Origin: Fistulifera solaris | Lineage: Eukaryota > Bacillariophyta > Bacillariophyceae > Naviculales > Stauroneidaceae | Assembly: GCA_030295235.1 (NCBI GenBank) | Contig: AP026145.1 | Span: 188,501-252,500 of the forward strand | Reading direction: 5' to 3' | DNA length: 64,000 bases | Part shown: positions 1-64,000 of the stretch, one piece after another | How the letters are laid out: every line of letters begins with the position of its first letter | How positions within the stretch are numbered: the first letter of the stretch is position 1 | Made by a program: the position numbers and the translations under genes | The notes under the pieces: generated by a model | What the model was told of the DNA's origin: nothing | Databases searched by the model: none | Seen by the model: only the letters and a program-made list of their open reading frames with translations

Positions 1-2
1 TT

Positions 3-1244
3 GACCAAGGCTCTTTAGGTCCCGGGTATGCTGATGACGCGGAACGCCTGCCTGCTGGAAGCTATCAGCAAACCAATCTGCGTGAACGACAGAGCCAATC
101 GGTTGCCGCTTCAATAAGCACCGACCAGAAACAATTTTTATCGCTTTTCTACGAGCACTATATTTCATGGCTGGTGGCCCCTTTTCAATTCACTATTCTA
201 ATACCGGTCCGCCGTGTACCAGAGGACATCCTGTTATCCCCAGATGAATCTCCTCTGATGCAGAAAATTTTGACAGCCTTCAAGCAGGGCGTCAATTCGG
301 GGGATCATCTGTTGCACACAGTCCCGCCTTGCGCAATTCGAAGTTCTTTTGCTGTTGAACTTCTGAGCTTCTGCGTTCGTGCCCATCTGTACCGCACCAA
401 GTTTTTCTTGCTGAAATCTCGTGTGCTGGGAAGTATATTGAAGTTGCTTGGTCCACAACAGCATCTTCATGGCGCGTCTGGGGACCGATGTTTGAAACTT
501 GCAGCTCTACGGCTTTTGCGCGCCATCTTGTCCGTGAACGACGAGTTCTATTTTCGACACATCATACAACACGATCTATTCGCTCCTGTTTTCGAAGCAT
601 TTCGCTCCAATCCAGTGGGAGATAATCTGGTCTCTTCGGCAATCATCGAAATGTGTGATTTTATCCACACGGAAAACATCAAATCTCTTATCGAGTACAT
701 TGTGACTCAGCATCTATCCCCTGCCGATTCGAGTGAGAAACCCACTTTGGAGGATGTGTCAAGTCCTTACGTTTCTACATTTACAGTTCTTCGTAAGGCC
801 TACGAATCGAATATGCAACTCAAAATGGATGCGGGTGGGTTTACAGAAGCTCGCGATGGATCCTCTACGGATCCGAGGGATTTCGGCACTGCGTCGCAAG
901 GTGCGCATGGGGTCGGGTCGAACGAACGACACCTTACTGGAACGGCTCTGGAAGACCAACGCAAGTTTCAGCAGATGGATGAAGAAGAATCATATTTTGA
1001 AGCGGATGACGACATTGGGATTACCGACCGAGCTACTTCTGAAAGGAGCGATACCAGTAGCTCCAGAGTCTTCGAAGAAGATCCTCGAGCAAGAGATTCC
1101 GTCAACAGTGGCTCGATCACTGCGAGCAAAAATGACATATTTGCTGATCACGTTTTTGAGTGTCCAGCGAACAGGAGCAGTGAAGACAAAGCAATGGCCG
1201 TACAAGCTAGAATGTATCTGTGTTGGCAAATAAGAGTAATTTGA
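3..1244 (+). CDS. PPP4R3: PP4 regulatory subunit 3 (SMK-1/SMEK family), 3' part
   Basis: The reading frame is open from the first bases of the window, so the gene begins upstream and only its C-terminal part is present. The first ~55 residues end in FYEHYISWLVAPF, followed by a long alpha-helical repeat region (SFAVELLSFCVRAH, LRLLRAILSVNDEFYFRHI, SSAIIEMCDFIHTENIKSL) typical of the SMK-1 domain. The last ~130 residues are acidic and Ser-rich, as in SMEK proteins. Known role of the family: targeting subunit of protein phosphatase 4, acting in the nucleus and at centrosomes in DNA-damage and stress signalling. The last few residues (after about 1195) look unlike coding sequence and may be an unspliced intron, so the true C-terminus is uncertain. 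Confidence 0.85.
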   Translation, partial: DQGSLGPGYADDAERLPAGSYQQTNLRERQSQSVAASISTDQKQFLSLFYEHYISWLVAPFQFTILIPVRRVPEDILLSPDESPLMQKILTAFKQGVNSGDHLLHTVPPCAIRSSFAVELLSFCVRAHLYRTKFFLLKSRVLGSILKLLGPQQHLHGASGDRCLKLAALRLLRAILSVNDEFYFRHIIQHDLFAPVFEAFRSNPVGDNLVSSAIIEMCDFIHTENIKSLIEYIVTQHLSPADSSEKPTLEDVSSPYVSTFTVLRKAYESNMQLKMDAGGFTEARDGSSTDPRDFGTASQGAHGVGSNERHLTGTALEDQRKFQQMDEEESYFEADDDIGITDRATSERSDTSSSRVFEEDPRARDSVNSGSITASKNDIFADHVFECPANRSSEDKAMAVQARMYLCWQIRVI

Positions 1245-1728
1245 AAGATTTTTGGACGGGGGATGATACAAAGCCAATCACTGGGTATCGGTTCCCGACG
1301 TGCGAATCGATAATGGAAAGCTGTCCAAGATAAGAATTTTTATATACGATTTTTCTTGCCGCTTATGACGCTTTCGTTGCCGCCATCGTTCCAGGTTCGG
1401 AGAAAGGACAACATTGGCTGCCAATAGCACCCTAGGTCAGTACCGCTAAGACTATCTGTATCTTAGCAAACTCGTTTTGCCTTGCTTCTATTCTCTCTCA
1501 TATTGTAGACAACAATGACTTTCAAGTACCAGTTGGCCACTATTTAACTTAAAGTGTTATGAGCAAGAGTAGTCATCGGTCATAATTATTTTGGGGGTGG
1601 CCTTATTTCGATATATTTCCCCTCGTTTCCGCGTCTGTGAAATAGGACGCGGTCGGAATAAGCGTTGATTGAAAACAATACACAATGGAGAGCTGCTAAA
1701 GAATCTTTGCCCTTGCACTACTTTCATT
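1245..1728. other. intergenic region, no gene seen
   Basis: 3' flank of the PP4R3 gene and 5' flank of the next gene. No convincing ORF, RNA gene or repeat was recognised. Confidence 0.5.
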
Positions 1729-2455
1729 ATGCATCCGTTAAATACAACATTAGAGGATCTACCGCATGAGCAAAATACACCGAAGCGCCGGTCATCGCTT
1801 GATAACTCGTTGCTGGCACCAGGAAGGTCTTCGCGACTCCTAACGCATGCGGATGATGAAGACGGTAACCGACCGCGCCGACTAAGCTTAGACAATCACG
1901 CAAGAATAGCTATTACTTTCCTTGCCAGTGGTCATTTGAAGCGAACGCATGGTGATCTCGACATGGATTATCATAAATCCGATCATGGGCCTCAACAGGG
2001 AGACGCAAAGAAGCTTTCATCAACTGGCACAACCGAAGAGGTTTCGGACGGAGAATCAACGATTAGTTACGACGATTGCGACTCATTTTGTGACGCTTCC
2101 GTACAACAAGAGGCAGATAAGGATTACCTACGAAAAGACCTTGGCGCAAGCTGTGTATGGGACGATGTCACGGTTGACACAGGTTTAGTAGAAGAGCTGG
2201 AGGAAATGAGCCTCGATTCTGTTCCTGAAGATCTTTGCGAGGTAGAAGACGAAGACGAAGACGGTGATGAAAAGAAAAAGACCACCGACTGCAGATTCAG
2301 ATTCAGCTAATCAAGAACAGGGTACCGTCGCTGTGTTAAAGAGAGCGAAAAGGCGGAGCTTCACCAAGAGAATACCCCGTATTCTATTCCGCAGTAAATC
2401 TCCTAAAGTGAATATTCGGAGGAAATCGACCACGCCAGTGCAAGATCAACCATAA
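1729..2455 (+). CDS. hypothetical protein, disordered, acidic then basic tail
   Basis: I do not recognise this protein. I start it at the first ATG (1729); the frame upstream of that has no ATG. It is rich in Ser, Asp and Glu with SLDN repeats (RRSSLDNSLL, RRLSLDNHA), then a Glu/Asp-rich stretch. The frame closes at 2310, but an overlapping frame from about 2264 carries a basic tail (LKRAKRRSFTKRIPRILF). A GT-AG intron at 2242-2320 (79 nt, ending AAGAACAG) would join them in phase; a one-base frame change is the alternative. The basic KR clusters suggest nuclear localisation, which is only an inference. Confidence 0.45.
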
Positions 2456-3187
2456 TCACCCATTGTACCTGGTATCACCTTTATGCTATAGATCAGATCA
2501 CTTTGCCGTACTCACGACAAGGGATCACTAATTAAAGCGATCACATTACACAGACGAACACCTTGCTACACTTATCAAGAAATATGTATTCGCTGTATTC
2601 ACTGGTAAGGTAGACGACGGTCAAGGTCTATAATATTAGGGTGGAAAATGGCCAATCTTGTAATCTTGCGTTTAGCGACGTCGGGATATTCTCCTCAAGT
2701 GTCACAATCGGCCGATCTAGAATGAATGACCGATCCTTCCGAACTCAATCAACAATCAAACTTTCGTATTTGATAGAGATAGCCAAAGGCATAATATGTT
2801 GAACATAGATGTGTTGGACGCCTTGACGACTGACTTTTACATGCGGTATAGCCGAAACCAAGACGGGAGGACATCCGAAACGACGTTAAAATTCTGCCTT
2901 CCCGTAGGCGTTACGTAGAATCTTGTACGGAGGCTGAATTTTAACGCCCTTTCTCGGATCTTTTGAAGATGCCTTCGAAGTATTTCCTCTAGCGGTACTA
3001 AGTACACTTTTTTTGTATACTAAGGTTTTCGATAGATCACACCGCGTTGACGATGCACGACAAGAGAGGCACTTGGAGGAAAAAAGCCAGCTATTAGTGT
3101 TGCTTATCAAAGATCTTTCATACCAGGTATAACAGAAGGTTGAACGATTTTAAACACGCTGCCTACTCGTTACTTGCTTAGTTGAAC
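2456..3187. other. intergenic region holding one foldback element
   Basis: The only recognisable content is the ~90-bp inverted-repeat element at 2872-2960, annotated separately. The rest is probably the promoter and 5' UTR of the E2 gene. Confidence 0.5.
2872..2960 (+). repeat. foldback MITE-like element, copy 1
   Basis: The two ends are inverted repeats of about 27 bp: ATCCGAAACGACGTTAAAAT at the left, and the right end reads inward as CCGAGAAAGGGCGTTAAAAT. The centre contains CCGTAGGCGTTACGTAG. The reverse complement of the element at 4273-4356 aligns along its whole length at roughly 80% by eye. It is too short to encode anything, so it is best described as a non-autonomous foldback element. 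Confidence 0.6.
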
Positions 3188-3722
3188 ATGTCGAAACGCC
3201 TGTTGAAGGTACGTGCGGATTGTGGAGGACAAGAAATGTCGAACCGCGTTGAGTGTTTCTGATTGCGTTCCTTTGCTCCTTTTTTTCTTATTGCAGGAAC
3301 GCCAAAAGCTTGAACAGACTCCGTTGAGTTACGTCAAGAACATTGATCTAGTAGGAGATGATTTATTCGTTTGGGATGTCACCTTGAGCGGCCCTCCGGA
3401 TTCGCCGTATTTTGGGGGTAGCTTCATTTTGCGCTTGGAGTTCCCCACTCAATACCCCTTCAAGGCGCCGGTCCTCAAATTCCAAACGCCAATTTACCAT
3501 CCTTCTGTTTTGAAACAGACGGGCGAAGTATGCGGTGCTGTTCTTGGCCAGTGGGGTCCTACCTTGACCGCTGAACACTGCTTGCTGACAGTCTACAGCC
3601 TTCTCCAGGACCCCCAGCCAGATCATCCTCTAGAGGAAGATATCGCACAGCAGCTGGCGACTAATCGTAAAGAGTTTGAAAAGATTGCGAAGAAGATGAC
3701 GAAAGAGCACGCTATGAAATAG
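3188..3722 (+). CDS. ubiquitin-conjugating enzyme E2 (UBE2L3/UBC4-like)
   Basis: Carries ubiquitin or a related modifier as a thioester for transfer with an E3. Exon 1 is only seven codons (MSKRLLK, 3188-3208). An 88-nt intron (3209-3296, GTACGT...TTGCAG) joins in frame to ERQKLEQTPL. The protein is about 149 residues, the size of a minimal UBC fold. Visible signatures are the FPTQYPFKAP core, IYHPSVLKQTGEVCG with the expected catalytic Cys, and the DPQPDHPLEEDIA C-terminal helix, which is closest to human UBE2L3. The usual HPN tripeptide before the Cys is HPS here, which may limit direct lysine conjugation. The gene lies between two foldback elements. Confidence 0.88.
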
Positions 3723-4889
3723 GTCTGAAAAGGAAACTAGAAAATTTTGACCGACCAGGTCGCTCACGAGACGTTAAATGCGCACCTTAACTTATTTGGT
3801 TACTAGTTTTTCATTGATTTCACATTGATGCTTCGTGCTCAATCAAATCATAATTGTTGGCGCATTTAAGCTCGCCGATGCTTAGAAACATGTCATATTG
3901 GCTCGACAACGAGATATTCTTTTACCAGTAACTTGGTATCCAACTGCATCGTTATTATACCAAAGTAACTCTCAAAATCGCCGCTTATTAATACCCACGA
4001 AGGACCATCCATTGGCTGTCAGCTGAATCATGTTACACAGCTGAAAAACAAGAGACAGTTCATTACACAAACTCGTTGTCAATATAAATCATTTTTCTTT
4101 TGCAATGTGACGGTAACCAATAGTCGATAGAAGCGACAAGTATCGCTATTGCTCTTTTAGGCTTCAAAACTTCAATAGGTAAATAAGATCATCATCATCA
4201 TTTCTAGTCTCTTTAGTCGTCTAAGAAACATCCACACGAGACCGGAATGATTCACGAAAACGTAACCCAATTGGAAAGGACGTTTTAAAATTCTGCCTCT
4301 CGGTACAAATTTCTACGTAGAGGCTACGGCGAGGAAGAATTTTAACGTCGTTTCCATTGCAGTATACAATCCCCTTATTCATACTGTAGGCTGGTAACTA
4401 AACTACAGCACTTTATAAGTGCGCTGGTGATATAGGGGCAATAGTAGGCATGTCTACTGAATCTTTTATAAAAATATTTCGCAAGCTCGCAAATAAGAGA
4501 TCACGCTCATAGTATCACTCAATCCGGTACTGCATTCCCATAGTAATCATCCATTTAGCGGACTCAACGCACACGAAAGCCTTCGCTCACATTTTTAGTG
4601 AGTCGCTAATCCATTTTCGGCGGAAGGAGAAAACAAAACCAAACTCGGCTGCACCTATTCGGAGTAAAGTATTTGCAACGCATTGAATCGTCCAACATTC
4701 GAAGGCGAGAGATTGCGATCATTGAAAGTGACAGCCTGCAGCTAGACGCGTATTACCCTCGTTGCTGTTCTTCAGCTATTCGTACCCAGAATCTGTCCAT
4801 TGAATCGATTGTCTACCATAACAAAGGTAGACAGTCAACGAAAAGATTTAAAAATCGCCTCTCCGCTCAGTTATATTTTGCAGGCAGCA
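3723..4889. other. intergenic region with foldback element, no other gene seen
   Basis: Over 1.1 kb without a supported ORF. It contains the second foldback element (4273-4356). The stretch TTATATTTTGCAG just before 4886 resembles a 3' splice site, so a 5'-UTR intron of the next gene is possible. Confidence 0.45.
4273..4356 (-). repeat. foldback MITE-like element, copy 2
   Basis: Ends are inverted repeats: GGAAAGGACGTTTTAAAATT at the left and, read inward from the right, GGAAACGACGTTAAAATTCT. The core TCTACGTAGAGGCTACGG is shared with copy 1 (2872-2960, opposite orientation) and resembles the core of the 213-bp satellite monomers at 18 kb and 21-23 kb. Confidence 0.6.
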
Positions 4890-6160
4890 ATGGGTCAATG
4901 CTCAACGCTGCCTGCGGAGACTCGTCATTCTCCGTCTGGTCACGTTGCCCAACCCGCTTTTTTCTCCCTGTCAGCAGTATGCAGCGAGAAGACAAAAAGA
5001 AGCAGCGGCTCAGTGAAGGGGGCAGACGTGGAAGCATGGACTTCAATGGGATTTCACCCCAACCAAGAGTTGCCCATGGCACTGTTAGCCAATTTCGTGT
5101 TCAGTCAAGGGAAGCCGAAAGACAGTCGAACGGTGATGACAACGAAGATAACATGGACATCGATACGCGAGACGAGGCTCCCATAATGATTTCGGCTCTC
5201 CCAGAAGGTGCGGTAAAGACTCGTTGCTATAAGTTAAACCTCAATTCGGAAATTGTACATGAAACAAGCCCTACCAAACAACAAACTTGTCTCGGACCGT
5301 TCAGTGAGCCTCCGCCATTCTTGACGTACAGCTCTTCCGAAGATTCATCCCAGGATGTAGATATGACCGAAGTTGCAATTAAAACGGCTCAAATCTTTCG
5401 AGGGATTACTGTTGGCCGTGACGGGACAATCCTATCACAAAATGCCAGGGCTACGCGCAGCAATAGAGGGGCTAAAACAAAACGAGGTGAAAAATCACGG
5501 CAAGCAGCAAAGATTGATAAAGCGAATGACTTGGTCGAGGAAGCTGTTATGAACGCTCTGGAGACCGATGAGCCTGTGAATATGGTTTCGTTGATAATTG
5601 TAGGAGAATACGACGACATGAAACAGCTCGTTCGCGACGGATCGAAAAAACTCCGCGATGCGGAAGGGCTTCCTGATGAGGCACTTTTGGCCATAAACCG
5701 CCCCAGACCTGGATCGTTAGTTTCTAAGAATCGATCGAAAGTCTCGGCCTCGAGTAATTCCTCGCGGAAACGCAATTCAGTCTCTCCTAACTATGTGAAC
5801 GGTCAAAGGACAGCCGCAATGCAGAGTCTAGATAACGAGCAAATCACGGTATCGCCGCATCCGCTTTCTCCACCGAAGCTGAAGAGCCATCCCCGTGATA
5901 CACGGCCTGCTCGCCGTGAATACCGAGCAAACATGAGAATGCGCCTTGAAGCTTGCAGCGACTTCATGGATCCCCGACACTCGAGCATGCCTGGAAACAA
6001 TGACTGGAGTCAGGCATGGAATATATGGAACTGTGTTGGAAGCGGAGCTGTAAGTCCCTTGCAGCAAACTGCCCCCAACGAGAATTTCATGGTTTTCGAA
6101 GGCAGAGATGCCAGTTATGGAACAGCAAGAGAAGGCGGAGTAACGGGACGCGCTAACTAA
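4890..6160 (+). CDS. hypothetical conserved protein, possibly N-myristoylated
   Basis: Function not recognised. The main frame (to 6160) is hydrophilic, Ser/Arg-rich, with one ordered-looking block (KANDLVEEAVMNALETDEPV, then VSLIIVGEYDDMKQLVRDGS) followed by a basic Ser-rich tail. The frame extends upstream of 4898 without an ATG. An ATG at 4890 in another frame gives MGQCSTLPAE, a good myristoylation/palmitoylation start. A 44-nt GT-AG intron at 4934-4977, with a strong pyrimidine tract before CAGCAG, would join it in phase to MQREDKKKQ. That intron is short and its donor (GTCTGG) is weak. Internal ATGs at 4898 or 4979 are the alternative starts. Confidence 0.5.
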
Positions 6161-6262
6161 TTTACTCCTACTCGTCGCAGCAAGAGTTGAAACAGCTGCT
6201 ATAACAATAAATTACACTTTGACCAAGCTTCTAATTTCATCTCTTGAACGGTTTTCAAATTG

Positions 6263-8198
6263 TTACTTGACTCGTTCAAGTTCATCGAGTCGCTGTCTTA
6301 GTTGCTCCACTTCTCGCTCACTTTGAGCTACTTCTTGCGAGATCATCATGAATCTTACCCTAGACTGCTCTAATTCTTCATGAAGCCGCCAATACCGAAA
6401 AGAAACGTCAGTTACCTCACGTGAGGAATGGAATTGTAATTCGTTTTCTTCGTATTGATACTTTTCACTCTTTGTCATGTTCTCAGAAAAGTCAAGATCT
6501 TTGACGTCGATATAACACGACGCGAGTGGTATTGTCGACATATTAAAGTCAACATCCTTAAGGTGCTCGTTTGGATTTTTCAGAAAGTCTTCAATATCCA
6601 TTCGTTCAAAGTCGTCAAGAACTGATTTCATTTCCGCAAATTGTACGTCCGAAGAGGAGCCGTTCAATTGTTCAGACATGGGGAGTGTCCCCAATTTCTC
6701 GTCAAATTGTCTACACTTTGGGGCAACTTCGTTCTTTCTCTGACGAGGTGAAGTCCTCTTAGAAGGCGGGCTTCTACACGATGTCCCCTTGTCATTACTC
6801 TCAGCGACAAGAAGTTCTGCGACGGACCTTCTCACTTGTCTTTCTTCCTTGGGAGAAGAAGGCGGAGAAAAAGCAACTTCCACCATCTGAGTTGCTAAAG
6901 TTTCCTTTAATGAGCGCCGTCTTGGTTTCTCATGGGAAGACAAGTATGTGCACGGTCTCGGCTCCTTCTCGGTCTGCATATACTTCTTTTCATTTGGTGT
7001 TCGGCTCGAGTTGGTTTCTTCACTTTCAGGGAGCGTACCAAGTGAATGCACTGCTTCTTTGGTTTTGCCGCTATGTTCATGGGCTTTATCTTCAAGAGAA
7101 TCAAACGCGCAAGGAAATCCGGCGCCGGTCGAGAAACGTGTTTCCTCTTCTTCATCCGTCCTCGCACTGTAAGCATTCAAGTCTTCATTACTTCTTTCAG
7201 ATGGGTGTGACATTGCATTGCGAATTGGGTCATGATCATGGACCTGTTCAGTTTCCGCTTGAGTGCTCGGCATATCAGTTGAATCGGAAACGTCCGTTGA
7301 CTCGTCATCCGATGAAGAGTCACTCATTCGATAATGATCATTGTTCCGCCTTTTGAAATCATGAGCAAGATCTTTTGACTGCACCGCCTGACAAATAACT
7401 TCAGGTACAAATTCGCCCAGATTAAGCTGATTGAACGAATCCTGCAAATCCGAAGAATGGACTATTTGAATCGTCGCTGTCACTTTCGTCTTCAAGCTGT
7501 CATGGGCAGCTGTATCGACTCGCGAGTTTTCCTTTGCCTTTCGATTTTTCTTGACAAATGATTTGAGGAGCGTCTTAGTTTTCGGTGGAGAATCGGTTTC
7601 TGGTTTAACGATCGTTGCCGAGTTTTGACTTTGCTGTGAATCCGCAACGGCAGCGAAATTGACTTTGATTTCCCCTATGTGTTTTACTTTGCTACCGCCA
7701 TTTGGGCTCCGCTCCACAGATTTTACTGCGCCCATAAACCTCTCCGAAATGCTTCTCTTCACGAAGCTTTTCCTTGGCGAATTGGGTTTCTCTCCTGCTG
7801 CTATCGGCGTCCCCCCGCGTAATTTTTTCTCGAATGGTGCGGCGTGGAGACAGATGCTTGTCCCGTTCGACGTGAGATACACGATCTCTCTGTGTTGCTT
7901 TTGGGGATTCAGGATGATCTTGATTATTAGATCCGTCGACGTAAATTTCCTGTGTCTCTTCTAAGTGTGTCGTTGCATTGTTTGATGTATTTTGTGTTGA
8001 TACCACTGCAGCATCTAAAGAGTTCCCACTGCATTCCTCCGCTGAATCAGTCACTGGCTGATCCTCTACAGAATCTTTATCATAAAGAATGCCGTCAATT
8101 GACCCATCAAGCTTCGAACTGCTGTGCAACAAGCTTCGGTCATCCTCAGCCTTGCCGAAGATGTTCATAAAGTTCGGTTTCTTCCGGAAGCGCGACAT
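6263..8198 (-). CDS. hypothetical protein with C-terminal coiled coil
   Basis: Function not recognised. I start it at MSRFRKKPNFMNIFGKAED (ATG at 8198). The two overlapping frames are joined in phase by an 88-nt GT-AG intron at 7795-7882 (GTGTAT...GCAGCAG), placing QRDR next to EKPNSPRKSFVKRSISERF. Most of the ~600 residues look disordered, with Ser/Asp-rich and Lys/Arg-rich stretches. The last ~50 residues (YWRLHEELEQSRVRF, then EREVEQLRQRLDELERVK) form a clear coiled coil. Ser-rich basic patches such as RRSLKETLATQ could be kinase sites. It converges tail to tail with the gene ending at 6160, about 100 nt away. Confidence 0.6.
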
Positions 8199-8670
8199 GA
8201 TGCTTGCCAACTATCTTCGCACGGTATGTGAATGTGAAAACATTTAGGTTTATCTCAATTCGCAACAAATGCTGTAATAAAAGGAGGATGTGTTAGATAT
8301 TCGATAGCACGATGTGATGATATAAATGCAAAAGGATGAACTTTGGGAGTTTTTGTCCTTCCGAGCTCCGCTCGTTGCGTTTTCGTCCATCGTCCCATCA
8401 ATTAAAAGTATTTAAATGAAAAACGTCTATGTTAAAGTACTCTGAACCTTTTTTGTGGGAAGTCCCTTTACGACTCTATGACTTTGTCTAATTAATAAAT
8501 ACTAACTGTAGATTGAGTCACAGGTCACGGTCACTGATCAGTTTACTTATTGGAAACTGGCATCCATCTGGCATTGAGCTTCATGCTTTCTTTCCGTCTT
8601 TCGCATTCTGTTCCCTTCCAACTTTCATAGAGAACACTTCAACAAAGGAACAAACAAAGCAAGGAATTGC
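8199..8670. promoter_or_regulatory. divergent intergenic region, likely shared promoter
   Basis: Lies between the starts of two divergent genes (minus gene ending upstream at 8198, plus gene from 8671). No ORF or repeat is visible; assignment as a promoter is from position only. Confidence 0.35.
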
Positions 8671-9304
8671 ATGACGAATTCTTTGCGGAAGAAACAAATG
8701 AGATTAGAAAAGCTCTCAAGCATCAAGGCGAAGATGTGAAGTAAGCGTTCATTATTTTTATTTGAGAGCAACGCCCAAAGCCAGCAAGCCTTGAGAGCCA
8801 ATAGTTCCATCGTTTACTGTCTCTAGAATGGAGTTAATGTGCCGTTCTGATGCCATTGGCAAAGATACCGCTTTCGCTGTCGACGGCCCAATAACGTGCT
8901 ATGAGTTCATTGGAATGGATATGCTGGAAGAATGCGATGACGCCGATGGGTACGGAAGCGACTCATCTTACTGCTCCTATTGCAACAACTCGGTAAATCT
9001 CTCGAAAGTCCCGAAAAAAGTTGCAGAGCAGCGGCAGCGGCGGCGCTCGTCCATGAATGGAGGCGTTCGTTACTCCGCTTTGACCAAGAGCGAGATGCCG
9101 AGATCGGCCTCTGTCAACGAGATGATGAGCTGGCTTAATATGGGCAGTGACAACACCGATGTGCTCTCCAGTTTCAGTCTTGAAGTGACGAAATTGACCC
9201 CACTCAAGACTTTCGACAAAAGCGGCGGGCAGTTGACTCGCTCCTTTTCAAGTGAAGTTCTATCTTCTCAAGCTGTGGCGGGAGGTGCCGGACGAGCCGC
9301 TTAG
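8671..9304 (+). CDS. small hypothetical protein
   Basis: Not recognised. The uninterrupted frame starts at ATG 8828 and encodes 158 residues with a Cys/Tyr-rich segment (YGSDSSYCSYCNNS), a basic patch (EQRQRRRSSMNGG) and a Ser-rich tail. A plausible upstream exon starts at ATG 8671 (MTNSLRKKQMRLEKLSSIKA) and joins in phase through a 91-nt GT-AG intron (8736-8826, GTGAAG...CTCTAG). The upstream exon is an inference; the start at 8828 is the conservative model. Confidence 0.45.
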
Positions 9305-9872
9305 CTACATGTCATTTCATTTTGCCTTGATACTCATCGCTCATTGCAACTTAACGTATCTATCTTTCGCATAATACTTTTAAAATTAATATTATGTTTT
9401 ATGCTTTTATTCCATCGAGCTATAATTGCAACAAATATCCTACGTGCCTTGCAACTTCGGACATATAGACCCAACATACCCGTGACTGGATTCGGTCACG
9501 AGACGAGTGAACATTCCGCCTCAAAGTAAGTTATGGTACCGGTACCGTACTGCACCTGATACCTGGTAAGTCTAATGCCGGCGCTAGGATTTAAAACAAG
9601 GCGTGGTTGTCATTTGTCATTGTAAGAGATCCCTTCACCTGCAACAAGAGACAAAATAATGCCGAGACCAAAAATGCAACAAAACACCCTCGTCCAACTA
9701 GACTAGCGAAAGGGTTTAGGGACAACCATTTTTGCCAGTGAAATTCAAACATCATTCTCTTCTGCTCCTTAATACAGAAAAATAGATGCCTGAATTGCAC
9801 ATGCAACTACAACATATTGACTCTACTGGTACCGAAACAATGGACGTATGAACTCAAAGTCTCGTTGGATTC

Positions 9873-9930
9873 TTAGTGACTGAAATCCAGTCGTGGCGAA
9901 AACGGACAACACTTTGAGCCTACAGTAATA
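9873..9930 (+). repeat. hairpin-box element, copy a
   Basis: GTGACTG-AAATC-CAGTCGTGG hairpin, then a 23-nt spacer containing ACACTTTGAG, then CCTACAGTAA. About 110 bp downstream lies GCTTCTGGAGGTATTT, a second block that also follows the copy at 63336. Confidence 0.6.
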
Positions 9931-10082
9931 ACGGAAAGACCAATTTACAGACCATTTCGGCATAAAGCAGCATGGCGTGCATGGTAGCAGCTTCTGGAGG
10001 TATTTCACTGCAAAAAATGATTATGTTAGTTTTTTTTTAAAAAGACCTATGGTTCGATAGCAATCCGTATCGGAAAAGTCGC

Positions 10083-10146
10083 CTCATGACTGAAATGCAG
10101 TCGTGGTAAAGTTGATACTCGGTAAAACACTTGAGCCTATAGTCAA
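10083..10146 (+). repeat. hairpin-box element, copy b
   Basis: CATGACTG-AAATG-CAGTCGTGG hairpin with an eight-base-pair stem, spacer slightly longer than in other copies, then TTGAGCCTATAGTCAAC. It is 210 bp after copy a, in the same orientation. Confidence 0.6.
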
Positions 10147-10280
10147 CATGACCGACATGAACAAATCGTTTTGCGCGCTGTAATGAAGCTGTAGGTAAAA
10201 GTTCATCGTTATTGTGACTAAGATAGCTAACGAAATTGGTTTCACGAATGGCTAGCTTCGGCAAGACGTAAAAAAGCAAA

Positions 10281-10338
10281 TTCGTGACTGAATTGCAGTC
10301 TAGGAAAAAGTCGTCTACACATACGCTTAGAGTCCATG
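10281..10338 (+). repeat. hairpin-box element, copy c (degenerate)
   Basis: CGTGACTG-AATTG-CAGTC hairpin followed by GTCGTCTACAC and a degraded box. It is about 198 bp after copy b and runs into the putative start codon of the acyltransferase gene at 10336. Confidence 0.5.
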
Positions 10339-12883
10339 AGAAAGCTTTATCACTGCGACATTCATTTAGATTTTTTCGCGCCTCGCGTTTCCTTTCGTTT
10401 GCATTTTCTCTATCGTACCACTATCCGTCCTCGCGCGGAAAGAAAGCTGCAGCATTTTACTATTTTGCAAGTAAATAAAAGAAGCAAGGAGGTCTTCTGC
10501 GATGCACCAATGATTGCGAGAGAGATTGAAGAAAACAGTGTCGCGGCGCCAGATGCCGAGAACGTCGAAGCTCCGCACGGCATTGTCATCGGTGAATGGT
10601 CGTCGGCGTTTACTATAGCTTCCAGTACGAATTCCTCGTGGCCCGTATCCAGCAGTTGTCGCCAAGCTTTGGATCTTTTCCTTCTTTCGAAGGATTATGA
10701 CGCATTGGCGGCCCTATCGATTGCTGTCGAAGCTTCGAGTCACCCTTCGGGCTTGACTTCCTTACAGTCACAACCGTGGGTATACAGTGGCGGGGGATTG
10801 GGAAATGAAGACGAATGCTTGTCGATCCAATTCAATGAACACGATGAAATGCAGTTTCACAGCTGTATTTCGGGGTTGGCGACAAATCGTGCCGCCAGCT
10901 TGCCGTTTGCGAGCCTTTGTATACCGGCGAATTGCACGGCCCTGGATCTAGCCTCGCATCAAATGCTTCCAATATTGCAGCAGTATCTCGCTTACCCTCA
11001 AACGTCCAAGTGGTTACAGGATTCTCAGCAGCTCAGAAATGAATATGTCGCCGTAGTGGAGCGAGTTCATGATATTAATAGTTTTCTGGGGACTGGATGG
11101 GTCTGCGGAGAGTTTAAGATGCCTTGGAATCCTCTCGCTGTTGCACCGTTTGCCTTCTTATGTCTATGTCTATCACTTTGTGTGGCACGGGCGACCTGGA
11201 AGAGGCGCAGTATGAACAAGGAAACATCGGTGTATCGCAATGGTGAGCTAAGCCGTCTCATAGTGAAAACGAACAGCTTTGAGACTGGAAATGAAGAAGT
11301 CGAGAATCATGATACCGAAAATGCTGAAGCTGCTGTGATGCTGACGCAGTATGATTCTACTTCGCGAGAATACGCCAAGCGTACGGCGACGCCTTCAACG
11401 ACGAGTGAATACAGCGTTGAATTTAGCGAACACAATGACAATGAACACATGGAAACAGACGCCTTTTCTCAGACCCGTCATGACTATATTCAATGGCACT
11501 GGACGTGCGCGTTTGATTTGAAAACAAACTTACAGAGACTCGTTTCCGTACGTGACGATCGCACCAATTGTTTGGATGGTCTCCCGAGTCGGTAGTTTAT
11601 TATGGATTTTGCTAGGTCACGTCATGGCCATTGAAAGTAGTACAGGTGCCGGCTACTCCAACCCTGCAGCCTTTTTACCACCCAGCGGCTGGACCACAAC
11701 CATCACCGGGCAGTTACTCTTTAGCTCGCGGATGGCTGTCGACACGTTCTTTTGCATTAGCGGATTTCTCCTCGTCCATAATCTCGATCGGAAAATGAAT
11801 TGGGGCAAGCAAAACTGGGGAACGGTCTTTTGTGGCATATTCCCTATATTTGCTGTTTCACGTGCTGTGCGAATACTACCAATTTACGCGTTCTGCTTAT
11901 GGTTTTACATGTTTATAGCTCCGCTTCTCGGCAGCGGCCCCTTCTGGTATCAGTGGCAAGGACTCTTGATGCCTTGTCAAAATTTCAATTGGGTCCGCAA
12001 TCTGCTCTTTTCGAACAATTTAATTGATGGGCCTATCACGGAAACCTGCTTCTACCACTCTTGGTATCTCGCCGTCGATATGCAGTTGTACGCTTTCTGC
12101 TCGTTCTTATTGCTGGTCACGTACAATTATGATACACATCGATATTACAGATATCGAGCACAAATGATTGCGGCTCTTTTCATGGCATCATTCTGGTGGA
12201 CGGCATATTGCACGTGGACTCGGGGATGGAGTACAAACACTTTCGATGGAGTTGCCGTTGTACGATACGACGTCGAGGGTTATGCAAATCCACTGGTCCG
12301 TGCGCAGTCTTACCTTGCAGGCATGATGGTTGCGTGCTGCGTGACGGGCAATGGCAGCGGGAATCAGATCATGAGCAGGAGTCGTCGGCGGAACATTTCG
12401 CTTCTAATGGCTTTCGCTGTGATGACGTTTGTAGTGTTCATCACTGCTGCCGGAGCATACGCTCAGCGACCCTGTCAGTACAATGAATGGCCCCGCGATG
12501 GACGATGTGGATCGACTTGGTCGCCCTTCGTCACGTTCCTTTACACCGCATTCAGCAGAACAATCTGGAGTATTGGATTGTGTGTTGTCATTTATTCATG
12601 CATCACCGACACCTCTTTACACGATGAAGGCAGTATGACTACTTCATTCTCGTCCTGGAAGGTATGGGCTCTTCTTTCCCATTTATCTTTCGGGGCATAC
12701 TTGATACATCCTATTGTAATATTCATCTGGCAATTAGGGGGGCGACAAAAGGCAATCTTTAGCTTGCTCTCTTTCAGCTTGACTAACTTCAGCATAGCGG
12801 TTGTTAGTTTCGTCGCCTCTCTTATCGTGGCTCTACTTGTCGAATTGCCTGCTGCCCACTTATGGCAAAGGCTGACCTCGTAA
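10336..12883 (+). CDS. NRF-6-like protein: NRF domain plus acyltransferase-3
   Basis: Integral membrane protein of the acyltransferase-3/OafA-like family, predicted to move acyl groups across or at a membrane. The N-terminal luminal part matches the NRF module (CRQALDLFLLSKDYDALAAL, GNEDECLSIQFNE). After a first membrane segment (LAVAPFAFLCLCLSLCVA) comes a soluble linker and then the acyltransferase-3 region (SLLWILLGHVMAI, MAVDTFFCISGFLLVHNL) with about nine further hydrophobic segments. The frame changes at a CCC run (11583-11585): NCLDGL in one frame continues as RVGSLLWILLGHV in the next, which is exactly the family motif. One extra C is the simplest reading. The start could be 10336 or the later Met at 10510. 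No clear signal peptide is visible. Confidence 0.8.
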
Positions 12884-12960
12884 TGCAGAACATCATCTAC
12901 AAACAGAATCAAGTTTTGCTCATGATGAGTGCGCTTGTTAATTAAAAGAGTAAAACTGTT

Positions 12961-13095
12961 TGACTAACTTTAGCATCGCGGTTGTAATCTTCATTGCCTC
13001 TCTTGTGGTGGCCGTGCTTGCCGTCTGCTATTCAAAGGCGAATCTCGTAATGCGCAACACGATCTACAAACAGCTCAAGATTCTTCCATGTGAAG
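12961..13095 (+). repeat. diverged tandem duplicate of the acyltransferase gene 3' end
   Basis: The segment starting GACTAACTTTAGCATCGCGG closely matches the last exon sequence from about 12781 (GACTAACTTCAGCATAGCGG) through the stop codon and on to ATCTACAAACAG. The copy covers the last transmembrane helix and 3' UTR and is not part of an intact gene. It is a local tandem duplication of roughly 140 bp, now diverged. Confidence 0.75.
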
Positions 13096-13184
13096 CGTGT
13101 TGATTAATTTGAAAGAGTGAAGTAGCATCTTTTACTTCAATACAATTACCTAATATTCAGCATTTACTATTTTTACATACGCGA

Positions 13185-14159
13185 TCACGGCTCACAATCG
13201 GGAACAATAGTGCGTTTCCGTTGAAGGATGGGCAACGGTCTCCCTTCTTTCTTAATCGGCAGACTAGCATTCTTTCGGTCGCTAAACGATTCATTGGTTT
13301 GTTTGCGATTGTTCAAAATGATCAATTGGTTGTCAATTGTCTGGATTTCCTGCTTGAGTGTCCGAATGTTGGACTCTAGCTGACGATGCGCTTGTTTGAC
13401 CGATTGTTTGTACGGGGGCGAGATACGGGCAATCTCCGCTAGCAGATTTTGATTTTCAGCACGTATTTTGGCTGCGGTGTCCGTATCTTTCTTGGTATCC
13501 TTTTGGACTCGCTCCATCGCTGCCAAGCATTTCTTGATTCCCGCTTCTAAACGTTTGATTTCTTCCTCTTGCTGTTCGGCTTCTGTCTTTTCCGCCTCAT
13601 CGATACAAATTTTCATCATATGCATACTCAAATCATCCACACGAAGCTGACTAATGCGAGTGGGTGTTACCGTCTTCTTTTCCGTACGAAATTGAATTCT
13701 CCGTTCCTTGGGTCTCATTTGTGCGATACCCAACTTGTGTTCTTGAATCTGTTTTAGTGTTTCCGGTCCAATCCGCTCTTCTTTCTCTAGTTTCGCACTA
13801 TCATTCAGTGACCTTTCGGAAAGTGCTCCCTTGATGGATTCCAGCATTTTCTTGCGCGTTTTCGGTGTCGTCGATTGCAAAAATCTCCGCGGGCCATCGG
13901 AGCGTCCCGTCGGAGAGCGCAACGACCCGAAGGAAAGCGATTGAAAGGAACCATCATTATTACTACTACTCATGTTGTATTGCCGTACTCGCTTGTGTCC
14001 TCGCGAATGGCGAACATTGCATCGGGTAGGACTATCCTTTTTGGGCGACTGCAGATGCGACAAACTCAATGTGCTCGTCGATTCACCGAACACGGCTTCA
14101 CTCGATGCCACCGATAACATGGATGTGTCGACTAATTTGCTTCTGTGACGATCTAGCAT
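13185..14159 (-). CDS. coiled-coil protein, function unknown
   Basis: A 324-residue intact frame starting MLDRHRSKLVDTSML. The first ~150 residues are Ser-rich with repeated SxSxLSLSHL and SFQSLSFGSLRSPTG type segments. Residues ~170-290 form long coiled coils (EAEKTEAEQQEEEIKRLEAG, QAHRQLESNIRTLKQEIQTI). This layout resembles cytoskeletal or centrosomal proteins, but no named family could be recognised. It ends close to the degenerate duplication downstream of the acyltransferase gene. Confidence 0.7.
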   Translation of the reverse strand: MLDRHRSKLVDTSMLSVASSEAVFGESTSTLSLSHLQSPKKDSPTRCNVRHSRGHKRVRQYNMSSSNNDGSFQSLSFGSLRSPTGRSDGPRRFLQSTTPKTRKKMLESIKGALSERSLNDSAKLEKEERIGPETLKQIQEHKLGIAQMRPKERRIQFRTEKKTVTPTRISQLRVDDLSMHMMKICIDEAEKTEAEQQEEEIKRLEAGIKKCLAAMERVQKDTKKDTDTAAKIRAENQNLLAEIARISPPYKQSVKQAHRQLESNIRTLKQEIQTIDNQLIILNNRKQTNESFSDRKNASLPIKKEGRPLPILQRKRTIVPDCEP

Positions 14160-14763
14160 GATTGTGAAAGAAAACTATCGGCATTCGGGTATTGGATAAC
14201 CGATTCTAGTTTATCCAAAGTTGTTTATTCTGCTTCATATAGATGATGTTGCAAATGCGGGTCTACGAGCTCATTCGAGCGAAAGACCGTTCGGCAAACG
14301 AAGAGGAGGGAGTTTTTCGACTCTTTGGGTGAAAGATAAGCCCCAAGATCCCAAGATTGACAGTCTTACTGGACACGGGAACCGTCCTACTTCTTTGGTT
14401 ATAGTATCGAAACGCGAGCATCTGAAATTGGATGCATACGCTCAGTAGTATGGTGTCTTTTCTTCATCGATAATAAAACTGCAGACGGGATTCAGTTTCT
14501 ACTATTCAGAATACTGTCTCGAATGTGAGCAGAAAAGTAGTCCTTTTCCGTTGAAATTGGCGAGCGATCCGGAGTGCGGAGTGTGTCTTTCCGCGCCGCA
14601 AGGCCGCCAAACCTCGCGCCAAACGGAACAAGATTTTTCTGTTCCGTGTGTCTCCGATTTATTGATCTTGACGACATCTCTCGCCTCGAAATCACTATAC
14701 GTCGTCGGCACTCCTTGGATCAACTGTTTTCATTCTCAATCAATCGCTGAAGGAGAATAGACA
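14160..14763. other. divergent intergenic region
   Basis: About 600 bp between the divergent starts of the coiled-coil gene (minus) and the kinase gene (plus). No supported ORF or repeat. Likely promoters and 5' UTRs by position. Confidence 0.4.
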
Positions 14764-15969
14764 ATGGGATGCGGAGGTTCCAAAGAAACGGGGGCGGTTG
14801 CTCCCAGTAAAGAGCGCTCACTCCTCCGGAGGTAAGTAAACAACGATAGATACCCTCGATGACAGAATATCATCCTCCTGAAATTATTCTTCTTATCATG
14901 TTTCTAATCACATCTTTCCCGTTTCAGTCAAAAGATCAAGCTGCAGGTACTAATTTTGGTAAACAATATCGTCTGGGCAAAGAGGTATGTTTTAGTTAGA
15001 TCGAGCGTCTCGGTATCCTTTTGCAACACAATCATCCTGACACAACAATAGCTGGGCTCCGGAGCCTTTTCGACAGTCAAAGAAGGATTCCATAAAGAAA
15101 CAAAGGAAGCATATGCAGTGAAAATTGTCACAAAGTCCAAATTGACCTATGAGGATGAAGCCGCCCTCAAAGATGAAATTTCCGTGCTCAAGGAACTCAA
15201 TCATCCCAACATTATTCGGCTGTACGATGTCTTTGAGGAGAAGGATTACTACTTTTTAGTGACAGAGAAAATGATGGGAGGAGAGCTCTTTGATCGAATC
15301 GTGCAGAAATCGTATTACAATGAAAAAGAAGCTCGTGATACGGCTCTTGTTCTCTTTCAGGCGATCAGCTTTTGTCATCAAAAGAAAATAGCACACCGCG
15401 ACCTGAAACCGGAGAACCTTTTGCTGACCTCTACCGACAGTGATTCGAATATTAAGATTGCCGATTTTGGTTTTTGCAAAAAGTGTCCCAAGCCCAATAG
15501 CTTGACGACACAATGCGGAACGCCCGGATACGTCGCTCCGGAAATTTTGGAAGGCACTCCGTACGATATGCAAGCAGATATGTGGAGTTTGGGTGTCATA
15601 GTGTACATCATTCTGGGTGGCTACCCGCCATTCATGGAGCAGAATCAAAGGGAGCTTTTCCGTAAGATCCGCAAAGGGCAATATCAATTCCATGTCGAGT
15701 ATTGGGGACAAGTATCGGAAGATGCCAAAGATTTGATTCGATCTCTTCTCGTCGTGAAACCCAGCGCGCGATATACCGCCACACATGCACTCAGCAACAA
15801 ATGGATCACTGGCGATGCCAACTCGTTGAAAGAGCATGATCTTGCTGATAATCTCAAGAAGTTGAAGGCGTTCAACGCCAAACGCAAAATGAAGGCAGCT
15901 GTCAAAGCAGTAATGGCGACGCAGAAGCTGAACTCGTTGGGTGTGAACTTGAAGGAGATATTGGATTAA
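14764..15969 (+). CDS. Ca2+/calmodulin-dependent protein kinase (CaMK group)
   Basis: Ser/Thr kinase with complete motifs: glycine loop GSGAFSTVKEG, lysine in AYAVKIV, HRDLKPEN, DFG in IADFGFCKK, GTPGYVAPE activation segment. The C-terminal tail (FNAKRKMKAAVKAVMATQKL) looks like the CaMKI autoinhibitory and calmodulin-binding segment. MGCGGSKE at the N-terminus is a probable myristoylation/palmitoylation site, suggesting membrane attachment. Exons inferred: 14764-14831, 14928-14984, 15052-15969, with GTAAGT/TTTCAG and GTATGT/CAATAG boundaries. Exon 2 must read TNFGKQYRLGKE to match the kinase frame, but canonical splicing of exon 1 arrives one base out of phase, so the first junction is unresolved. 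Confidence 0.88.
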
Positions 15970-16126
15970 AAGTCTGTTTCATGTTGCCCAGGCTAAATGT
16001 AAATTGATTCGATTTTTATTATCGTTCATTCTTATCAACAATACGCGTCCGCTGGACGCCAATTTTAAAGAGGAGTATAGACAAAACAACGGTACCGTAG
16101 ACAGATTAATAATTAACATTATTACT

Positions 16127-16489
16127 TTATTTCATGTCTGCTTCATGATCTCGAATGAATTTGATGTAACTGCTTAAATCATTCAATTGCTTGACAGATC
16201 TGGCATGCTCCTTTCTGGAGTTGATTCGACGCTTTTGTTCGGTTGGTTTGATGTGCTCCTCTTGTGCAACGTGGCGTTTGTGAAGGGAGACTTTTTGATA
16301 GGTTTCGGGCTCACGAAATTGATGAATGAGCGTATCCCAATCTTCGTATTTGAATTCCTTCTTCTCCTTATCATATTTCTTTCCCAACACCATTTGCCAA
16401 TTGTGACGCACTGCCGCAATCGGTGACATTACTGTCCGCGAGAAAGACGCCCTTCCGCTGTATTTGGTAACTAATGCAGCTCTCATCAT
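16127..16489 (-). CDS. small basic protein, probably mitochondrial
   Basis: A 120-residue intact frame. The N-terminus (MMRAALVTKYSGRASFSRTV) is Arg/Ser-rich without acidic residues, fitting a mitochondrial presequence. The rest is highly basic. The stretch HIKPTEQKRRINSRKEHAR recalls the KPxEKRRR tail of bacterial-type ribosomal protein S21, so a mitoribosomal protein is one possibility, held weakly. Its 5' end faces the 233-bp satellite. Confidence 0.6.
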   Translation of the reverse strand: MMRAALVTKYSGRASFSRTVMSPIAAVRHNWQMVLGKKYDKEKKEFKYEDWDTLIHQFREPETYQKVSLHKRHVAQEEHIKPTEQKRRINSRKEHARSVKQLNDLSSYIKFIRDHEADMK

Positions 16490-16619
16490 AAAAATTTCCT
16501 GAATAAAAGTATGTCAACCGTTTGAAATGGGTTTTGGTTAAAGGTTGAAGGCAGTGAAGCGCTGCGTTGATAGTCTAGGCCGAGGCGAGGCTGTGTGTCC
16601 GTGCGTCTGTGTGCAGCCG

Positions 16620-17925
16620 AGGAGTCCTGACCTTCATGTTTTTACTACAGTACCCTGGTATGACCCAAACAGATGGTTGTACGTCCCAATCCACGACCGG
16701 ATGTTAGTCATGAGACAGCATCGATCCCTTTGTTAAATGCAGCCTGCAGCGCGAATTTTTTGTCTTTTTCGCGTTTTATTGTGGTCTCATTACAATGATA
16801 GATCCAAAGCTAATTATGCTCTCACATTGGAATTTCGCGCAATTGCGATTTCAGCCGGCAATGTCTTCGAATCCGCACCTTCGTGATTTTACTATGATCC
16901 AAACAGTTGGTTGTACGTACCAATCCACGACTGGATGTTAGTCATGAGACTGCATCGATCCCTTTGTTAAATGCAGCCTGCAGCGCGAATTTTTTGTCTT
17001 TTTCGCGTTTTATTGTGGTCTCATTACAATGATAGATCCAAAGCTAATTATGCTCTCACATTGGAATTTCGCGCAATTGCGATTTCAGCCGGCAATGTCT
17101 TCGAATCCTCACCTTCGTGATTTTACTATCATCCAAACAGTTGGTTGTACGTACCAATCCACGACCGGATTTCAGTCATGAGAGTGCATCGATCCCTTTG
17201 TAAATGCAGCCTGCAGCGCGAATTTTTTGTCTTTTTCGCGCTTGATTAAAGTCTGATTACAATTATAGATCCAAAGCTAATTATGCTCTCACATTGGAAT
17301 TTCGCGAAATTGCGATTTTAGCCGGCAATGTCTTCGAATCCGCACCTTCGTGATTTTACTATGATCCAAACAGTTGGTTGTACGTACCAATCCACGACTG
17401 GATGTTAGTCATGAGACTGCATCGATCCCTTTGTAAATGCAGCCTGCAGCGCGAATTTTTTGTCTTTTTCGCGCTTGATTAAAGTCTGATTACAATTATA
17501 GATCCAAAGCTAATTATGCTCTCACATTGGAATTTCGCGAAATTGCGATTTTAGCCGGCAATGTCTTCGAATCCTCACCTTCGTGATTTTACTATCATCC
17601 AAACAGTTGGTTGTACGTACCAATCCACGACCGGATTTCAGTCATGAGAGTGCATCGATCCCTTTGTAAATGCAGCCTGCAGCGCGAATTTTTGTCTTTT
17701 TCGCGCTTGATTAAAGTCTGATTACAATTATAGATCCAAAGCTAATTATGCTCTCACATTGGAATTTCGCGAAATTGCGATTTTAGCCGGCAATGTCTTC
17801 GAATCCGCACCTTCGTGATTTTACTATGATCCAAACAGTTCGTTGTACGTACCAATCCACGACCGGATGTTAGTCATGAGACTGCATCGATCCCTTTGTT
17901 AAATGCAGCCTGCAGCGCGCGAAAA
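16620..17925 (+). repeat. 233-bp satellite array, ~5.5 units
   Basis: The anchor ATGCAGCCTGCAGCGCG occurs at 16737, 16971, 17204, 17437, 17670 and 17903, a period of 233-234 bp. A partial unit precedes it. Variant sites alternate between units: TCCGCACC/ACTATGATCC/GATGTTAGTC, then TCCTCACC/ACTATCATCC/GATTTCAGTC, giving an A-B-A-B-A order and a 466-bp higher-order repeat. Units before and after 17204 differ in another block (CGTTTTATTGTGG versus CGCTTGATTAAAG). Each unit carries, on the minus strand, a copy of the hairpin-box element (CATGACT...CAGTCGTGG...TTTGGATCATAGTAAAA). No coding potential. Confidence 0.92.
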
Positions 17926-18034
17926 AAGCTCCCCGCAGGGCTAGCCTACCACAGGTGGCCGAAGAGCAATAAAAGGCGGCTGGTAAAGGATAATCACAAT
18001 CCATTCGAAATCAAAACGGAGAAAAGAGCAAAGA

Positions 18035-18335
18035 TACAACGCTTCGAATCTCTACGTCCACATCGCGTAGGTCTCGTAGGAATTTTATCGATGCAGGTAA
18101 CACACAGATCTTGTCGAATATCCGGCCTCATCCATTCTCGGGTGCGACAGCGACATATTTGATCGCAGCATTCATCAACATACATTGTTAGAGCCCATCA
18201 ACATGAATTGACATGATTTGGAACACCGAATGTGAAAGAGACTCCAGATACAATGTTGCGAATGTCTACGAGTATTTCACGTAGGCCCGGTAGGGAAATT
18301 TATCGACAGAGGGGTACCCGGATAAAAAAACGTTT
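18035..18335 (+). repeat. isolated diverged dimer of the 213-bp satellite
   Basis: Two diverged monomer starts lie 214 bp apart (AATCTCTACG at 18047, AATGTCTACG at 18261). Both are followed by the CGTAG...GTAGG(G)AA(A)TTTATCGA core seen in the array at 21.4-22.9 kb. It sits immediately upstream of the DHHC gene. Confidence 0.75.
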
Positions 18336-18439
18336 GCTTCGAGAAAAAATAATGTTGCGGCTTTTTCTTTTTGGTGCGATACATCGAAGCGAAAGAGGGG
18401 AATGAATAATTGATTGGATAACAATACTTCACATGCACT

Positions 18440-19480
18440 ATGACCGCTGCTGAAGAAACTCGATCGAGTGAGCGTTTTCAAATCGAACAGGATGAACCAT
18501 CCTTCAATGACACGAGCCGATGGGTGCAGCTACGGTACCTCGGACTCTCCTTGGTCGTATTGGCTTTGACAATCACGTGCCCTGGCGACACAGTGCTCAT
18601 GAATCAGCCCTATCGGCTATGGATATTACTTGTATTGTATGTTGGGACACTGGTGAGCTTTCGATTGTTGCACGGGAGTGATCCTGGTTATTTATCAGCG
18701 GAGATCATGATCGGGCTTGACGACAATGACGACGAAGCGATCTCCTTAATGGAGATGGAAAGATTGCCGGAGTTTGATCAGGTCCATCAACAAAACTCAA
18801 ACGCAAATAGTTTAAGGAGAACAAGTCACAATAACGACGACGATGATGATTCGTATTATAAGGGAACCAGGCGGAAAGTATGTCCCATTTGTCACTTTGC
18901 TCCGCCCTTACGAGCCCACCACTGCAAAAAATGCAACCGATGCGTCGCAACATTCGATCATCACTGCGAGTTTGTCGGAACCTGTATCGGTGAGAGGAAT
19001 CATTGTCGTTTTTGGTGGTTTTTGATGTTACAGACAACTACATTTCATCTCTGCTGCAATATTGTCGGATCGTCACGCTGGGGAGTTTCGTCTCTCTTAT
19101 GGAGTACCCCGCACGGTAGCAACATGGATATTGCTCGAGTTGCAGCGGCAAAATTCTATATCTATCCTTTATTTCTGGTCTCGCTCATTCTCCTGGCCAT
19201 TCACAGTCTGTTCGGCTTGACCAATTCGACTACCTTCGAGTGCACCAAATCGGAACGCTTGGAATATCTCAAAGGTGCGAATCAGTCACTGATGGACCTT
19301 CCGTTTAGCGGTAGATCGGTAGGTGCGAATCTGCAAACATTCTGCTGTCTGCGGGATGATGGCGTTACGAGAAAAGATAATTGGAAGCCGATTCTCTGGA
19401 AGCCACCCGGGAAGATTGTACGTGATAGCGAAGACTGGTGGAATCATCCGCTGCAAAACAAATATTGGAGTTGTTGTTAA
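18440..19480 (+). CDS. DHHC palmitoyltransferase
   Basis: Transfers palmitate from acyl-CoA to protein cysteines in Golgi or other membranes. The 346-residue frame has two N-terminal membrane spans ([33 protein letters not shown]), an acidic loop with a poly-Asp run, then the Cys-rich domain [20 protein letters not shown] and the catalytic [12 protein letters not shown] with family-typical NHCRFWWF. A further hydrophobic span ([16 protein letters not shown]) is followed by a TTFE motif, equivalent to TTxE. All zinc ligands and the catalytic Cys are present. The region after DHHC has a slightly unusual WGVSSLLW segment in place of a clean third span. Confidence 0.92.
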
Positions 19481-19592
19481 GACAAAGCCTTGCGCTTGTA
19501 ATTGGCTTTGCTGAATTGCGTACCCCTGCATTAGGTCTCCCTCCAGCGGCTGCTGACATGTCAACGTTTGGTGACTACCCGCCTTTTGGGTG

Positions 19593-21349
19593 TTAAAGCT
19601 TGCTCCGAATAGGAACCGGTTGTGCCGAGAATCTGGTGCGGTCGTCGCTGGTGGAAAAGTACGAGGAGTCGACTTGGCAATGGTTGGGTCGGAGCCGAGG
19701 AAAGGCGTCGAATGCAGCGCCTATGAAATCAGTCGTTGCTTCATCCGCCCAACTCGAGCTTTGACCAGGAAGTATTGCTTGTTGCCATCCAAGATGGCCT
19801 CCGCACTTTGTTTCCATGACTAAAACATTGGGATTGGAAATACTGTAAACTAACTTTGATTTGAAAGTATTGTAGACCAAAAAATCATCTTCCGCGACCA
19901 GCTGTAGAAATGGAACCGATATAAAGCGCGCCAAACGGAACGAGCTCGCGTCGTTCCTTAATGATTTGGCATCTTTCGTCAACTCAAATGTGAGCAGACA
20001 AAATGATGGTGAAATGACATGAACGATACGAAAAATCATACCTTTATACCCCACGCGAAAAGCAAATGGGTACACTGGGTCGTTTCGCGCCATTACGGGA
20101 GCCACTGTGTAGAAAAATGTTGAGTGGGCGGATACCGACTGTTTACTTTCTTAAAGAGCCAATACTTACTAGCCTCGTCGAATTCGAGTAAAGTCAGTGC
20201 TCTCATTGCACGACGAACACAACTTTTGAAATAGGGCTCGTTGTTTTGGCAAAGAGACGCCCAGTTTTCCAGCAGGACTTTCTTTTGTCCAAGGGCCAAA
20301 ACGGGCGACATGATAAAGTCCGTATTCGCTGTTTGCATCCACATTGGGTTCCCCAGCGCTGCTCCGCCAGCCACACAGCTCGGCAGCGTTCCACAGAGAC
20401 CTTCCTCTCCTAGATATTTACACACAAGGTTGGCGCTCAAGGAATTCCCTACCAGAAACATAGGCGTATTTGGTGCGAGCCGAGCTGATAATCGTTGGAC
20501 AACACAACGAAGATCCGCTGTAAAGGCGCCGCTGTAAGTTCGAGGAGTGGTGAGAGCGACGCCTCCACACCCACGCATGTTGACACCCGCAGCGATCCAG
20601 CCTCGTTTGCAACACGCTCGTTTCATAGAGCGAACATATCCATAATTGGAGTGATTGTTCATGCCGTGCATTACCAAAACAATCGGTTGCGAAATAGGTC
20701 CGTGCCGAATAGTGTTGATCCAGTATTCTGTATCACCGCGATCAACAGTTTCTTTCACCGGCAATTCCCAGTCAATTGCCACAGTTGCGCCATCCATAGT
20801 CATTTGCACAATTTCTCGAAATTCAACATACTCGGTGGTCGGACCCGGAAATAAATAGGAAGCTGTACTGGCTACTGCTGCTCGTGTCCCTATGAATAAT
20901 TTGGGTCGAAAGGGTTTGTGTAAAAGAGAATCGTGTGATGACGCCATTTGATGGTAAATGTCGTTCATGGGTCCATCGGCAATTTGGCCGTAAACTCGGG
21001 GTGCGCGAGAAAGTTGCGTCTGCAAATGGACTTCATAACCCAGCAGGATCGCTCCCAAACTGGATAGAAGAGCAGTCCATCCATTCTTTGTTTGTGGTAA
21101 GTTTTCTTGTAATAGGGAAGACGTGCGATGTACGATAGTTTCAAGCTTTTGCGAACGGCACGTTGTCGTCGTCGGCTGAATCATCCTCTCCTCCTCGTTC
21201 TCCTCGCCATCGCTGCTACTTTTACTTAAGGTGCCTTTGTCTCCACTGCGAGGCATCTTAACTTTCTTCCAGGAGCATTCGTCCGAAACATCCATGATTT
21301 TTACGATTACAAAAGCCAAGAATAGGAGAAGAGAACATAATCGGCTCAT
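19593..21349 (-). CDS. alpha/beta hydrolase, ABHD1/3 (EMB8-like) family
   Basis: Likely membrane-anchored lipid esterase or phospholipase. I start at MSRLCSLLLFLAFVIVKIMD (ATG 21349), a signal anchor; sequence further upstream belongs to the satellite. Visible motifs are the oxyanion HGMNNHSNYGYV, nucleophile elbow GNSLSAN, acid residue in LQLVAEDDF and catalytic His in TKCGGHLGW. The two frames are joined by an intron of about 197 nt: donor GTAAGT after LLEFDEA at 20169, acceptor probably near 19973. The acceptor is a best fit, not certain. The family's segment between FDE and the acid residue is shorter than usual here. The promoter lies against the 213-bp satellite. Confidence 0.83.
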
Positions 21350-21419
21350 TTTTTTGTTTTCACGTTGATAATAATTAGGAATAAGGTTACTCGTCCGGAT
21401 TATAAAAAAATAAGGATAG

Positions 21420-22945
21420 ATCAGAGAAGACCCGGATATTGTGTATTCCCGATCACGATCACACCTGTATTCGCGCATTTCGGAACCCGATGTCGATGAC
21501 ACCGTTACTTTGTCCAACATCGCTAATGCAGACCATGAAACAATAATCGACATTGGAACAAGAGCAAAACTTTGATGGAACGAATCATGCAACGCTTCGA
21601 ATGTCTACGTATTTTTACGTAGCTCTCGTAGGGAAATTTATCGACAGAGGGAAAACCCGGATATTGTGTAATTTCGATCAAACCACTTTCCGCGTCGTTT
21701 GGACACCAATGTCAACAATGCTTTGCCCAACATCACAAACGCGAGACAAGGAACAGTAATCGACTTTGCTTTGACAGAAAAACGCGAAGCAGTAGGAAAA
21801 TACAACGCTCCCAATGTCTACGCGCATTTGTACGTAGCCGCCGTAGGAAATTTATCTCTGCAGGGGTACCCGGATATTACACTTTCTACCAACATCAAAT
21901 TCTGGGCTTTTCCAGTGCACAGATGTCAACGTTGGGTTGCGCACCGTATTGTCTTCGTATCGCTGGGCAATCTTCGACTTTGAAACAAGAGCAAAACTTT
22001 GATGGAACGAATCATGCAACGCTTCGAATGTCTACGTATTTTTACGTAGCTCTCGTAGGGAAATTTATCGACAGAGGGAAAACCCGGATATTGTGTAATT
22101 TCGATCAAACCACTTTCCGCGTCGTTTGGGCACCAATGTCAGCAATGCTTTGCCCAACATCACGGACGCGAGACAAGGAACAGTAATCGACTTTGCTTTG
22201 ACAGAAAAACGCGAAACAGTAGGAAAATACAACGCTCCCAATGTCTACGCGCATTGTACGTAGCCGCCGTAGGAAATTTATCTCTGCAGGGGTACCCGGA
22301 TATTACACTTTCTACCAACATCAAATTCTGGGCTTTTCCAGTGCACAGATGTCAACGTTGGGTTGCGCACCGTATTGGCTTCGTATCGCTGGGCAATCTT
22401 CGACTTTGAAACAAGAGCAAAACTTTGATGGAACGAATCATGCAACGCTTCGAATGTCTACGTATTTTTACGTAGCTCTCGTAGGGAAATTTATCGACAG
22501 AGGGAAAACCCGGATATTGTGTAATTTCGATCAAACCACTTTCCGCGTCGTTTGGACACCAATGTCAACAATGCTTTGCCCAACATCACGGACGCGAGAC
22601 AAGGAACAGTAATCGACTTTGCTTTGACAGAAAAACGCGAAGCAGTAGGAAAATACAACGCTCCCAATGTCTACGCGCATTGTACGTAGCCGCCGTAGGA
22701 AATTTATCTCTGCAGGGGTACCCGGATATTACACTTTTTACCAACATCAAATTCTGGGCTTTTCCAGTGCACAGATGTCAACGTTGGGTTGCGCACCGTA
22801 TTGTCTTCGTATCGCTGGGCAATCTTCGACTTTGAAACAAGAGCAAAACTTTGATGGAACGAATCATGCAACGCTTCGAATGTCTACGTATTTTTACGTA
22901 GCTCTCGTAGGGAAATTTATCGACAGAGGGGAAACCCGGATGTGG
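21420..22945 (+). repeat. 213-bp satellite array with 426-bp dimer structure
   Basis: The anchor AATGTCTACG occurs at 21600, 21813, 22027, 22240, 22453, 22666 and 22879, a strict 213-214 bp spacing. Odd and even monomers are different subtypes: A continues TATTTTTACGTAGCTCTCG, B continues CGCATT(T)GTACGTAGCCGCC. They strictly alternate, so the higher-order unit is 426 bp; A-A and B-B copies are nearly identical. A diverged, rearranged monomer lies at 21420-21590. Because 213 is a multiple of three, open frames recur in every dimer; these are not genes. Confidence 0.93.
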
Positions 22946-23019
22946 AGTTGCTTTTTCTAGTCAGTCTACTAGTACATGAATACTGGTAATACATCACAAC
23001 GGGTAAAGAACGAAAGATG

Positions 23020-23095
23020 CGATGCTTTGAACGTCTACGGAGTACCAGGTATCAAGTAGCTCACAAGTAGGAAAATTTTTATCCTTGTATGGCAT
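23020..23095 (+). repeat. degenerate 213-bp satellite fragment
   Basis: AACGTCTACGGAG at 23030, then AGTAGCTCACAAGTAGGAAA, is a decayed copy of the monomer core 151 bp after the last intact one. It marks the edge of the array. Confidence 0.55.
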
Positions 23096-23174
23096 CATTG
23101 CCATCCCCAGCATGTATTAACGGTACCAAGAACGGAGCTTTGTACATTTTGAAAAATAAGTAGTCGCACTAACT

Positions 23175-25951
23175 CTACAACCAATTTATCTTGGTCGTGT
23201 GCGGCAAAGTCGCCGCCCATCCAGGCAGATCTACTGATAAATCCAAGTCTTGCAACACCTTAGGCTCGTCGTTACTACTTTTCCTTTCCAAAATGGACAT
23301 TTTATATTTCCAAGCATGCAACTGAATGCTGTGTCCTCCTTGTAGTAATTGTGCTGATGTGAATGCACTATGCATATCCCGACAAGCTGCACAGACCGAC
23401 TTTGCCGCCTCTGCTTCCTTGACATCGATGACATCATCTGCACTCTCTTCGACATGAAGCTCATGTGCGCGTGACATGGCAGAGAGCACACGATCCAGCG
23501 GTACGGGAGAAATCGGTTCGCTACTGCCGTACTGCAAATCGCCGACAATGGCATGTCCGAGGGCTTGCAAATGAACACGCAATTGATGATTGCGTCCAGT
23601 GAGGGACTACACAGCACCAACGATGTGTCGTCACTTTCGGTGTAGTTCAGTAATTGAAAACGACTGACAGCCGGTTTCCCGTAAACGGCATCTATGATAC
23701 GAATACCGTTGGCAGGGTCGCTCGTATGAATGGGTGCCGAACATTCTAGGATGATTCTATCTTCCATATTTTCGACACTATTCGTTGGTCCTGCCACCAA
23801 ACGGCACTGTAATACGCCACTGCGTCGGCGCTGTTCTTCATGTTGTACAAGTTGCTTTCCATCGAAACGACCGTGTACCATGGCGATGTACAACTTTCGC
23901 ATTTGTTGTTGGTTCATCTCGGAATGAAACCATCGCGCATGCGTAGGGTCTGGTGTACAGAGCAATAGTCCAGATGTGACCCGATCAATACGATGAAGTG
24001 GATGTATCGATACAGTCCTGTCGCTTGCCATCTGCCCTTGTAATAGCTGGACGAGAGAATTGTGGTTGTATGGACCAGCAGGATGCACGGGTACAGTCGT
24101 TGGTTTGTTACAGACCCATAAAGTCGGGTCATTCAACCGGTAGTGCGAAACAACCGCTTCGGAGAGCATCACTTTTTGTAGTGGAATGTCACCTTCCGGT
24201 AGTACAATAGGTGCTTCATGCACATGGGAGATTCGTAACAATGAAGAATCGCTGGTGTGCAGCAGACGGTGTTCACTAACGATAGGTTCCGTCTCGTTGA
24301 TCCGCAACAAACCTAGCCCCATACACTCAGAAAGATATGGTGGGTTCCATTCTCGTTGTATAACCTGCAATGCGGATTGGCCTCGCCACGCCGGCTTGAT
24401 GCGACACGACAAATTACGAGTGACTGGTGGTGGAACGCGTAAGTCACCTAGTCGATACGCGGTTGGTGGCCCTACCGTCTCACAACCATTTTTCCGGCAG
24501 ATCGACAAATTTTGGTTCGTTTCATCGCATTGCTTTCCTGATGTCGCCTTCAGTGTAGTTGAAGGCGACGACTCGTTTTCGGCAACCTCCTGTTTCTGCT
24601 CCAATCGCTGTTTCCGCTTCAAACTGTAAAATCCCCAACACTTTCCGGAACAATCAGTGTCTCCACAATTTCGACAAACGCTGGCCACGTCGTCTGGCGC
24701 AGCCCCACGGTGATTCTGCACATAATGTTGAATCTTTTGCATTTGTTTCCAAATCGTTTTTCGCTTTTGTTTGTATTTCTTTCCCACTTGTATAGTTTCG
24801 TACAACGCTTGCAATTGATGATATTGCTCCATCAACTGTGCTTCGGAAAAGCGCGTCAAGTTGGAAAAGTAGCAATTTTGGAGATGCGCATGCGCATGGC
24901 AATGATATTCGGAATGCGCGACACGACATGAATCACAAATCAAGACGGGTTCTCGACACACGGTGCAGACGCAATCCATGGATTGGTCGTACGGTGATTG
25001 ACACAGACGACATTGCCCCACTACTTCGTCATTGCCATCAAAGTGTTTCCGACCGTCGAAAACGAAGTTCTTGCCTTTCCATAATGATGGAGCATCACCT
25101 TTATTTTCATCGCCTTTGGGAATCACAAAGGCTTCCAAGTATTTGTGAATTCCACCTTGTAAATGCTTGACATTCTGTACGGTCGGTACCGTATGACGGA
25201 TAAACGCCGATGCCTTTTCACACCGCACACCACCGGTACAATACATGCGTACTTGTTTTCCTTCTAGATGGTGGGCATTCTTTTGAACCCAGGGAATGAA
25301 TTGTTGAAACGTGGTGGTTTGGGGGTTGATGGCGTGAACGAAATGGCCGAGTTGATATTCCTTGTCGTTGCGACAATCAATCCAAACCGTATTATTGTGA
25401 TCGGCTTGTAACAGCTCCTGATGCCATTCTGTGGGTGACATGTAACCTTCTCCCGTTTCTGAAAGAGAAATGTTGGAAAAGACACCACCCGTATTGATGA
25501 GTTCTTTTGTCTTTCGTATGAACAAATCGGGAAAAAGAGACGGTTGTTGTGATGTACCTTCACCATTTTGTGCAGTCAAACCCTCTACATTGACGTCGAT
25601 ATCATCTTCTTTCACTTCAGAATGTTTAAAGTCTTCATATTTCATGCGCAACTCCGGACAGGGTGTATTCTTCCAATATTCTTGTACGGCTGTCACTCGC
25701 TCGTCAGGACAATTCATAGCATCATTTTCCTCCCTGCATTTCGCCGTATCGTCGCGCACGAGCGCCCGAATGAATGCTTGTAGCGATTCTCTTTCATGAG
25801 ACGCCAACGTACCGTTGATTCCCTCCGGTGCGACCAAGATGCGTCCTCGCAAATGCAAATGCGAACACAATTGATGCAAGGTCTCTCGTAATGCGTCGAC
25901 CTGCTCGTCGACAGGGTAATATTGATAGAAGAGAATGACGTATTGGGGCAT
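23175..25951 (-). CDS. TrhO-type rhodanese fused to RluA-type pseudouridine synthase
   Basis: Residues 1-280 match the TrhO/UPF0176 family (tRNA U34 hydroxylation): PQYVILFYQYYPV, GRILVAPEGINGT, rhodanese active loop MYCTGGVRCEKA. Residues ~290-480 are Cys/His-rich (CRLCQSPYDQSMDCVCTVC, DSCRVAHSEYHCHAHAH, CRNCGDTDCSGKCWG), probably zinc-binding. From ~560 on is an RluA-family domain with PTTVPVHPAGPYNHNS and catalytic HRIDRVTSGLLL. The frame changes at a GGG run (plus strand 23603-23605): one frame ends LVLCSP and the other continues LTGRNHQLRVHLQALGHA, the expected RluA motif. One missing base is the simplest reading. The final ~100 residues after GDLQYG extend the pseudouridine synthase. 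Confidence 0.85.
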
Positions 25952-26714
25952 CTCTGGCTGTGTTGTGTGAGTGTTTAGATAATGTTTGTTCTTTGTACAA
26001 TGTTATTAGCCTTCAAAGTAAGTTGGCATAGATACCATCTTTTGTTTTTGGTGTGCGAACGAGAAGTCTAAAGTAGCTGGACCAGAAAATTTTTGGCCCT
26101 GGTTTTCCTTACAACAGAAAATCTGGTTGTACTTCATTTCTACAGACAACTGGGGAGGTCCAGAAATTCTGGACCAGTTGTATTTTATTCATACAGAAAA
26201 TCTGGACTGGTCCATCTGGATTGGTCCAGAAATTTTGGACCACTTCTTGTATTTCAATCATACAGAAAATCTGGGGCGGTCCAGAAATTCTGGACCAACT
26301 GCATTTCATTCAAACAGAAAATCTGGTAGACTAGTTTCCAGAAATTCTGGACCAGATTTATTTCATTCAGTCAGAAAGTCTGGGGCTTTCCAGAAATTCT
26401 TGACCAGCTGTATTTCGTTCGAACAGAAAATCTGGGGTGGTCCAGAAATTCTGGAACCGCTGTTTTTCACGGAGTATTCACTTCCCCGATTTTCTGGAAA
26501 CGTGATAACACGGCACGCCCCAATATTTATTTTTTTACAAGTTGCGTGTCGCGTAGGGTCTAATTTTTGTTTTTCTCGTCGCTCTCGCACCGAATGTCAT
26601 GCTCTCGCAGTTCTTTCATACTACGAATTATATTGCATTCGACGGTCCTAGCCTTCTTTCTTCTTCTGTTTCTGTCCTTTCTTCTTTTCTCATTCGTAGC
26701 ATCTTTCCATTATA
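25952..26714. other. divergent intergenic region with palindromic minisatellite
   Basis: Separates the divergent TrhO-RluA and UBX genes. It is largely occupied by the minisatellite at 26067-26475; the remaining T-rich stretch before 26715 is probably the UBX promoter and 5' UTR. Confidence 0.5.
26067..26475. repeat. palindromic minisatellite (CCAGAAATTCTGG units)
   Basis: About seven imperfect units of 50-60 bp. Each contains the near-perfect palindrome GGTCCAGAAATTCTGGACC, then a T-rich spacer such as TTTCATTC, then ACAGAAAATCTGG. Units vary in spacing and several palindromes have decayed. The same palindrome recurs at 37525-37655. Confidence 0.85.
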
Positions 26715-28073
26715 ATGACGGCAGCAAGCAATTCACACAGCAATTCAAGAACCGATCGAAACCTTCGCAGTCCTGTAAGTTCTTTGGTTGTATTCTACAT
26801 AGCCCATCATTTACTTGATCACGAAAATAAGTCTTACTATCTTCCTCTTCATACAAATACACAGTCATCTCCGGAACAAGGAGGAGTGGAATCATCACAC
26901 CGTAACTCAACCGCAACCACTTCCGCAACGACCAATCACCATCATCATGCGAATACTTCTACTGCCACAACAACACACGGAAAATTGTTACAATTCTTGC
27001 ATTTAATGACGACTATGCTGCGTTTATTGTTGTGGCCGGTACGGAAATTCATGACGCATTTGTTTGATTATTTACCATCCAATGATCCATCTTTGGATGG
27101 CTTATCTCCGACGGTCACCGCGAAAGCCGCGCAACAATTTGTGCAACTCGTGTCTTCCTTGACGACGACGGAGCAACAACAACAGCAGTTTTGGCAAACA
27201 CTGGGATTTACGGCACTCCAACAACAAGCGACACAAGAAGGAAAATTGTTATTGGTCTATTTGCATGCTCCGTTGCATCGACAAGCCAATCATGTATTGC
27301 AACAATTTGCTTCGCAAACGCATATGTTCAATTCACAACAACAACAACTTGTATTGGCTCTAGGAGTCAGTGTTCATACCGCTCTGGGAACTCATTTGCA
27401 ACATTCCCTACAAGCCACGGCATTGCCGGCTCTGTTTGTCTTGCAACCGTCCACGACGGTCTCACGACCGATGCTATTGTTGGTGCGCGTGCAAGGACCG
27501 GCGCTCGTACAGTACTGTCAATCCCCTCCCACCATGGCACCGCTCCTTCAAATCCTCCAATCGGCCGTTCAACGCCACCAAACCGTCTTGGCGGAACAAT
27601 TGGCACGACAGTGGCAACGACAAGAAGAAATGGCGTTGCGGCAACAACAAGATGAGGAATATCAAGCGGCCTTGCTGGCGGATCAAGAACGAGAACGATT
27701 GGCGCAACAGGCGAAGCGGGAACAGGAAGAACAGTTGCAACGGGAACAAATGGCGTTGCAAGAACAAGAAACTCGCTTGCAACAAGCCAAAGCACAGCTT
27801 CGTCCGGAACCGGATAGTACGACACCGAGTGCCATGGTGCGATTCGTATTGCCGTCGGGACAGAAAATCAATCGACGCTTCCATGCGGATGATACCATTG
27901 GCACAGTGCGATCCTTCTTGATGGTGTATTTTCATGAAAACGAGATTCCGATTCAAAATGTGCGATTATCGACGAATTTTCCGAAACAGCATTATGATGA
28001 TGATGCGGTGTCCTTGCAAGAAGGTGGATTGGTCCCACAAGCTGTTTTGATGGTGCAAGATTTGGATGCGTAA
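26715..28073 (+). CDS. UBX-domain protein, FAF2/UBXD8-like
   Basis: Probable p97/Cdc48 adaptor at the ER or lipid droplets. Start MTAASNSHSNSRTDRN. A 90-nt in-frame segment at 26775-26864 has perfect intron ends (GTAAGT...ACACAG) and is probably spliced, joining LRSP to SSPEQGG. Then come a His/Thr-rich segment, a hydrophobic hairpin (LLQFLHLMTTMLRLLLWPV), a UAS thioredoxin-like domain (GKLLLVYLHAPLHRQAN), a Gln/Glu coiled coil (EEMALRQQQDEEYQAALLAD), and a C-terminal UBX domain (MVRFVLPSGQKINRRF, GTVRSFLMVY, TNFPKQHY). The p97-binding FPR loop reads FPK. Length fits the family. Confidence 0.85.
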   Translation: MTAASNSHSNSRTDRNLRSPVSSLVVFYIAHHLLDHENKSYYLPLHTNTQSSPEQGGVESSHRNSTATTSATTNHHHHANTSTATTTHGKLLQFLHLMTTMLRLLLWPVRKFMTHLFDYLPSNDPSLDGLSPTVTAKAAQQFVQLVSSLTTTEQQQQQFWQTLGFTALQQQATQEGKLLLVYLHAPLHRQANHVLQQFASQTHMFNSQQQQLVLALGVSVHTALGTHLQHSLQATALPALFVLQPSTTVSRPMLLLVRVQGPALVQYCQSPPTMAPLLQILQSAVQRHQTVLAEQLARQWQRQEEMALRQQQDEEYQAALLADQERERLAQQAKREQEEQLQREQMALQEQETRLQQAKAQLRPEPDSTTPSAMVRFVLPSGQKINRRFHADDTIGTVRSFLMVYFHENEIPIQNVRLSTNFPKQHYDDDAVSLQEGGLVPQAVLMVQDLDA

Positions 28074-28332
28074 GGAAAAATAAAAGGTAAATTTTAGATT
28101 ACTGAATAAACGAATGAATGAATAATAATGATTGTTCTGTGGATCATTAGAAGTTTTCCGGGTCAGTCTTCGGGCATCAATAATCAAACAATCATTTGAA
28201 GCACCAGCGTAGCGATAAGAATAGTAATCGTATTACAACATAGTGTGTGATATTATTACCCTCTTCTATTACCAAGTTGAATCAACATTCACTCGCCCTA
28301 CCATAACAAAAATCCCAAATTACTCCGTAATT

Positions 28333-29420
28333 TTATTCCATTTGCGACGGTTCTTGTCCCTCTCCTCCTTCGTTCGCCTTCTTTTCCAAACGCAAACACG
28401 TTCCATCTTCGTAAATACCCAACGCCCGACACCCGTCGGCCCAGTATTGTTTTCCGCCACTCGCATTGTCCCGACGCACCCGCAGTTTGCGGAGTTCCAT
28501 CTTGATTTGCGTGGGAATGTGTTGACACGCTTGACACAAATGACTCCCCGCCATGTTTTGTGCGGCTTGGTAGACCCCAAACAACTTGGCGGGATAGTAC
28601 ACGGCCCCGCGTCCCCGCGTCCGCAACGGATACGCCGCACAATGGCGACAACGGAGACCGACTTGTCCCAAGACGACGGGTTTTTTGCGGCCCTGCGTGT
28701 TGGATTCGACATCTTCTTGCGTCGCTTCAAAGACTTCGAGTTGTCGACGCACCAGTATTTGGTATTCGGACAACTGTTCGGTATCACAGGACATGCTCAA
28801 GACGATGCCCGCCGACCGGGGTTTGGTGGGTCGACCGGGCGGGGCTCCTCCGTACATGGGCATGAAGCCCGGATATCCGTAGGGTGGCATCATCATGTGC
28901 GGGGGCGGAGGGAACATTCCCGGTGGGAACGGAGATCCGTACTCGGCACTACTTTTCGTTTCGTCGGCTTTTTCTTCACTTTGTCGTTGTTTCTTGGAGC
29001 GGGGTGGCAACGGCATCGGAGCATTCTGATAACCGGGGAAACTGCCCGGAGGCATTCCCATATACGCCATCGGATGATACGGCGGTGGCATGGGAGGATA
29101 TCCCGGGTAATTGTAGTTGGGATACTGCGCCATGTTGTTGTTTCCCGCACTGTTGGGTGTTGATTCCTCTTCTCCTTTGCGCTTGGCGGCCGGAGTCGAT
29201 TCACCTTCGTTATTATTGTTTGTTAGAGCGCCTCCTTCTTCTTCCTCGTCTTCTTCTTTGGTTCGTTTTCCCGCCATTTTGGAATCCTTTTCTGTAGTTG
29301 ACACAAAAAAGTGAGCGTGATTGTTTCTTTTTCTCATTGAGAGACATGCGCATTGTTGCTAGCACGAGTCTAGTAATATAACGTACCTTCCCGTGTGAGT
29401 TCAGCTTCTTCTTTCGACAT
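28333..29420 (-). CDS. hypothetical zinc-cysteine protein with Pro/Tyr-rich N-terminus
   Basis: Function unknown. Exon 1 is 29387-29420 (MSKEEAELTRE); a 95-nt intron (29292-29386, GTACGT...CTACAG) joins in phase to EKDSKMAGKRTKEED. The N-terminal half is disordered with Met/Pro/Tyr/Gly repeats (PNYNYPGYPPMPPPYHPM). The C-terminal half is ordered: LSEYQILVRRQLEVFEATQ, then VGLRCRHCAAYPLRTRGRGA and SHLCQACQHIPTQIKMELR, two CxxC pairs likely to bind one zinc. It resembles a conserved diatom family I know only as uncharacterised. The Pro/Tyr-rich tract suggests phase-separating or RNA-linked behaviour, which is inference. Confidence 0.7.
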
Positions 29421-30088
29421 GATGTCTTTTCTTTTCGTTTCAAGTTTTCTGAAGCGGGTTTTGTGTTATTAGATGATGCGAAATGCCGATCCCTTCCGAT
29501 GCAAGAGGAAAGGAGAAATCGCAATACTATTCAAATGAACAAGAGGACGAAGAGGACGGTTTTTGTTGATGATGGTGCGAACGTTGGCTGGTGTCGTAAA
29601 ACGCAGCAAGAAGTTCCCCACTTGCGAGGGAGAACGAAGAGGATGTTTTTGGCGGCGATTTTGGTATGAAAGAAAATGTACTATGTATTTTTATCTATGC
29701 CATAGTATAATAAAAATTTGCAAATCCTACTACCTAACTACATTTCGTCAACGGCTTTTTATCTCCGTTGTATTCACTTGCAAGTTTAAGTAGCAAAACT
29801 CCATTCGGGACAAAGGACAAAGACAATGCTTTCATGAATGAACCTTAAATTCAGTCCAGCACTGGAGCAGGGTACGTGCGACGTACGTACGGGAGCGGGA
29901 GCGCATTATTTTTTTTTGTTTGGATTTGATTGCAATCAAAGCGGCCATAGGTCAATCGAAGACAACCAGTTAACATTACCTAGTAGAGTAAAGTTGCTTG
30001 TTGATCGGTATGGTTATTGAACGACAATAATCAACTGCTTTTTCAAGGACGCTACTTGTGTGAAGACAGCGACGGCAAGCCAGATACA
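29421..30088. other. divergent intergenic region
   Basis: About 670 bp between divergent genes, no supported ORF, RNA gene or repeat. Likely 5' UTR and promoters. Confidence 0.4.
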
Positions 30089-31651
30089 ATGGACGAATTC
30101 GAACGAGATACGCGAAGAAAAAGTAGAAGAATAAGCAATGATTCGCAACCTTTCGATCTACTTTCGTCCTTAAAGCGTAGCAGCCGAAAACGACATTCAA
30201 ATCAGCGCTCTTTGCTCTTACCGTGCTTATTGGGACTCATTCTTTGGTTTCCGTCAGCATACGCCTTCTCTTCCATGACAACAACACTCTTCAACCATAA
30301 ATCACTCTATCGTCGTCTTTCGACGCACCGCCCGTTGCATTCATTGCAAACAGTCGACAGTCCGGAGCCGGACAAGTTGACAACATGGCAATCTACACTC
30401 ACCACTGGGTCTCAGCGAGTTCTAACAAGCATACACGCATCGCCATGGTTGCAATTGATCACCGTCTTTGTTGGCTACATATTCCATCTGGTTTATTTGA
30501 CGCAACGACAATTCATTTTTCCGATACAATGGTGGGCTTCTCCGGGAAACGAATGGAGAGCGTATCGATATTTTGTGGGGATAGGTTATGACTCGCTAGC
30601 GGGTATCTTCGCACTGCTGTTTTATTATCAACGATTTCGTTCACCCACCCAGCCACCAATGTTGGTGCCGCAGAAAATGCCATGGAAATTCCCTCCCGCG
30701 CCTTCACCGACCACCGAAGCAGCTACCAATTTAGTGGAAGCGATTCGGAATCAATATTCGTGGCCTCATGTTGTACATCGTGCCACGTTCCTCTGGACGG
30801 CCGTCTGTCTCATTACCGCGTATTTTGCGACAGGACGATTCAGTCTCTTTGGCAAGATATGTTGTATGAACTGTCTGCCAAGGGATTTCCGTTGACGACT
30901 CCGCAATTTCGCGCGTGGTCGGTGTTGTTGGGACATTTGTCGTGGGTAGGAGTGGGTTCCGCCTTGTTGTTTCTCTTTCCCTTTGCTCCCCGATTCTTTC
31001 GATCAGCGTTTCCGCGCGATTTGACGTCTTCGAACAGCGAACAGTTGTCCAAGAAACCTTGGCACTGGTTTCGATTTCAGTTTCGTAAGCCGCAAAACGG
31101 TCAATCCGTGTGGGTTTGGTGGTAAGTACCCATGAATTGTATCTTTTCCAGCATTGTGGAGTTTCTGACTTTAGTTGCTTCATCCTTTTCGTGAAACTAG
31201 GGTATTGGGTGGCTATTGTGTCAGTTGCTGGTTATTCAATCTTGCCGATTGGGCCAATCATTTTTTATTACCCGACGCCGTTTTAAAGTTGTCCAGTGAA
31301 TCCGTCGTGTCGCAGCTGGTGGCGCCCGAATTCAACGACCGAACCGCGTCGTTGATAGGCTACATTGCGCCCTGTTTATCGGCCCCTCTGTGGGAGGAAC
31401 TGCTGTACCGTGGCTTCTTGTTACCCGGATTGTGGAGTTGCTTGTTTCGACATAATTTTAGCTTGGCCGCCCTCGTGCAGGCAGTGGTGTTTTCCGCGCA
31501 TCACATGTCTCTGGTCGCTGCATTACCGTTGGCTGTACTCGGATATGTCTGGGCTGTTTTGTATGGGCTGAGTGGAAATCTTTGGACGGTGTGTCTCGTG
31601 CACGCACTCTGGAATTCCAGGGTCTTTCTGACCGGCTGGTTAGGTCTATGA
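30089..31651 (+). CDS. CPBP-family intramembrane protease, probably plastid-targeted
   Basis: I start at MDEFERDTRRKSRR (ATG 30089). The leader has a signal-like core (LLLPCLLGLILWFPSAYAFS) ending in an A-F site typical of diatom plastid preproteins. Then several membrane spans lead to the CPBP (Abi/CAAX) region: APLWEELLYRGFLLPG holds the EExxxR motif, and FSAHHMSLVAALPL and LVHALWNSRVFL give the later His motifs. A 79-nt intron at 31122-31200 (GTAAGT...AACTAG) joins VWW to VLGGYCV in phase. The frame changes at a TTT run (30848-30850): TGRFSL continues as LWQDMLYELSAKGF in the next frame. The family cleaves membrane or lipidated proteins; substrates here are unknown. Confidence 0.82.
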
Positions 31652-31838
31652 TATATGACCTGAAAATAGAACGCTCATTTAGTTTGACGGAGGGAAAGGA
31701 AGTCACGCGTTTGCTGGCTACATTCAATCACTTTCCAAATCATTTGTCGCATATTAATGAACAACCTTTTTATTTAGCTTTGTTTATTAGCATTATCGTC
31801 TATTGTTTACAAGGAATCAGAACGAGTTCATCGCTTGC

Positions 31839-33679
31839 TCATGCTATTGCGGGTTTCAGCCTCCCGTATATTTTCTTTTGACGATTCAGACGTCTCTGGA
31901 AGCGCTTTCGTGCAATACGAAATCGCCTTGAAAGATTGAGCCCACGACGAAAACGCCGCACTCGATCTAAAATCGATGTTTTCCATGTCAATCGCAATAG
32001 TTCTAGCACTCCTTGCCACGGACGGAGAATAGGATCATTGTCGTCATCTTCATATTGTAACGCCAATGTTGACGCAGCCTGCATTGCCGCCTCAGCGTCC
32101 ACTTCACATCGCGCTTTCGACACGGAAGCAGCGGCGGCGAAAAAGAGCCGAAAGGGCCGGAAAGCTGGCAACTGCCACAGCTTGTAATAAAGTGGATCCA
32201 AAAGTCCCCGTCGCAGCCAAAGATTCAAGAAAAGGTAATTCGACAAGTGCTGCAGTGGCAGCCGCACAAAAACCACTCAAGGCGGACGTGAAAGGCAAGA
32301 TGGCCGACGATCGAGCACCTTGATTGGCATAGGTATCACAAACAGCAGCACTGCGTGCCTTGAGAGCGACCGCGTCCGTAGCTCGCGCTATGTCTCCTTC
32401 GGCTCGGGCGAGATAGTAGGCCGATTGCACAGCCGCCAATGCAGCTACAACAATTGTTTTGGTGGGAAGTGCGCCAGGGACCAACGATCCGAGAACCGGA
32501 GCTGGAAGCATCGATAAACTAAAAATTTTCCAGCGAGAGCTCAACGTCCTGCTTTTCCGCTCAATCATTTCCGAACTGGACAACCACGACCGACCAACTA
32601 GACCAGAACGTGCAAACCGCCTATTTCCTACGCCAATCGCTTGTCGACAAAACGAACCGCTTTCTTCAAACGCGAGACTGGCTACGGCTGCCGACAAAAT
32701 TGCCACCAGCGGACAAAACAAGTACACTTCGGTCGTTACTTGTACCGACGCCGAGAGCGAGTCCAATAATACCGGAACCAGCAAAGCCAACGTCGCCGCA
32801 GTCGCCCCAATACCGACACACAACGGTGTAATGGCCTTGGCACGTTCCGCTTGTGCCAGAAAACTTTCGGCTTCGGCCGCACATTGAATACACGACGCCG
32901 CAATTTCCTTGCCGTCGGCCACCGCCACACGACCCGTGTATTCGGCACCAATGCCAATCGCCGCCGTCAATGCCGCCGCCGAAGGAGCTAAGACTCCTGT
33001 GACATGTCCATTTAATAAAAATGGACCACTGGCCGCCGTGAGAACAGCACTCGACAACAAAGAAAACTCCAGCATGGAAAGCTGCGGCTTTTGACCGGCC
33101 AATCGATCCAATTGTTGCACTGCAAAAGTCAAAGTCCAATTGCTTTTAGAGTGAGCATTGTTGAAAGGATACAACAATACACAGCACTCTTACTTTGTGC
33201 ACTTACTATCTTGTTCCAAATTCGCCAAAGCCTCCCATACTTGTCGTTCTTTGGCAGGATTTTTGATTGATATAATTTTTGTACTTGTCGGGCAGTTCCG
33301 AATTCTGTACCGCAAACGATTCTTGATATTCCAACAATTGTCGTCGCTGATTGTTAATGACGGAACCACCAATGCCGTCTATTTGCAACGACGATGAAAC
33401 ACTTTTTACACTACTACTTCGTCGATTTCGTGATTGCTCAAATTCTCCTTCTTTCCCCGCCACACGAGACCCCAGCCATTGTACTCGACTGAGAGCATTG
33501 TCACCAGCGTCTGCGGCAAATGAAACGATTGAAGAAAGCAACCCAGGAGTAGAGGCCGCAGTATTCATTTTCATAGAAAGAGCCGATGCCGATGGAGAAA
33601 GAAACGTCGAAACGAGGACAGTGGCGACAAGCATATTGCTGTGACGAGTCCGTCGCTTTGTTTCAGTCCGCCTTGACAT
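31839..33679 (-). CDS. Ala-rich membrane protein, probably plastid, function unknown
   Basis: Starts MSRRTETKRRTRHSN, then a signal core and cleavage context (VATVLVSTFLSPSASALSM) fitting diatom plastid targeting. An 87-nt intron at 33120-33206 (GTAAGT...TTTTGCAG) joins NLEQD to MQQLDRLAGQ. The body has several Ala-rich hydrophobic helices (LLSSAVLTAASGPFLL, ITPLCVGIGATAATLALL, IVVAALAAVQSAYYLA) and a basic tail rich in RFRR/RKRF. I do not recognise the family. The frame changes twice in five-base homopolymers: T5 at 33260-33264 (plus strand) and A5 at 32140-32144, each restored by one base. Confidence 0.65.
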
Positions 33680-34432
33680 GCTATTATGATAAATATATGA
33701 TATCTTTGAGTCTAAAGAACGGTAAAATGCGGGGATCTAGCGTTGTAATGATGAATAAGGCATGCAATAATCATGCATTTATAGCGGTCAACGCAAAAAT
33801 CGTTCATCCAAGAATTCGGAGTGAGTGGCTGTTCATACGTCATCGGCCTCCATCAGTGTGTCGTGATTGTGCGTCAGGCCCACGACTATGTCGCAGTGAT
33901 GATGCTCTCTCACTGACTATAGGCCCTTGTGTATGTTACTTTTTTACGACTGCAGTTCAGTCATGAATTAGTAAAAAGCGAGACGTCTTGCCACAAGAAA
34001 GCCACTCGTTGTGCTAGATTCGTTAGCTATATTAGCCGTAACAGCAATGCTATTATCCTAAGTTTCATTACAACACACGAGACGGTTCTTAACGTAGAAA
34101 CTTTGATCGAATTACCATTGGTCAGTTGACTATTGGTTCAAGTGTTGTATCCTGTCAACTTTACCAAGAATGCATTGAATCTTCATTCCTTCTTCTAGTA
34201 AAATAAGCTGAAATAGTCATTATTACTGTGACAGTATGTTCGGAAGCTTCTGACATGCACGCAATGATTCGTCACCTCTATGTCTATAGTAGTTGTAAAT
34301 GGTTATCCCTAACCCTTTCGCTTATTAGACGAGGATGCGCTTTTATTGGCTCATTTTTCACCGCATCATTCTTTGTCTTGTTGCAGTTGAAGGGATCTTT
34401 CTCTTTAACCTTACCAGTATTATTGATTCAAT
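33680..34432. other. divergent intergenic region with one hairpin-box copy
   Basis: About 750 bp. Contains a minus-strand hairpin-box element at 33911-33968. No supported gene. Confidence 0.5.
33911..33968 (-). repeat. hairpin-box element, copy d
   Basis: Read on the minus strand: TTCATGACTG-AACTG-CAGTCGT, A-rich spacer with ATACACAAGGG, then CCTATAGTCAG. Same order and spacing as the plus-strand copies. Confidence 0.6.
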
Positions 34433-35646
34433 ATGACCACCATGTCTTGGTTCTGGATTTTACCACCAGCATTAGCGCTGATTTATTCCGTTGCCGCGGA
34501 ACTATTTTTATTTCTGTGGTGGGAAAGCACATTTCTTCGTCACGGCGCCATATCGCAACGACTCGTCGTGACCATGGCTTGTGTCGCTACCATTTTGGCT
34601 CCGCGACACGACCATCCAGCGCTGTTGGGGGTGAAAATCAGTATTTTATTGGCGTCACTTTACTTTTTGTACGATACACGAACATACGTGGTGCAAGGCG
34701 GTCCGCCGCCTCCTCTGACGACGCCGACTTCCTCGTCGTCGCGCGTGATTGTCATTACGGGTGCCAATACGGGCATTGGCAAGGAAACGGCACGACTTTT
34801 GGCTTCCGAACAGACCACGATCATTCTAGCGTGTCGAAGTGTCGTCAAAGCACAACAAGCAGTCGAGGATATTCGTCAACACAAACCGAACGCCCGTATC
34901 GAATGTGTCGAAATGGATCTCAGTTCCTTGACGTCCGTGCGAAACGCGGCAAAACAATTGTTAGAGAAATATCCCGTCATTGATGTGTTAATCAACAATG
35001 CGGGTCTCATGCATGCTCAATACGAGTTGACGCAAGATGGATACGAACAGGTATTTCAAGTCAATCATTTGGGACATTATTTGTGGACACGATTGCTCTT
35101 GCCATCGGTACTTCAATCGTCCAATCCCAAAATCATCAATGTCACCAGTAGTACGTACATTTTAGGCACACGCGAAACTACACAAAACAACAACACGACA
35201 GTCTTTCCATTTCACGATTTGCAGTGCAATCAAGAACGAGCCTATACCTTGTTTGGACAATACGGTGTCTCCAAATTGGCCAATATTTATTTTACCCTTT
35301 CGTTGGCGCAGAAATATACCCACATTCAATGTTGTGCGGTTCATCCGGGATTGGTACGAACCGATGTCGTCCGCAACATGCCGTGGTATTTGCGGTATCC
35401 GAATCAAATCTTTGGTCTCTTGATTCAAGCCTTACAAAAACACCGACCCAAGGGGCGTGGGGGACCGTCCATGCGACCAATATGAATGTACAATCGGGAT
35501 TGTATTGGGTGAATCGGAAACCACAGCCATTGCGAGGTGTGACACCGATCCAAGTCGCGGAAGAAGCGGAGCAGTTGTGGATCGAATCTGCGAAGTTAGT
35601 CCAGCTTCCTCCCCACGATGATGCTAGTTTAGCAATGAAACAATAA
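34433..35646 (+). CDS. short-chain dehydrogenase/reductase, retinol-dehydrogenase-like
   Basis: NAD(P)-dependent oxidoreductase anchored by N-terminal membrane helices (MSWFWILPPALALIYSVAAE, LLGVKISILLASLYFLY). The Rossmann motif is TGANTGIGKETA, the structural motif NNAGLMHAQY, and the catalytic Tyr and Lys are in YGVSKLAN; IINVTSSTY provides the Ser. This is the layout of RDH11-14/WWOX-type SDRs that act on retinoid, steroid or lipid carbonyls. The frame changes at an A5 run (35436-35440): ALQK continues as TPTQGAWGTVHAT, the expected C-terminal segment. One missing A is the simplest reading. Confidence 0.87.
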
Positions 35647-35764
35647 ACAACACCGCACAAATTTCACTTCATTACAACTAGCTCAACTTTTTCTTTTGCT
35701 TAACATCTTATCTATGTATCTTGGTGGCTCTCTTTTTCTTCTTGTTCATTCCGTGACATAAGCT

Positions 35765-37038
35765 TTACTTGCTGGGCTTACGACCCACCATGAGGTACAT
35801 GGCCGTAAACAAACCTTCTTTTCCGGCGTCACGCAAGGCAAAGCCACCGGCTTGCAAGACTTTTTGTGTCTTGATGGTGCCTTTGGGTGCCAACCAGAAG
35901 AATTCCAAACTGTAAATCATGATATTGGTGAGAATGGCACCCAACCAGTTGAACTGGAATCGTTGCGACAGCGGATTCCACGACGGCAAGAGGGGCGTGT
36001 ACCACACTTGCACATTGGGAGTGAGGGCCAGGTCTTTTTCGACGACCGGTTCAAAACCCGCCGCTTGCAGGGCCTCCCAACACACTTTCGTGGTGGTAAT
36101 ATCCGGTAAACCGTTGCCCAATTCAATATCCCGTTTCATGCGGACATGTTCCGCATTGTTGGGATCAAAGCGGTCAGTCAAACACCACTCATAACAAGCA
36201 AAAACGGCGCCCGGCTTGAGTTTGTCGTAAATTTGTTTGTAGCAAGCCACCCGATCGGGCGCATGACACGTCGCTTCAATCGCGTAGGCCCCATCAAAGG
36301 TTTCATTGTCAAACGGCAATTGCATAAAGTCTCCTTGGACCGAAGTCGCACGATGACTCAATCCCGCCTTGTGATTCAATTCATTGCCTCGCTGCACTTG
36401 GTAGGGATTGAGGGTAATGCCGGTGATTTGGGCCGCCACAAAGTGACACAAGTTGCGCATCGGGCCACCGACACCACAACCAACATCGAGAATGTGCGTG
36501 GACGGATCACTCAAACAACGCGACCCGAGATGCGCGGCGAGTTGATACTCGTGACGTTGAATCGAGTGTTGAAAGGATTCGGCCGGATATTGATAGGAAA
36601 AGTGAAAGGAACTGCCCCATCCCCATTCATAAAAGACGGTGGCCAAGTCGTAATAGGAATTGACCAACGAACTGTACTGTTCGTTGCGTTCGTCAGTGGA
36701 AGTGCTAGCCGAATGCAATTCGTTGTACTTGTCGACGCTTTTGTTGACAGATTCACCGGACGTGAGTCGTTTTTCCTGAAGGAATGAAAAAAGAATGAGT
36801 GAATGTTGATGAGGTAGATTACGCGACAATTTGAGTTTCATTATTCATTCGACAAACTCACATGAGCCGAAAGTTGACGCCAGAAGGTAAAACAACGTCC
36901 GATGGGATCGGCGGAAGTAAAGAGTTGTACCGCCATGACACTTCCGACCACCACACCTCCGGCCGCTAAAACGGGCGTCGAATCAACTTCGAGCAACAAG
37001 TTCATCAACGATGCTTTCGTTTCTTTGAAGCTCTTCAT
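35765..37038 (-). CDS. SMT1: sterol 24-C-methyltransferase
   Basis: Methylates C24 of the sterol side chain using SAM, in the ER. Exon 1 (36862-37038) starts MKSFKETKASLMNLLLEVD and includes a membrane segment (VLAAGGVVVGSVMAVQLF). An 86-nt intron (36776-36861, GTGAGT...CTTCAG) joins LSAH to EKRLTSGESV in phase. Family motifs are complete: YEWGWGSSFHFS, LDVGCGVGGPMRNLC (SAM), YAIEATCHAPDR and ACYEWCLTDRFDP. The C-terminal SMT domain ends in LFTAMYLMVGRKPSK. About 410 residues once spliced, slightly longer than yeast Erg6. No frame break. Confidence 0.95.
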
Positions 37039-37295
37039 GTTTTTAACGAATGAATGCAGCAACAATGTCAATAAAGTAGAAGAGCGTTAACTACAGTTCC
37101 TTCAAGTATTGCCAGGAGACTCTTCTTCTTTCACAATGAATGAATAGAATGACAATGCAACAAAACGCTTGCCTTGGAACTTGTGAAAAAAGCGTTCGTC
37201 ATTGCCGAGAGCGGACGACAAGGAAGAACCGCGGAGAACATAAAACATGGCGGGGCCGCGCACCTCCATTCGCGCGCAACCACGCGACGCCCTCA

Positions 37296-37354
37296 TGGGT
37301 GACTGCGATGCAGTCGTGGAAAAAGTAGTCTTCTCTTTGGGTCTATAGTGAATT
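37296..37354 (+). repeat. hairpin-box element, copy e
   Basis: GTGACTG-CGATG-CAGTCGTGG, 23-nt spacer ending TCTTTGGG, then TCTATAGTGAA. Confidence 0.6.
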
Positions 37355-37524
37355 CGATAGCCCACGATGATCTTGCGATCGACATCACACATCACCAATA
37401 AAGCGTGCATTGCATAGTCCATGCCTCTGAAGATATTTTGTTTTTCCTTACTTGTAATTATGATGAATATAGCTTGCAAGAGCAAAGCATATTATTATCA
37501 TACAAAAATGAATTCTGTTTCAAT

Positions 37525-37655
37525 TCCAGAAATTCTGGAAAACATGCATTTTCTCTTACAGCATTTCTGATAGAGTTCCAGAAATTCTGAAATTTTTTCA
37601 TGCGTGTATTATATCATACAGACATTCTGGGTACGTTCCAGAACTTCTGGAGCCT
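37525..37655. repeat. cluster of CCAGAAATTCTGG palindromes
   Basis: Three spaced palindromes (TTCCAGAAATTCTGGAA, TTCCAGAAATTCTGAAA, TTCCAGAACTTCTGGAG) separated by segments with ACAGCATTTCTG and ACAGACATTCTGG. Same two-block layout as the minisatellite at 26067-26475, but AT-richer flanks. Confidence 0.65.
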
Positions 37656-37741
37656 ACGGTTTGATCGATAATGTTACTCGTTTTGACATCATTCATTGTG
37701 GCATGTAATGTGAAGATTTGGTAGCAGTCTATCTTGAATAC

Positions 37742-37806
37742 TTCATGACTGCTGTCCAATCCAGTCTTGGCTGGCGTAAACCAACACTCCGTTTCATAGT
37801 GGAAAT
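37742..37806 (+). repeat. hairpin-box element, variant copy j
   Basis: TTCATGACTG and CCAGTCTTGG form the stem with a longer loop, followed by CCAACACTCCG and TTTCATAGTGGAAA. A related decayed copy lies near 37985-38075 (TACACTCCGTTGCATAGTGA). Confidence 0.45.
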
Positions 37807-38277
37807 TCAAGATGTATTGATCCTCCGATTTTCGACGTGAAAATAAAAGAAACTTTTAACAAGTAATTCAAAATCATCATTGTTGCGACTTATTAACCCG
37901 TAAATATAAGATTATTTGCAATTAAATGACAATGGACGGGTGCGAGAGACGCAAAACGGAACCCTTTGTTGTTCGGTTCATGACGACTCATGACTACCAG
38001 GTACTGTAAGGTTACACTCTCCATCTTTGCCGTAAACTTACACTCCGTTGCATAGTGAAATTTCAATTTCAAGGATATTACTTGGTAACTCGCCACAGTC
38101 GTGACTCTTCGTGACTTGATATTCCTTCCGATCGGCGGATGCGGCGGTGTCTTTTTGCAAAAACACACCCCTCTTTTCTCGTCCATGGAGTTCTTATAGA
38201 TGTTGAGAGTTATGCGAAATAACATCCAGAATCTATTATTGCGTCATATCATAACATAGAAATAGACTCCAGTTAGA

Positions 38278-39455
38278 ATGAATCGACGGGAATCATCTGC
38301 TTTTCCCGCCTGCGATTATGGTATCTTTTGTAAAACAACTTTTGTGTCCTCATGCCGGCGGTCTCTCCTTCATGGCTCACGTCTTTGGTTGCTCTGTTTA
38401 CTGCTAATCATGTGCTGTCCTACTACAACAGTAGCGACATCTTCAAGAACTGTAACATCAGTATCTGTATTGCAAGGAAAGCGCAACACAAAAGCTGCCG
38501 ACAGTCGGTGGCGTTCCTCCGCAGCCTCACGAACCACACTTTCTCGACCATTACTTAACAACGACAAAAGGACGTTCCGATTCTGGCGAAACCCTTCTCC
38601 AAAGCTTGGTGGTGGTATCATGTCCGCGTCGGCTGGTCCGGTGGCATTGCCGGAGCCGTCGGTACCACTTTGTTGTATCCGATCGATTCGGCCAAAACGT
38701 TGCGACAAGCGAATCCGGAACAATTTTCCAGTGTCTGGGCGGCCTTGTGGTCGTCCCGTCAATGGTATCGCGGCGTTGTTCCGGCGGCCATCGGGGCCAT
38801 TCCGGCGTCGGCCTTGTATTTTGGGGCCTACGAAGCCATGAAGTCGTTGCTGCTACAAGTTCAAGTGCAACGACAACCTGCCCACCAGCCACCGACGGTG
38901 GCGTCGCGACTCTTATTACACGCCAGTGCGGCCGCGTCCGGGAATATTTTGAGTAGTATGATCTTTGTACCGAAAGAGTTTATCAAACAACAACTGCAAT
39001 ACGGATCATCCACGAGCATACAGCACTGTGTGGCGCAGCATGGCTTGCGAGGCTTGTATCGGGGATATCAAGCGACCCTGTTGCGCAACATTCCTTCGGC
39101 GGCACTGCGGTTTGTTTTGTACGAAGAATTGAAGTATGCATTGTATACTTCGAGAGGCGAAGACGCCGTGGGTTCGTGGCGGTTGTTTGCGGCGGGAGCT
39201 GTATCCGGGGCACTCGCCAGTGGATTTCTCACTCCGATGGATGTTCTCAAAACGCGCATGTCGGTAGGACAATGTCCGGTGGATCTACCGGGTTGCTTCC
39301 ATCATGTGTTGGATACCGCCGGATGGACGGCTTTGTATGCGGGAGCTGGTTCGCGCATGTTGTTCTCGGGGCTGTTTTCGGCGGCGGGGTTTGGTACTTT
39401 TGAAACAGTGAAGCGGTGGATGAAAGTATCTTCACGAACAACGGTTCGTGAATAA
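38278..39455 (+). CDS. mitochondrial-carrier (SLC25) family protein
   Basis: Small-molecule carrier with three repeats. Visible signature segments are LLYPIDSAKTLRQ (repeat 1), IFVPKEFIKQQLQYG (repeat 2) and FLTPMDVLKTRMSVG (repeat 3), plus GGIAGAVGTT, GLYRGYQATLLRNIPSAAL and ALYAGAGSRMLFSG. The layout suits the SAM/organelle carrier branch, but the substrate cannot be read. The N-terminal ~100 residues include a hydrophobic stretch (LWLLCLLLIMCCPTTTVA) that could be a signal sequence, so plastid envelope is an alternative to mitochondria. The frame changes near 38597-38600: RFWRNPS continues as KAWWWYHVRVGW. One missing base or a missed intron would explain it. Confidence 0.82.
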
Positions 39456-39666
39456 AAGAACGAGTCGACTTGGAAGATTTTCAATTGATAATCGAGGGCA
39501 GAACGCCGTGTAATGTTGAAGCAATTATTAAAATTTACACGGTGCAACAGAAAAGGCAAAGAACAATCTGTTGCCGCCATTATTCTAACAATCAAAGTCA
39601 ACATGCAAAATGACATTAGCATTACCCCTACTCCTGATGCTGAAACTTTCCCCAGAAACAGTTCTG

Positions 39667-42600
39667 CTACATTAAGCGTCTTCGTTTGACATCACTGTCC
39701 TCGTTCGCTCCTGCATTAGATTCCTCTATTCCATCCGACAGCACAAGTTGAACAAACTCACAAACTAGATCGACATGAAACGACAACAAAAGAGCGGAGC
39801 GACGAAAGTCTTCAGAAGCGCCTTTCAACAAGGCATTAGTCAACAGAAGTGTTCGCGTCGATTGTGACAAAACCCCAAGACCTTCCGAGCCCCGGTAGAA
39901 GCGATTGATAGCGTTAAGTTTATCTAGCTCGGAATCACCTGTGAAGACGACGTTCACCAGGTTGGAAACTGTTATTTTCCGATTGTGGGAGAGCAGAGCT
40001 TTCAGCAGTGAATAGTCTGTACCAAACGCTCCCTTTACAGCGTCTACCCTCAAACGACGAAGCTCCTGGTGGTCCTTCAAACCATCGAAAAGTGCAGCGA
40101 TGTGCGGGTCCCAGCCCCAATCTGGGCCTAGGGGCGCCCATAGATGAGAAGCATCAAGTTCCTTTAAATATTGATTAGCAAGTGCGGTTCGAATAAGCTC
40201 TTGTACAATACATTCCGGTACTTCGATTTGCGTCCCGTCACCATCATATTTTACGCCGAAGGCCAGCTCCTCCAAATGGCCTAAAGCAGCAACTCGCCGG
40301 AAAAATGCAAGCATTGGTTCTGTCGGAAACGATTGCTCGTTGTGTTCCAAAACAAGAACAATCTTTCTGGTCGCAATATGCACAGACTGGAAAGTGTCTT
40401 CCAATAGTGCCGACGAAGAGATAAAGTAGCGTAGCTTCTTTGTTTTTGCCGAAAAGGGAAGAGATGTAAGTTCACCCTCCAAGCAAGGTAACTCCAGATA
40501 CTCCAGTGAATCAACTTGAATGAGACGTTTGAGATTGTCGTCGTTCAGCTGCAAGCTTTGTATGAAAGTCAAGTCAAGCATCGTTGTTTTGCGGGTTTCG
40601 AGTGCATCTATGAAGGCAGTGCCCCCGTCTTCGAAGACACAACTTTTGAACAAAAGAGTATGCGATTGCGTTGCAAAGACAATTGACTGCTCGACACTAA
40701 GTATCAAATTCTCGACATTCGCAACCCTAGCGCATGGCGTGACTGTCTTCAACCTTCGCTGCAAGCATTGAAGCCCAACCGCGCGGAAATCAAAGTTGCG
40801 TTCGTCACTGCGGAGAACGAGATCGGAGCCCTCATCTTCCCCATGTTCCTTGCCTTTTGAGAAGTTTAAACTCATAAAATATGCGGCCGTTTGCGCGATT
40901 ACTTTTTCTGATTTGCCGATGATAATCATTTGCATCCAAGTTTTTCTGCTGCTTTGATGGCGCATATACAAGATCAGCGACAACTCCACTACTGGAATAG
41001 TGCGAGAATAACTAACCACAGGCACAAGGTACGTGAGAGTACCTGTACCATCGGCCTCGTCAGAACCTTCACAACCCTGCCAGATTGCCACCTCACGTCC
41101 GTATTCCTCGAGCTCTTGCAATGTAGGTTTGTGAAGTAGCTCATGCGTGGGAAAGTTACGCCCAAATTGCGGAGGAGGCACTTGCTCGGGCGTTCGAAGA
41201 GATGAAGGAATTTTCCGAAATAAGGGGCAGTGAGTTTCATCACTGCTTCCGTCCGACAGCGCAAACTGTACAGATTCACACAGCACATCGACATGAAATG
41301 ACAACAGAAGAGAGGAGAACTGGAATCCGCATTCCAGCAAGGTATCTACCACCAGAAGCGGTCGCAGCGGGGGTGACAGAGTTCTTAGACCTTCCGATCG
41401 CCGATAGAAGCGATTGACAGCATAAAGTTGACGAATATCTGGGTCGTCACCTCCATAAACCTCGTCAAATACTGAAGCCACTGTGATATTACGGTTGTTG
41501 GAAAGCAATTCTCGCAGGTGTGAATAGTTTGGGCCGAACGCTTCCTCTCTCTCTTCCTCATCAACTTCTACATTCAAAGTACAAAGTGTCTTATGGACTT
41601 TCATTCCATTGCAAAGTGCACCAACATGCGGCTCCCAACCCCGATCTGGGCCTTCGGTACGCCATAAATGAGCAATACAAAGCTCCTTCAGGCTTTCGTT
41701 GGCGAGTGCGGCTTGAATGAGCCCTTGCGCAACGCAATTCGGTACATCATCCGGGAACCAATCATCCCATATGAAGTCATAGTTGATGCCGAATGACAGC
41801 TTCTCAAAATGGCCTAAATCAGCAATTCGCCGAAAGAACGCAAGCATCGCTTCGGTGGGAAATGATTCTTCTCTGTGTACTACAACGAGAGTGAGCTTCT
41901 TGGTCGCAATTTCCACAGACTGGAAAGGGTCTTCCAAAAGCGCCGAGGAGGAAATATGGTAGTGAAGAAACTTTGCTTGCGCCGCAAAGGGAAGAAAAAG
42001 TGAGCTCGCTGCTCAAAGATGGTAATACCAACTTCTCCAGTAAATCGATTTGAAGAAGACGTATGAGATTGTCATCATTCAGCGGTACGCTTCCTTCGAA
42101 CTGCAAACTGGGCATTGTTGTTTCACGCGTCTCGAGTGCATCAAGGAAGGCCGTGCCCCCGTCTTCGAATGCACAATTCTCGAACGTCAAATACGGAGAA
42201 TCAGATCGTTTCGCAAAGACGACCGACTGCTCGGCACTCAACAGTATGTTGGTGAGATGCACAACACGAGGACTTATCGGTACTTCGATCGGGACTGCTT
42301 TGAACCATTGCTCGAAGCAGTGAGGTCCTGCTTCGCGGAAATCAAAGACGCGATTGCGACTAACGAGTGAAAAATTTGTGCCGTCATCTTTGAGTCCCCA
42401 TACCGTAAAATGATCTTTGTGTTTGAGGGGGTCCAATTCTATGAAATACGCGGCCGTGCGGGCTATGGCTTTGTCTGATTTTCCCATGATAAGCATTTCC
42501 ATCGTAGCCCTTTTGTGCATGTGTAAGGTCAGAGATCCCTCCACTCTGGGATAGAATAATTGTATCTAACCTCAGGCACGAGATAAGTGAGAGTACCGGT

Positions 42601-42807
42601 ACCATCGATCTCATTAGGATTTTCGTAGTCGTGCCAGATCATCACTTCACGTCCGTATTCTTCGAGCTCTTGCAAACTGGGTTTGCGAAGTAGCTTGTGC
42701 GTGGGCAAGTCCTTCCTAAACTGCGTAGGAAGCACTTGCTCGGGTCTTCGAAGAGAGGAAGGGATGATTTCGAGTAAGGTGCAGCGAGCGTTGTTTTCGT
42801 TCGACAT
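39667..42807 (-). CDS. large protein with two copies of one ~500-residue module
   Basis: Function unknown. Starts MSNENNARCTLLEIIPSS (ATG 42807). Module 1 and module 2 share IPSSLRxPEQVxPxQF, LQELEEYGREVxIW, DGTGTLTYLVP, CxFEDGGTAFxDALETRxTTM and ALLEDxFQSVxIATxK, in the same order. Repeating segments such as LIQAALANESLKELCIAHLW and LRELLSNNRNITVASV look like leucine-rich-repeat solenoid. The C-terminus ends in DSDVKRRRLM. The frame changes twice in module 1: near 42543 (IPE continues as VEGSLTLHMHKR) and at an A5 run (41995-41999). Module 2 is uninterrupted. Confidence 0.65.
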
Positions 42808-43638
42808 GGTAGAGTTTTGAAGGAAATTGAAACAATGAATGAATGAACTGGGCGAGGCTTTGCACTTCTGCAAGTTTTTCTTTGTTGCAAGCAATGTGCG
42901 CAATCTTGGGAATTGTAGTATACCCTTTAAAGTAGAGGGCATAGTAAGTTCCGAGATGTATTTTAGTACAACTGTGCTTACTATAGTCTAAAGTGTAAAA
43001 CCATTTATCCAAGACTGAACCTCAGTCACGAATGAATATTCTTTCGAGCGACAACGCTGCCTACAATTCGATCATTCAGCCTATTTTTGAGCTTCACTGT
43101 CGTTATTGCGATGGAGTAGACCTTAGCAGTGTTTGCATTACACGTCATTGTAATTCACGTCGAAGAGCCGTGTTGAAATATTGTCTTCCGTATTTACTAT
43201 GGACCAAAGTGTTGTCCGTTTAGTCATGATTTCATTTTTTTCGAATGACAATGTTACCTACTATTCATTTGTTCGCTATATTTTCTTGTGCTCCATTGCT
43301 CGTTGTTGCAATAAAATAGGCATCACAAGTCATGATATTTTGCGTAAAAGAGCGTTGCGAGTTGCGAGTTGCGAATAATTGCGAAACGGTGTCTGTTGTC
43401 TTCCGTGATTAGTACTCCGTATTCCGTATTACTTTTTGTATTGCTACTTAAGTACAACGGGAAGATGATTATCCTAATTAGAAACCGTGATGCTGACAGC
43501 GATGCATCATCGCGATCGCGGGTCTTTGTATTTTTTTACTCCGTATTATTTTGGTCGCCCCATTATTTTCTTTGTGACTTTCTCGACAAATAATGTAAGA
43601 TGATTCATTCTTTGAAAAAATAAGTCAAATATCAAACA
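42808..43638. other. divergent intergenic region with one hairpin-box copy
   Basis: About 830 bp. Contains a minus-strand hairpin-box element (42973-43033), a short GCGAGTT tandem near 43351, and two ACTCCGTATT sites (43417, 43541). No supported gene. Confidence 0.5.
42973..43033 (-). repeat. hairpin-box element, copy f
   Basis: Read on the minus strand: TTCGTGACTG-AGGTT-CAGTCTTGG, spacer with TTTACACTTT, then AGACTATAGTAAGCACAG. Confidence 0.6.
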
Positions 43639-44981
43639 ATGAATATTCTCTTTCCTCTCCTATTACTAACTTCCGCGCTTCCTTCCGCCGAGTCGGCTTT
43701 CGCGATGAATTCATCGGAGATACAATCCCCGTCGCGAACGGACGAGATGATTCTACACAACGATATTCGAATGACCAGGCTTTCCAATAATCAAATGATG
43801 CCAATGATCGGATTCGGAGCTGGAAATGTGCCTCGCTCACACGTGGGAGCTCTCGTAGCGGATGCCATTCAACCAGACAAGAAAATATATCTCATCGACA
43901 CGGCCCGAGAAAGTAAGAATGAGGCCTTGATTGCCGAGGGCATCGTGGCTGGTGCTGAACGTTGTAATACAGAGGATGTCAAACCGGAAATACACGTCAT
44001 TACGAAGGTGTGGTATACTCATTTAGGGTACAACCGTACCAAGCTCGCCGTGGAGGATTCGTTAGAAGCTTTCCGAGACGCTCTGGAGAGTGACAAGGTT
44101 GATGTCAAACTACACATACAATTGCATTATCCAAGGTGCTATGAAAGTATCGAATGGATGGACTGCGACAACGAAGAAGCAGTTCTGGATGAAAAGGTGA
44201 AACAAGTCGGTCCAGATCCTCGTCTGGATCCGAGAAACTCATTGAAAGGAAGCTGGACGTATCTCGAAGACTTGTACCTTTCGGCAAACTTCCCCGTGGC
44301 AAGTATCGGTGTTTCCAACTTTGCGCTCGCTGATTTAGAAGAGGTTCAAGAGTATTCTCGCGTCCAGCCGCATACTCTCCAGATTAACATGTGGTCTGTT
44401 CTATACGATCCCCTACTCGTGGAGCATTGTCGTCGGCACAACATACATCTTCAGGTCTACAATGCGCTACAATCCACAATGAGCTCCCTTGAATATGTTG
44501 CAAAAGCGGTTCCGTCGTCAACCATGACACCGGGTCAAGCGGTGATTTCTTGGCTTGTGAAACAAGACATTTCTGTCTTCCGCGGACCTCGAAAATAACT
44601 CGCCTATCGGAAAACTCAGCGACCGATATTGCTTCCATGCCGTCGTTTAGCCCAAAGCAGATGGAAGACATCGAGTTTGCTCTTCGACGAGGTTTTGGCG
44701 AAGATGACATAATTGAAGAGCTACCGATCCCACCGTCTGCTGATGTCGTCTCGTGGTTCCTGGCAATTACTTCGCTCATTGTAATTGTTGTTACGATCCG
44801 TGCACCCTCCGTATCTTCTCCGCCTAAGCCGTTAAAAGCGACGCCAAAGACAGGACGTAGAAAGCGTTTGAAACCCAAGCATCGAAGTCGCGAGGTTTTC
44901 AAAGTGAGAGAGAAGGCGCCTGTTCACATTGGGCGATCACAATGGTTGGTATCCTACCTATTGAAACAAATGAGGCTTTAA
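43639..44981 (+). CDS. aldo-keto reductase-like protein, plastid-type leader, C-terminal membrane anchor
   Basis: Leader MNILFPLLLLTSALPSAES followed by AFAM resembles a signal peptide with a diatom plastid A-F cleavage site. The AKR barrel is recognisable: MMPMIGFGAGNVP, YLIDTARESKNEALI, VITKVWYTHLGY with the Lys, LHIQLHYPRC with the His, and SIGVSNFALADLEE. The catalytic Tyr normally found in DTAxxYxNE is replaced by Ser here, so standard reductase activity is doubtful. The frame changes near 44576-44580: QDISV continues as LPRTSKITRLSENSA, the usual cofactor-binding end of the fold. The tail contains a membrane span (VVSWFLAITSLIVIVVTI) and a basic end. Confidence 0.78.
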
Positions 44982-45241
44982 AAGATCCATTCGGGGCAAG
45001 AAAAAATAGAATAGGTTCGAAAAGATGAGACCGCCGTACCTACGTAACCTCACTTTACATAATTTTGGTTTCAACATGAACGCATTAATGCTAAATGTCA
45101 ATAATAATACATTTTTAATCTCTGGTGCAGAGCATCTTCAGCTATCAAACTTGGAGCTCATTTTCAACTATCATGTCCAGTGCTATCCCATTAAAAGTTC
45201 GTTGCCCAATGTCGAAAATTTACCAATCCCATTTTCCGTCT

Positions 45242-46803
45242 TTAATATACAATCCTACAGTTATCGGTCCACGTTTGTTGAAGGTTCTTGAGCATCATTC
45301 TCAGAGCCGTCTTCCCCCTTGTCGCACCGCCAGTATTCTTGCTACCGTTGCTTTTGTCGACCAAAAATCCTACCAAAAGAAACCGCAGCCCCGCCGAGAT
45401 GCGTTGTCCACAGTGTCGTAACTTTCCAGGGAAAATAACAGCGTGCCCTCGCTGAACGTTAAGCGTTGCGTCGAGCGCTTCAAAATACGTTCCTCCGCCT
45501 TCGTAATCGATACCACATCCGTTCGAAAGCGCTATCAGGAATGTCCAATCTGACTTGTCTGTGTGCATGTCTAGTTTTTGCCTCTCCTTTCGCGTCACAT
45601 CATACTTGACCATGTGAGGTTCTCGGTCGTCTAAGGAAAGTGACCGTGCCGAGGCGCCTGCAGCATTTTCAAAAATAGCATTAACAACCGTGTGAACCGC
45701 ATTTTGGACGGCAGAAGCGAGAATAGGATATTCGCGACAACCCAGAGTTTGCTTTGCATATGTGTAGGCTGAGTACTGTCCGCTGCAGACCTGTTCTGTC
45801 ACTCGTACCAAGTGGTCGCATTCTTCGTGTGATAGCCCAACATCGGCGACATAAATACAATGTTCCTCTGAAACAGTGACCCAATCGACAGCTGTGAAGC
45901 ATACGTATCGCACAGGTGAAACGAGGAACTTTAGGGTGAGGGGCTGATTATATCGTAAAGACAGCTCTTGCGACACAAAATCGTACCTTTCCTCCTTGGA
46001 GGCGAAGCCAGTATAGACGCATGAAAATAACTATCGACGTGGCTAGGACCAATCACTCCGCTGCCTCGACCCGTTGCAACTGACACAGTTTTAGTTATAG
46101 CCGTTTGGGTTCTAGCGGTATTTATTGACGACGGGGGTGAAGCATTTGTCGAAGAAGAGTCTTTGGATGATTGTGCATTTCGTGATGTCCGACCTGTAGA
46201 CGGCTTATACGGTGATTGCTCCTGAAGTGGCTGGATGGTGTGCAGTACTTGTCCTGTCAATTGTAACGGGGCATCTCGAGGCCAGCGTACTGCATAGATG
46301 TGGCGTCCGGAAACCCCCTCTTCCGCCGATCGTATCGCGTGACGGCGTACGACAAGTCGTGTATTGTAAAACACGGTTTCCTCCGATACCTTTTCCGAAT
46401 AATCCACCTCTACGGGAGTAATGCTCTGAACGCCTTGAAAAGGAGATTGCTCATTGCTTGAAACAGGTTCAGGATACCGTGTAAATTCTGACTCGACAGT
46501 ATTCGTTTGACTCCGTTTCCTCACCGTCACTACAGTATCCGTCCGTCCATATTTCTGCTGGTACTTATAAAGCAAATGATCTTGTCCAGCGTTGGAAGGA
46601 TTCGATGATTCGAGTAATTTGAGTGACATTTGCTGAAGATGGAAAAGAGGAGGGTCCGTTTTGAAAATCCCATGAGACGAAATTCGCGGGTGCGAATACG
46701 AATGATAATTTGGAGATCCGGATGCCGTAAGTGTCAAGTTGCTTTTTCTTTTTGTGTGACCTCCGCTGACGAGGATCACTTTCAAGGGCGCCAGCTGGCG
46801 CAT
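45242..46803 (-). CDS. 2-oxoglutarate/Fe(II) oxygenase, prolyl-4-hydroxylase type
   Basis: A 95-nt intron (45892-45986, GTACGA...TTCACAG) joins ASPPRRK to AVDWVTVSEEHCIYVADVG in phase. The C-terminal domain has LSHEECDHLVRV, the iron ligands in KLDMHTDKSDW (HxD) and KLRHCGQ (distal His), and the 2OG-binding Arg in GLRFLLVGF. The substrate is not readable. The N-terminal ~290 residues are disordered and Ser/Thr-rich; the frame stays open to 46893 without an ATG, and I take the first ATG at 46803. A start at MSLKLLESSNPSNAGQ is also possible. The gene ends about 260 bp from the convergent AKR gene. Confidence 0.8.
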
Positions 46804-47867
46804 AATCGACGTGTTCGGTCGATTTGGAGCAAGAATGACCCATTTTGTGTTTGTAATGTTCAGTTGTTTATTACCGACTTTCGAGTGACTCAATAATCTA
46901 TTTTCAGCAGCGGACGCGACCTTGACACCGTATATAGATTGCGAAAGGTTGAATTCAGCTAGCGCAAAAAGATAAACAATGATGGCGTTTGAGGAGTAGC
47001 CAGCGGCTTTTCTGCGTCAAAACTTTTGTCGAAAATAACGAGGAAAGCTCTGTTCAGATCTCCAGCAAGGATTCCCCAGTTAGAGCAAGGTGATGCAGCG
47101 CAAAGCTCGTTTATGAAAAGAGAAGCGCTAATGTCAAACGCTGTCACGAAAACACGAAAATAATCCTTCCAGAATGAATCAGTATTTGACTCGACACAAG
47201 CAGAATAAAAGACAACGAGACCGTTTTCGTTTTGCTGCTTCCGAGTGAGCGTTTGCGAATCCCAAAAGCAGAAAAATAGTAATGCTTTCGCTTTCTATCA
47301 CATAAACGCAGATCGAAGTTGAAGTTGTTGCAGCGAACTGTTGTTGCTATCAATGAAGTTCGTAATTCGTAACAAATCGTTTCTCATGGAAAGAAGCGAG
47401 CCGAAAGAGCTTCATCACAGTGCGGGGTCGTGTCGCGTGCCGCGAGGGGCAGTTCTCTACATCATACCAGGTATTTCCCCTAAAAACTCTGACTGTTATG
47501 CGCCAAATAGCACTATGGACTACAGTGTTGATTTAGGGTGATGCCCGCTTTTCCTGCTTAGATGTGTGTCGCAGTGCGTGATTGCGTTCGGCGACCAGAC
47601 ACAGTGTGACCCATTCTCGAAAACATAAACGTAATATACTCTTTCATTCAGTGTACAGGTAACGCAGCGACAAGAGAGAATTCTCGCTGCATCGAAACGG
47701 ATCTCTCGCGTTCTCGTCGTTCATTGACTCAATGCAAGTAAACGAATGAATCAACAAGAGACAATAGACGTTAACGTCGGTAAGAGAGAGAACTCGTGTA
47801 TATTTCGTTAAGCGATTGACATATTTTAGGCCTTAGCGAGAGAAAGCTAGGAGTGCAGTTCATCATT
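46804..47867. other. divergent intergenic region, no gene seen
   Basis: About 1 kb between the oxygenase and the ubiquilin. No supported ORF or repeat. Short repeated AGAGAGAA-type purine runs precede the ubiquilin start. Confidence 0.4.
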
Positions 47868-49517
47868 ATGTTATCCTTTACGATTCGACTGTCGACGGGC
47901 TTAAAATGGACTATAACGCTGGAGGAAGGTGCGACCGTTACAGCCACCACCGTTCTTCAAGTGAAGGAGCATCTAATGACTATGAAAGACCAGCATAGAT
48001 ATTTAAACGACGCGACAATCGACACCATTCGCTTGATTTTCAAAGGGCGCATTCTTGAGAATGAGCGAACCTTATCCGATTATGAAATCGTCCCCGACGC
48101 AACTCTCTTTCTCGTCAAGAGTGCGAACCGCAGCAACGCGAGTCCAGCTGAACCTTCAAACGCAACCACAGCAGCGACTTCTAGTGCCCCGCGACCTGCT
48201 GCAGCGGCACCGCCTGTCCCTCTTGTAGCCAGCATGAACAACACGGCTTCACTGTTCAATCCGTGGGGTGCATCCGGATTCGGCGGTGCACCTCCTTCGC
48301 TAGACAGTCTGATGAATCACCCTCCGAGCCAGGAGCAGATGAACCAAGTACTCAACAACCCCATGATTCAAGGCATGCTCGACAGCAATCCCGATTTTTT
48401 GCGCAACATGCTACAGTCGCAGATGCAAAACAATCCGCAGTTGCGGCAAATGATGGAGTCGAATCCGGCGTTAGCGCAAATGATGAATGATCCTGCCGCG
48501 CTCGATCAAGCCATGCAAATGATGCGCAATCCAGCGGCTTTTCAGCAGGCCTTGCGTCAGCAAGATCTGGCGCTTTCGCAATTAGAAAACATGCCCGGAG
48601 GGATGGCGGCATTGAGTTCCATGTATCAGCAATACCAGCAGCCTTTGGAGGAATCCATGATCGGTGGTGGTAGTAGTGCGAGCGATACTTCGAATACAAA
48701 CGGCAATAGAAACGGTGAAGGCTCCATGGCGGGAGCGTCCGGTCAAGCCATGCCGAATCCCTGGGGCAACGCGTCAGCTTCGAGATCTGCAAATTCGAAC
48801 CAAGCTCGACCAGCAAATCCCATGATGAATCCTTGGGCGAATATGGGTAGCATGGCGAACAATACAGGTAGTACCAATCAAGTTGTACCGGATTTGTTCT
48901 CGCCGTTTGGTGGATTTGGCGGTATGCCGGCACCTGGAATGGCACCTTCGCCGCAACAACGCCAAGCAGTTTTGCAAATGATGGAGAATCCGGCTGTTCA
49001 AAGTATGATGCAACAGGCTATCCAGCAGAATCCAGAAATGTTTCGACAGGCATTGCTGGCACAAAATCCCATGATGGAACAAATGTTTCGCGACAATCCG
49101 GCCATGCTCGATCAAATGATGCAACAGATGATGAACCCACAAACACTTCGTGCTATGTTTCAAATGCAGGATCAGCTTCAAGGACTGAACTTAGGACAAT
49201 CCGGTTACCCAGCGGAACAATTGAACTTTTCGAATCTTCTTGGTGGTATGGCTCCAGTGGCGGAGCAACGTCCTCCAGCGGAGCGTTATGCAGTCCAACT
49301 GAGATCGCTTTATGATATGGGATTTGACGATGAGCAGCGCAATTTGCAAGCTTTGGAGCAGGTACACGGAAATTTGAATAGAGCGGTGGACTATCTGCTG
49401 ACAATGCCAGTACCTTCGGTCCCTACTTCAGCAAGCGCGCCCATGGATAGTTCGACGACACCGGATGTCGGAGCGTCGTCAGATCCGAAGGATGAAAAGG
49501 ATAAGAAAAATGATTAG
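47868..49517 (+). CDS. UBQLN: ubiquilin (UBL-STI1-UBA shuttle factor)
   Basis: Carries ubiquitinated clients to the proteasome and chaperones membrane proteins. I start at ATG 47868 (MLSFTIRLSTGLKW). The first ~80 residues are a ubiquitin-like domain (TIDTIRLIFKGRILENERTL). The middle has STI1-type repeats rich in Met, Asn and Gln (PPSQEQMNQVLNNPMIQGML, NPMMEQMFRDNPAMLDQMM). The C-terminus has a UBA domain (YAVQLRSLYDMGFDDEQ, VHGNLNRAVDYLL). Intact single frame of about 549 residues, matching the family size and order. Confidence 0.95.
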   Translation: MLSFTIRLSTGLKWTITLEEGATVTATTVLQVKEHLMTMKDQHRYLNDATIDTIRLIFKGRILENERTLSDYEIVPDATLFLVKSANRSNASPAEPSNATTAATSSAPRPAAAAPPVPLVASMNNTASLFNPWGASGFGGAPPSLDSLMNHPPSQEQMNQVLNNPMIQGMLDSNPDFLRNMLQSQMQNNPQLRQMMESNPALAQMMNDPAALDQAMQMMRNPAAFQQALRQQDLALSQLENMPGGMAALSSMYQQYQQPLEESMIGGGSSASDTSNTNGNRNGEGSMAGASGQAMPNPWGNASASRSANSNQARPANPMMNPWANMGSMANNTGSTNQVVPDLFSPFGGFGGMPAPGMAPSPQQRQAVLQMMENPAVQSMMQQAIQQNPEMFRQALLAQNPMMEQMFRDNPAMLDQMMQQMMNPQTLRAMFQMQDQLQGLNLGQSGYPAEQLNFSNLLGGMAPVAEQRPPAERYAVQLRSLYDMGFDDEQRNLQALEQVHGNLNRAVDYLLTMPVPSVPTSASAPMDSSTTPDVGASSDPKDEKDKKND

Positions 49518-49680
49518 GTTGCTGTTGGTTCTGATGTCAGCCTATCGATAATTCTAGTTCTTTTGTACCACTCCATCGTTTCGCGTTATTGAGTTCACAT
49601 GCCGCTCAACAGATAAACGTTTCTACTGTCTTCTCTGTACTTTTGTTTATAGTTTTTAATGAATGCATAAATAATGTGAG

Positions 49681-52600
49681 CTAAATTAGACTTTTGATCG
49701 CTTTACGAATTGAGTGAGTGTTGTCTCCAATTGTCTTGAGCACACGCAACTTAAGAGTCGTCGAGAGCAATTCGGAATACATTTCGTTGTCCAAAATAAG
49801 TGATCGATTTGTGGCAAAGTCGAATCGATCAAAAAATTGCAGCGCAAGGTCGCGAAGAGATTGGACAAGATCCAGATGGATGTTATCATTGCGCTCCTCA
49901 TTGATTATCACCAGTGCTCGACGCAACAAGACAAGTGTCACCAACAAAGCGCGACCATTAGCCCCCGAGTCATTATCAGTAGCTGCTTCGGACCAAGTTG
50001 AGTTCAGTTTTTCTAGGAACAATTGTGCGTCAAATACCTCTTCGGCTGTAAGTGTATTCAGCTCGTTCAGCATGTCCTTTTCGTATGTGGACGCTTTTTC
50101 CTTTTCCACTTGCAGCAGTTTGCCAGATAACCTAGAATATCCATTCCTCACTCTAACCGATTCGTACTTGTGGCCGTAATCGACCTTCAATTCCAGCTCC
50201 GAACCATCGGTGGGTATCAACAATCGTCCACTGCCAGATGCGCTGTGTCCTAAGTAGTAATGAACCGCACCCTCGGGATCTTCTTTGGCGTAGACAGTCG
50301 GGACTTCCGTTCCATTTGTTTCGTTCACATAAACTAAAATGTTGTTCTCCGCCAAATCACTCAGCTCCCCAGTACCGTCATCCGTAATGTCAAAGACCAG
50401 ACCGTCATCTGCATTCGAACCAAACGACCATTTCTCCGACTTCCAATTGTGAATGAAATTCTTAACTATGTGGACATGTTCGGACTGGAGGTCTTTTGCC
50501 CGCAAGGGTGCGTAAACACCTAAATCTATCAGCTCGCCCTCATCGAGAACGAGAGCTTTGTTTCGACTCCGCTGGCAAGAATCGAGCGCGGCAATAGGCG
50601 CAGCTGATGCGAAGAGACCAAGACCTCCGTTCGGAATTCTTGACTCTTTGGCTTTCAGTCGCAAACGGTGCCCTTTCACAATTAGCTCGGTTGACTTGTG
50701 CTGTGCAGGCGAATGAACAGTCGGAAGGGTATATTGACGGTGAAAGGGTTTTCTTTCCAGAGGGCAATATTTGCTGCAATCAGACCATATGAAATTCTTG
50801 CCTTCCGTTTGGGCTAAAAACGATAAATAGCCTGCCCAAGCATCTGCTTCCTCTAGGTTACACAACTGTGACTTTGGGGCCTCGTTTCGAACACCAAAAG
50901 CCAACAACTGGCCAACACTTAGGTCCAAGGCCACGGAGAATCTGACTTCGCCATTGATTAGTGAGCATGACGCGATTCTCCCAAAGGCAAACTTTGCAAA
51001 CCCGTTCCGATTGATCCAGTGATGATGATATCCCTTGTTCAGAAGGAAGTGTCCAACGTCGTTCCGGTCACCGACGGCCGTGCAATCATCTTCTTCGTCT
51101 AGGACAGTAAGGTCCGTTACCATTCCCTCACCTGGTTTGCAGATCTTAAGTTCGTGTCTCGGTACAGCTTTGCGCTTGTCCCCGTCGTCAAATTCAATGT
51201 CGAAAAGACTATTCCTTTGGGCAATGATGTTCCCGTAATACCATCGCTGGAGGAAACGACGTCAGATAAAGAATAGCTGATAGCGACTCACACTACCAAT
51301 ACCAATTACTCACATTATTTTCATGCCATCGCGCATAAACACGAGTTCCATTTGGAACTTGAGACCTCGCAGCTTGTTTTTTGGGTTCTTTTGAAGCGCT
51401 TTTTTACGAACAGTTCGTCAAAGCGCATCTTAAGCTTCTTGTCTTTTCGAACTGCAAGAACGTCTTTTGCCCATGACTCATATTTAACCATCCTGGATTC
51501 CTTGTACGCAAAATTCTGACATATATCAAAGACACAGCGTCGTTTTGCTTTGCAACGGTAGCACGATTTACAAAAGATTGGGGAACAGCATGAGGAGCAC
51601 TCACGGCAAGAGGCAGGGCCTGACTTTGGTGGGGCTTTTGCTTTTTTGTGATCCTGTATTGTATCTTTTTAAATATCTCATCAAATCGCACTTTGAATTC
51701 CTTGTTTGAGCTTTTCTCAAGTGCTTGACGAGCCCACTTCTCGTACATTACCATCCTCGTCTCCTTATAAGCGAAATTCTGACAAATACTGAAGACGCAC
51801 TTAGTCACTTTATGACAACGGACACATATTCTACAGGTGATCGGTGAACAGCAGGACGAACATCGGCGACAATTGTGGACTCTGGACGATGCTTTCGCTA
51901 CTTCAGGAGCACTGACAGTACCAAAAGTTCTGATAGGATTATCCTTGTTGGCGATTAAACCGTCTTCTCCATAAACTCTCTCAAATTGGTCCTCTAGCGT
52001 CTTGACGCCCACCTTGACCGACTCTGCCTGTCGCCGAAAAGAATTAAGAACAGAATCCTTGTATTCGTACGCTAAGCAAGGGAGGAATACACATGATCCG
52101 TCTCTGTTGCCAAGGCAAACTTGGCACTTTTTACACATGAATTTCTCAGTGCATAAGGAACATACACCGCACCGACTTTTGAGCTTTTTGTCAGGCTGAT
52201 CCTCTTGCTCGATTTTGCTCATAATCTTGCTCGCAAAAGCACCTGCTGGTCCGTACAGTTCGTCAAACCGACGTTTAAGACGTTGATCGCCAACCATTAT
52301 CGATTTCGCTTGCTGTTTAGACTTAGCTAACTTTGTCTTTGTGTCGTTGTTCGCTAAACACATTGCAAAAACGCATCGCCCTTCATGATGGCCCTCGCAC
52401 GGAAAACACTTTCCGCATTCAATTGGATCCACGCACGATATACAGTTTCCACAGTAGTCGTCTGTGGGCTGCTCTTTCGCGATGAGGAGTCGGTATCAGC
52501 ATCTCGTGGCCGGTCAACGTTTCTAAGCTTGCTTGCAAAAATACCGTTATTTCCGTTCAACTTCTTGTACTTTTCTTCCAGGCGCTCATCGCCTTTCATT

Positions 52601-53623
52601 GCTGATTTTGCCTCTCCTGCTAGGTTATTAATCGTACTCGGCTTATACTCAAATGATAAACAAGGCCGAAATGCGCATGTTCCACTTCGTTTCTGACGAC
52701 AACGTTGACACTTTCCGCAAACGCTAGTATCTGTGCACGTGGAACAAGTTCCACAAGGCTTCGAAAACTTCCGGCCGGCTCGATCCTTTGCCGCGACGAT
52801 AGACTTGACCGCGGTACCGGTAGTATTTCGATTTCCTGAAGCTTCGAATCAATCAAACCATCCTCTCCGTAGATTTTCTCAAATTGAATATTCAATTTCG
52901 AATCCTTGAGCGTGATAGAATGCGCGTGTCGCTTGTGTCGACGAAGTGTCGACTCCGGCATCAGGCAACACGGCGAAAAGACACAGGAAAGTTCAACAGA
53001 GCATCTCGAACACTTTCCGCACACAAAGGGCGCCCTGCATGTTTCACAAGCACCACACGAATCGGGATTTGAGACGACAGGCTGGCAAAGATGTCATCAC
53101 TTTCTACTTTGACAGCCACGACACTGTTGTTGCTTGAGCGTGTCGCTGGCTTCTTTCGCAAGAGTGCTCGTCGTGCTGCAGACTTTCTGTCGTCTTCTTC
53201 TTCTTCTTCTTCTTCTTCTTCTTCTTCTTCTTCTTCTTCCTCCTCTCTCTGGCGCTTGTGGGTTCTCTCTTTGCTTACAGAATCCTTGTCGATGTGGAAA
53301 TCAGATTTGGCAGTCGAAGTCACAATACTTGCTTCGATTCCGGAAGATGCTATAGAAGAACAGTTTGACATAGTTTCATCGTCCGCAAAGGAACCATCCG
53401 AAGCCAACCCCGAAAGCCCAGAAAGGTCAGCCGGTGATTCATTCATCTGGGGTAAGGTGTCACATGACGATGTTGTCACATCTCGTGAAGCTTGCAAAGA
53501 GTCGGTTTGCATGGTCGCTGGAGGTTCGAAGGGTAAGCTAGCAGCGTCTTGTTCGACAACGGTGGATGTCGCTGAAGTAGCACAAGCGAGGATGCTTTCG
53601 GCGTTCTTGTTCACTTCACTCAT
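49681..53623 (-). CDS. multi-CXXC / Tudor-like / SET-like protein, paralogue A
   Basis: Order from the N-terminus: acidic Ser-rich region with a poly-Glu run; about six CXXC-type zinc fingers (e.g. CGVCSLCTEKFMCKKCQVC then CVFLPC), spacing C-x2-C-x2-C-x5-C-x2-C-x2-C-x8-C-x4-C in most; a Tudor-like domain (GTRVYARWHENN / RWYYGNIIAQ, FDIEFDDGDKRKAVP) split by a 67-nt intron (51247-51313, GTGAGT...CTCCAG); a large C-terminal region with SET-like motifs (IPNGGLGLFAS, GELIDLGVYAPL, ELELKVDYGHKYE). CXXC fingers of MLL and DNMT1 bind unmethylated CpG, so a nuclear chromatin role is inferred. At least four single-base frame changes interrupt the CXXC part (near 53084, 52810, 52475 and 51650); the last 480 residues are intact. 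Confidence 0.75.
53185..53243 (-). repeat. (GAA)n microsatellite encoding poly-Glu
   Basis: CTT/CTC triplet run on the plus strand, encoding about 18 consecutive Glu residues in paralogue A just before DDRKSAARRALLRKK. Paralogues B and C have only short acidic runs at the same place. Confidence 0.9.
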
Positions 53624-54561
53624 TACGGACTACAATCAAGTGCGACAACGTGTAATTAGTCAATAATACGGAGTATTAGATTGAGTCGGCATCGAAGTTG
53701 TATTTACTCTCGCAGCGATCTTTCTTCTGTTTGTGCAAGACGATCTTTTTGTTCGTCGCAACGATAGCGACGATCGAGTGGTATAAGAAGAATGGTGACC
53801 CGGAGATCTTTTTGATGACATATTCATGACTGGAATTCAGTCGTGAAAAAGTATTCTACACATTGGGGCTATAGTACAAAAGACAGCTTAACCCGATTGA
53901 TTTTTTACGTAGACTAAGGAGTTGAGCTGTATTTCCGATTCGGCCAAAAGTGAATATCGTCTGAAATTGGACAACATAAATCCACATGGCTGGTGTTTTC
54001 ACCGAATGTAAACAGAACAAGCATCGAAATATGTATCGCCCCCGTGCGACACTTTCATAGTGTTGTTTTGGGTGGTCATCTCTCCTCATCTGTTGATGAA
54101 TACACAAAAGAACCAATAATCATGTCTTGCCGTATGAATGTGGCGATGACAGCCCTCACCAAATGTGTCTGAGATAGCTGCATGAATAAAACGAAACGAA
54201 AACTTCTGTGTGACTCAATCTTCCCATGACTCCAAACCTTGACCCTCTTGACCACAGATTCTCGACTGCATTCGGTTGTCATGATTTGAGCTAACACTCG
54301 TCGCATTGACTTTTAACAACATAAAAAAGCCTTAATGCGTAATAAGGAATCATCGTAGAGTCTATTGCTACACATCTAACTAACGCGTTGCAAAGTAGCA
54401 ACACATTATTCATTTTTACGGAGAACATTCAAACTGCAATGCGGATTGCGGATGGAAATTGCTTCCACATATTCAAGTACCACTATAGTGCAAGATCAGG
54501 GAACAGTCTCGACGTAATAATCAAATCACAATACAACGACCCCCGCATTCTCGTGAGCATT
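53624..54561. other. intergenic region between paralogues A and B
   Basis: About 940 bp with one hairpin-box element (53823-53883) and a possible decayed one on the minus strand near 54260-54285. No supported gene. Confidence 0.5.
53823..53883 (+). repeat. hairpin-box element, copy g
   Basis: TTCATGACTG-GAATT-CAGTCGTG forms a perfect eight-base-pair stem; the spacer ends TACACATTGGG and the box is GCTATAGTACAAAAG. Confidence 0.65.
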
Positions 54562-57282
54562 TCACTTCGTTAGGTTCTCAATTGCGAGGCGGATTGAATA
54601 CGTGTTGTCCCAGCTCGACTTAATCACGGAAAACCCAAGTGCCGATGAAAATAAGTCAGCATACCCTTCATTCAATATGAGAGATCGATTTGCAGCATAG
54701 TCGAACAGGTCAAAAAATGCAAGTGACAGGCGATGAAGAGACTGGACAAGCCATACATGTTCACCAGCACAGTCCTCGCGGTTGTTGATCGCCTTGACAC
54801 GGCAAAGTAGTAAAAGCGCCACCAACATAGCGCGACCAACAGGTCCCCCTGTCATTGGTTGTCTTTGAGTCTGTCCAACTTGAGTTTAACTTCTCTAAAA
54901 AGCTGTAAATGTCGGAAATTTCTCCAGTCGTGAGCTTGCTCAGATCGTCGAGCATGTCCTTCTCATCAGAATATGCTTCCATCCTCGCTTCTTTGAGCTT
55001 CTGACCGGACAACCTTGAATAGCCGTTTCGTACTCGCACCATCTCATATTTTGGTCCATAGTCTACCTTTAATTCCATCTCGGTTCCATCGGTCGGAATC
55101 AACAAGGGCCCCTGGCCACAATCGTTGTGACCCAAGTAATAATGCATCGCTCCCTCTGGATCATTTTTGGCAAAAACAGTAGGGATATCTTTCCCGTTTG
55201 TTTCGTTCGTAAAAACAAGAATGTTCTTCTCAGCCAATTTACTCAAGTTTCCAGTGTCGTCGTCGGTAATGTCAAAAACCAAGCGAGGATCCCCAAACGC
55301 CTCGAAAGACCATTTCTCTGATTTCTTGTTATTTATGAATCCCTTTACAATGACGACATGGTCTGGCTTTAAGTCTTCTGTCCGCAAAGGGCCGTACACC
55401 CCTAAATCGACAAGCTCCCCTTCTTCGAGGACGAAAGCAGCACCCTTCTCTCTATGCTTCAGTGAGGCAATGGGTTCCGCTTTCACAAACAGACCAAGAC
55501 CTCCCTTTGGAATTTTTGATTCCTTAACCTTCAGTTTCAAACGGTAGCCCTTCACAACTAGTTCAATCGTCCTTTGCTGTGAACACGAATGAATCACGGT
55601 TGGAACAATATAGTGACGATGAATAGGAATTTCTCGTGGAAGACGATCACTCGGGATTGAATAGTTCCGTCCTTCAGTTTGGGCGACAAATGATAGGTAT
55701 CCTGCCCATGCATCTGCCTCCTCTACGCAAAGTAAGGGTGGATTCGGAGCTTCGTTGCGGACACCAAAAGCCAGCCATGTTCCGACACTCAAATCTAACT
55801 CGATAGAAAAATGGAGCATACCCTCCATATTAACGCAGGAAACAAACGTTCCAAATGCAGCCTTTCGTGTGCCTTCACGATTGATCCATTCGTGATAAAA
55901 GCCTTGTTTCATTAGGAAGTGACCTTGGTGCTCATTCGGTGTGCAAGTAGTCATGCGACGACATGCTCGACATTTTCCACACTTCAAAGAGCTAGTGAAG
56001 GATGTACAAGTTTCGCAACGGCGTTTGAGAGTTGGGATATCCTCTACTCCAGACACAGGCGCCTCCTTTATAAACTGGCTTGCGAAAACACTGCTTCCCC
56101 CATAAAGCTCCACAAACTTGTCTTCCAGTTGCTTATTGCCGACTTTGATGCCGATGGCTTCTTTACGGAATCTATTCAATGTGCGTGTCGAGTAATGTTT
56201 CGCGAGACAAAGTGTAAAAATGCACTTTCCTTTTTTACGACCAAGACAAGTGATACATTCACGACATGAAATCGGATCTGCACACGAAGAGCACTTTCCA
56301 CAACGACCGCCGGCCTTTTTTGAAGGTCCACAAGTAGCAAGAGCGCTTTGGTCGACAACTTTCAGTCTGGCGGCCAAAGCTCCGTTTTTCCCCCGTAAAG
56401 TGCCTCGAATTTGTCCTCCAAACTCTTGTTTCGCGACTTGGCAGTCCTTGCTTCGCTTCGATACTTCTTCAACGTCGCTGGTTTGTAAGCTGTCTTGAGA
56501 CAAGGTCGAAAGGCGCATCGTCCTTCCCGAAATTTCCGACAGCTCTTGCATTCTTTGCACTTTTCTTGGTTCATGCACGTGGAACACCTGCCACACAGTC
56601 CCCCAAGTTTGTTGCCTCGCGGACGTGCGGTGTTGATTGTGGCGGTAGATTGGTCACCAATAGAGACATTGTTTTTCTGTAATGCGCGCGCTTCTTTGAC
56701 GTTTTCATTTTGACTTTCAAACTGTGGTTTCTCTTTCACTTCATCAAGGCGCTTGTTTGGTTTTGCATCCACACAATTAATTTTGCTCATTTTATTTGTA
56801 GGCGACCCACGATTGTCAAACGGGAAGCTGGACTTTGTTTTTTCGAATCGTGGCCGTTTCGCAGCGGGCTTTCTGTCGTCTTCGTCGCTCTCCCACCGAC
56901 GCTTGTAAGAAAAATAGTCACCTTCGGACTCGGTGCTTGCATCGTTGTCACTACTACTGCAATCTCGTGACGCTTGGGTCCAAAGGTCCGTTTCAATTTC
57001 AGTTGAAGCATTGAGAGGAGAATTCGATAAAGAACACATTTCGTCGACGGAGAAATCGTTCAAACTGAACTCTGTTCGATCCGAATGATGAGCGAAAGCG
57101 GTATCCTGCTCAGTATCGAACAATCGCTTCGCAACTACCCGAGAAGTTTGCCAGCATTCCGCTTCCACACTCGTCGGTGACGTAAACGATGAGGGTCCTG
57201 ATTTCTTGACAATTCGAAAAATACCAGGAATATGAGGAGACGGCGGATTGTTTCGGTGCTTTTTCAACAAACTCATTCTCAT
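54562..57282 (-). CDS. multi-CXXC / SET-like protein, paralogue B (no Tudor)
   Basis: Starts MRMSLLKKHRNNPPSPH. The disordered N-terminus has a nuclear-type basic patch (RKPAAKRPRFEKTKS). There are two full CXXC modules (CGRCSTCMNQEKCKECKSC, CGKCSSCADPISCRECITC) and a third that is cut short: CETCTSFTSSLKCGKCRACR passes into PNEHQGHFLMKQGFYHEW. So the Tudor domain and the end of the third finger are absent and the protein enters the SET-like region directly. SET-like motifs are present (IPKGGLGLFVK, GELVDLGVYGPL, MELKVDYGPKYE). Single-base frame changes lie near 56385 and 54850. It is shorter than A and C, consistent with an internal deletion. Confidence 0.72.
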
Positions 57283-57980
57283 AAGTAGACAGTCTTTGTT
57301 CGTTCACTAATTGCACGAAAATGTTTTTTCACAAGGATTTATCGATGAAACGATGCAGAGGTGCGAAACGACAAGGAAAATGGAAGGTGTTGGCGTTGGA
57401 GGCATGTTGGAGGCACCAAAAGATACGCCATCTCGCGGTTTCACGTTTGTGCGTGGTTTTTGCTTGCTATAAGATCCACTCTTACCGGTACTGAAATATC
57501 TCCAACCGAGTAGAAGAACTCTCACTGTAAAACAAAATGTTGGATTATGGTATGCGAGACTCGCCTCAATTTTAGTCCCGTCACTTCTTGGCGAACGGAA
57601 AGTTTTGCAGCGAGCGCGACCTTTTCTGCTTCTACCATCTGACCTATGGCACCAATGGATACGTTAGTTGACTTGATGATTGAAATGCAATACGAATTAT
57701 ACGAGAAGCTACCCTCTACGGTGCCTTAGGGTGTCTCGATCTCATTTCAAAAGAGACTTCTCATTAAATCATCCGACCCTCTAGAGTGTTCCAGTCACGG
57801 TTGATTTATGAATGAATCAACCCTACAAAAGTAGCCAGATCCTCAATAAACTGGAAAATTCAGTCAAATGTCGAAAAAGCATCCGCATTTCAGGAAAATT
57901 AGGAATAAATATAGTGTCAACGTAAAAAAAAAAAAAAAAGTCAGCGAGCGCGACCGCTCAATAAAGAAATATCCCCGCCT

Positions 57981-58005
57981 ACCAGGTACCGGTACCGGTA
58001 CCGTA
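57981..58005. repeat. short GGTACC tandem repeat
   Basis: Three to four GGTACC units in a row. Similar doublets lie near 9537 and 42598. Confidence 0.7.
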
Positions 58006-58384
58006 TGTACCTGATACTGTACGCGACCTCTCCAATAAACAAAACCCGGCTTACGTGACCTTTATTTTTCTAGTTTGACCATCAAGCGCAGCCATTAGAC
58101 TAGTATTTCATGTTCAGTCGGTGTGTCGATTGATGATTTGGTATACAAACTGTTGCATCTTTACGAAAAGTCACAAGAGCTGCATCTCTGGGCCGTGACT
58201 TTCATGTTCACAGGCGGCATTTTTCTGTTGCGAAGGAACGATGAGTCATGTAGTTTCTTGGCATTAAAACCCTTTCGCGATGGCGCATTCAGAAAAAGGT
58301 CCAACGAAGCGGCAAAATGCTCCCTGTATCAGCGGTATCATCAGTCGAAACGCCACTGATGTTCAAGTACCTTTGTAGAGACAA

Positions 58385-58657
58385 TTACAGCTTTCGAGAG
58401 CGGGTGAATCCGTTCCTTGGGGTCTTCCTTCGTCTTCGAGATCCGAAACTTTGATTTATTAGCTGACCGAAAGGATACCTGACGACGGCGTTGACAGCAA
58501 TTAACGTGGATCCGATTGATTGTAATGCTTTCATCAACGTTGAGTTGTTTCGATGAGTCATGATGTCGAAACTGGTGGCGCCATTCGGACATGCTCGGTC
58601 GAATGACGCACCAAAAAGTGATGACACAAAGGCACCTATCGAGAGCAGCTTTCTCAT
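58385..58657 (-). CDS. possible small secreted protein
   Basis: Ninety residues starting MRKLLSIGAFVSSLFGASF, which resembles a signal peptide, then a basic tail (RRRRKTPRNGFTRSRKL). No family recognised, and it overlaps another open frame. It may be chance. Confidence 0.22.
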   Translation of the reverse strand: MRKLLSIGAFVSSLFGASFDRACPNGATSFDIMTHRNNSTLMKALQSIGSTLIAVNAVVRYPFGQLINQSFGSRRRRKTPRNGFTRSRKL

Positions 58658-58887
58658 GCATAATGTTTGAAGAATACTATGATACTGTTTGGGCTTCGAC
58701 GATGCCCAACTGGCACGCAATGCACGGGACTTTGAACGCTAGAGTGCGTAATTACCTGTTGTAAGCACCGTTCGGCCCCGTCTCGAACAAGCACGTTTTG
58801 TGCTAAGCAACAAAGAGAACGAGTGCTTCAGATGCAATATATGATATAAAGTGAGCTAATAGTTACGCAACAGAAGAACAAAGCTAA

Positions 58888-61800
58888 TTAAAGGAGATAC
58901 TCAATCGCTCTGCGAATTGAATACGAGTTGTCACCAGCCGACAGAGTCACAGGCACCTCAAGTGCCGCCGAGAGCAATTCAGCATACCATGTGTTTCCCA
59001 CTAGAAGAGCTCGATTGGTAGCATAGTCGAATCGGTCGAAAAACTCAAGCGACAAAGCATGAAGCGATTTCACAAGCCACGTATGAGCACCGGCTCCTTT
59101 CTCACGGCTGTTGATTGTCATGACACGACGAAGTAGAATAAGTGTCACCAACAGCGCGCGACCCACAGCTTTAACGTCATCAATCATTCCTCCCTCTTTC
59201 CATTTCGAGTTAAGCTTAACTAGAAAATTTTGAGCCTCAAGAACTTCTTCAGCCGTGAGTTTGTTCATATCATCCAGCATGTCCTTTTCATAGGTCGCAA
59301 CTTTTTTCTCTTCAATCTTGAGCTGCCGACCGGATAGCCTTGAATAGCCTTTCCGAACTCGCACCGACTCGTACTTCTCGCCGTAATCCACCTTCAATTC
59401 TACCTCCGTCCCATCGTTCGGTATCACCAGACGTCCTTGGCCAAGATAGCTGTGGCCTAAATAATAGTGCATGGCGCCCTCTGGGTCTTCTTTGGCAAAT
59501 ACACTCGGAGTTTCGCTGCCGTCTGTCTCGTTTGTAAAAACCAGGATGTTACTTTCCGCCAGCTTACTCAGATTTCCGGTGTCGTCGTCGGTGATGTCAA
59601 ACACCAAGTCGTCTTTTCCGTTTGAGCCAAATGACCAAGCTTCCGCTTTCCAATTGTGAACAAATTCCTTCACAATGAGAACGTGGTTAGGCTTCAAGTC
59701 TTCGGTTCGCAAGGGTCCGTATACTCCCAAGTCGAGGAGTTCTCCCTCTTCGAAAACAAGAGAAGCTTCACGGCAAAGCGAATTGATAGCAGCGAGGGGT
59801 CTAGCTGTTACGAAAAGACCTAGACCTCCATTTGGTACTTTGGATGTTTTGGCCTTAAGTTGCAGATGGTGCCCCTTACGACCAAATCAATCACTCGCTG
59901 TTGTGGACAAGCATGAATCGTCGCAGGTAGAATGTAGTGGCGGTAAAATGGCTTTTCCTTGAGAAAACACGCACTTGGCCCTATATATTGCTTGGCCTCA
60001 TTTCGCGCTGTATAGGCAAGGTAGCCTGCCCATGCATCTGATTCTTCAACATTGCACATACGTGGATTGGGTGCTTCGTTTCGAACCCCAAAAGCAAACC
60101 ACTGTCCAATACTAAGGTCTAAGATCACGTTGAACGTAATCGGACCTTCCTCCGCACAAGTACAAGACTCTATTTTCCCATAAACAGCTTTCGTCCGACC
60201 GTCTCGACTTATCCATTCGCGATAGTATCCTTTGTTTACGAGAAAATGCGCGATCTTGTCCTTGTTACATTTGGCCGCGTCAGCGCCCTCGTTGCTTCAG
60301 AGAATGCCGAGTTGTTACCACGGCCGTGTCACTTAGCACTTTATCAGCAATTTGATTTTCTGATACAGAAAGATCGTTCACATTTGACTCTTCTAGTCCT
60401 TCTAAAGGCACAAATTCATCGTCTGGGACGGCGTTGCGCTTGTCTCCGTCATCAAAAATAATATCGACGAAGTCGCCTCGTTTAGCGACAACCGTCCCAT
60501 TGTACCATTGCTAAAAACGCAAACGTGAGAAACATAATAGGACCTTATGAAGAAGCAAAAGTTTAATACTCACGTCATTCTTAGGCCATCTTGCAAATAC
60601 CCGGGTTCCAATCGTTATTTCTTCTTCCGCTTTAATCTTTGTTGAATTTGCGCCATAAAGTTCTTCGAAGCGTGACTTAAGACTTTTGTTCGAATAAAGT
60701 GCTTGTCGAGCATATCCCTTGTAATTCGACATCGTCCTCTTCTTGTAGGCATAGGTCTTGCAAAGATTAAAGACGCATCGCTTCCCTGCCTTACAGTGGA
60801 CACAGCTTTTGCAGAAGAACGGTGAGCAGCAGGCAGAACAGCCACAACTGTTCTTCGAGTGGGAATGAGGCTTCTCGGATTGTTTTGAACGCATCACCTC
60901 ACTCTCGTCCAGAACGGTAATGAGACCTTGCTTTCCGTACATTCGTTCGAATTGTTCCTCCAAATGAGGTTTCCCCGATTTTGCTTTCACTGTTCGTGCA
61001 TTTTGGATATAGGTATTGATTGTGGACTCTTTGTACTTGTAGTTTAAGCAGGGGTAGAACACACACCCTCCACCCCGAACGCCACGGCATGCCGGACACT
61101 TCTGGCACACCTCCTTGACTTTACACGAAGCGCAATATCCACATCGACATCTGACTTTCTTGTCGTGCTGGATTGGCGGCTCTGCCTTATCCTTTACTGT
61201 GCCGGAGAATACGCCTCCCGGTCCGTAGAGTTGCTCGAACTGTCTTTCAAGCACTTTATTTCCTTTCATAATTGACTTTGCTTGTTGCTTGGCATTGGCG
61301 AGCGTTGTTGCCTTGTACTTGTAGGCCAAACAAAGAGCAAAAACGCATCGTCCCTTCCGAGAATCTCGGCAATTGCTACACTTATCACATTCTATCGGAT
61401 TTGTGCACGATGCACAAATTTTACAGTGACCGCCAAAACCCCGCCCTGTTCTCGGAGTTTCTCCAGATAAGGATGATTCACTAATTAGCTTCACCTGAGC
61501 TGCAAGAAGTCCATCACTTCCAAATATTTCCTCAAACTTTTGCTCCAAACGTGGATTACCTGTTTTTACAGTTTTCGCCTGATTGACGAAAATGCTGAGA
61601 CCCGACAAAGTGTAGTTGAAGTCAAGACAAGGAAGAAAAGCACATCGTCCTTGCCGTTTACCGTGGCAGCTGTCACACTTTCCACAAATGTCTCGATCCA
61701 CGCACGTAGCACAAACACCGCAAACTCGTCCTCGTCTCTCACCGCACCGACTGTGGGTGGTGTCGGTGGCCGCTGCGTTGTCCGCAGGGGCTACCCGACT

Positions 61801-62646
61801 ATCTGGTGTCTTGCGTGTAATTACGCCGTTCTCTCCGTAAACCTTTTCAAACTCTGATTCAAGTCGATCATCTTCAGCAGCCATAGAAAGTGCTTGTTCC
61901 TTGTAAAGGCGTAGAGTGGAATCGGTGATGCCGTAGTTGCAACAGGGAGAAAAGACGCAACGTAGTTCATATGCACACCGAGAGCACTTGCCGCAGACAA
62001 ACGGATCCGCGCACGTTTCGCAGAAGCCGCAACAGGAACCATTTGCGGCGAAAGGACTTTGCGAGGAATGTTCTCCGGGTTGGTCGGCTTCCGGAAATGA
62101 ATGCCGACCACCGTTGCTATCAACATCTTCCAGATCGTCGCACGACGGAGCAGCTGTGTCTTCCTCGATACGAGCACGTCGTGCGGCAGGTTTTTCGTCG
62201 TCTTCATAGCTCTCGCGCGGTCGCTTAGCGGTGCGGTAGTCTTCCGGCGATGCTGTCTCTGAAACATCGTCGTCGCTGTACATGTCATTGCCGTTTGCTT
62301 GGGCCATAGTAATCATGTTCTCGGCCCCAGATGATGTAGAAGAGTCGGATCGAACATATGGCTCGTCGTCTGGAGCTTTCTCGTTCTCGGGAGAAAATCG
62401 ATTCGCACCAAAATCTGCTAGACCCGCTGGAGAAGACGGAGTTTCGTGCGGCGTTTGATTCTGCTCCACAAAAGTCTCGGGTGTTTCCTTTGCAGCATCT
62501 CTCGATGCATGCAGCGACTCACCATGTACGCAGATCGGAGACTTCAAGGGCAAAGCCGCCGAACCGACTTCTTTGGGCCCGCAGAGAGCGGCATTCTCTG
62601 CATTTCGAGCGAGCAACCCGTCGGGTGCAATCTTCGAGGAACTCAT
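58888..62646 (-). CDS. multi-CXXC / Tudor-like / SET-like protein, paralogue C
   Basis: The best-preserved copy. Acidic N-terminus (~190 residues) with nuclear-type basic patches, then five CXXC modules in one uninterrupted frame: CGFCETCADPFVCGKCSRC, CGVCATCVDRDICGKCDSC, CKICASCTNPIECDKCSNC, CGYCASCKVKEVCQKCPAC and CGCSACCSPFFCKSCVHC. Each is followed by a ~45-residue helical linker ending in LExxFExxYGxxG. A 63-nt intron (60511-60573, GTGAGT...TTTTAG) splits the Tudor-like domain: GTRVFARWPKND / QWYNGTVVAKRG, DIIFDDGDKRNAVP. The SET-like region follows (VPNGGLGLFVTA, LLDLGVYGPL, VELKVDYGEKYE). The frame changes near 60290 and in a C-run near 59873. The final 280 residues are intact. Confidence 0.8.
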
Positions 62647-63116
62647 GAATCAATGTAATTTGCGGCGGCGTCTTGCTTCAATCACCAATTAAGCGATATA
62701 TCGATTTATTAAGCGATTCTTCTAATGAGAATGACGAATAATAGAGGCGACAATAGTATATTTTTGACCTCATTCACTGCTCACTGCTTTTGTCTTTTGT
62801 CTTTGGTCCCAAACTTCAGCTGTCGTCGCGTGTGTCCGCGCAAAACGCAATGCGATGATCGATGATGATGATGCGTGAGAAGTCAACAGTCCCGCCAGTT
62901 TCAGTCACGCCCCAAACGTTCCAAAATATATATTGGGATATCATCGGGGAGGAGCCGCCAGGCTTTTCGACATCACACATAGGCATAGTGGTGTGCACTG
63001 CAATGATTTGAATAGTATTGACCATTGCAGCTTTTTCACTAGGAGAGCGACCGAAGGTTGGTAGCAACTGTGAAACATAATGTTTTTAGGTAGCAATCTG
63101 CTTCGAGAAATCATTA

Positions 63117-63178
63117 TTCATGATTGAAATGCAGTCGTGGCGAAAACGGACAACACTTTGGGCCTACAGTAAATAAAG
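63117..63178 (+). repeat. hairpin-box element, copy h
   Basis: TTCATGATTG-AAATG-CAGTCGTGG, spacer identical to copy a over CGAAAACGGACAACACTTTG, then GGCCTACAGTAAATAAAG. About 110 bp later is ATGCTTCAGATAGTATTT. Confidence 0.65.
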
Positions 63179-63335
63179 AAGACATCGCAATCCGTACGCT
63201 TTTCGACAAATTCCAACATGGAGTCTACTGAAAATGCTTCAGATAGTATTTCTAGCACTACAAGGAAAATTGTGGCTACTTTCACAGGAAAACGACCACA
63301 AATTTCGGTTGCATTCTAGCCCGAAAATGTGTTGC

Positions 63336-63398
63336 TTCGTGACTGAACTACAGTCGTGGATAAGGTCGTCTACACTTGGTTTGATAGTAAACACAAAA
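63336..63398 (+). repeat. hairpin-box element, copy i
   Basis: TTCGTGACTG-AACTA-CAGTCGTGG, spacer with GTCGTCTACACTTGG, then GATAGTAAACACAAAAG. About 110 bp later is AATGCTTCGGGAGGTATTT, matching the second block after copy a. Confidence 0.65.
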
Positions 63399-63607
63399 GT
63401 CAACGACACAAAAATTTTCGATGTCGAGCATCGTTGCGTGTGATGCAAATGCTTCGGGAGGTATTTGTATTGTGCTAAAGACAAATAGGACTTTAGATCG
63501 ATCATTAAGATAAAAGTAAAGAAAACCGGGCTTTTACGCATCATTTAGGTCGACACGTCGACGTCCCGCCCGTTTCATGAAATTCTTGGAAATATTAAAC
63601 CCGGAGT

Positions 63608-64000
63608 CTACTCCTGCCAATAGAGAGGCTTGCGCTCCAACTTGCCGTGCTTCAAACGAACATCCATCATAACTTCTTCAAAGGGGATAGGCTTAATGCT
63701 CCTCCATGTATTCACTAGATCGTTTGCCTGTTCAAAGTTCTTGCGCTCAAGTGCAGCTACATCTGACACGGCATGTGTGGTGATACAGTAACCAGTTTGC
63801 GTATCTAGAACAGCCAAAGCCGGAGTTTCAATGATTTTCAAGTTCTTGGCGAGCTCGTTTTTGAATGAACTGGTGCCGGTTGGCATAGCAGGCCACGGCA
63901 TTGTGGCAAAGATCTCTTTGAAATCGGCCAGCGAGCGGTCGTGAGATACGTAGACGATTTCCAAGTTCTGAGACAGTGCAATGGTGCAGTAAAAGTCCTT
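63608..64000 (-). CDS. nucleoredoxin/tryparedoxin-like protein, C-terminal part
   Basis: The frame runs off the window edge, so the N-terminus and active-site Cys pair are outside. Visible are EIVYVSHDRSLADFKEIF, TMPWPAMP, IIETPALAVLDTQTGYCITT and a C-terminal extension ending RKPLYWQE. These match the thioredoxin-like fold of nucleoredoxins (VFVSxDRS, MPWxAxP, ILD). Probable thiol-disulfide oxidoreductase. Confidence 0.8.
   Translation of the reverse strand, partial: KDFYCTIALSQNLEIVYVSHDRSLADFKEIFATMPWPAMPTGTSSFKNELAKNLKIIETPALAVLDTQTGYCITTHAVSDVAALERKNFEQANDLVNTWRSIKPIPFEEVMMDVRLKHGKLERKPLYWQE

Follow-up and report, generated by a model that had tools for sequence, protein, structure and literature searches.

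A tandem diatom gene family joining CXXC finger arrays, a Tudor domain and a SET-like domain

Introduction

MLL1 and MLL2 (KMT2A/B) possess one CpG-binding CXXC finger and a canonical, catalytic SET domain. SETDB1 comprises Tudor domains, an MBD and a split, canonical SET domain, and is not known to have a CXXC finger. MBD1, unlike the diatom proteins described here, is not known to have a Tudor or a SET-like domain. What MBD1 does have is three CXXC fingers (PMC3685328), and in the portions of PMC3685328 and PMC4642587 used here it is the only protein named with several. An earlier note on this DNA chose MLL and DNMT1 for comparison; MBD1 shows that they are not the only proteins to consider. 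CpG-binding fingers of types 1 and 3 are marked by a DNA-binding motif, ‘KQ’, ‘RQ’ or ‘HQ’, before the seventh cysteine (Cys 7), and those of type 3 carry HQ (PMC3685328).

The window that we analyzed is a 64,000-nucleotide stretch of the Fistulifera solaris genome, and all coordinates refer to positions within it. It contains three related genes that share features with each of these systems. As in MLL1 and MLL2, CXXC fingers lie N-terminal to a SET domain (here SET-like); in contrast, the diatom family has arrays of fingers, and ‘NE’ in place of ‘NH’. As in SETDB1, whose Tudor is the nearest PDB sequence, a Tudor occurs in one chain with a SET domain (again, here SET-like), and one relative, L034, adds an MBD downstream of the SET-like domain (E 1.6e-9). 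As in MBD1, there are several fingers per chain, and two of MBD1's own lack the CpG motif and do not bind CpG (PMC3685328, PMC4642587). The type-2 fingers of MBD1 have an extended loop (PMC4642587), whereas the loops of the window fingers are 5 or 7 residues long. In this the latter resemble the type-3 fingers of CXXC4, CXXC5 and the TET proteins, which also have a short loop without KFGG, and CXXC4 and CXXC5 are the best PDB profile matches. The combination of CXXC fingers, a Tudor and a SET-like domain in one chain is unusual; it occurred in none of the search matches listed.

Gene organization

The genes, A, B and C, lie in tandem on the minus strand between 49681 and 62649. Gene A (58888..62646) consists of exon 1 (62646-60574; 691 codons), an intron (60573-60511) and exon 2 (60510-58888). 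Gene C (49681..53623) encodes six fingers, a Tudor and a SET-like domain; its intron (51313-51247) is followed by an unbroken exon 2 (51246-49681), open for 526 aa from stop to stop. Both introns are GT-AG, of 63 bases in A and 67 in C, and they interrupt the Tudor at the same position, as had been noticed before. Gene B (54562..57276) encodes two fingers, a finger fragment that runs on into the pre-SET region, and a SET-like domain. The earlier note assigned all three genes one domain order, with five or six fingers per chain. This is correct for A (five fingers) and C (six), but not for B, in which there are two strict fingers and the fragment, and no Tudor.

None of the three genes reads in a clean single frame. 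Beyond the introns, A is broken twice in exon 2, near 60288 and 59877, as placed against its copy on the homoeologous contig C22. B is broken twice, near 56390 and 54848, both times at runs of G. C is broken five times, before the fingers, between them and before the Tudor. The counts for all three genes come from the frame classes of their pieces.

CXXC fingers

We defined a ‘strict’ finger by eight cysteines in the pattern C-x2-C-x2-C-x4/6-C-x2-C-x2-C ... C-x4-C. The window contains 12, all on the minus strand: four in A (61942..62031, 61627..61722, 61330..61425 and 61048..61143), two in B (56500..56595 and 56207..56302) and six in C (52968..53057, 52660..52755, 52358..52453, 52076..52171, 51782..51871 and 51519..51608). 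Shuffling the mononucleotides of the window 50 times produced none, and the zf-CXXC spacing claimed earlier, final C-x4-C pair included, is upheld. Two degenerate fingers were found by eye, one in A, downstream of finger 4, and one in B. Searched against the PDB, the array profile matched CXXC5 (1.9e-4) and CXXC4 (4.4e-3), and CXXC domains made up 13 of the 19 chains among the matches listed. Against Pfam PF02008 (cut-off 26.5 bits), individual window pieces score no higher than 21.5 bits; among relatives, P0012 (29.4) and P0014 (30.4) exceed the cut-off and P0013 (24.9) falls under it. The identification of these modules as zf-CXXC is thus supported by the array profile and by the relatives, the window pieces alone being below the cut-off. 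An AlphaFold model of the A array was poor (pLDDT 54), and Foldseek found nothing with E < 6 when this model was compared with PDB folds.

The earlier note proposed that such arrays would bind CpG multivalently. This proposal is unsupported because the finger loops mostly lack KQ, RQ or HQ. At the published place, one or two residues before Cys 7, the motif is present in none of the 12 strict fingers (the two degenerate ones were left out of the count), and the HQ of type-3 fingers is likewise missing there. A relative, C15/C16, has a single finger whose ‘SHQ’ lies a residue more distant from Cys 7, and at this offset the motif is found in one of the 12, A finger 2 (loop HGKRQGR; RQ), the C22 copy having RE in its place. 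When the whole loop is considered, it occurs in 2/12. Judged from their sequences, nearly all of the window fingers lack the residues by which CpG is known to be read. A TET-type SHQ finger and arrays mostly without SHQ occur in this one family, which so offers a direct test of CXXC folds that no longer read CpG.

Tudor domain

The Tudor of A (60415..60630, minus strand) and that of C (51140..51361, minus strand) are each split by the intron. Once spliced, A matches BAHCC1-like_Tudor at 1.4e-5 and Tudor_5 at 7.7e-5, and C matches them at 2.6e-6 and 1.2e-5, respectively. All four spliced sequences searched match both families (E 2.6e-6 to 7.7e-5), in every case under the Pfam curated cut-offs. 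With that proviso, the Tudor-like fold suggested earlier is supported. In the PDB sequence search, the Tudor of SETDB1 came top, at E 0.05.

SET-like domain

The C-terminal domain (all minus strand) spans 59340..59868 in A, approximately 55020..55560 in B, and 50140..50679 in C. ‘GGLGLF’ and a closing ‘DYGxKY’ are clear in all three genes, as first reported; in A, the order is GGLGLF ... VYGPL ... DITDD-NET ... DYGEKYE. In an alignment of 18 rows, the SET motifs occur in order: GxG in 17 (P0024 begins past this place), a YxG-like motif in all 18, and last DY in 17 and NY in one. The NHSC motif, which the earlier note found not to be obvious, is indeed altered: its position is occupied by NE(T/V) in 18/18 rows and by NH in none. 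Two relatives, L033 and L034, have GRGAF and GMGAF, the same as ordinary SETs of this genome.

Searches were less clear-cut. Pfam SET (PF00856) matches none of the nine family members, and a genome search that listed at least 71 SET matches listed none at the A, B or C loci. In the PDB, sequence searches with the domain, as a single sequence and as a profile, returned no match. For SET, hhalign gave 90.6% in two builds, and between 0.1 and 75% in the remaining runs. Against a mixed SET set, the alignment with corrected L033 and L034 rows gave 90.6%, E 1.3e-6 and a score of 46.9, where none of 40 shuffles scored above 20.3, although the shuffles were run against gap-trimmed SET alignments and the real alignment against untrimmed ones. 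Removal of gappy columns lowered the value to 14%, still with no shuffle in 100 as high, and omission of L033 and L034 lowered it to 13.8%; in these runs, the 100 shuffles included, the alignment held L034 partly in the wrong frame upstream and L033 with part of an intron. Against 14 canonical SETs, the score (14.8) was not significant, shuffles reaching 19.6; with an earlier alignment, 4/100 shuffles were as high as the real score. Nine rows against SETs of the same genome gave 0.2 to 22.5%, also not significant. AlphaFold modeled the C-terminal part, from C exon 2, too poorly for a fold search (pLDDT 42). The SET-like designation has motif order (GxG, YxG-like, DY) in its favor, with moderate, build-dependent support from profiles and none from Pfam SET. 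In part, we infer that a SET domain, its NH turned into NE(T/V), is the probable ancestor of this domain, and that the fold is non-canonical and perhaps inactive. The domain is under constraint, the SET-like part of A having a dN/dS of 0.135 against the C22 copy. The family would also serve to test for remaining methylation activity in a SET-like fold of the NE type.

Role and alternatives

Quite possibly, A, B and C form a lineage-specific diatom family of chromatin adaptors on a non-canonical SET-like fold, and this is the reading that we tentatively prefer. The proteins, presumably nuclear, would comprise a charged N-terminus, an amplified zf-CXXC array, one Tudor of the histone-reader type (lost in B), the SET-like domain and a tail that, in a weak model, is helical. 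The most likely ligand of the Tudor would be a histone tail methylated at lysine or arginine. The array would most likely be a multivalent scaffold for proteins, by analogy with CXXC1 and CXXC2 of MBD1, or for DNA without choice of CpG. The SET-like domain, likewise, would be a module for binding, or for an altered activity, rather than a standard histone methyltransferase.

That these are instead active histone methyltransferases, MLL-like with more fingers and guided to unmethylated CpG by binding it multivalently, we consider unlikely. The zf-CXXC profile matches, the SET motif order with its last Asp-Tyr retained in 17/18 rows, the proximity of the Tudor to those of histone methyltransferases, and the RQ of A finger 2 at the SHQ offset are what such enzymes might display; but 11 of the 12 strict fingers have no contact motif at either place, their loops are of 5 or 7 residues, NE replaces NH in every row, and the Pfam SET match is absent. 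The same absence, shared by the PDB sequence searches, would be accounted for if the C-terminal domain were an unrelated, non-SET fold in which short G-x-G and DYG motifs are alike by chance, and so would the varying hhalign significance. We judge this rather unlikely, too: the motifs agree with SET in order and spacing, the mixed-set score was reached in 0/40 and 0/100 shuffles, and GRGAF and GMGAF match ordinary SETs.

Somewhat unlikely, but compatible with an adaptor role for the family, is that the window cluster consists of decaying pseudogenes and that the working gene is on C22 only. The two, two and five frame breaks of A, B and C are what decay might leave, and C22 has an unbroken A and, in the searches made of it, just one further match, a weak one with three stops. 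Against this, the breaks in A are two single-base gaps in 3755 columns aligned with C22. The assembly does contain consensus indels, as follows from a TCP-1 chaperonin gene whose frame is disrupted in both homoeologues, but not at the same site. Exon 2 of C is open; A exon 2 has relatives that read through, and P0006 (904 aa), a relative of B, is open across both of B's break sites.

Relatives

Orthologue groups of A, of B and of C are each supported. Protein searches were confined to candidates whose length was 0.55-1.75 times that of the query, and among the best ~8000 scored there was no named homologue beyond P0017, which is weak evidence of absence because the spliced full length, ~1230 aa, lies outside two of the search ranges. 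When IMG/VR was scanned for two peptide patterns taken from A3, 35 places matched a pattern, but not one of them was confirmed. By eye, P0010, P0022 and P0023 seemed to start with an MBD-like region; this reading was rejected, Pfam giving no MBD there.

More speculatively, and rather doubtfully, the family may belong to a diatom altered-SET superfamily, with NE(T/V) for NH, that has repeatedly been joined to DNA-methylation readers: the SHQ finger of C15/C16, the MBD of L034, and the window arrays, which would mostly be past CpG contact and now be scaffolds, linked by the Tudor to methylated histones. If so, the superfamily would connect methylation of DNA with that of histones, by a bridge that arose independently of those of animals and plants. 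Constraint is weaker on the finger exons, where dN/dS is 0.40 for A exon 1 and 0.78 for the finger exon of C15/C16.

Gene architecture

Three paralogues lie on the minus strand of the window: A (62646–58888), B (57276–54562) and C (53623–49681). The earlier note had given all three one order of modules, with five or six CXXC fingers in a chain followed by a Tudor-like fold and a SET-like domain; A and C keep to this plan, and B departs from it. Exon 1 of A (691 codons) encodes four strict fingers, which have the eight-cysteine zf-CXXC spacing, and one degenerate finger. An intron of 63 bases (GT–AG) falls within the Tudor domain, and exon 2 follows. C has six strict fingers, then a Tudor domain whose intron is placed as in A, just as first noticed; the remainder is an open frame of 526 codons, stop to stop. 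In B, two strict fingers and a finger fragment are joined directly to the pre-SET-like region, with no Tudor domain between. The window thus holds 12 strict fingers, against none in 50 shuffles. Among the relatives, protein P0006 (904 aa; 97% identical to B across 265 columns) likewise has no Tudor domain, and P0015, a B-type N-terminus on a different contig, has two strict fingers and, by eye, extra degenerate ones. P0013 is a single frame of 1053 aa, continuing across the intron place, that holds five strict fingers, the Tudor and the SET-like domain together; the module order is therefore not an artefact of joining reading frames by eye.

Orthologue groups are supported in the tree for A (100/99), B (96/99) and C (97/100), the deeper forks being weak or open. 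Since each group is supported, the tree places the triplication before the sampled lineages. Group members on contigs 39999 and 42946 long suggest that the same clusters are likely present elsewhere.

CXXC fingers and CpG recognition

Individual finger pieces from the window score below the Pfam zf-CXXC cut-off, but their proposed identity gains from the strict spacing and from a profile of the array, which matches CXXC5 (1.9e-4) and CXXC4 (4.4e-3) in the PDB. Up to E 10, 13 of the 19 chains matched are CXXC domains; the other six are not (thymidine kinase and the Plu4892/Plu4895 methyltransferases).

The further proposal, that such arrays bind CpG multivalently, fares poorly. Reading of CpG by CXXC domains depends on a KQ-, RQ- or HQ-containing tripeptide ahead of Cys 7, SHQ in TET1 (PMC3685328). 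None of the 12 strict window fingers has KQ, RQ or HQ at −1/−2 from Cys 7, and two have one anywhere in the loop. The −1/−2 test misses the SHQ of the related finger on contigs C15 and C16, where Gln is at −3; at that offset RQ occurs in one window finger of 12, A finger 2, whose counterpart on contig C22 reads RE. MBD1 CXXC1 and CXXC2, which are without the motif, fail to bind CpG, and CXXC1 binds Ring1b (PMC4642587). Given this precedent and the general absence of the motif, protein binding, or DNA binding indifferent to CpG, is more probable for the arrays than recognition of CpG. A finger 2 may be an exception.

Tudor and SET-like domains

Unspliced, the window frames match Tudor_5 at best with E 0.21, and P0013 with E 0.022. 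Once spliced, all four sequences match both Tudor_5 (E 3.6e-6 to 7.7e-5) and a BAHCC1-like Tudor (E 2.6e-6 to 1.4e-5). The suspected Tudor-like fold is strengthened accordingly, but every match stays below the curated cut-offs. Sequence matches in the PDB are weak, and the top ones are all of one kind: SETDB1 (0.05), KDM4, then 53BP1.

The SET call on the C-terminal domain (GGLGLF ... DYGxKY) is only partly upheld. Pfam SET (PF00856), which has at least 71 matches elsewhere in the genome, finds none here, and AlphaFold gave no usable model. Relatives of the domain occur on C15 and C16 (38–39% identity) and in proteins P0010 and P0019–P0024; loci L033 and L034 are more distant, an L034 piece retrieving window loci at 8.9e-7. 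Profile comparison with the best 30 of the at least 71 same-genome SETs gave 90.6% (E 1.3e-6, 124 columns), with a score of 46.9 against a top score of 20.3 in 40 shuffles. Another build also gave 90.6%, from an alignment with a faulty L034 row. Removal of gappy columns, with the faulty row still present, gave 14%, above all 100 shuffles, and omission of L033/L034 gave 13.8%. Against 12 GRGAF-type SETs the figure was 59–74% with L033/L034 and 36% without; 14 canonical SETs alone gave no significant match in three runs. In the first of the two 90.6% alignments, GGLGLF falls opposite GxGxF, ELKVDYG falls opposite ELxxDY, and the NET stretch comes to lie beside the NHS stretch. NE(T/V) is present in all 18 aligned rows, from which further close relatives were left out; it occurs in none of the 30 same-genome SETs, all of which have NH, NA or SHS (both motifs sought anywhere in the cut-out).

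Genomic setting, constraint and frame breaks

The genome comprises 51.7 Mb in 61 contigs, and its C16 frame is 100% identical to the public F. solaris protein FisN_25Lh038 (P0017). F. solaris is allopolyploid, with 42 homoeologous chromosome pairs (PMC5935921). The window contig, C21, looks to be the homoeologue of C22, judging by their shared flanking genes: on both, ubiquilin-like and thioredoxin-like frames lie on either side of the locus. Pfam confirms ubiquilin in the window and the thioredoxin-like gene on both contigs, and the ubiquilins share 88% protein identity. Both exons of the C22 copy of A are open (702 and 540 aa, stop to stop); the sole further C22 match in the genome search is weak (24% identity, 3 stops). 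Nei–Gojobori dN/dS between the two A copies is 0.135 in the SET-like domain, 0.37 in the preceding region and 0.40 in exon 1, compared with 0.18 for ubiquilin. Between C15 and C16 it is 0.28 in the SET-like domain and 0.78 in the finger exon.

Beyond introns, A has two frame breaks, B two and C five, which bears on a rival reading of the genes as decaying pseudogenes. Aligned over 3755 columns, the A copies differ by five gaps, of which two keep the frame, one falls in the intron and two, each of a single base, break the frame. A control is provided by a TCP-1 chaperonin gene close to the finger loci L029 and L030 (L029 5086–6671, and L030), which is frame-broken in both homoeologues, at different places. 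Its C3 pieces, in different frames, cover Pfam positions 1–255 and 256–464; the C4 copy is, by eye, open where C3 breaks but broken further on. The assembly therefore carries consensus indels, and the window copies can be called neither pseudogenes nor intact. None of the five breaks in C (51340–53093) falls within a strict finger, and at the first four the frame moves in one and the same direction; indel bias or chance may account for this.

Possible function

From its modules and their kin, the family very likely has a role in chromatin. Our preference, a tentative one, is for an adaptor, in which the Tudor domain would engage a methylated histone tail, the finger array would form a multivalent scaffold, and the SET-like domain would serve as a binding or altered module. 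That the proteins are instead active histone methyltransferases, targeted by CpG-binding arrays, seems unlikely: the want of the motif at its published place in the strict fingers tells against it. The RQ of A finger 2 makes this rival slightly more probable, and the adaptor slightly less so. Among the open-access literature matches listed on CXXC domains in diatoms, algae, Phaeodactylum, Fistulifera or stramenopiles, or in tandem arrays, the family is not described.

Other CXXC and MBD genes

On C15 and C16, the single SHQ finger is encoded by an exon that precedes the SET-like one. The P0017 model (L028 2887–5098) spans the junction of these exons; its initial Met lies 3′ of the in-frame finger, which is thus omitted. 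We infer that the gene really starts upstream and takes in the finger. At L034, a true MBD (4714–4848, E 1.6e-9) lies in the frame following the SET-like part. The two are likely, if not provenly, one gene, since L033 joins in one open frame a SET-like part and a stretch matching, by eye, the start of that following frame. In L031 (C3:2453501–2460000), CXXC-like fingers, one of them strict, lie upstream of a HECT ubiquitin-ligase domain (2921–5733 overall; HECT E 7.3e-10, frame 5128–5730); despite broken frames these too are probably a single gene, short of proof. L029 and L030 (C3 and C4, near 10 kb) encode a further multi-finger protein with five strict fingers, and a piece with three of them exceeds the PF02008 cut-off at 36.3 bits. 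Finally, a lone zf-CXXC above the Pfam cut-off occurs in a long protein on both contigs of another pair (L001 on C41, L002 on C40).
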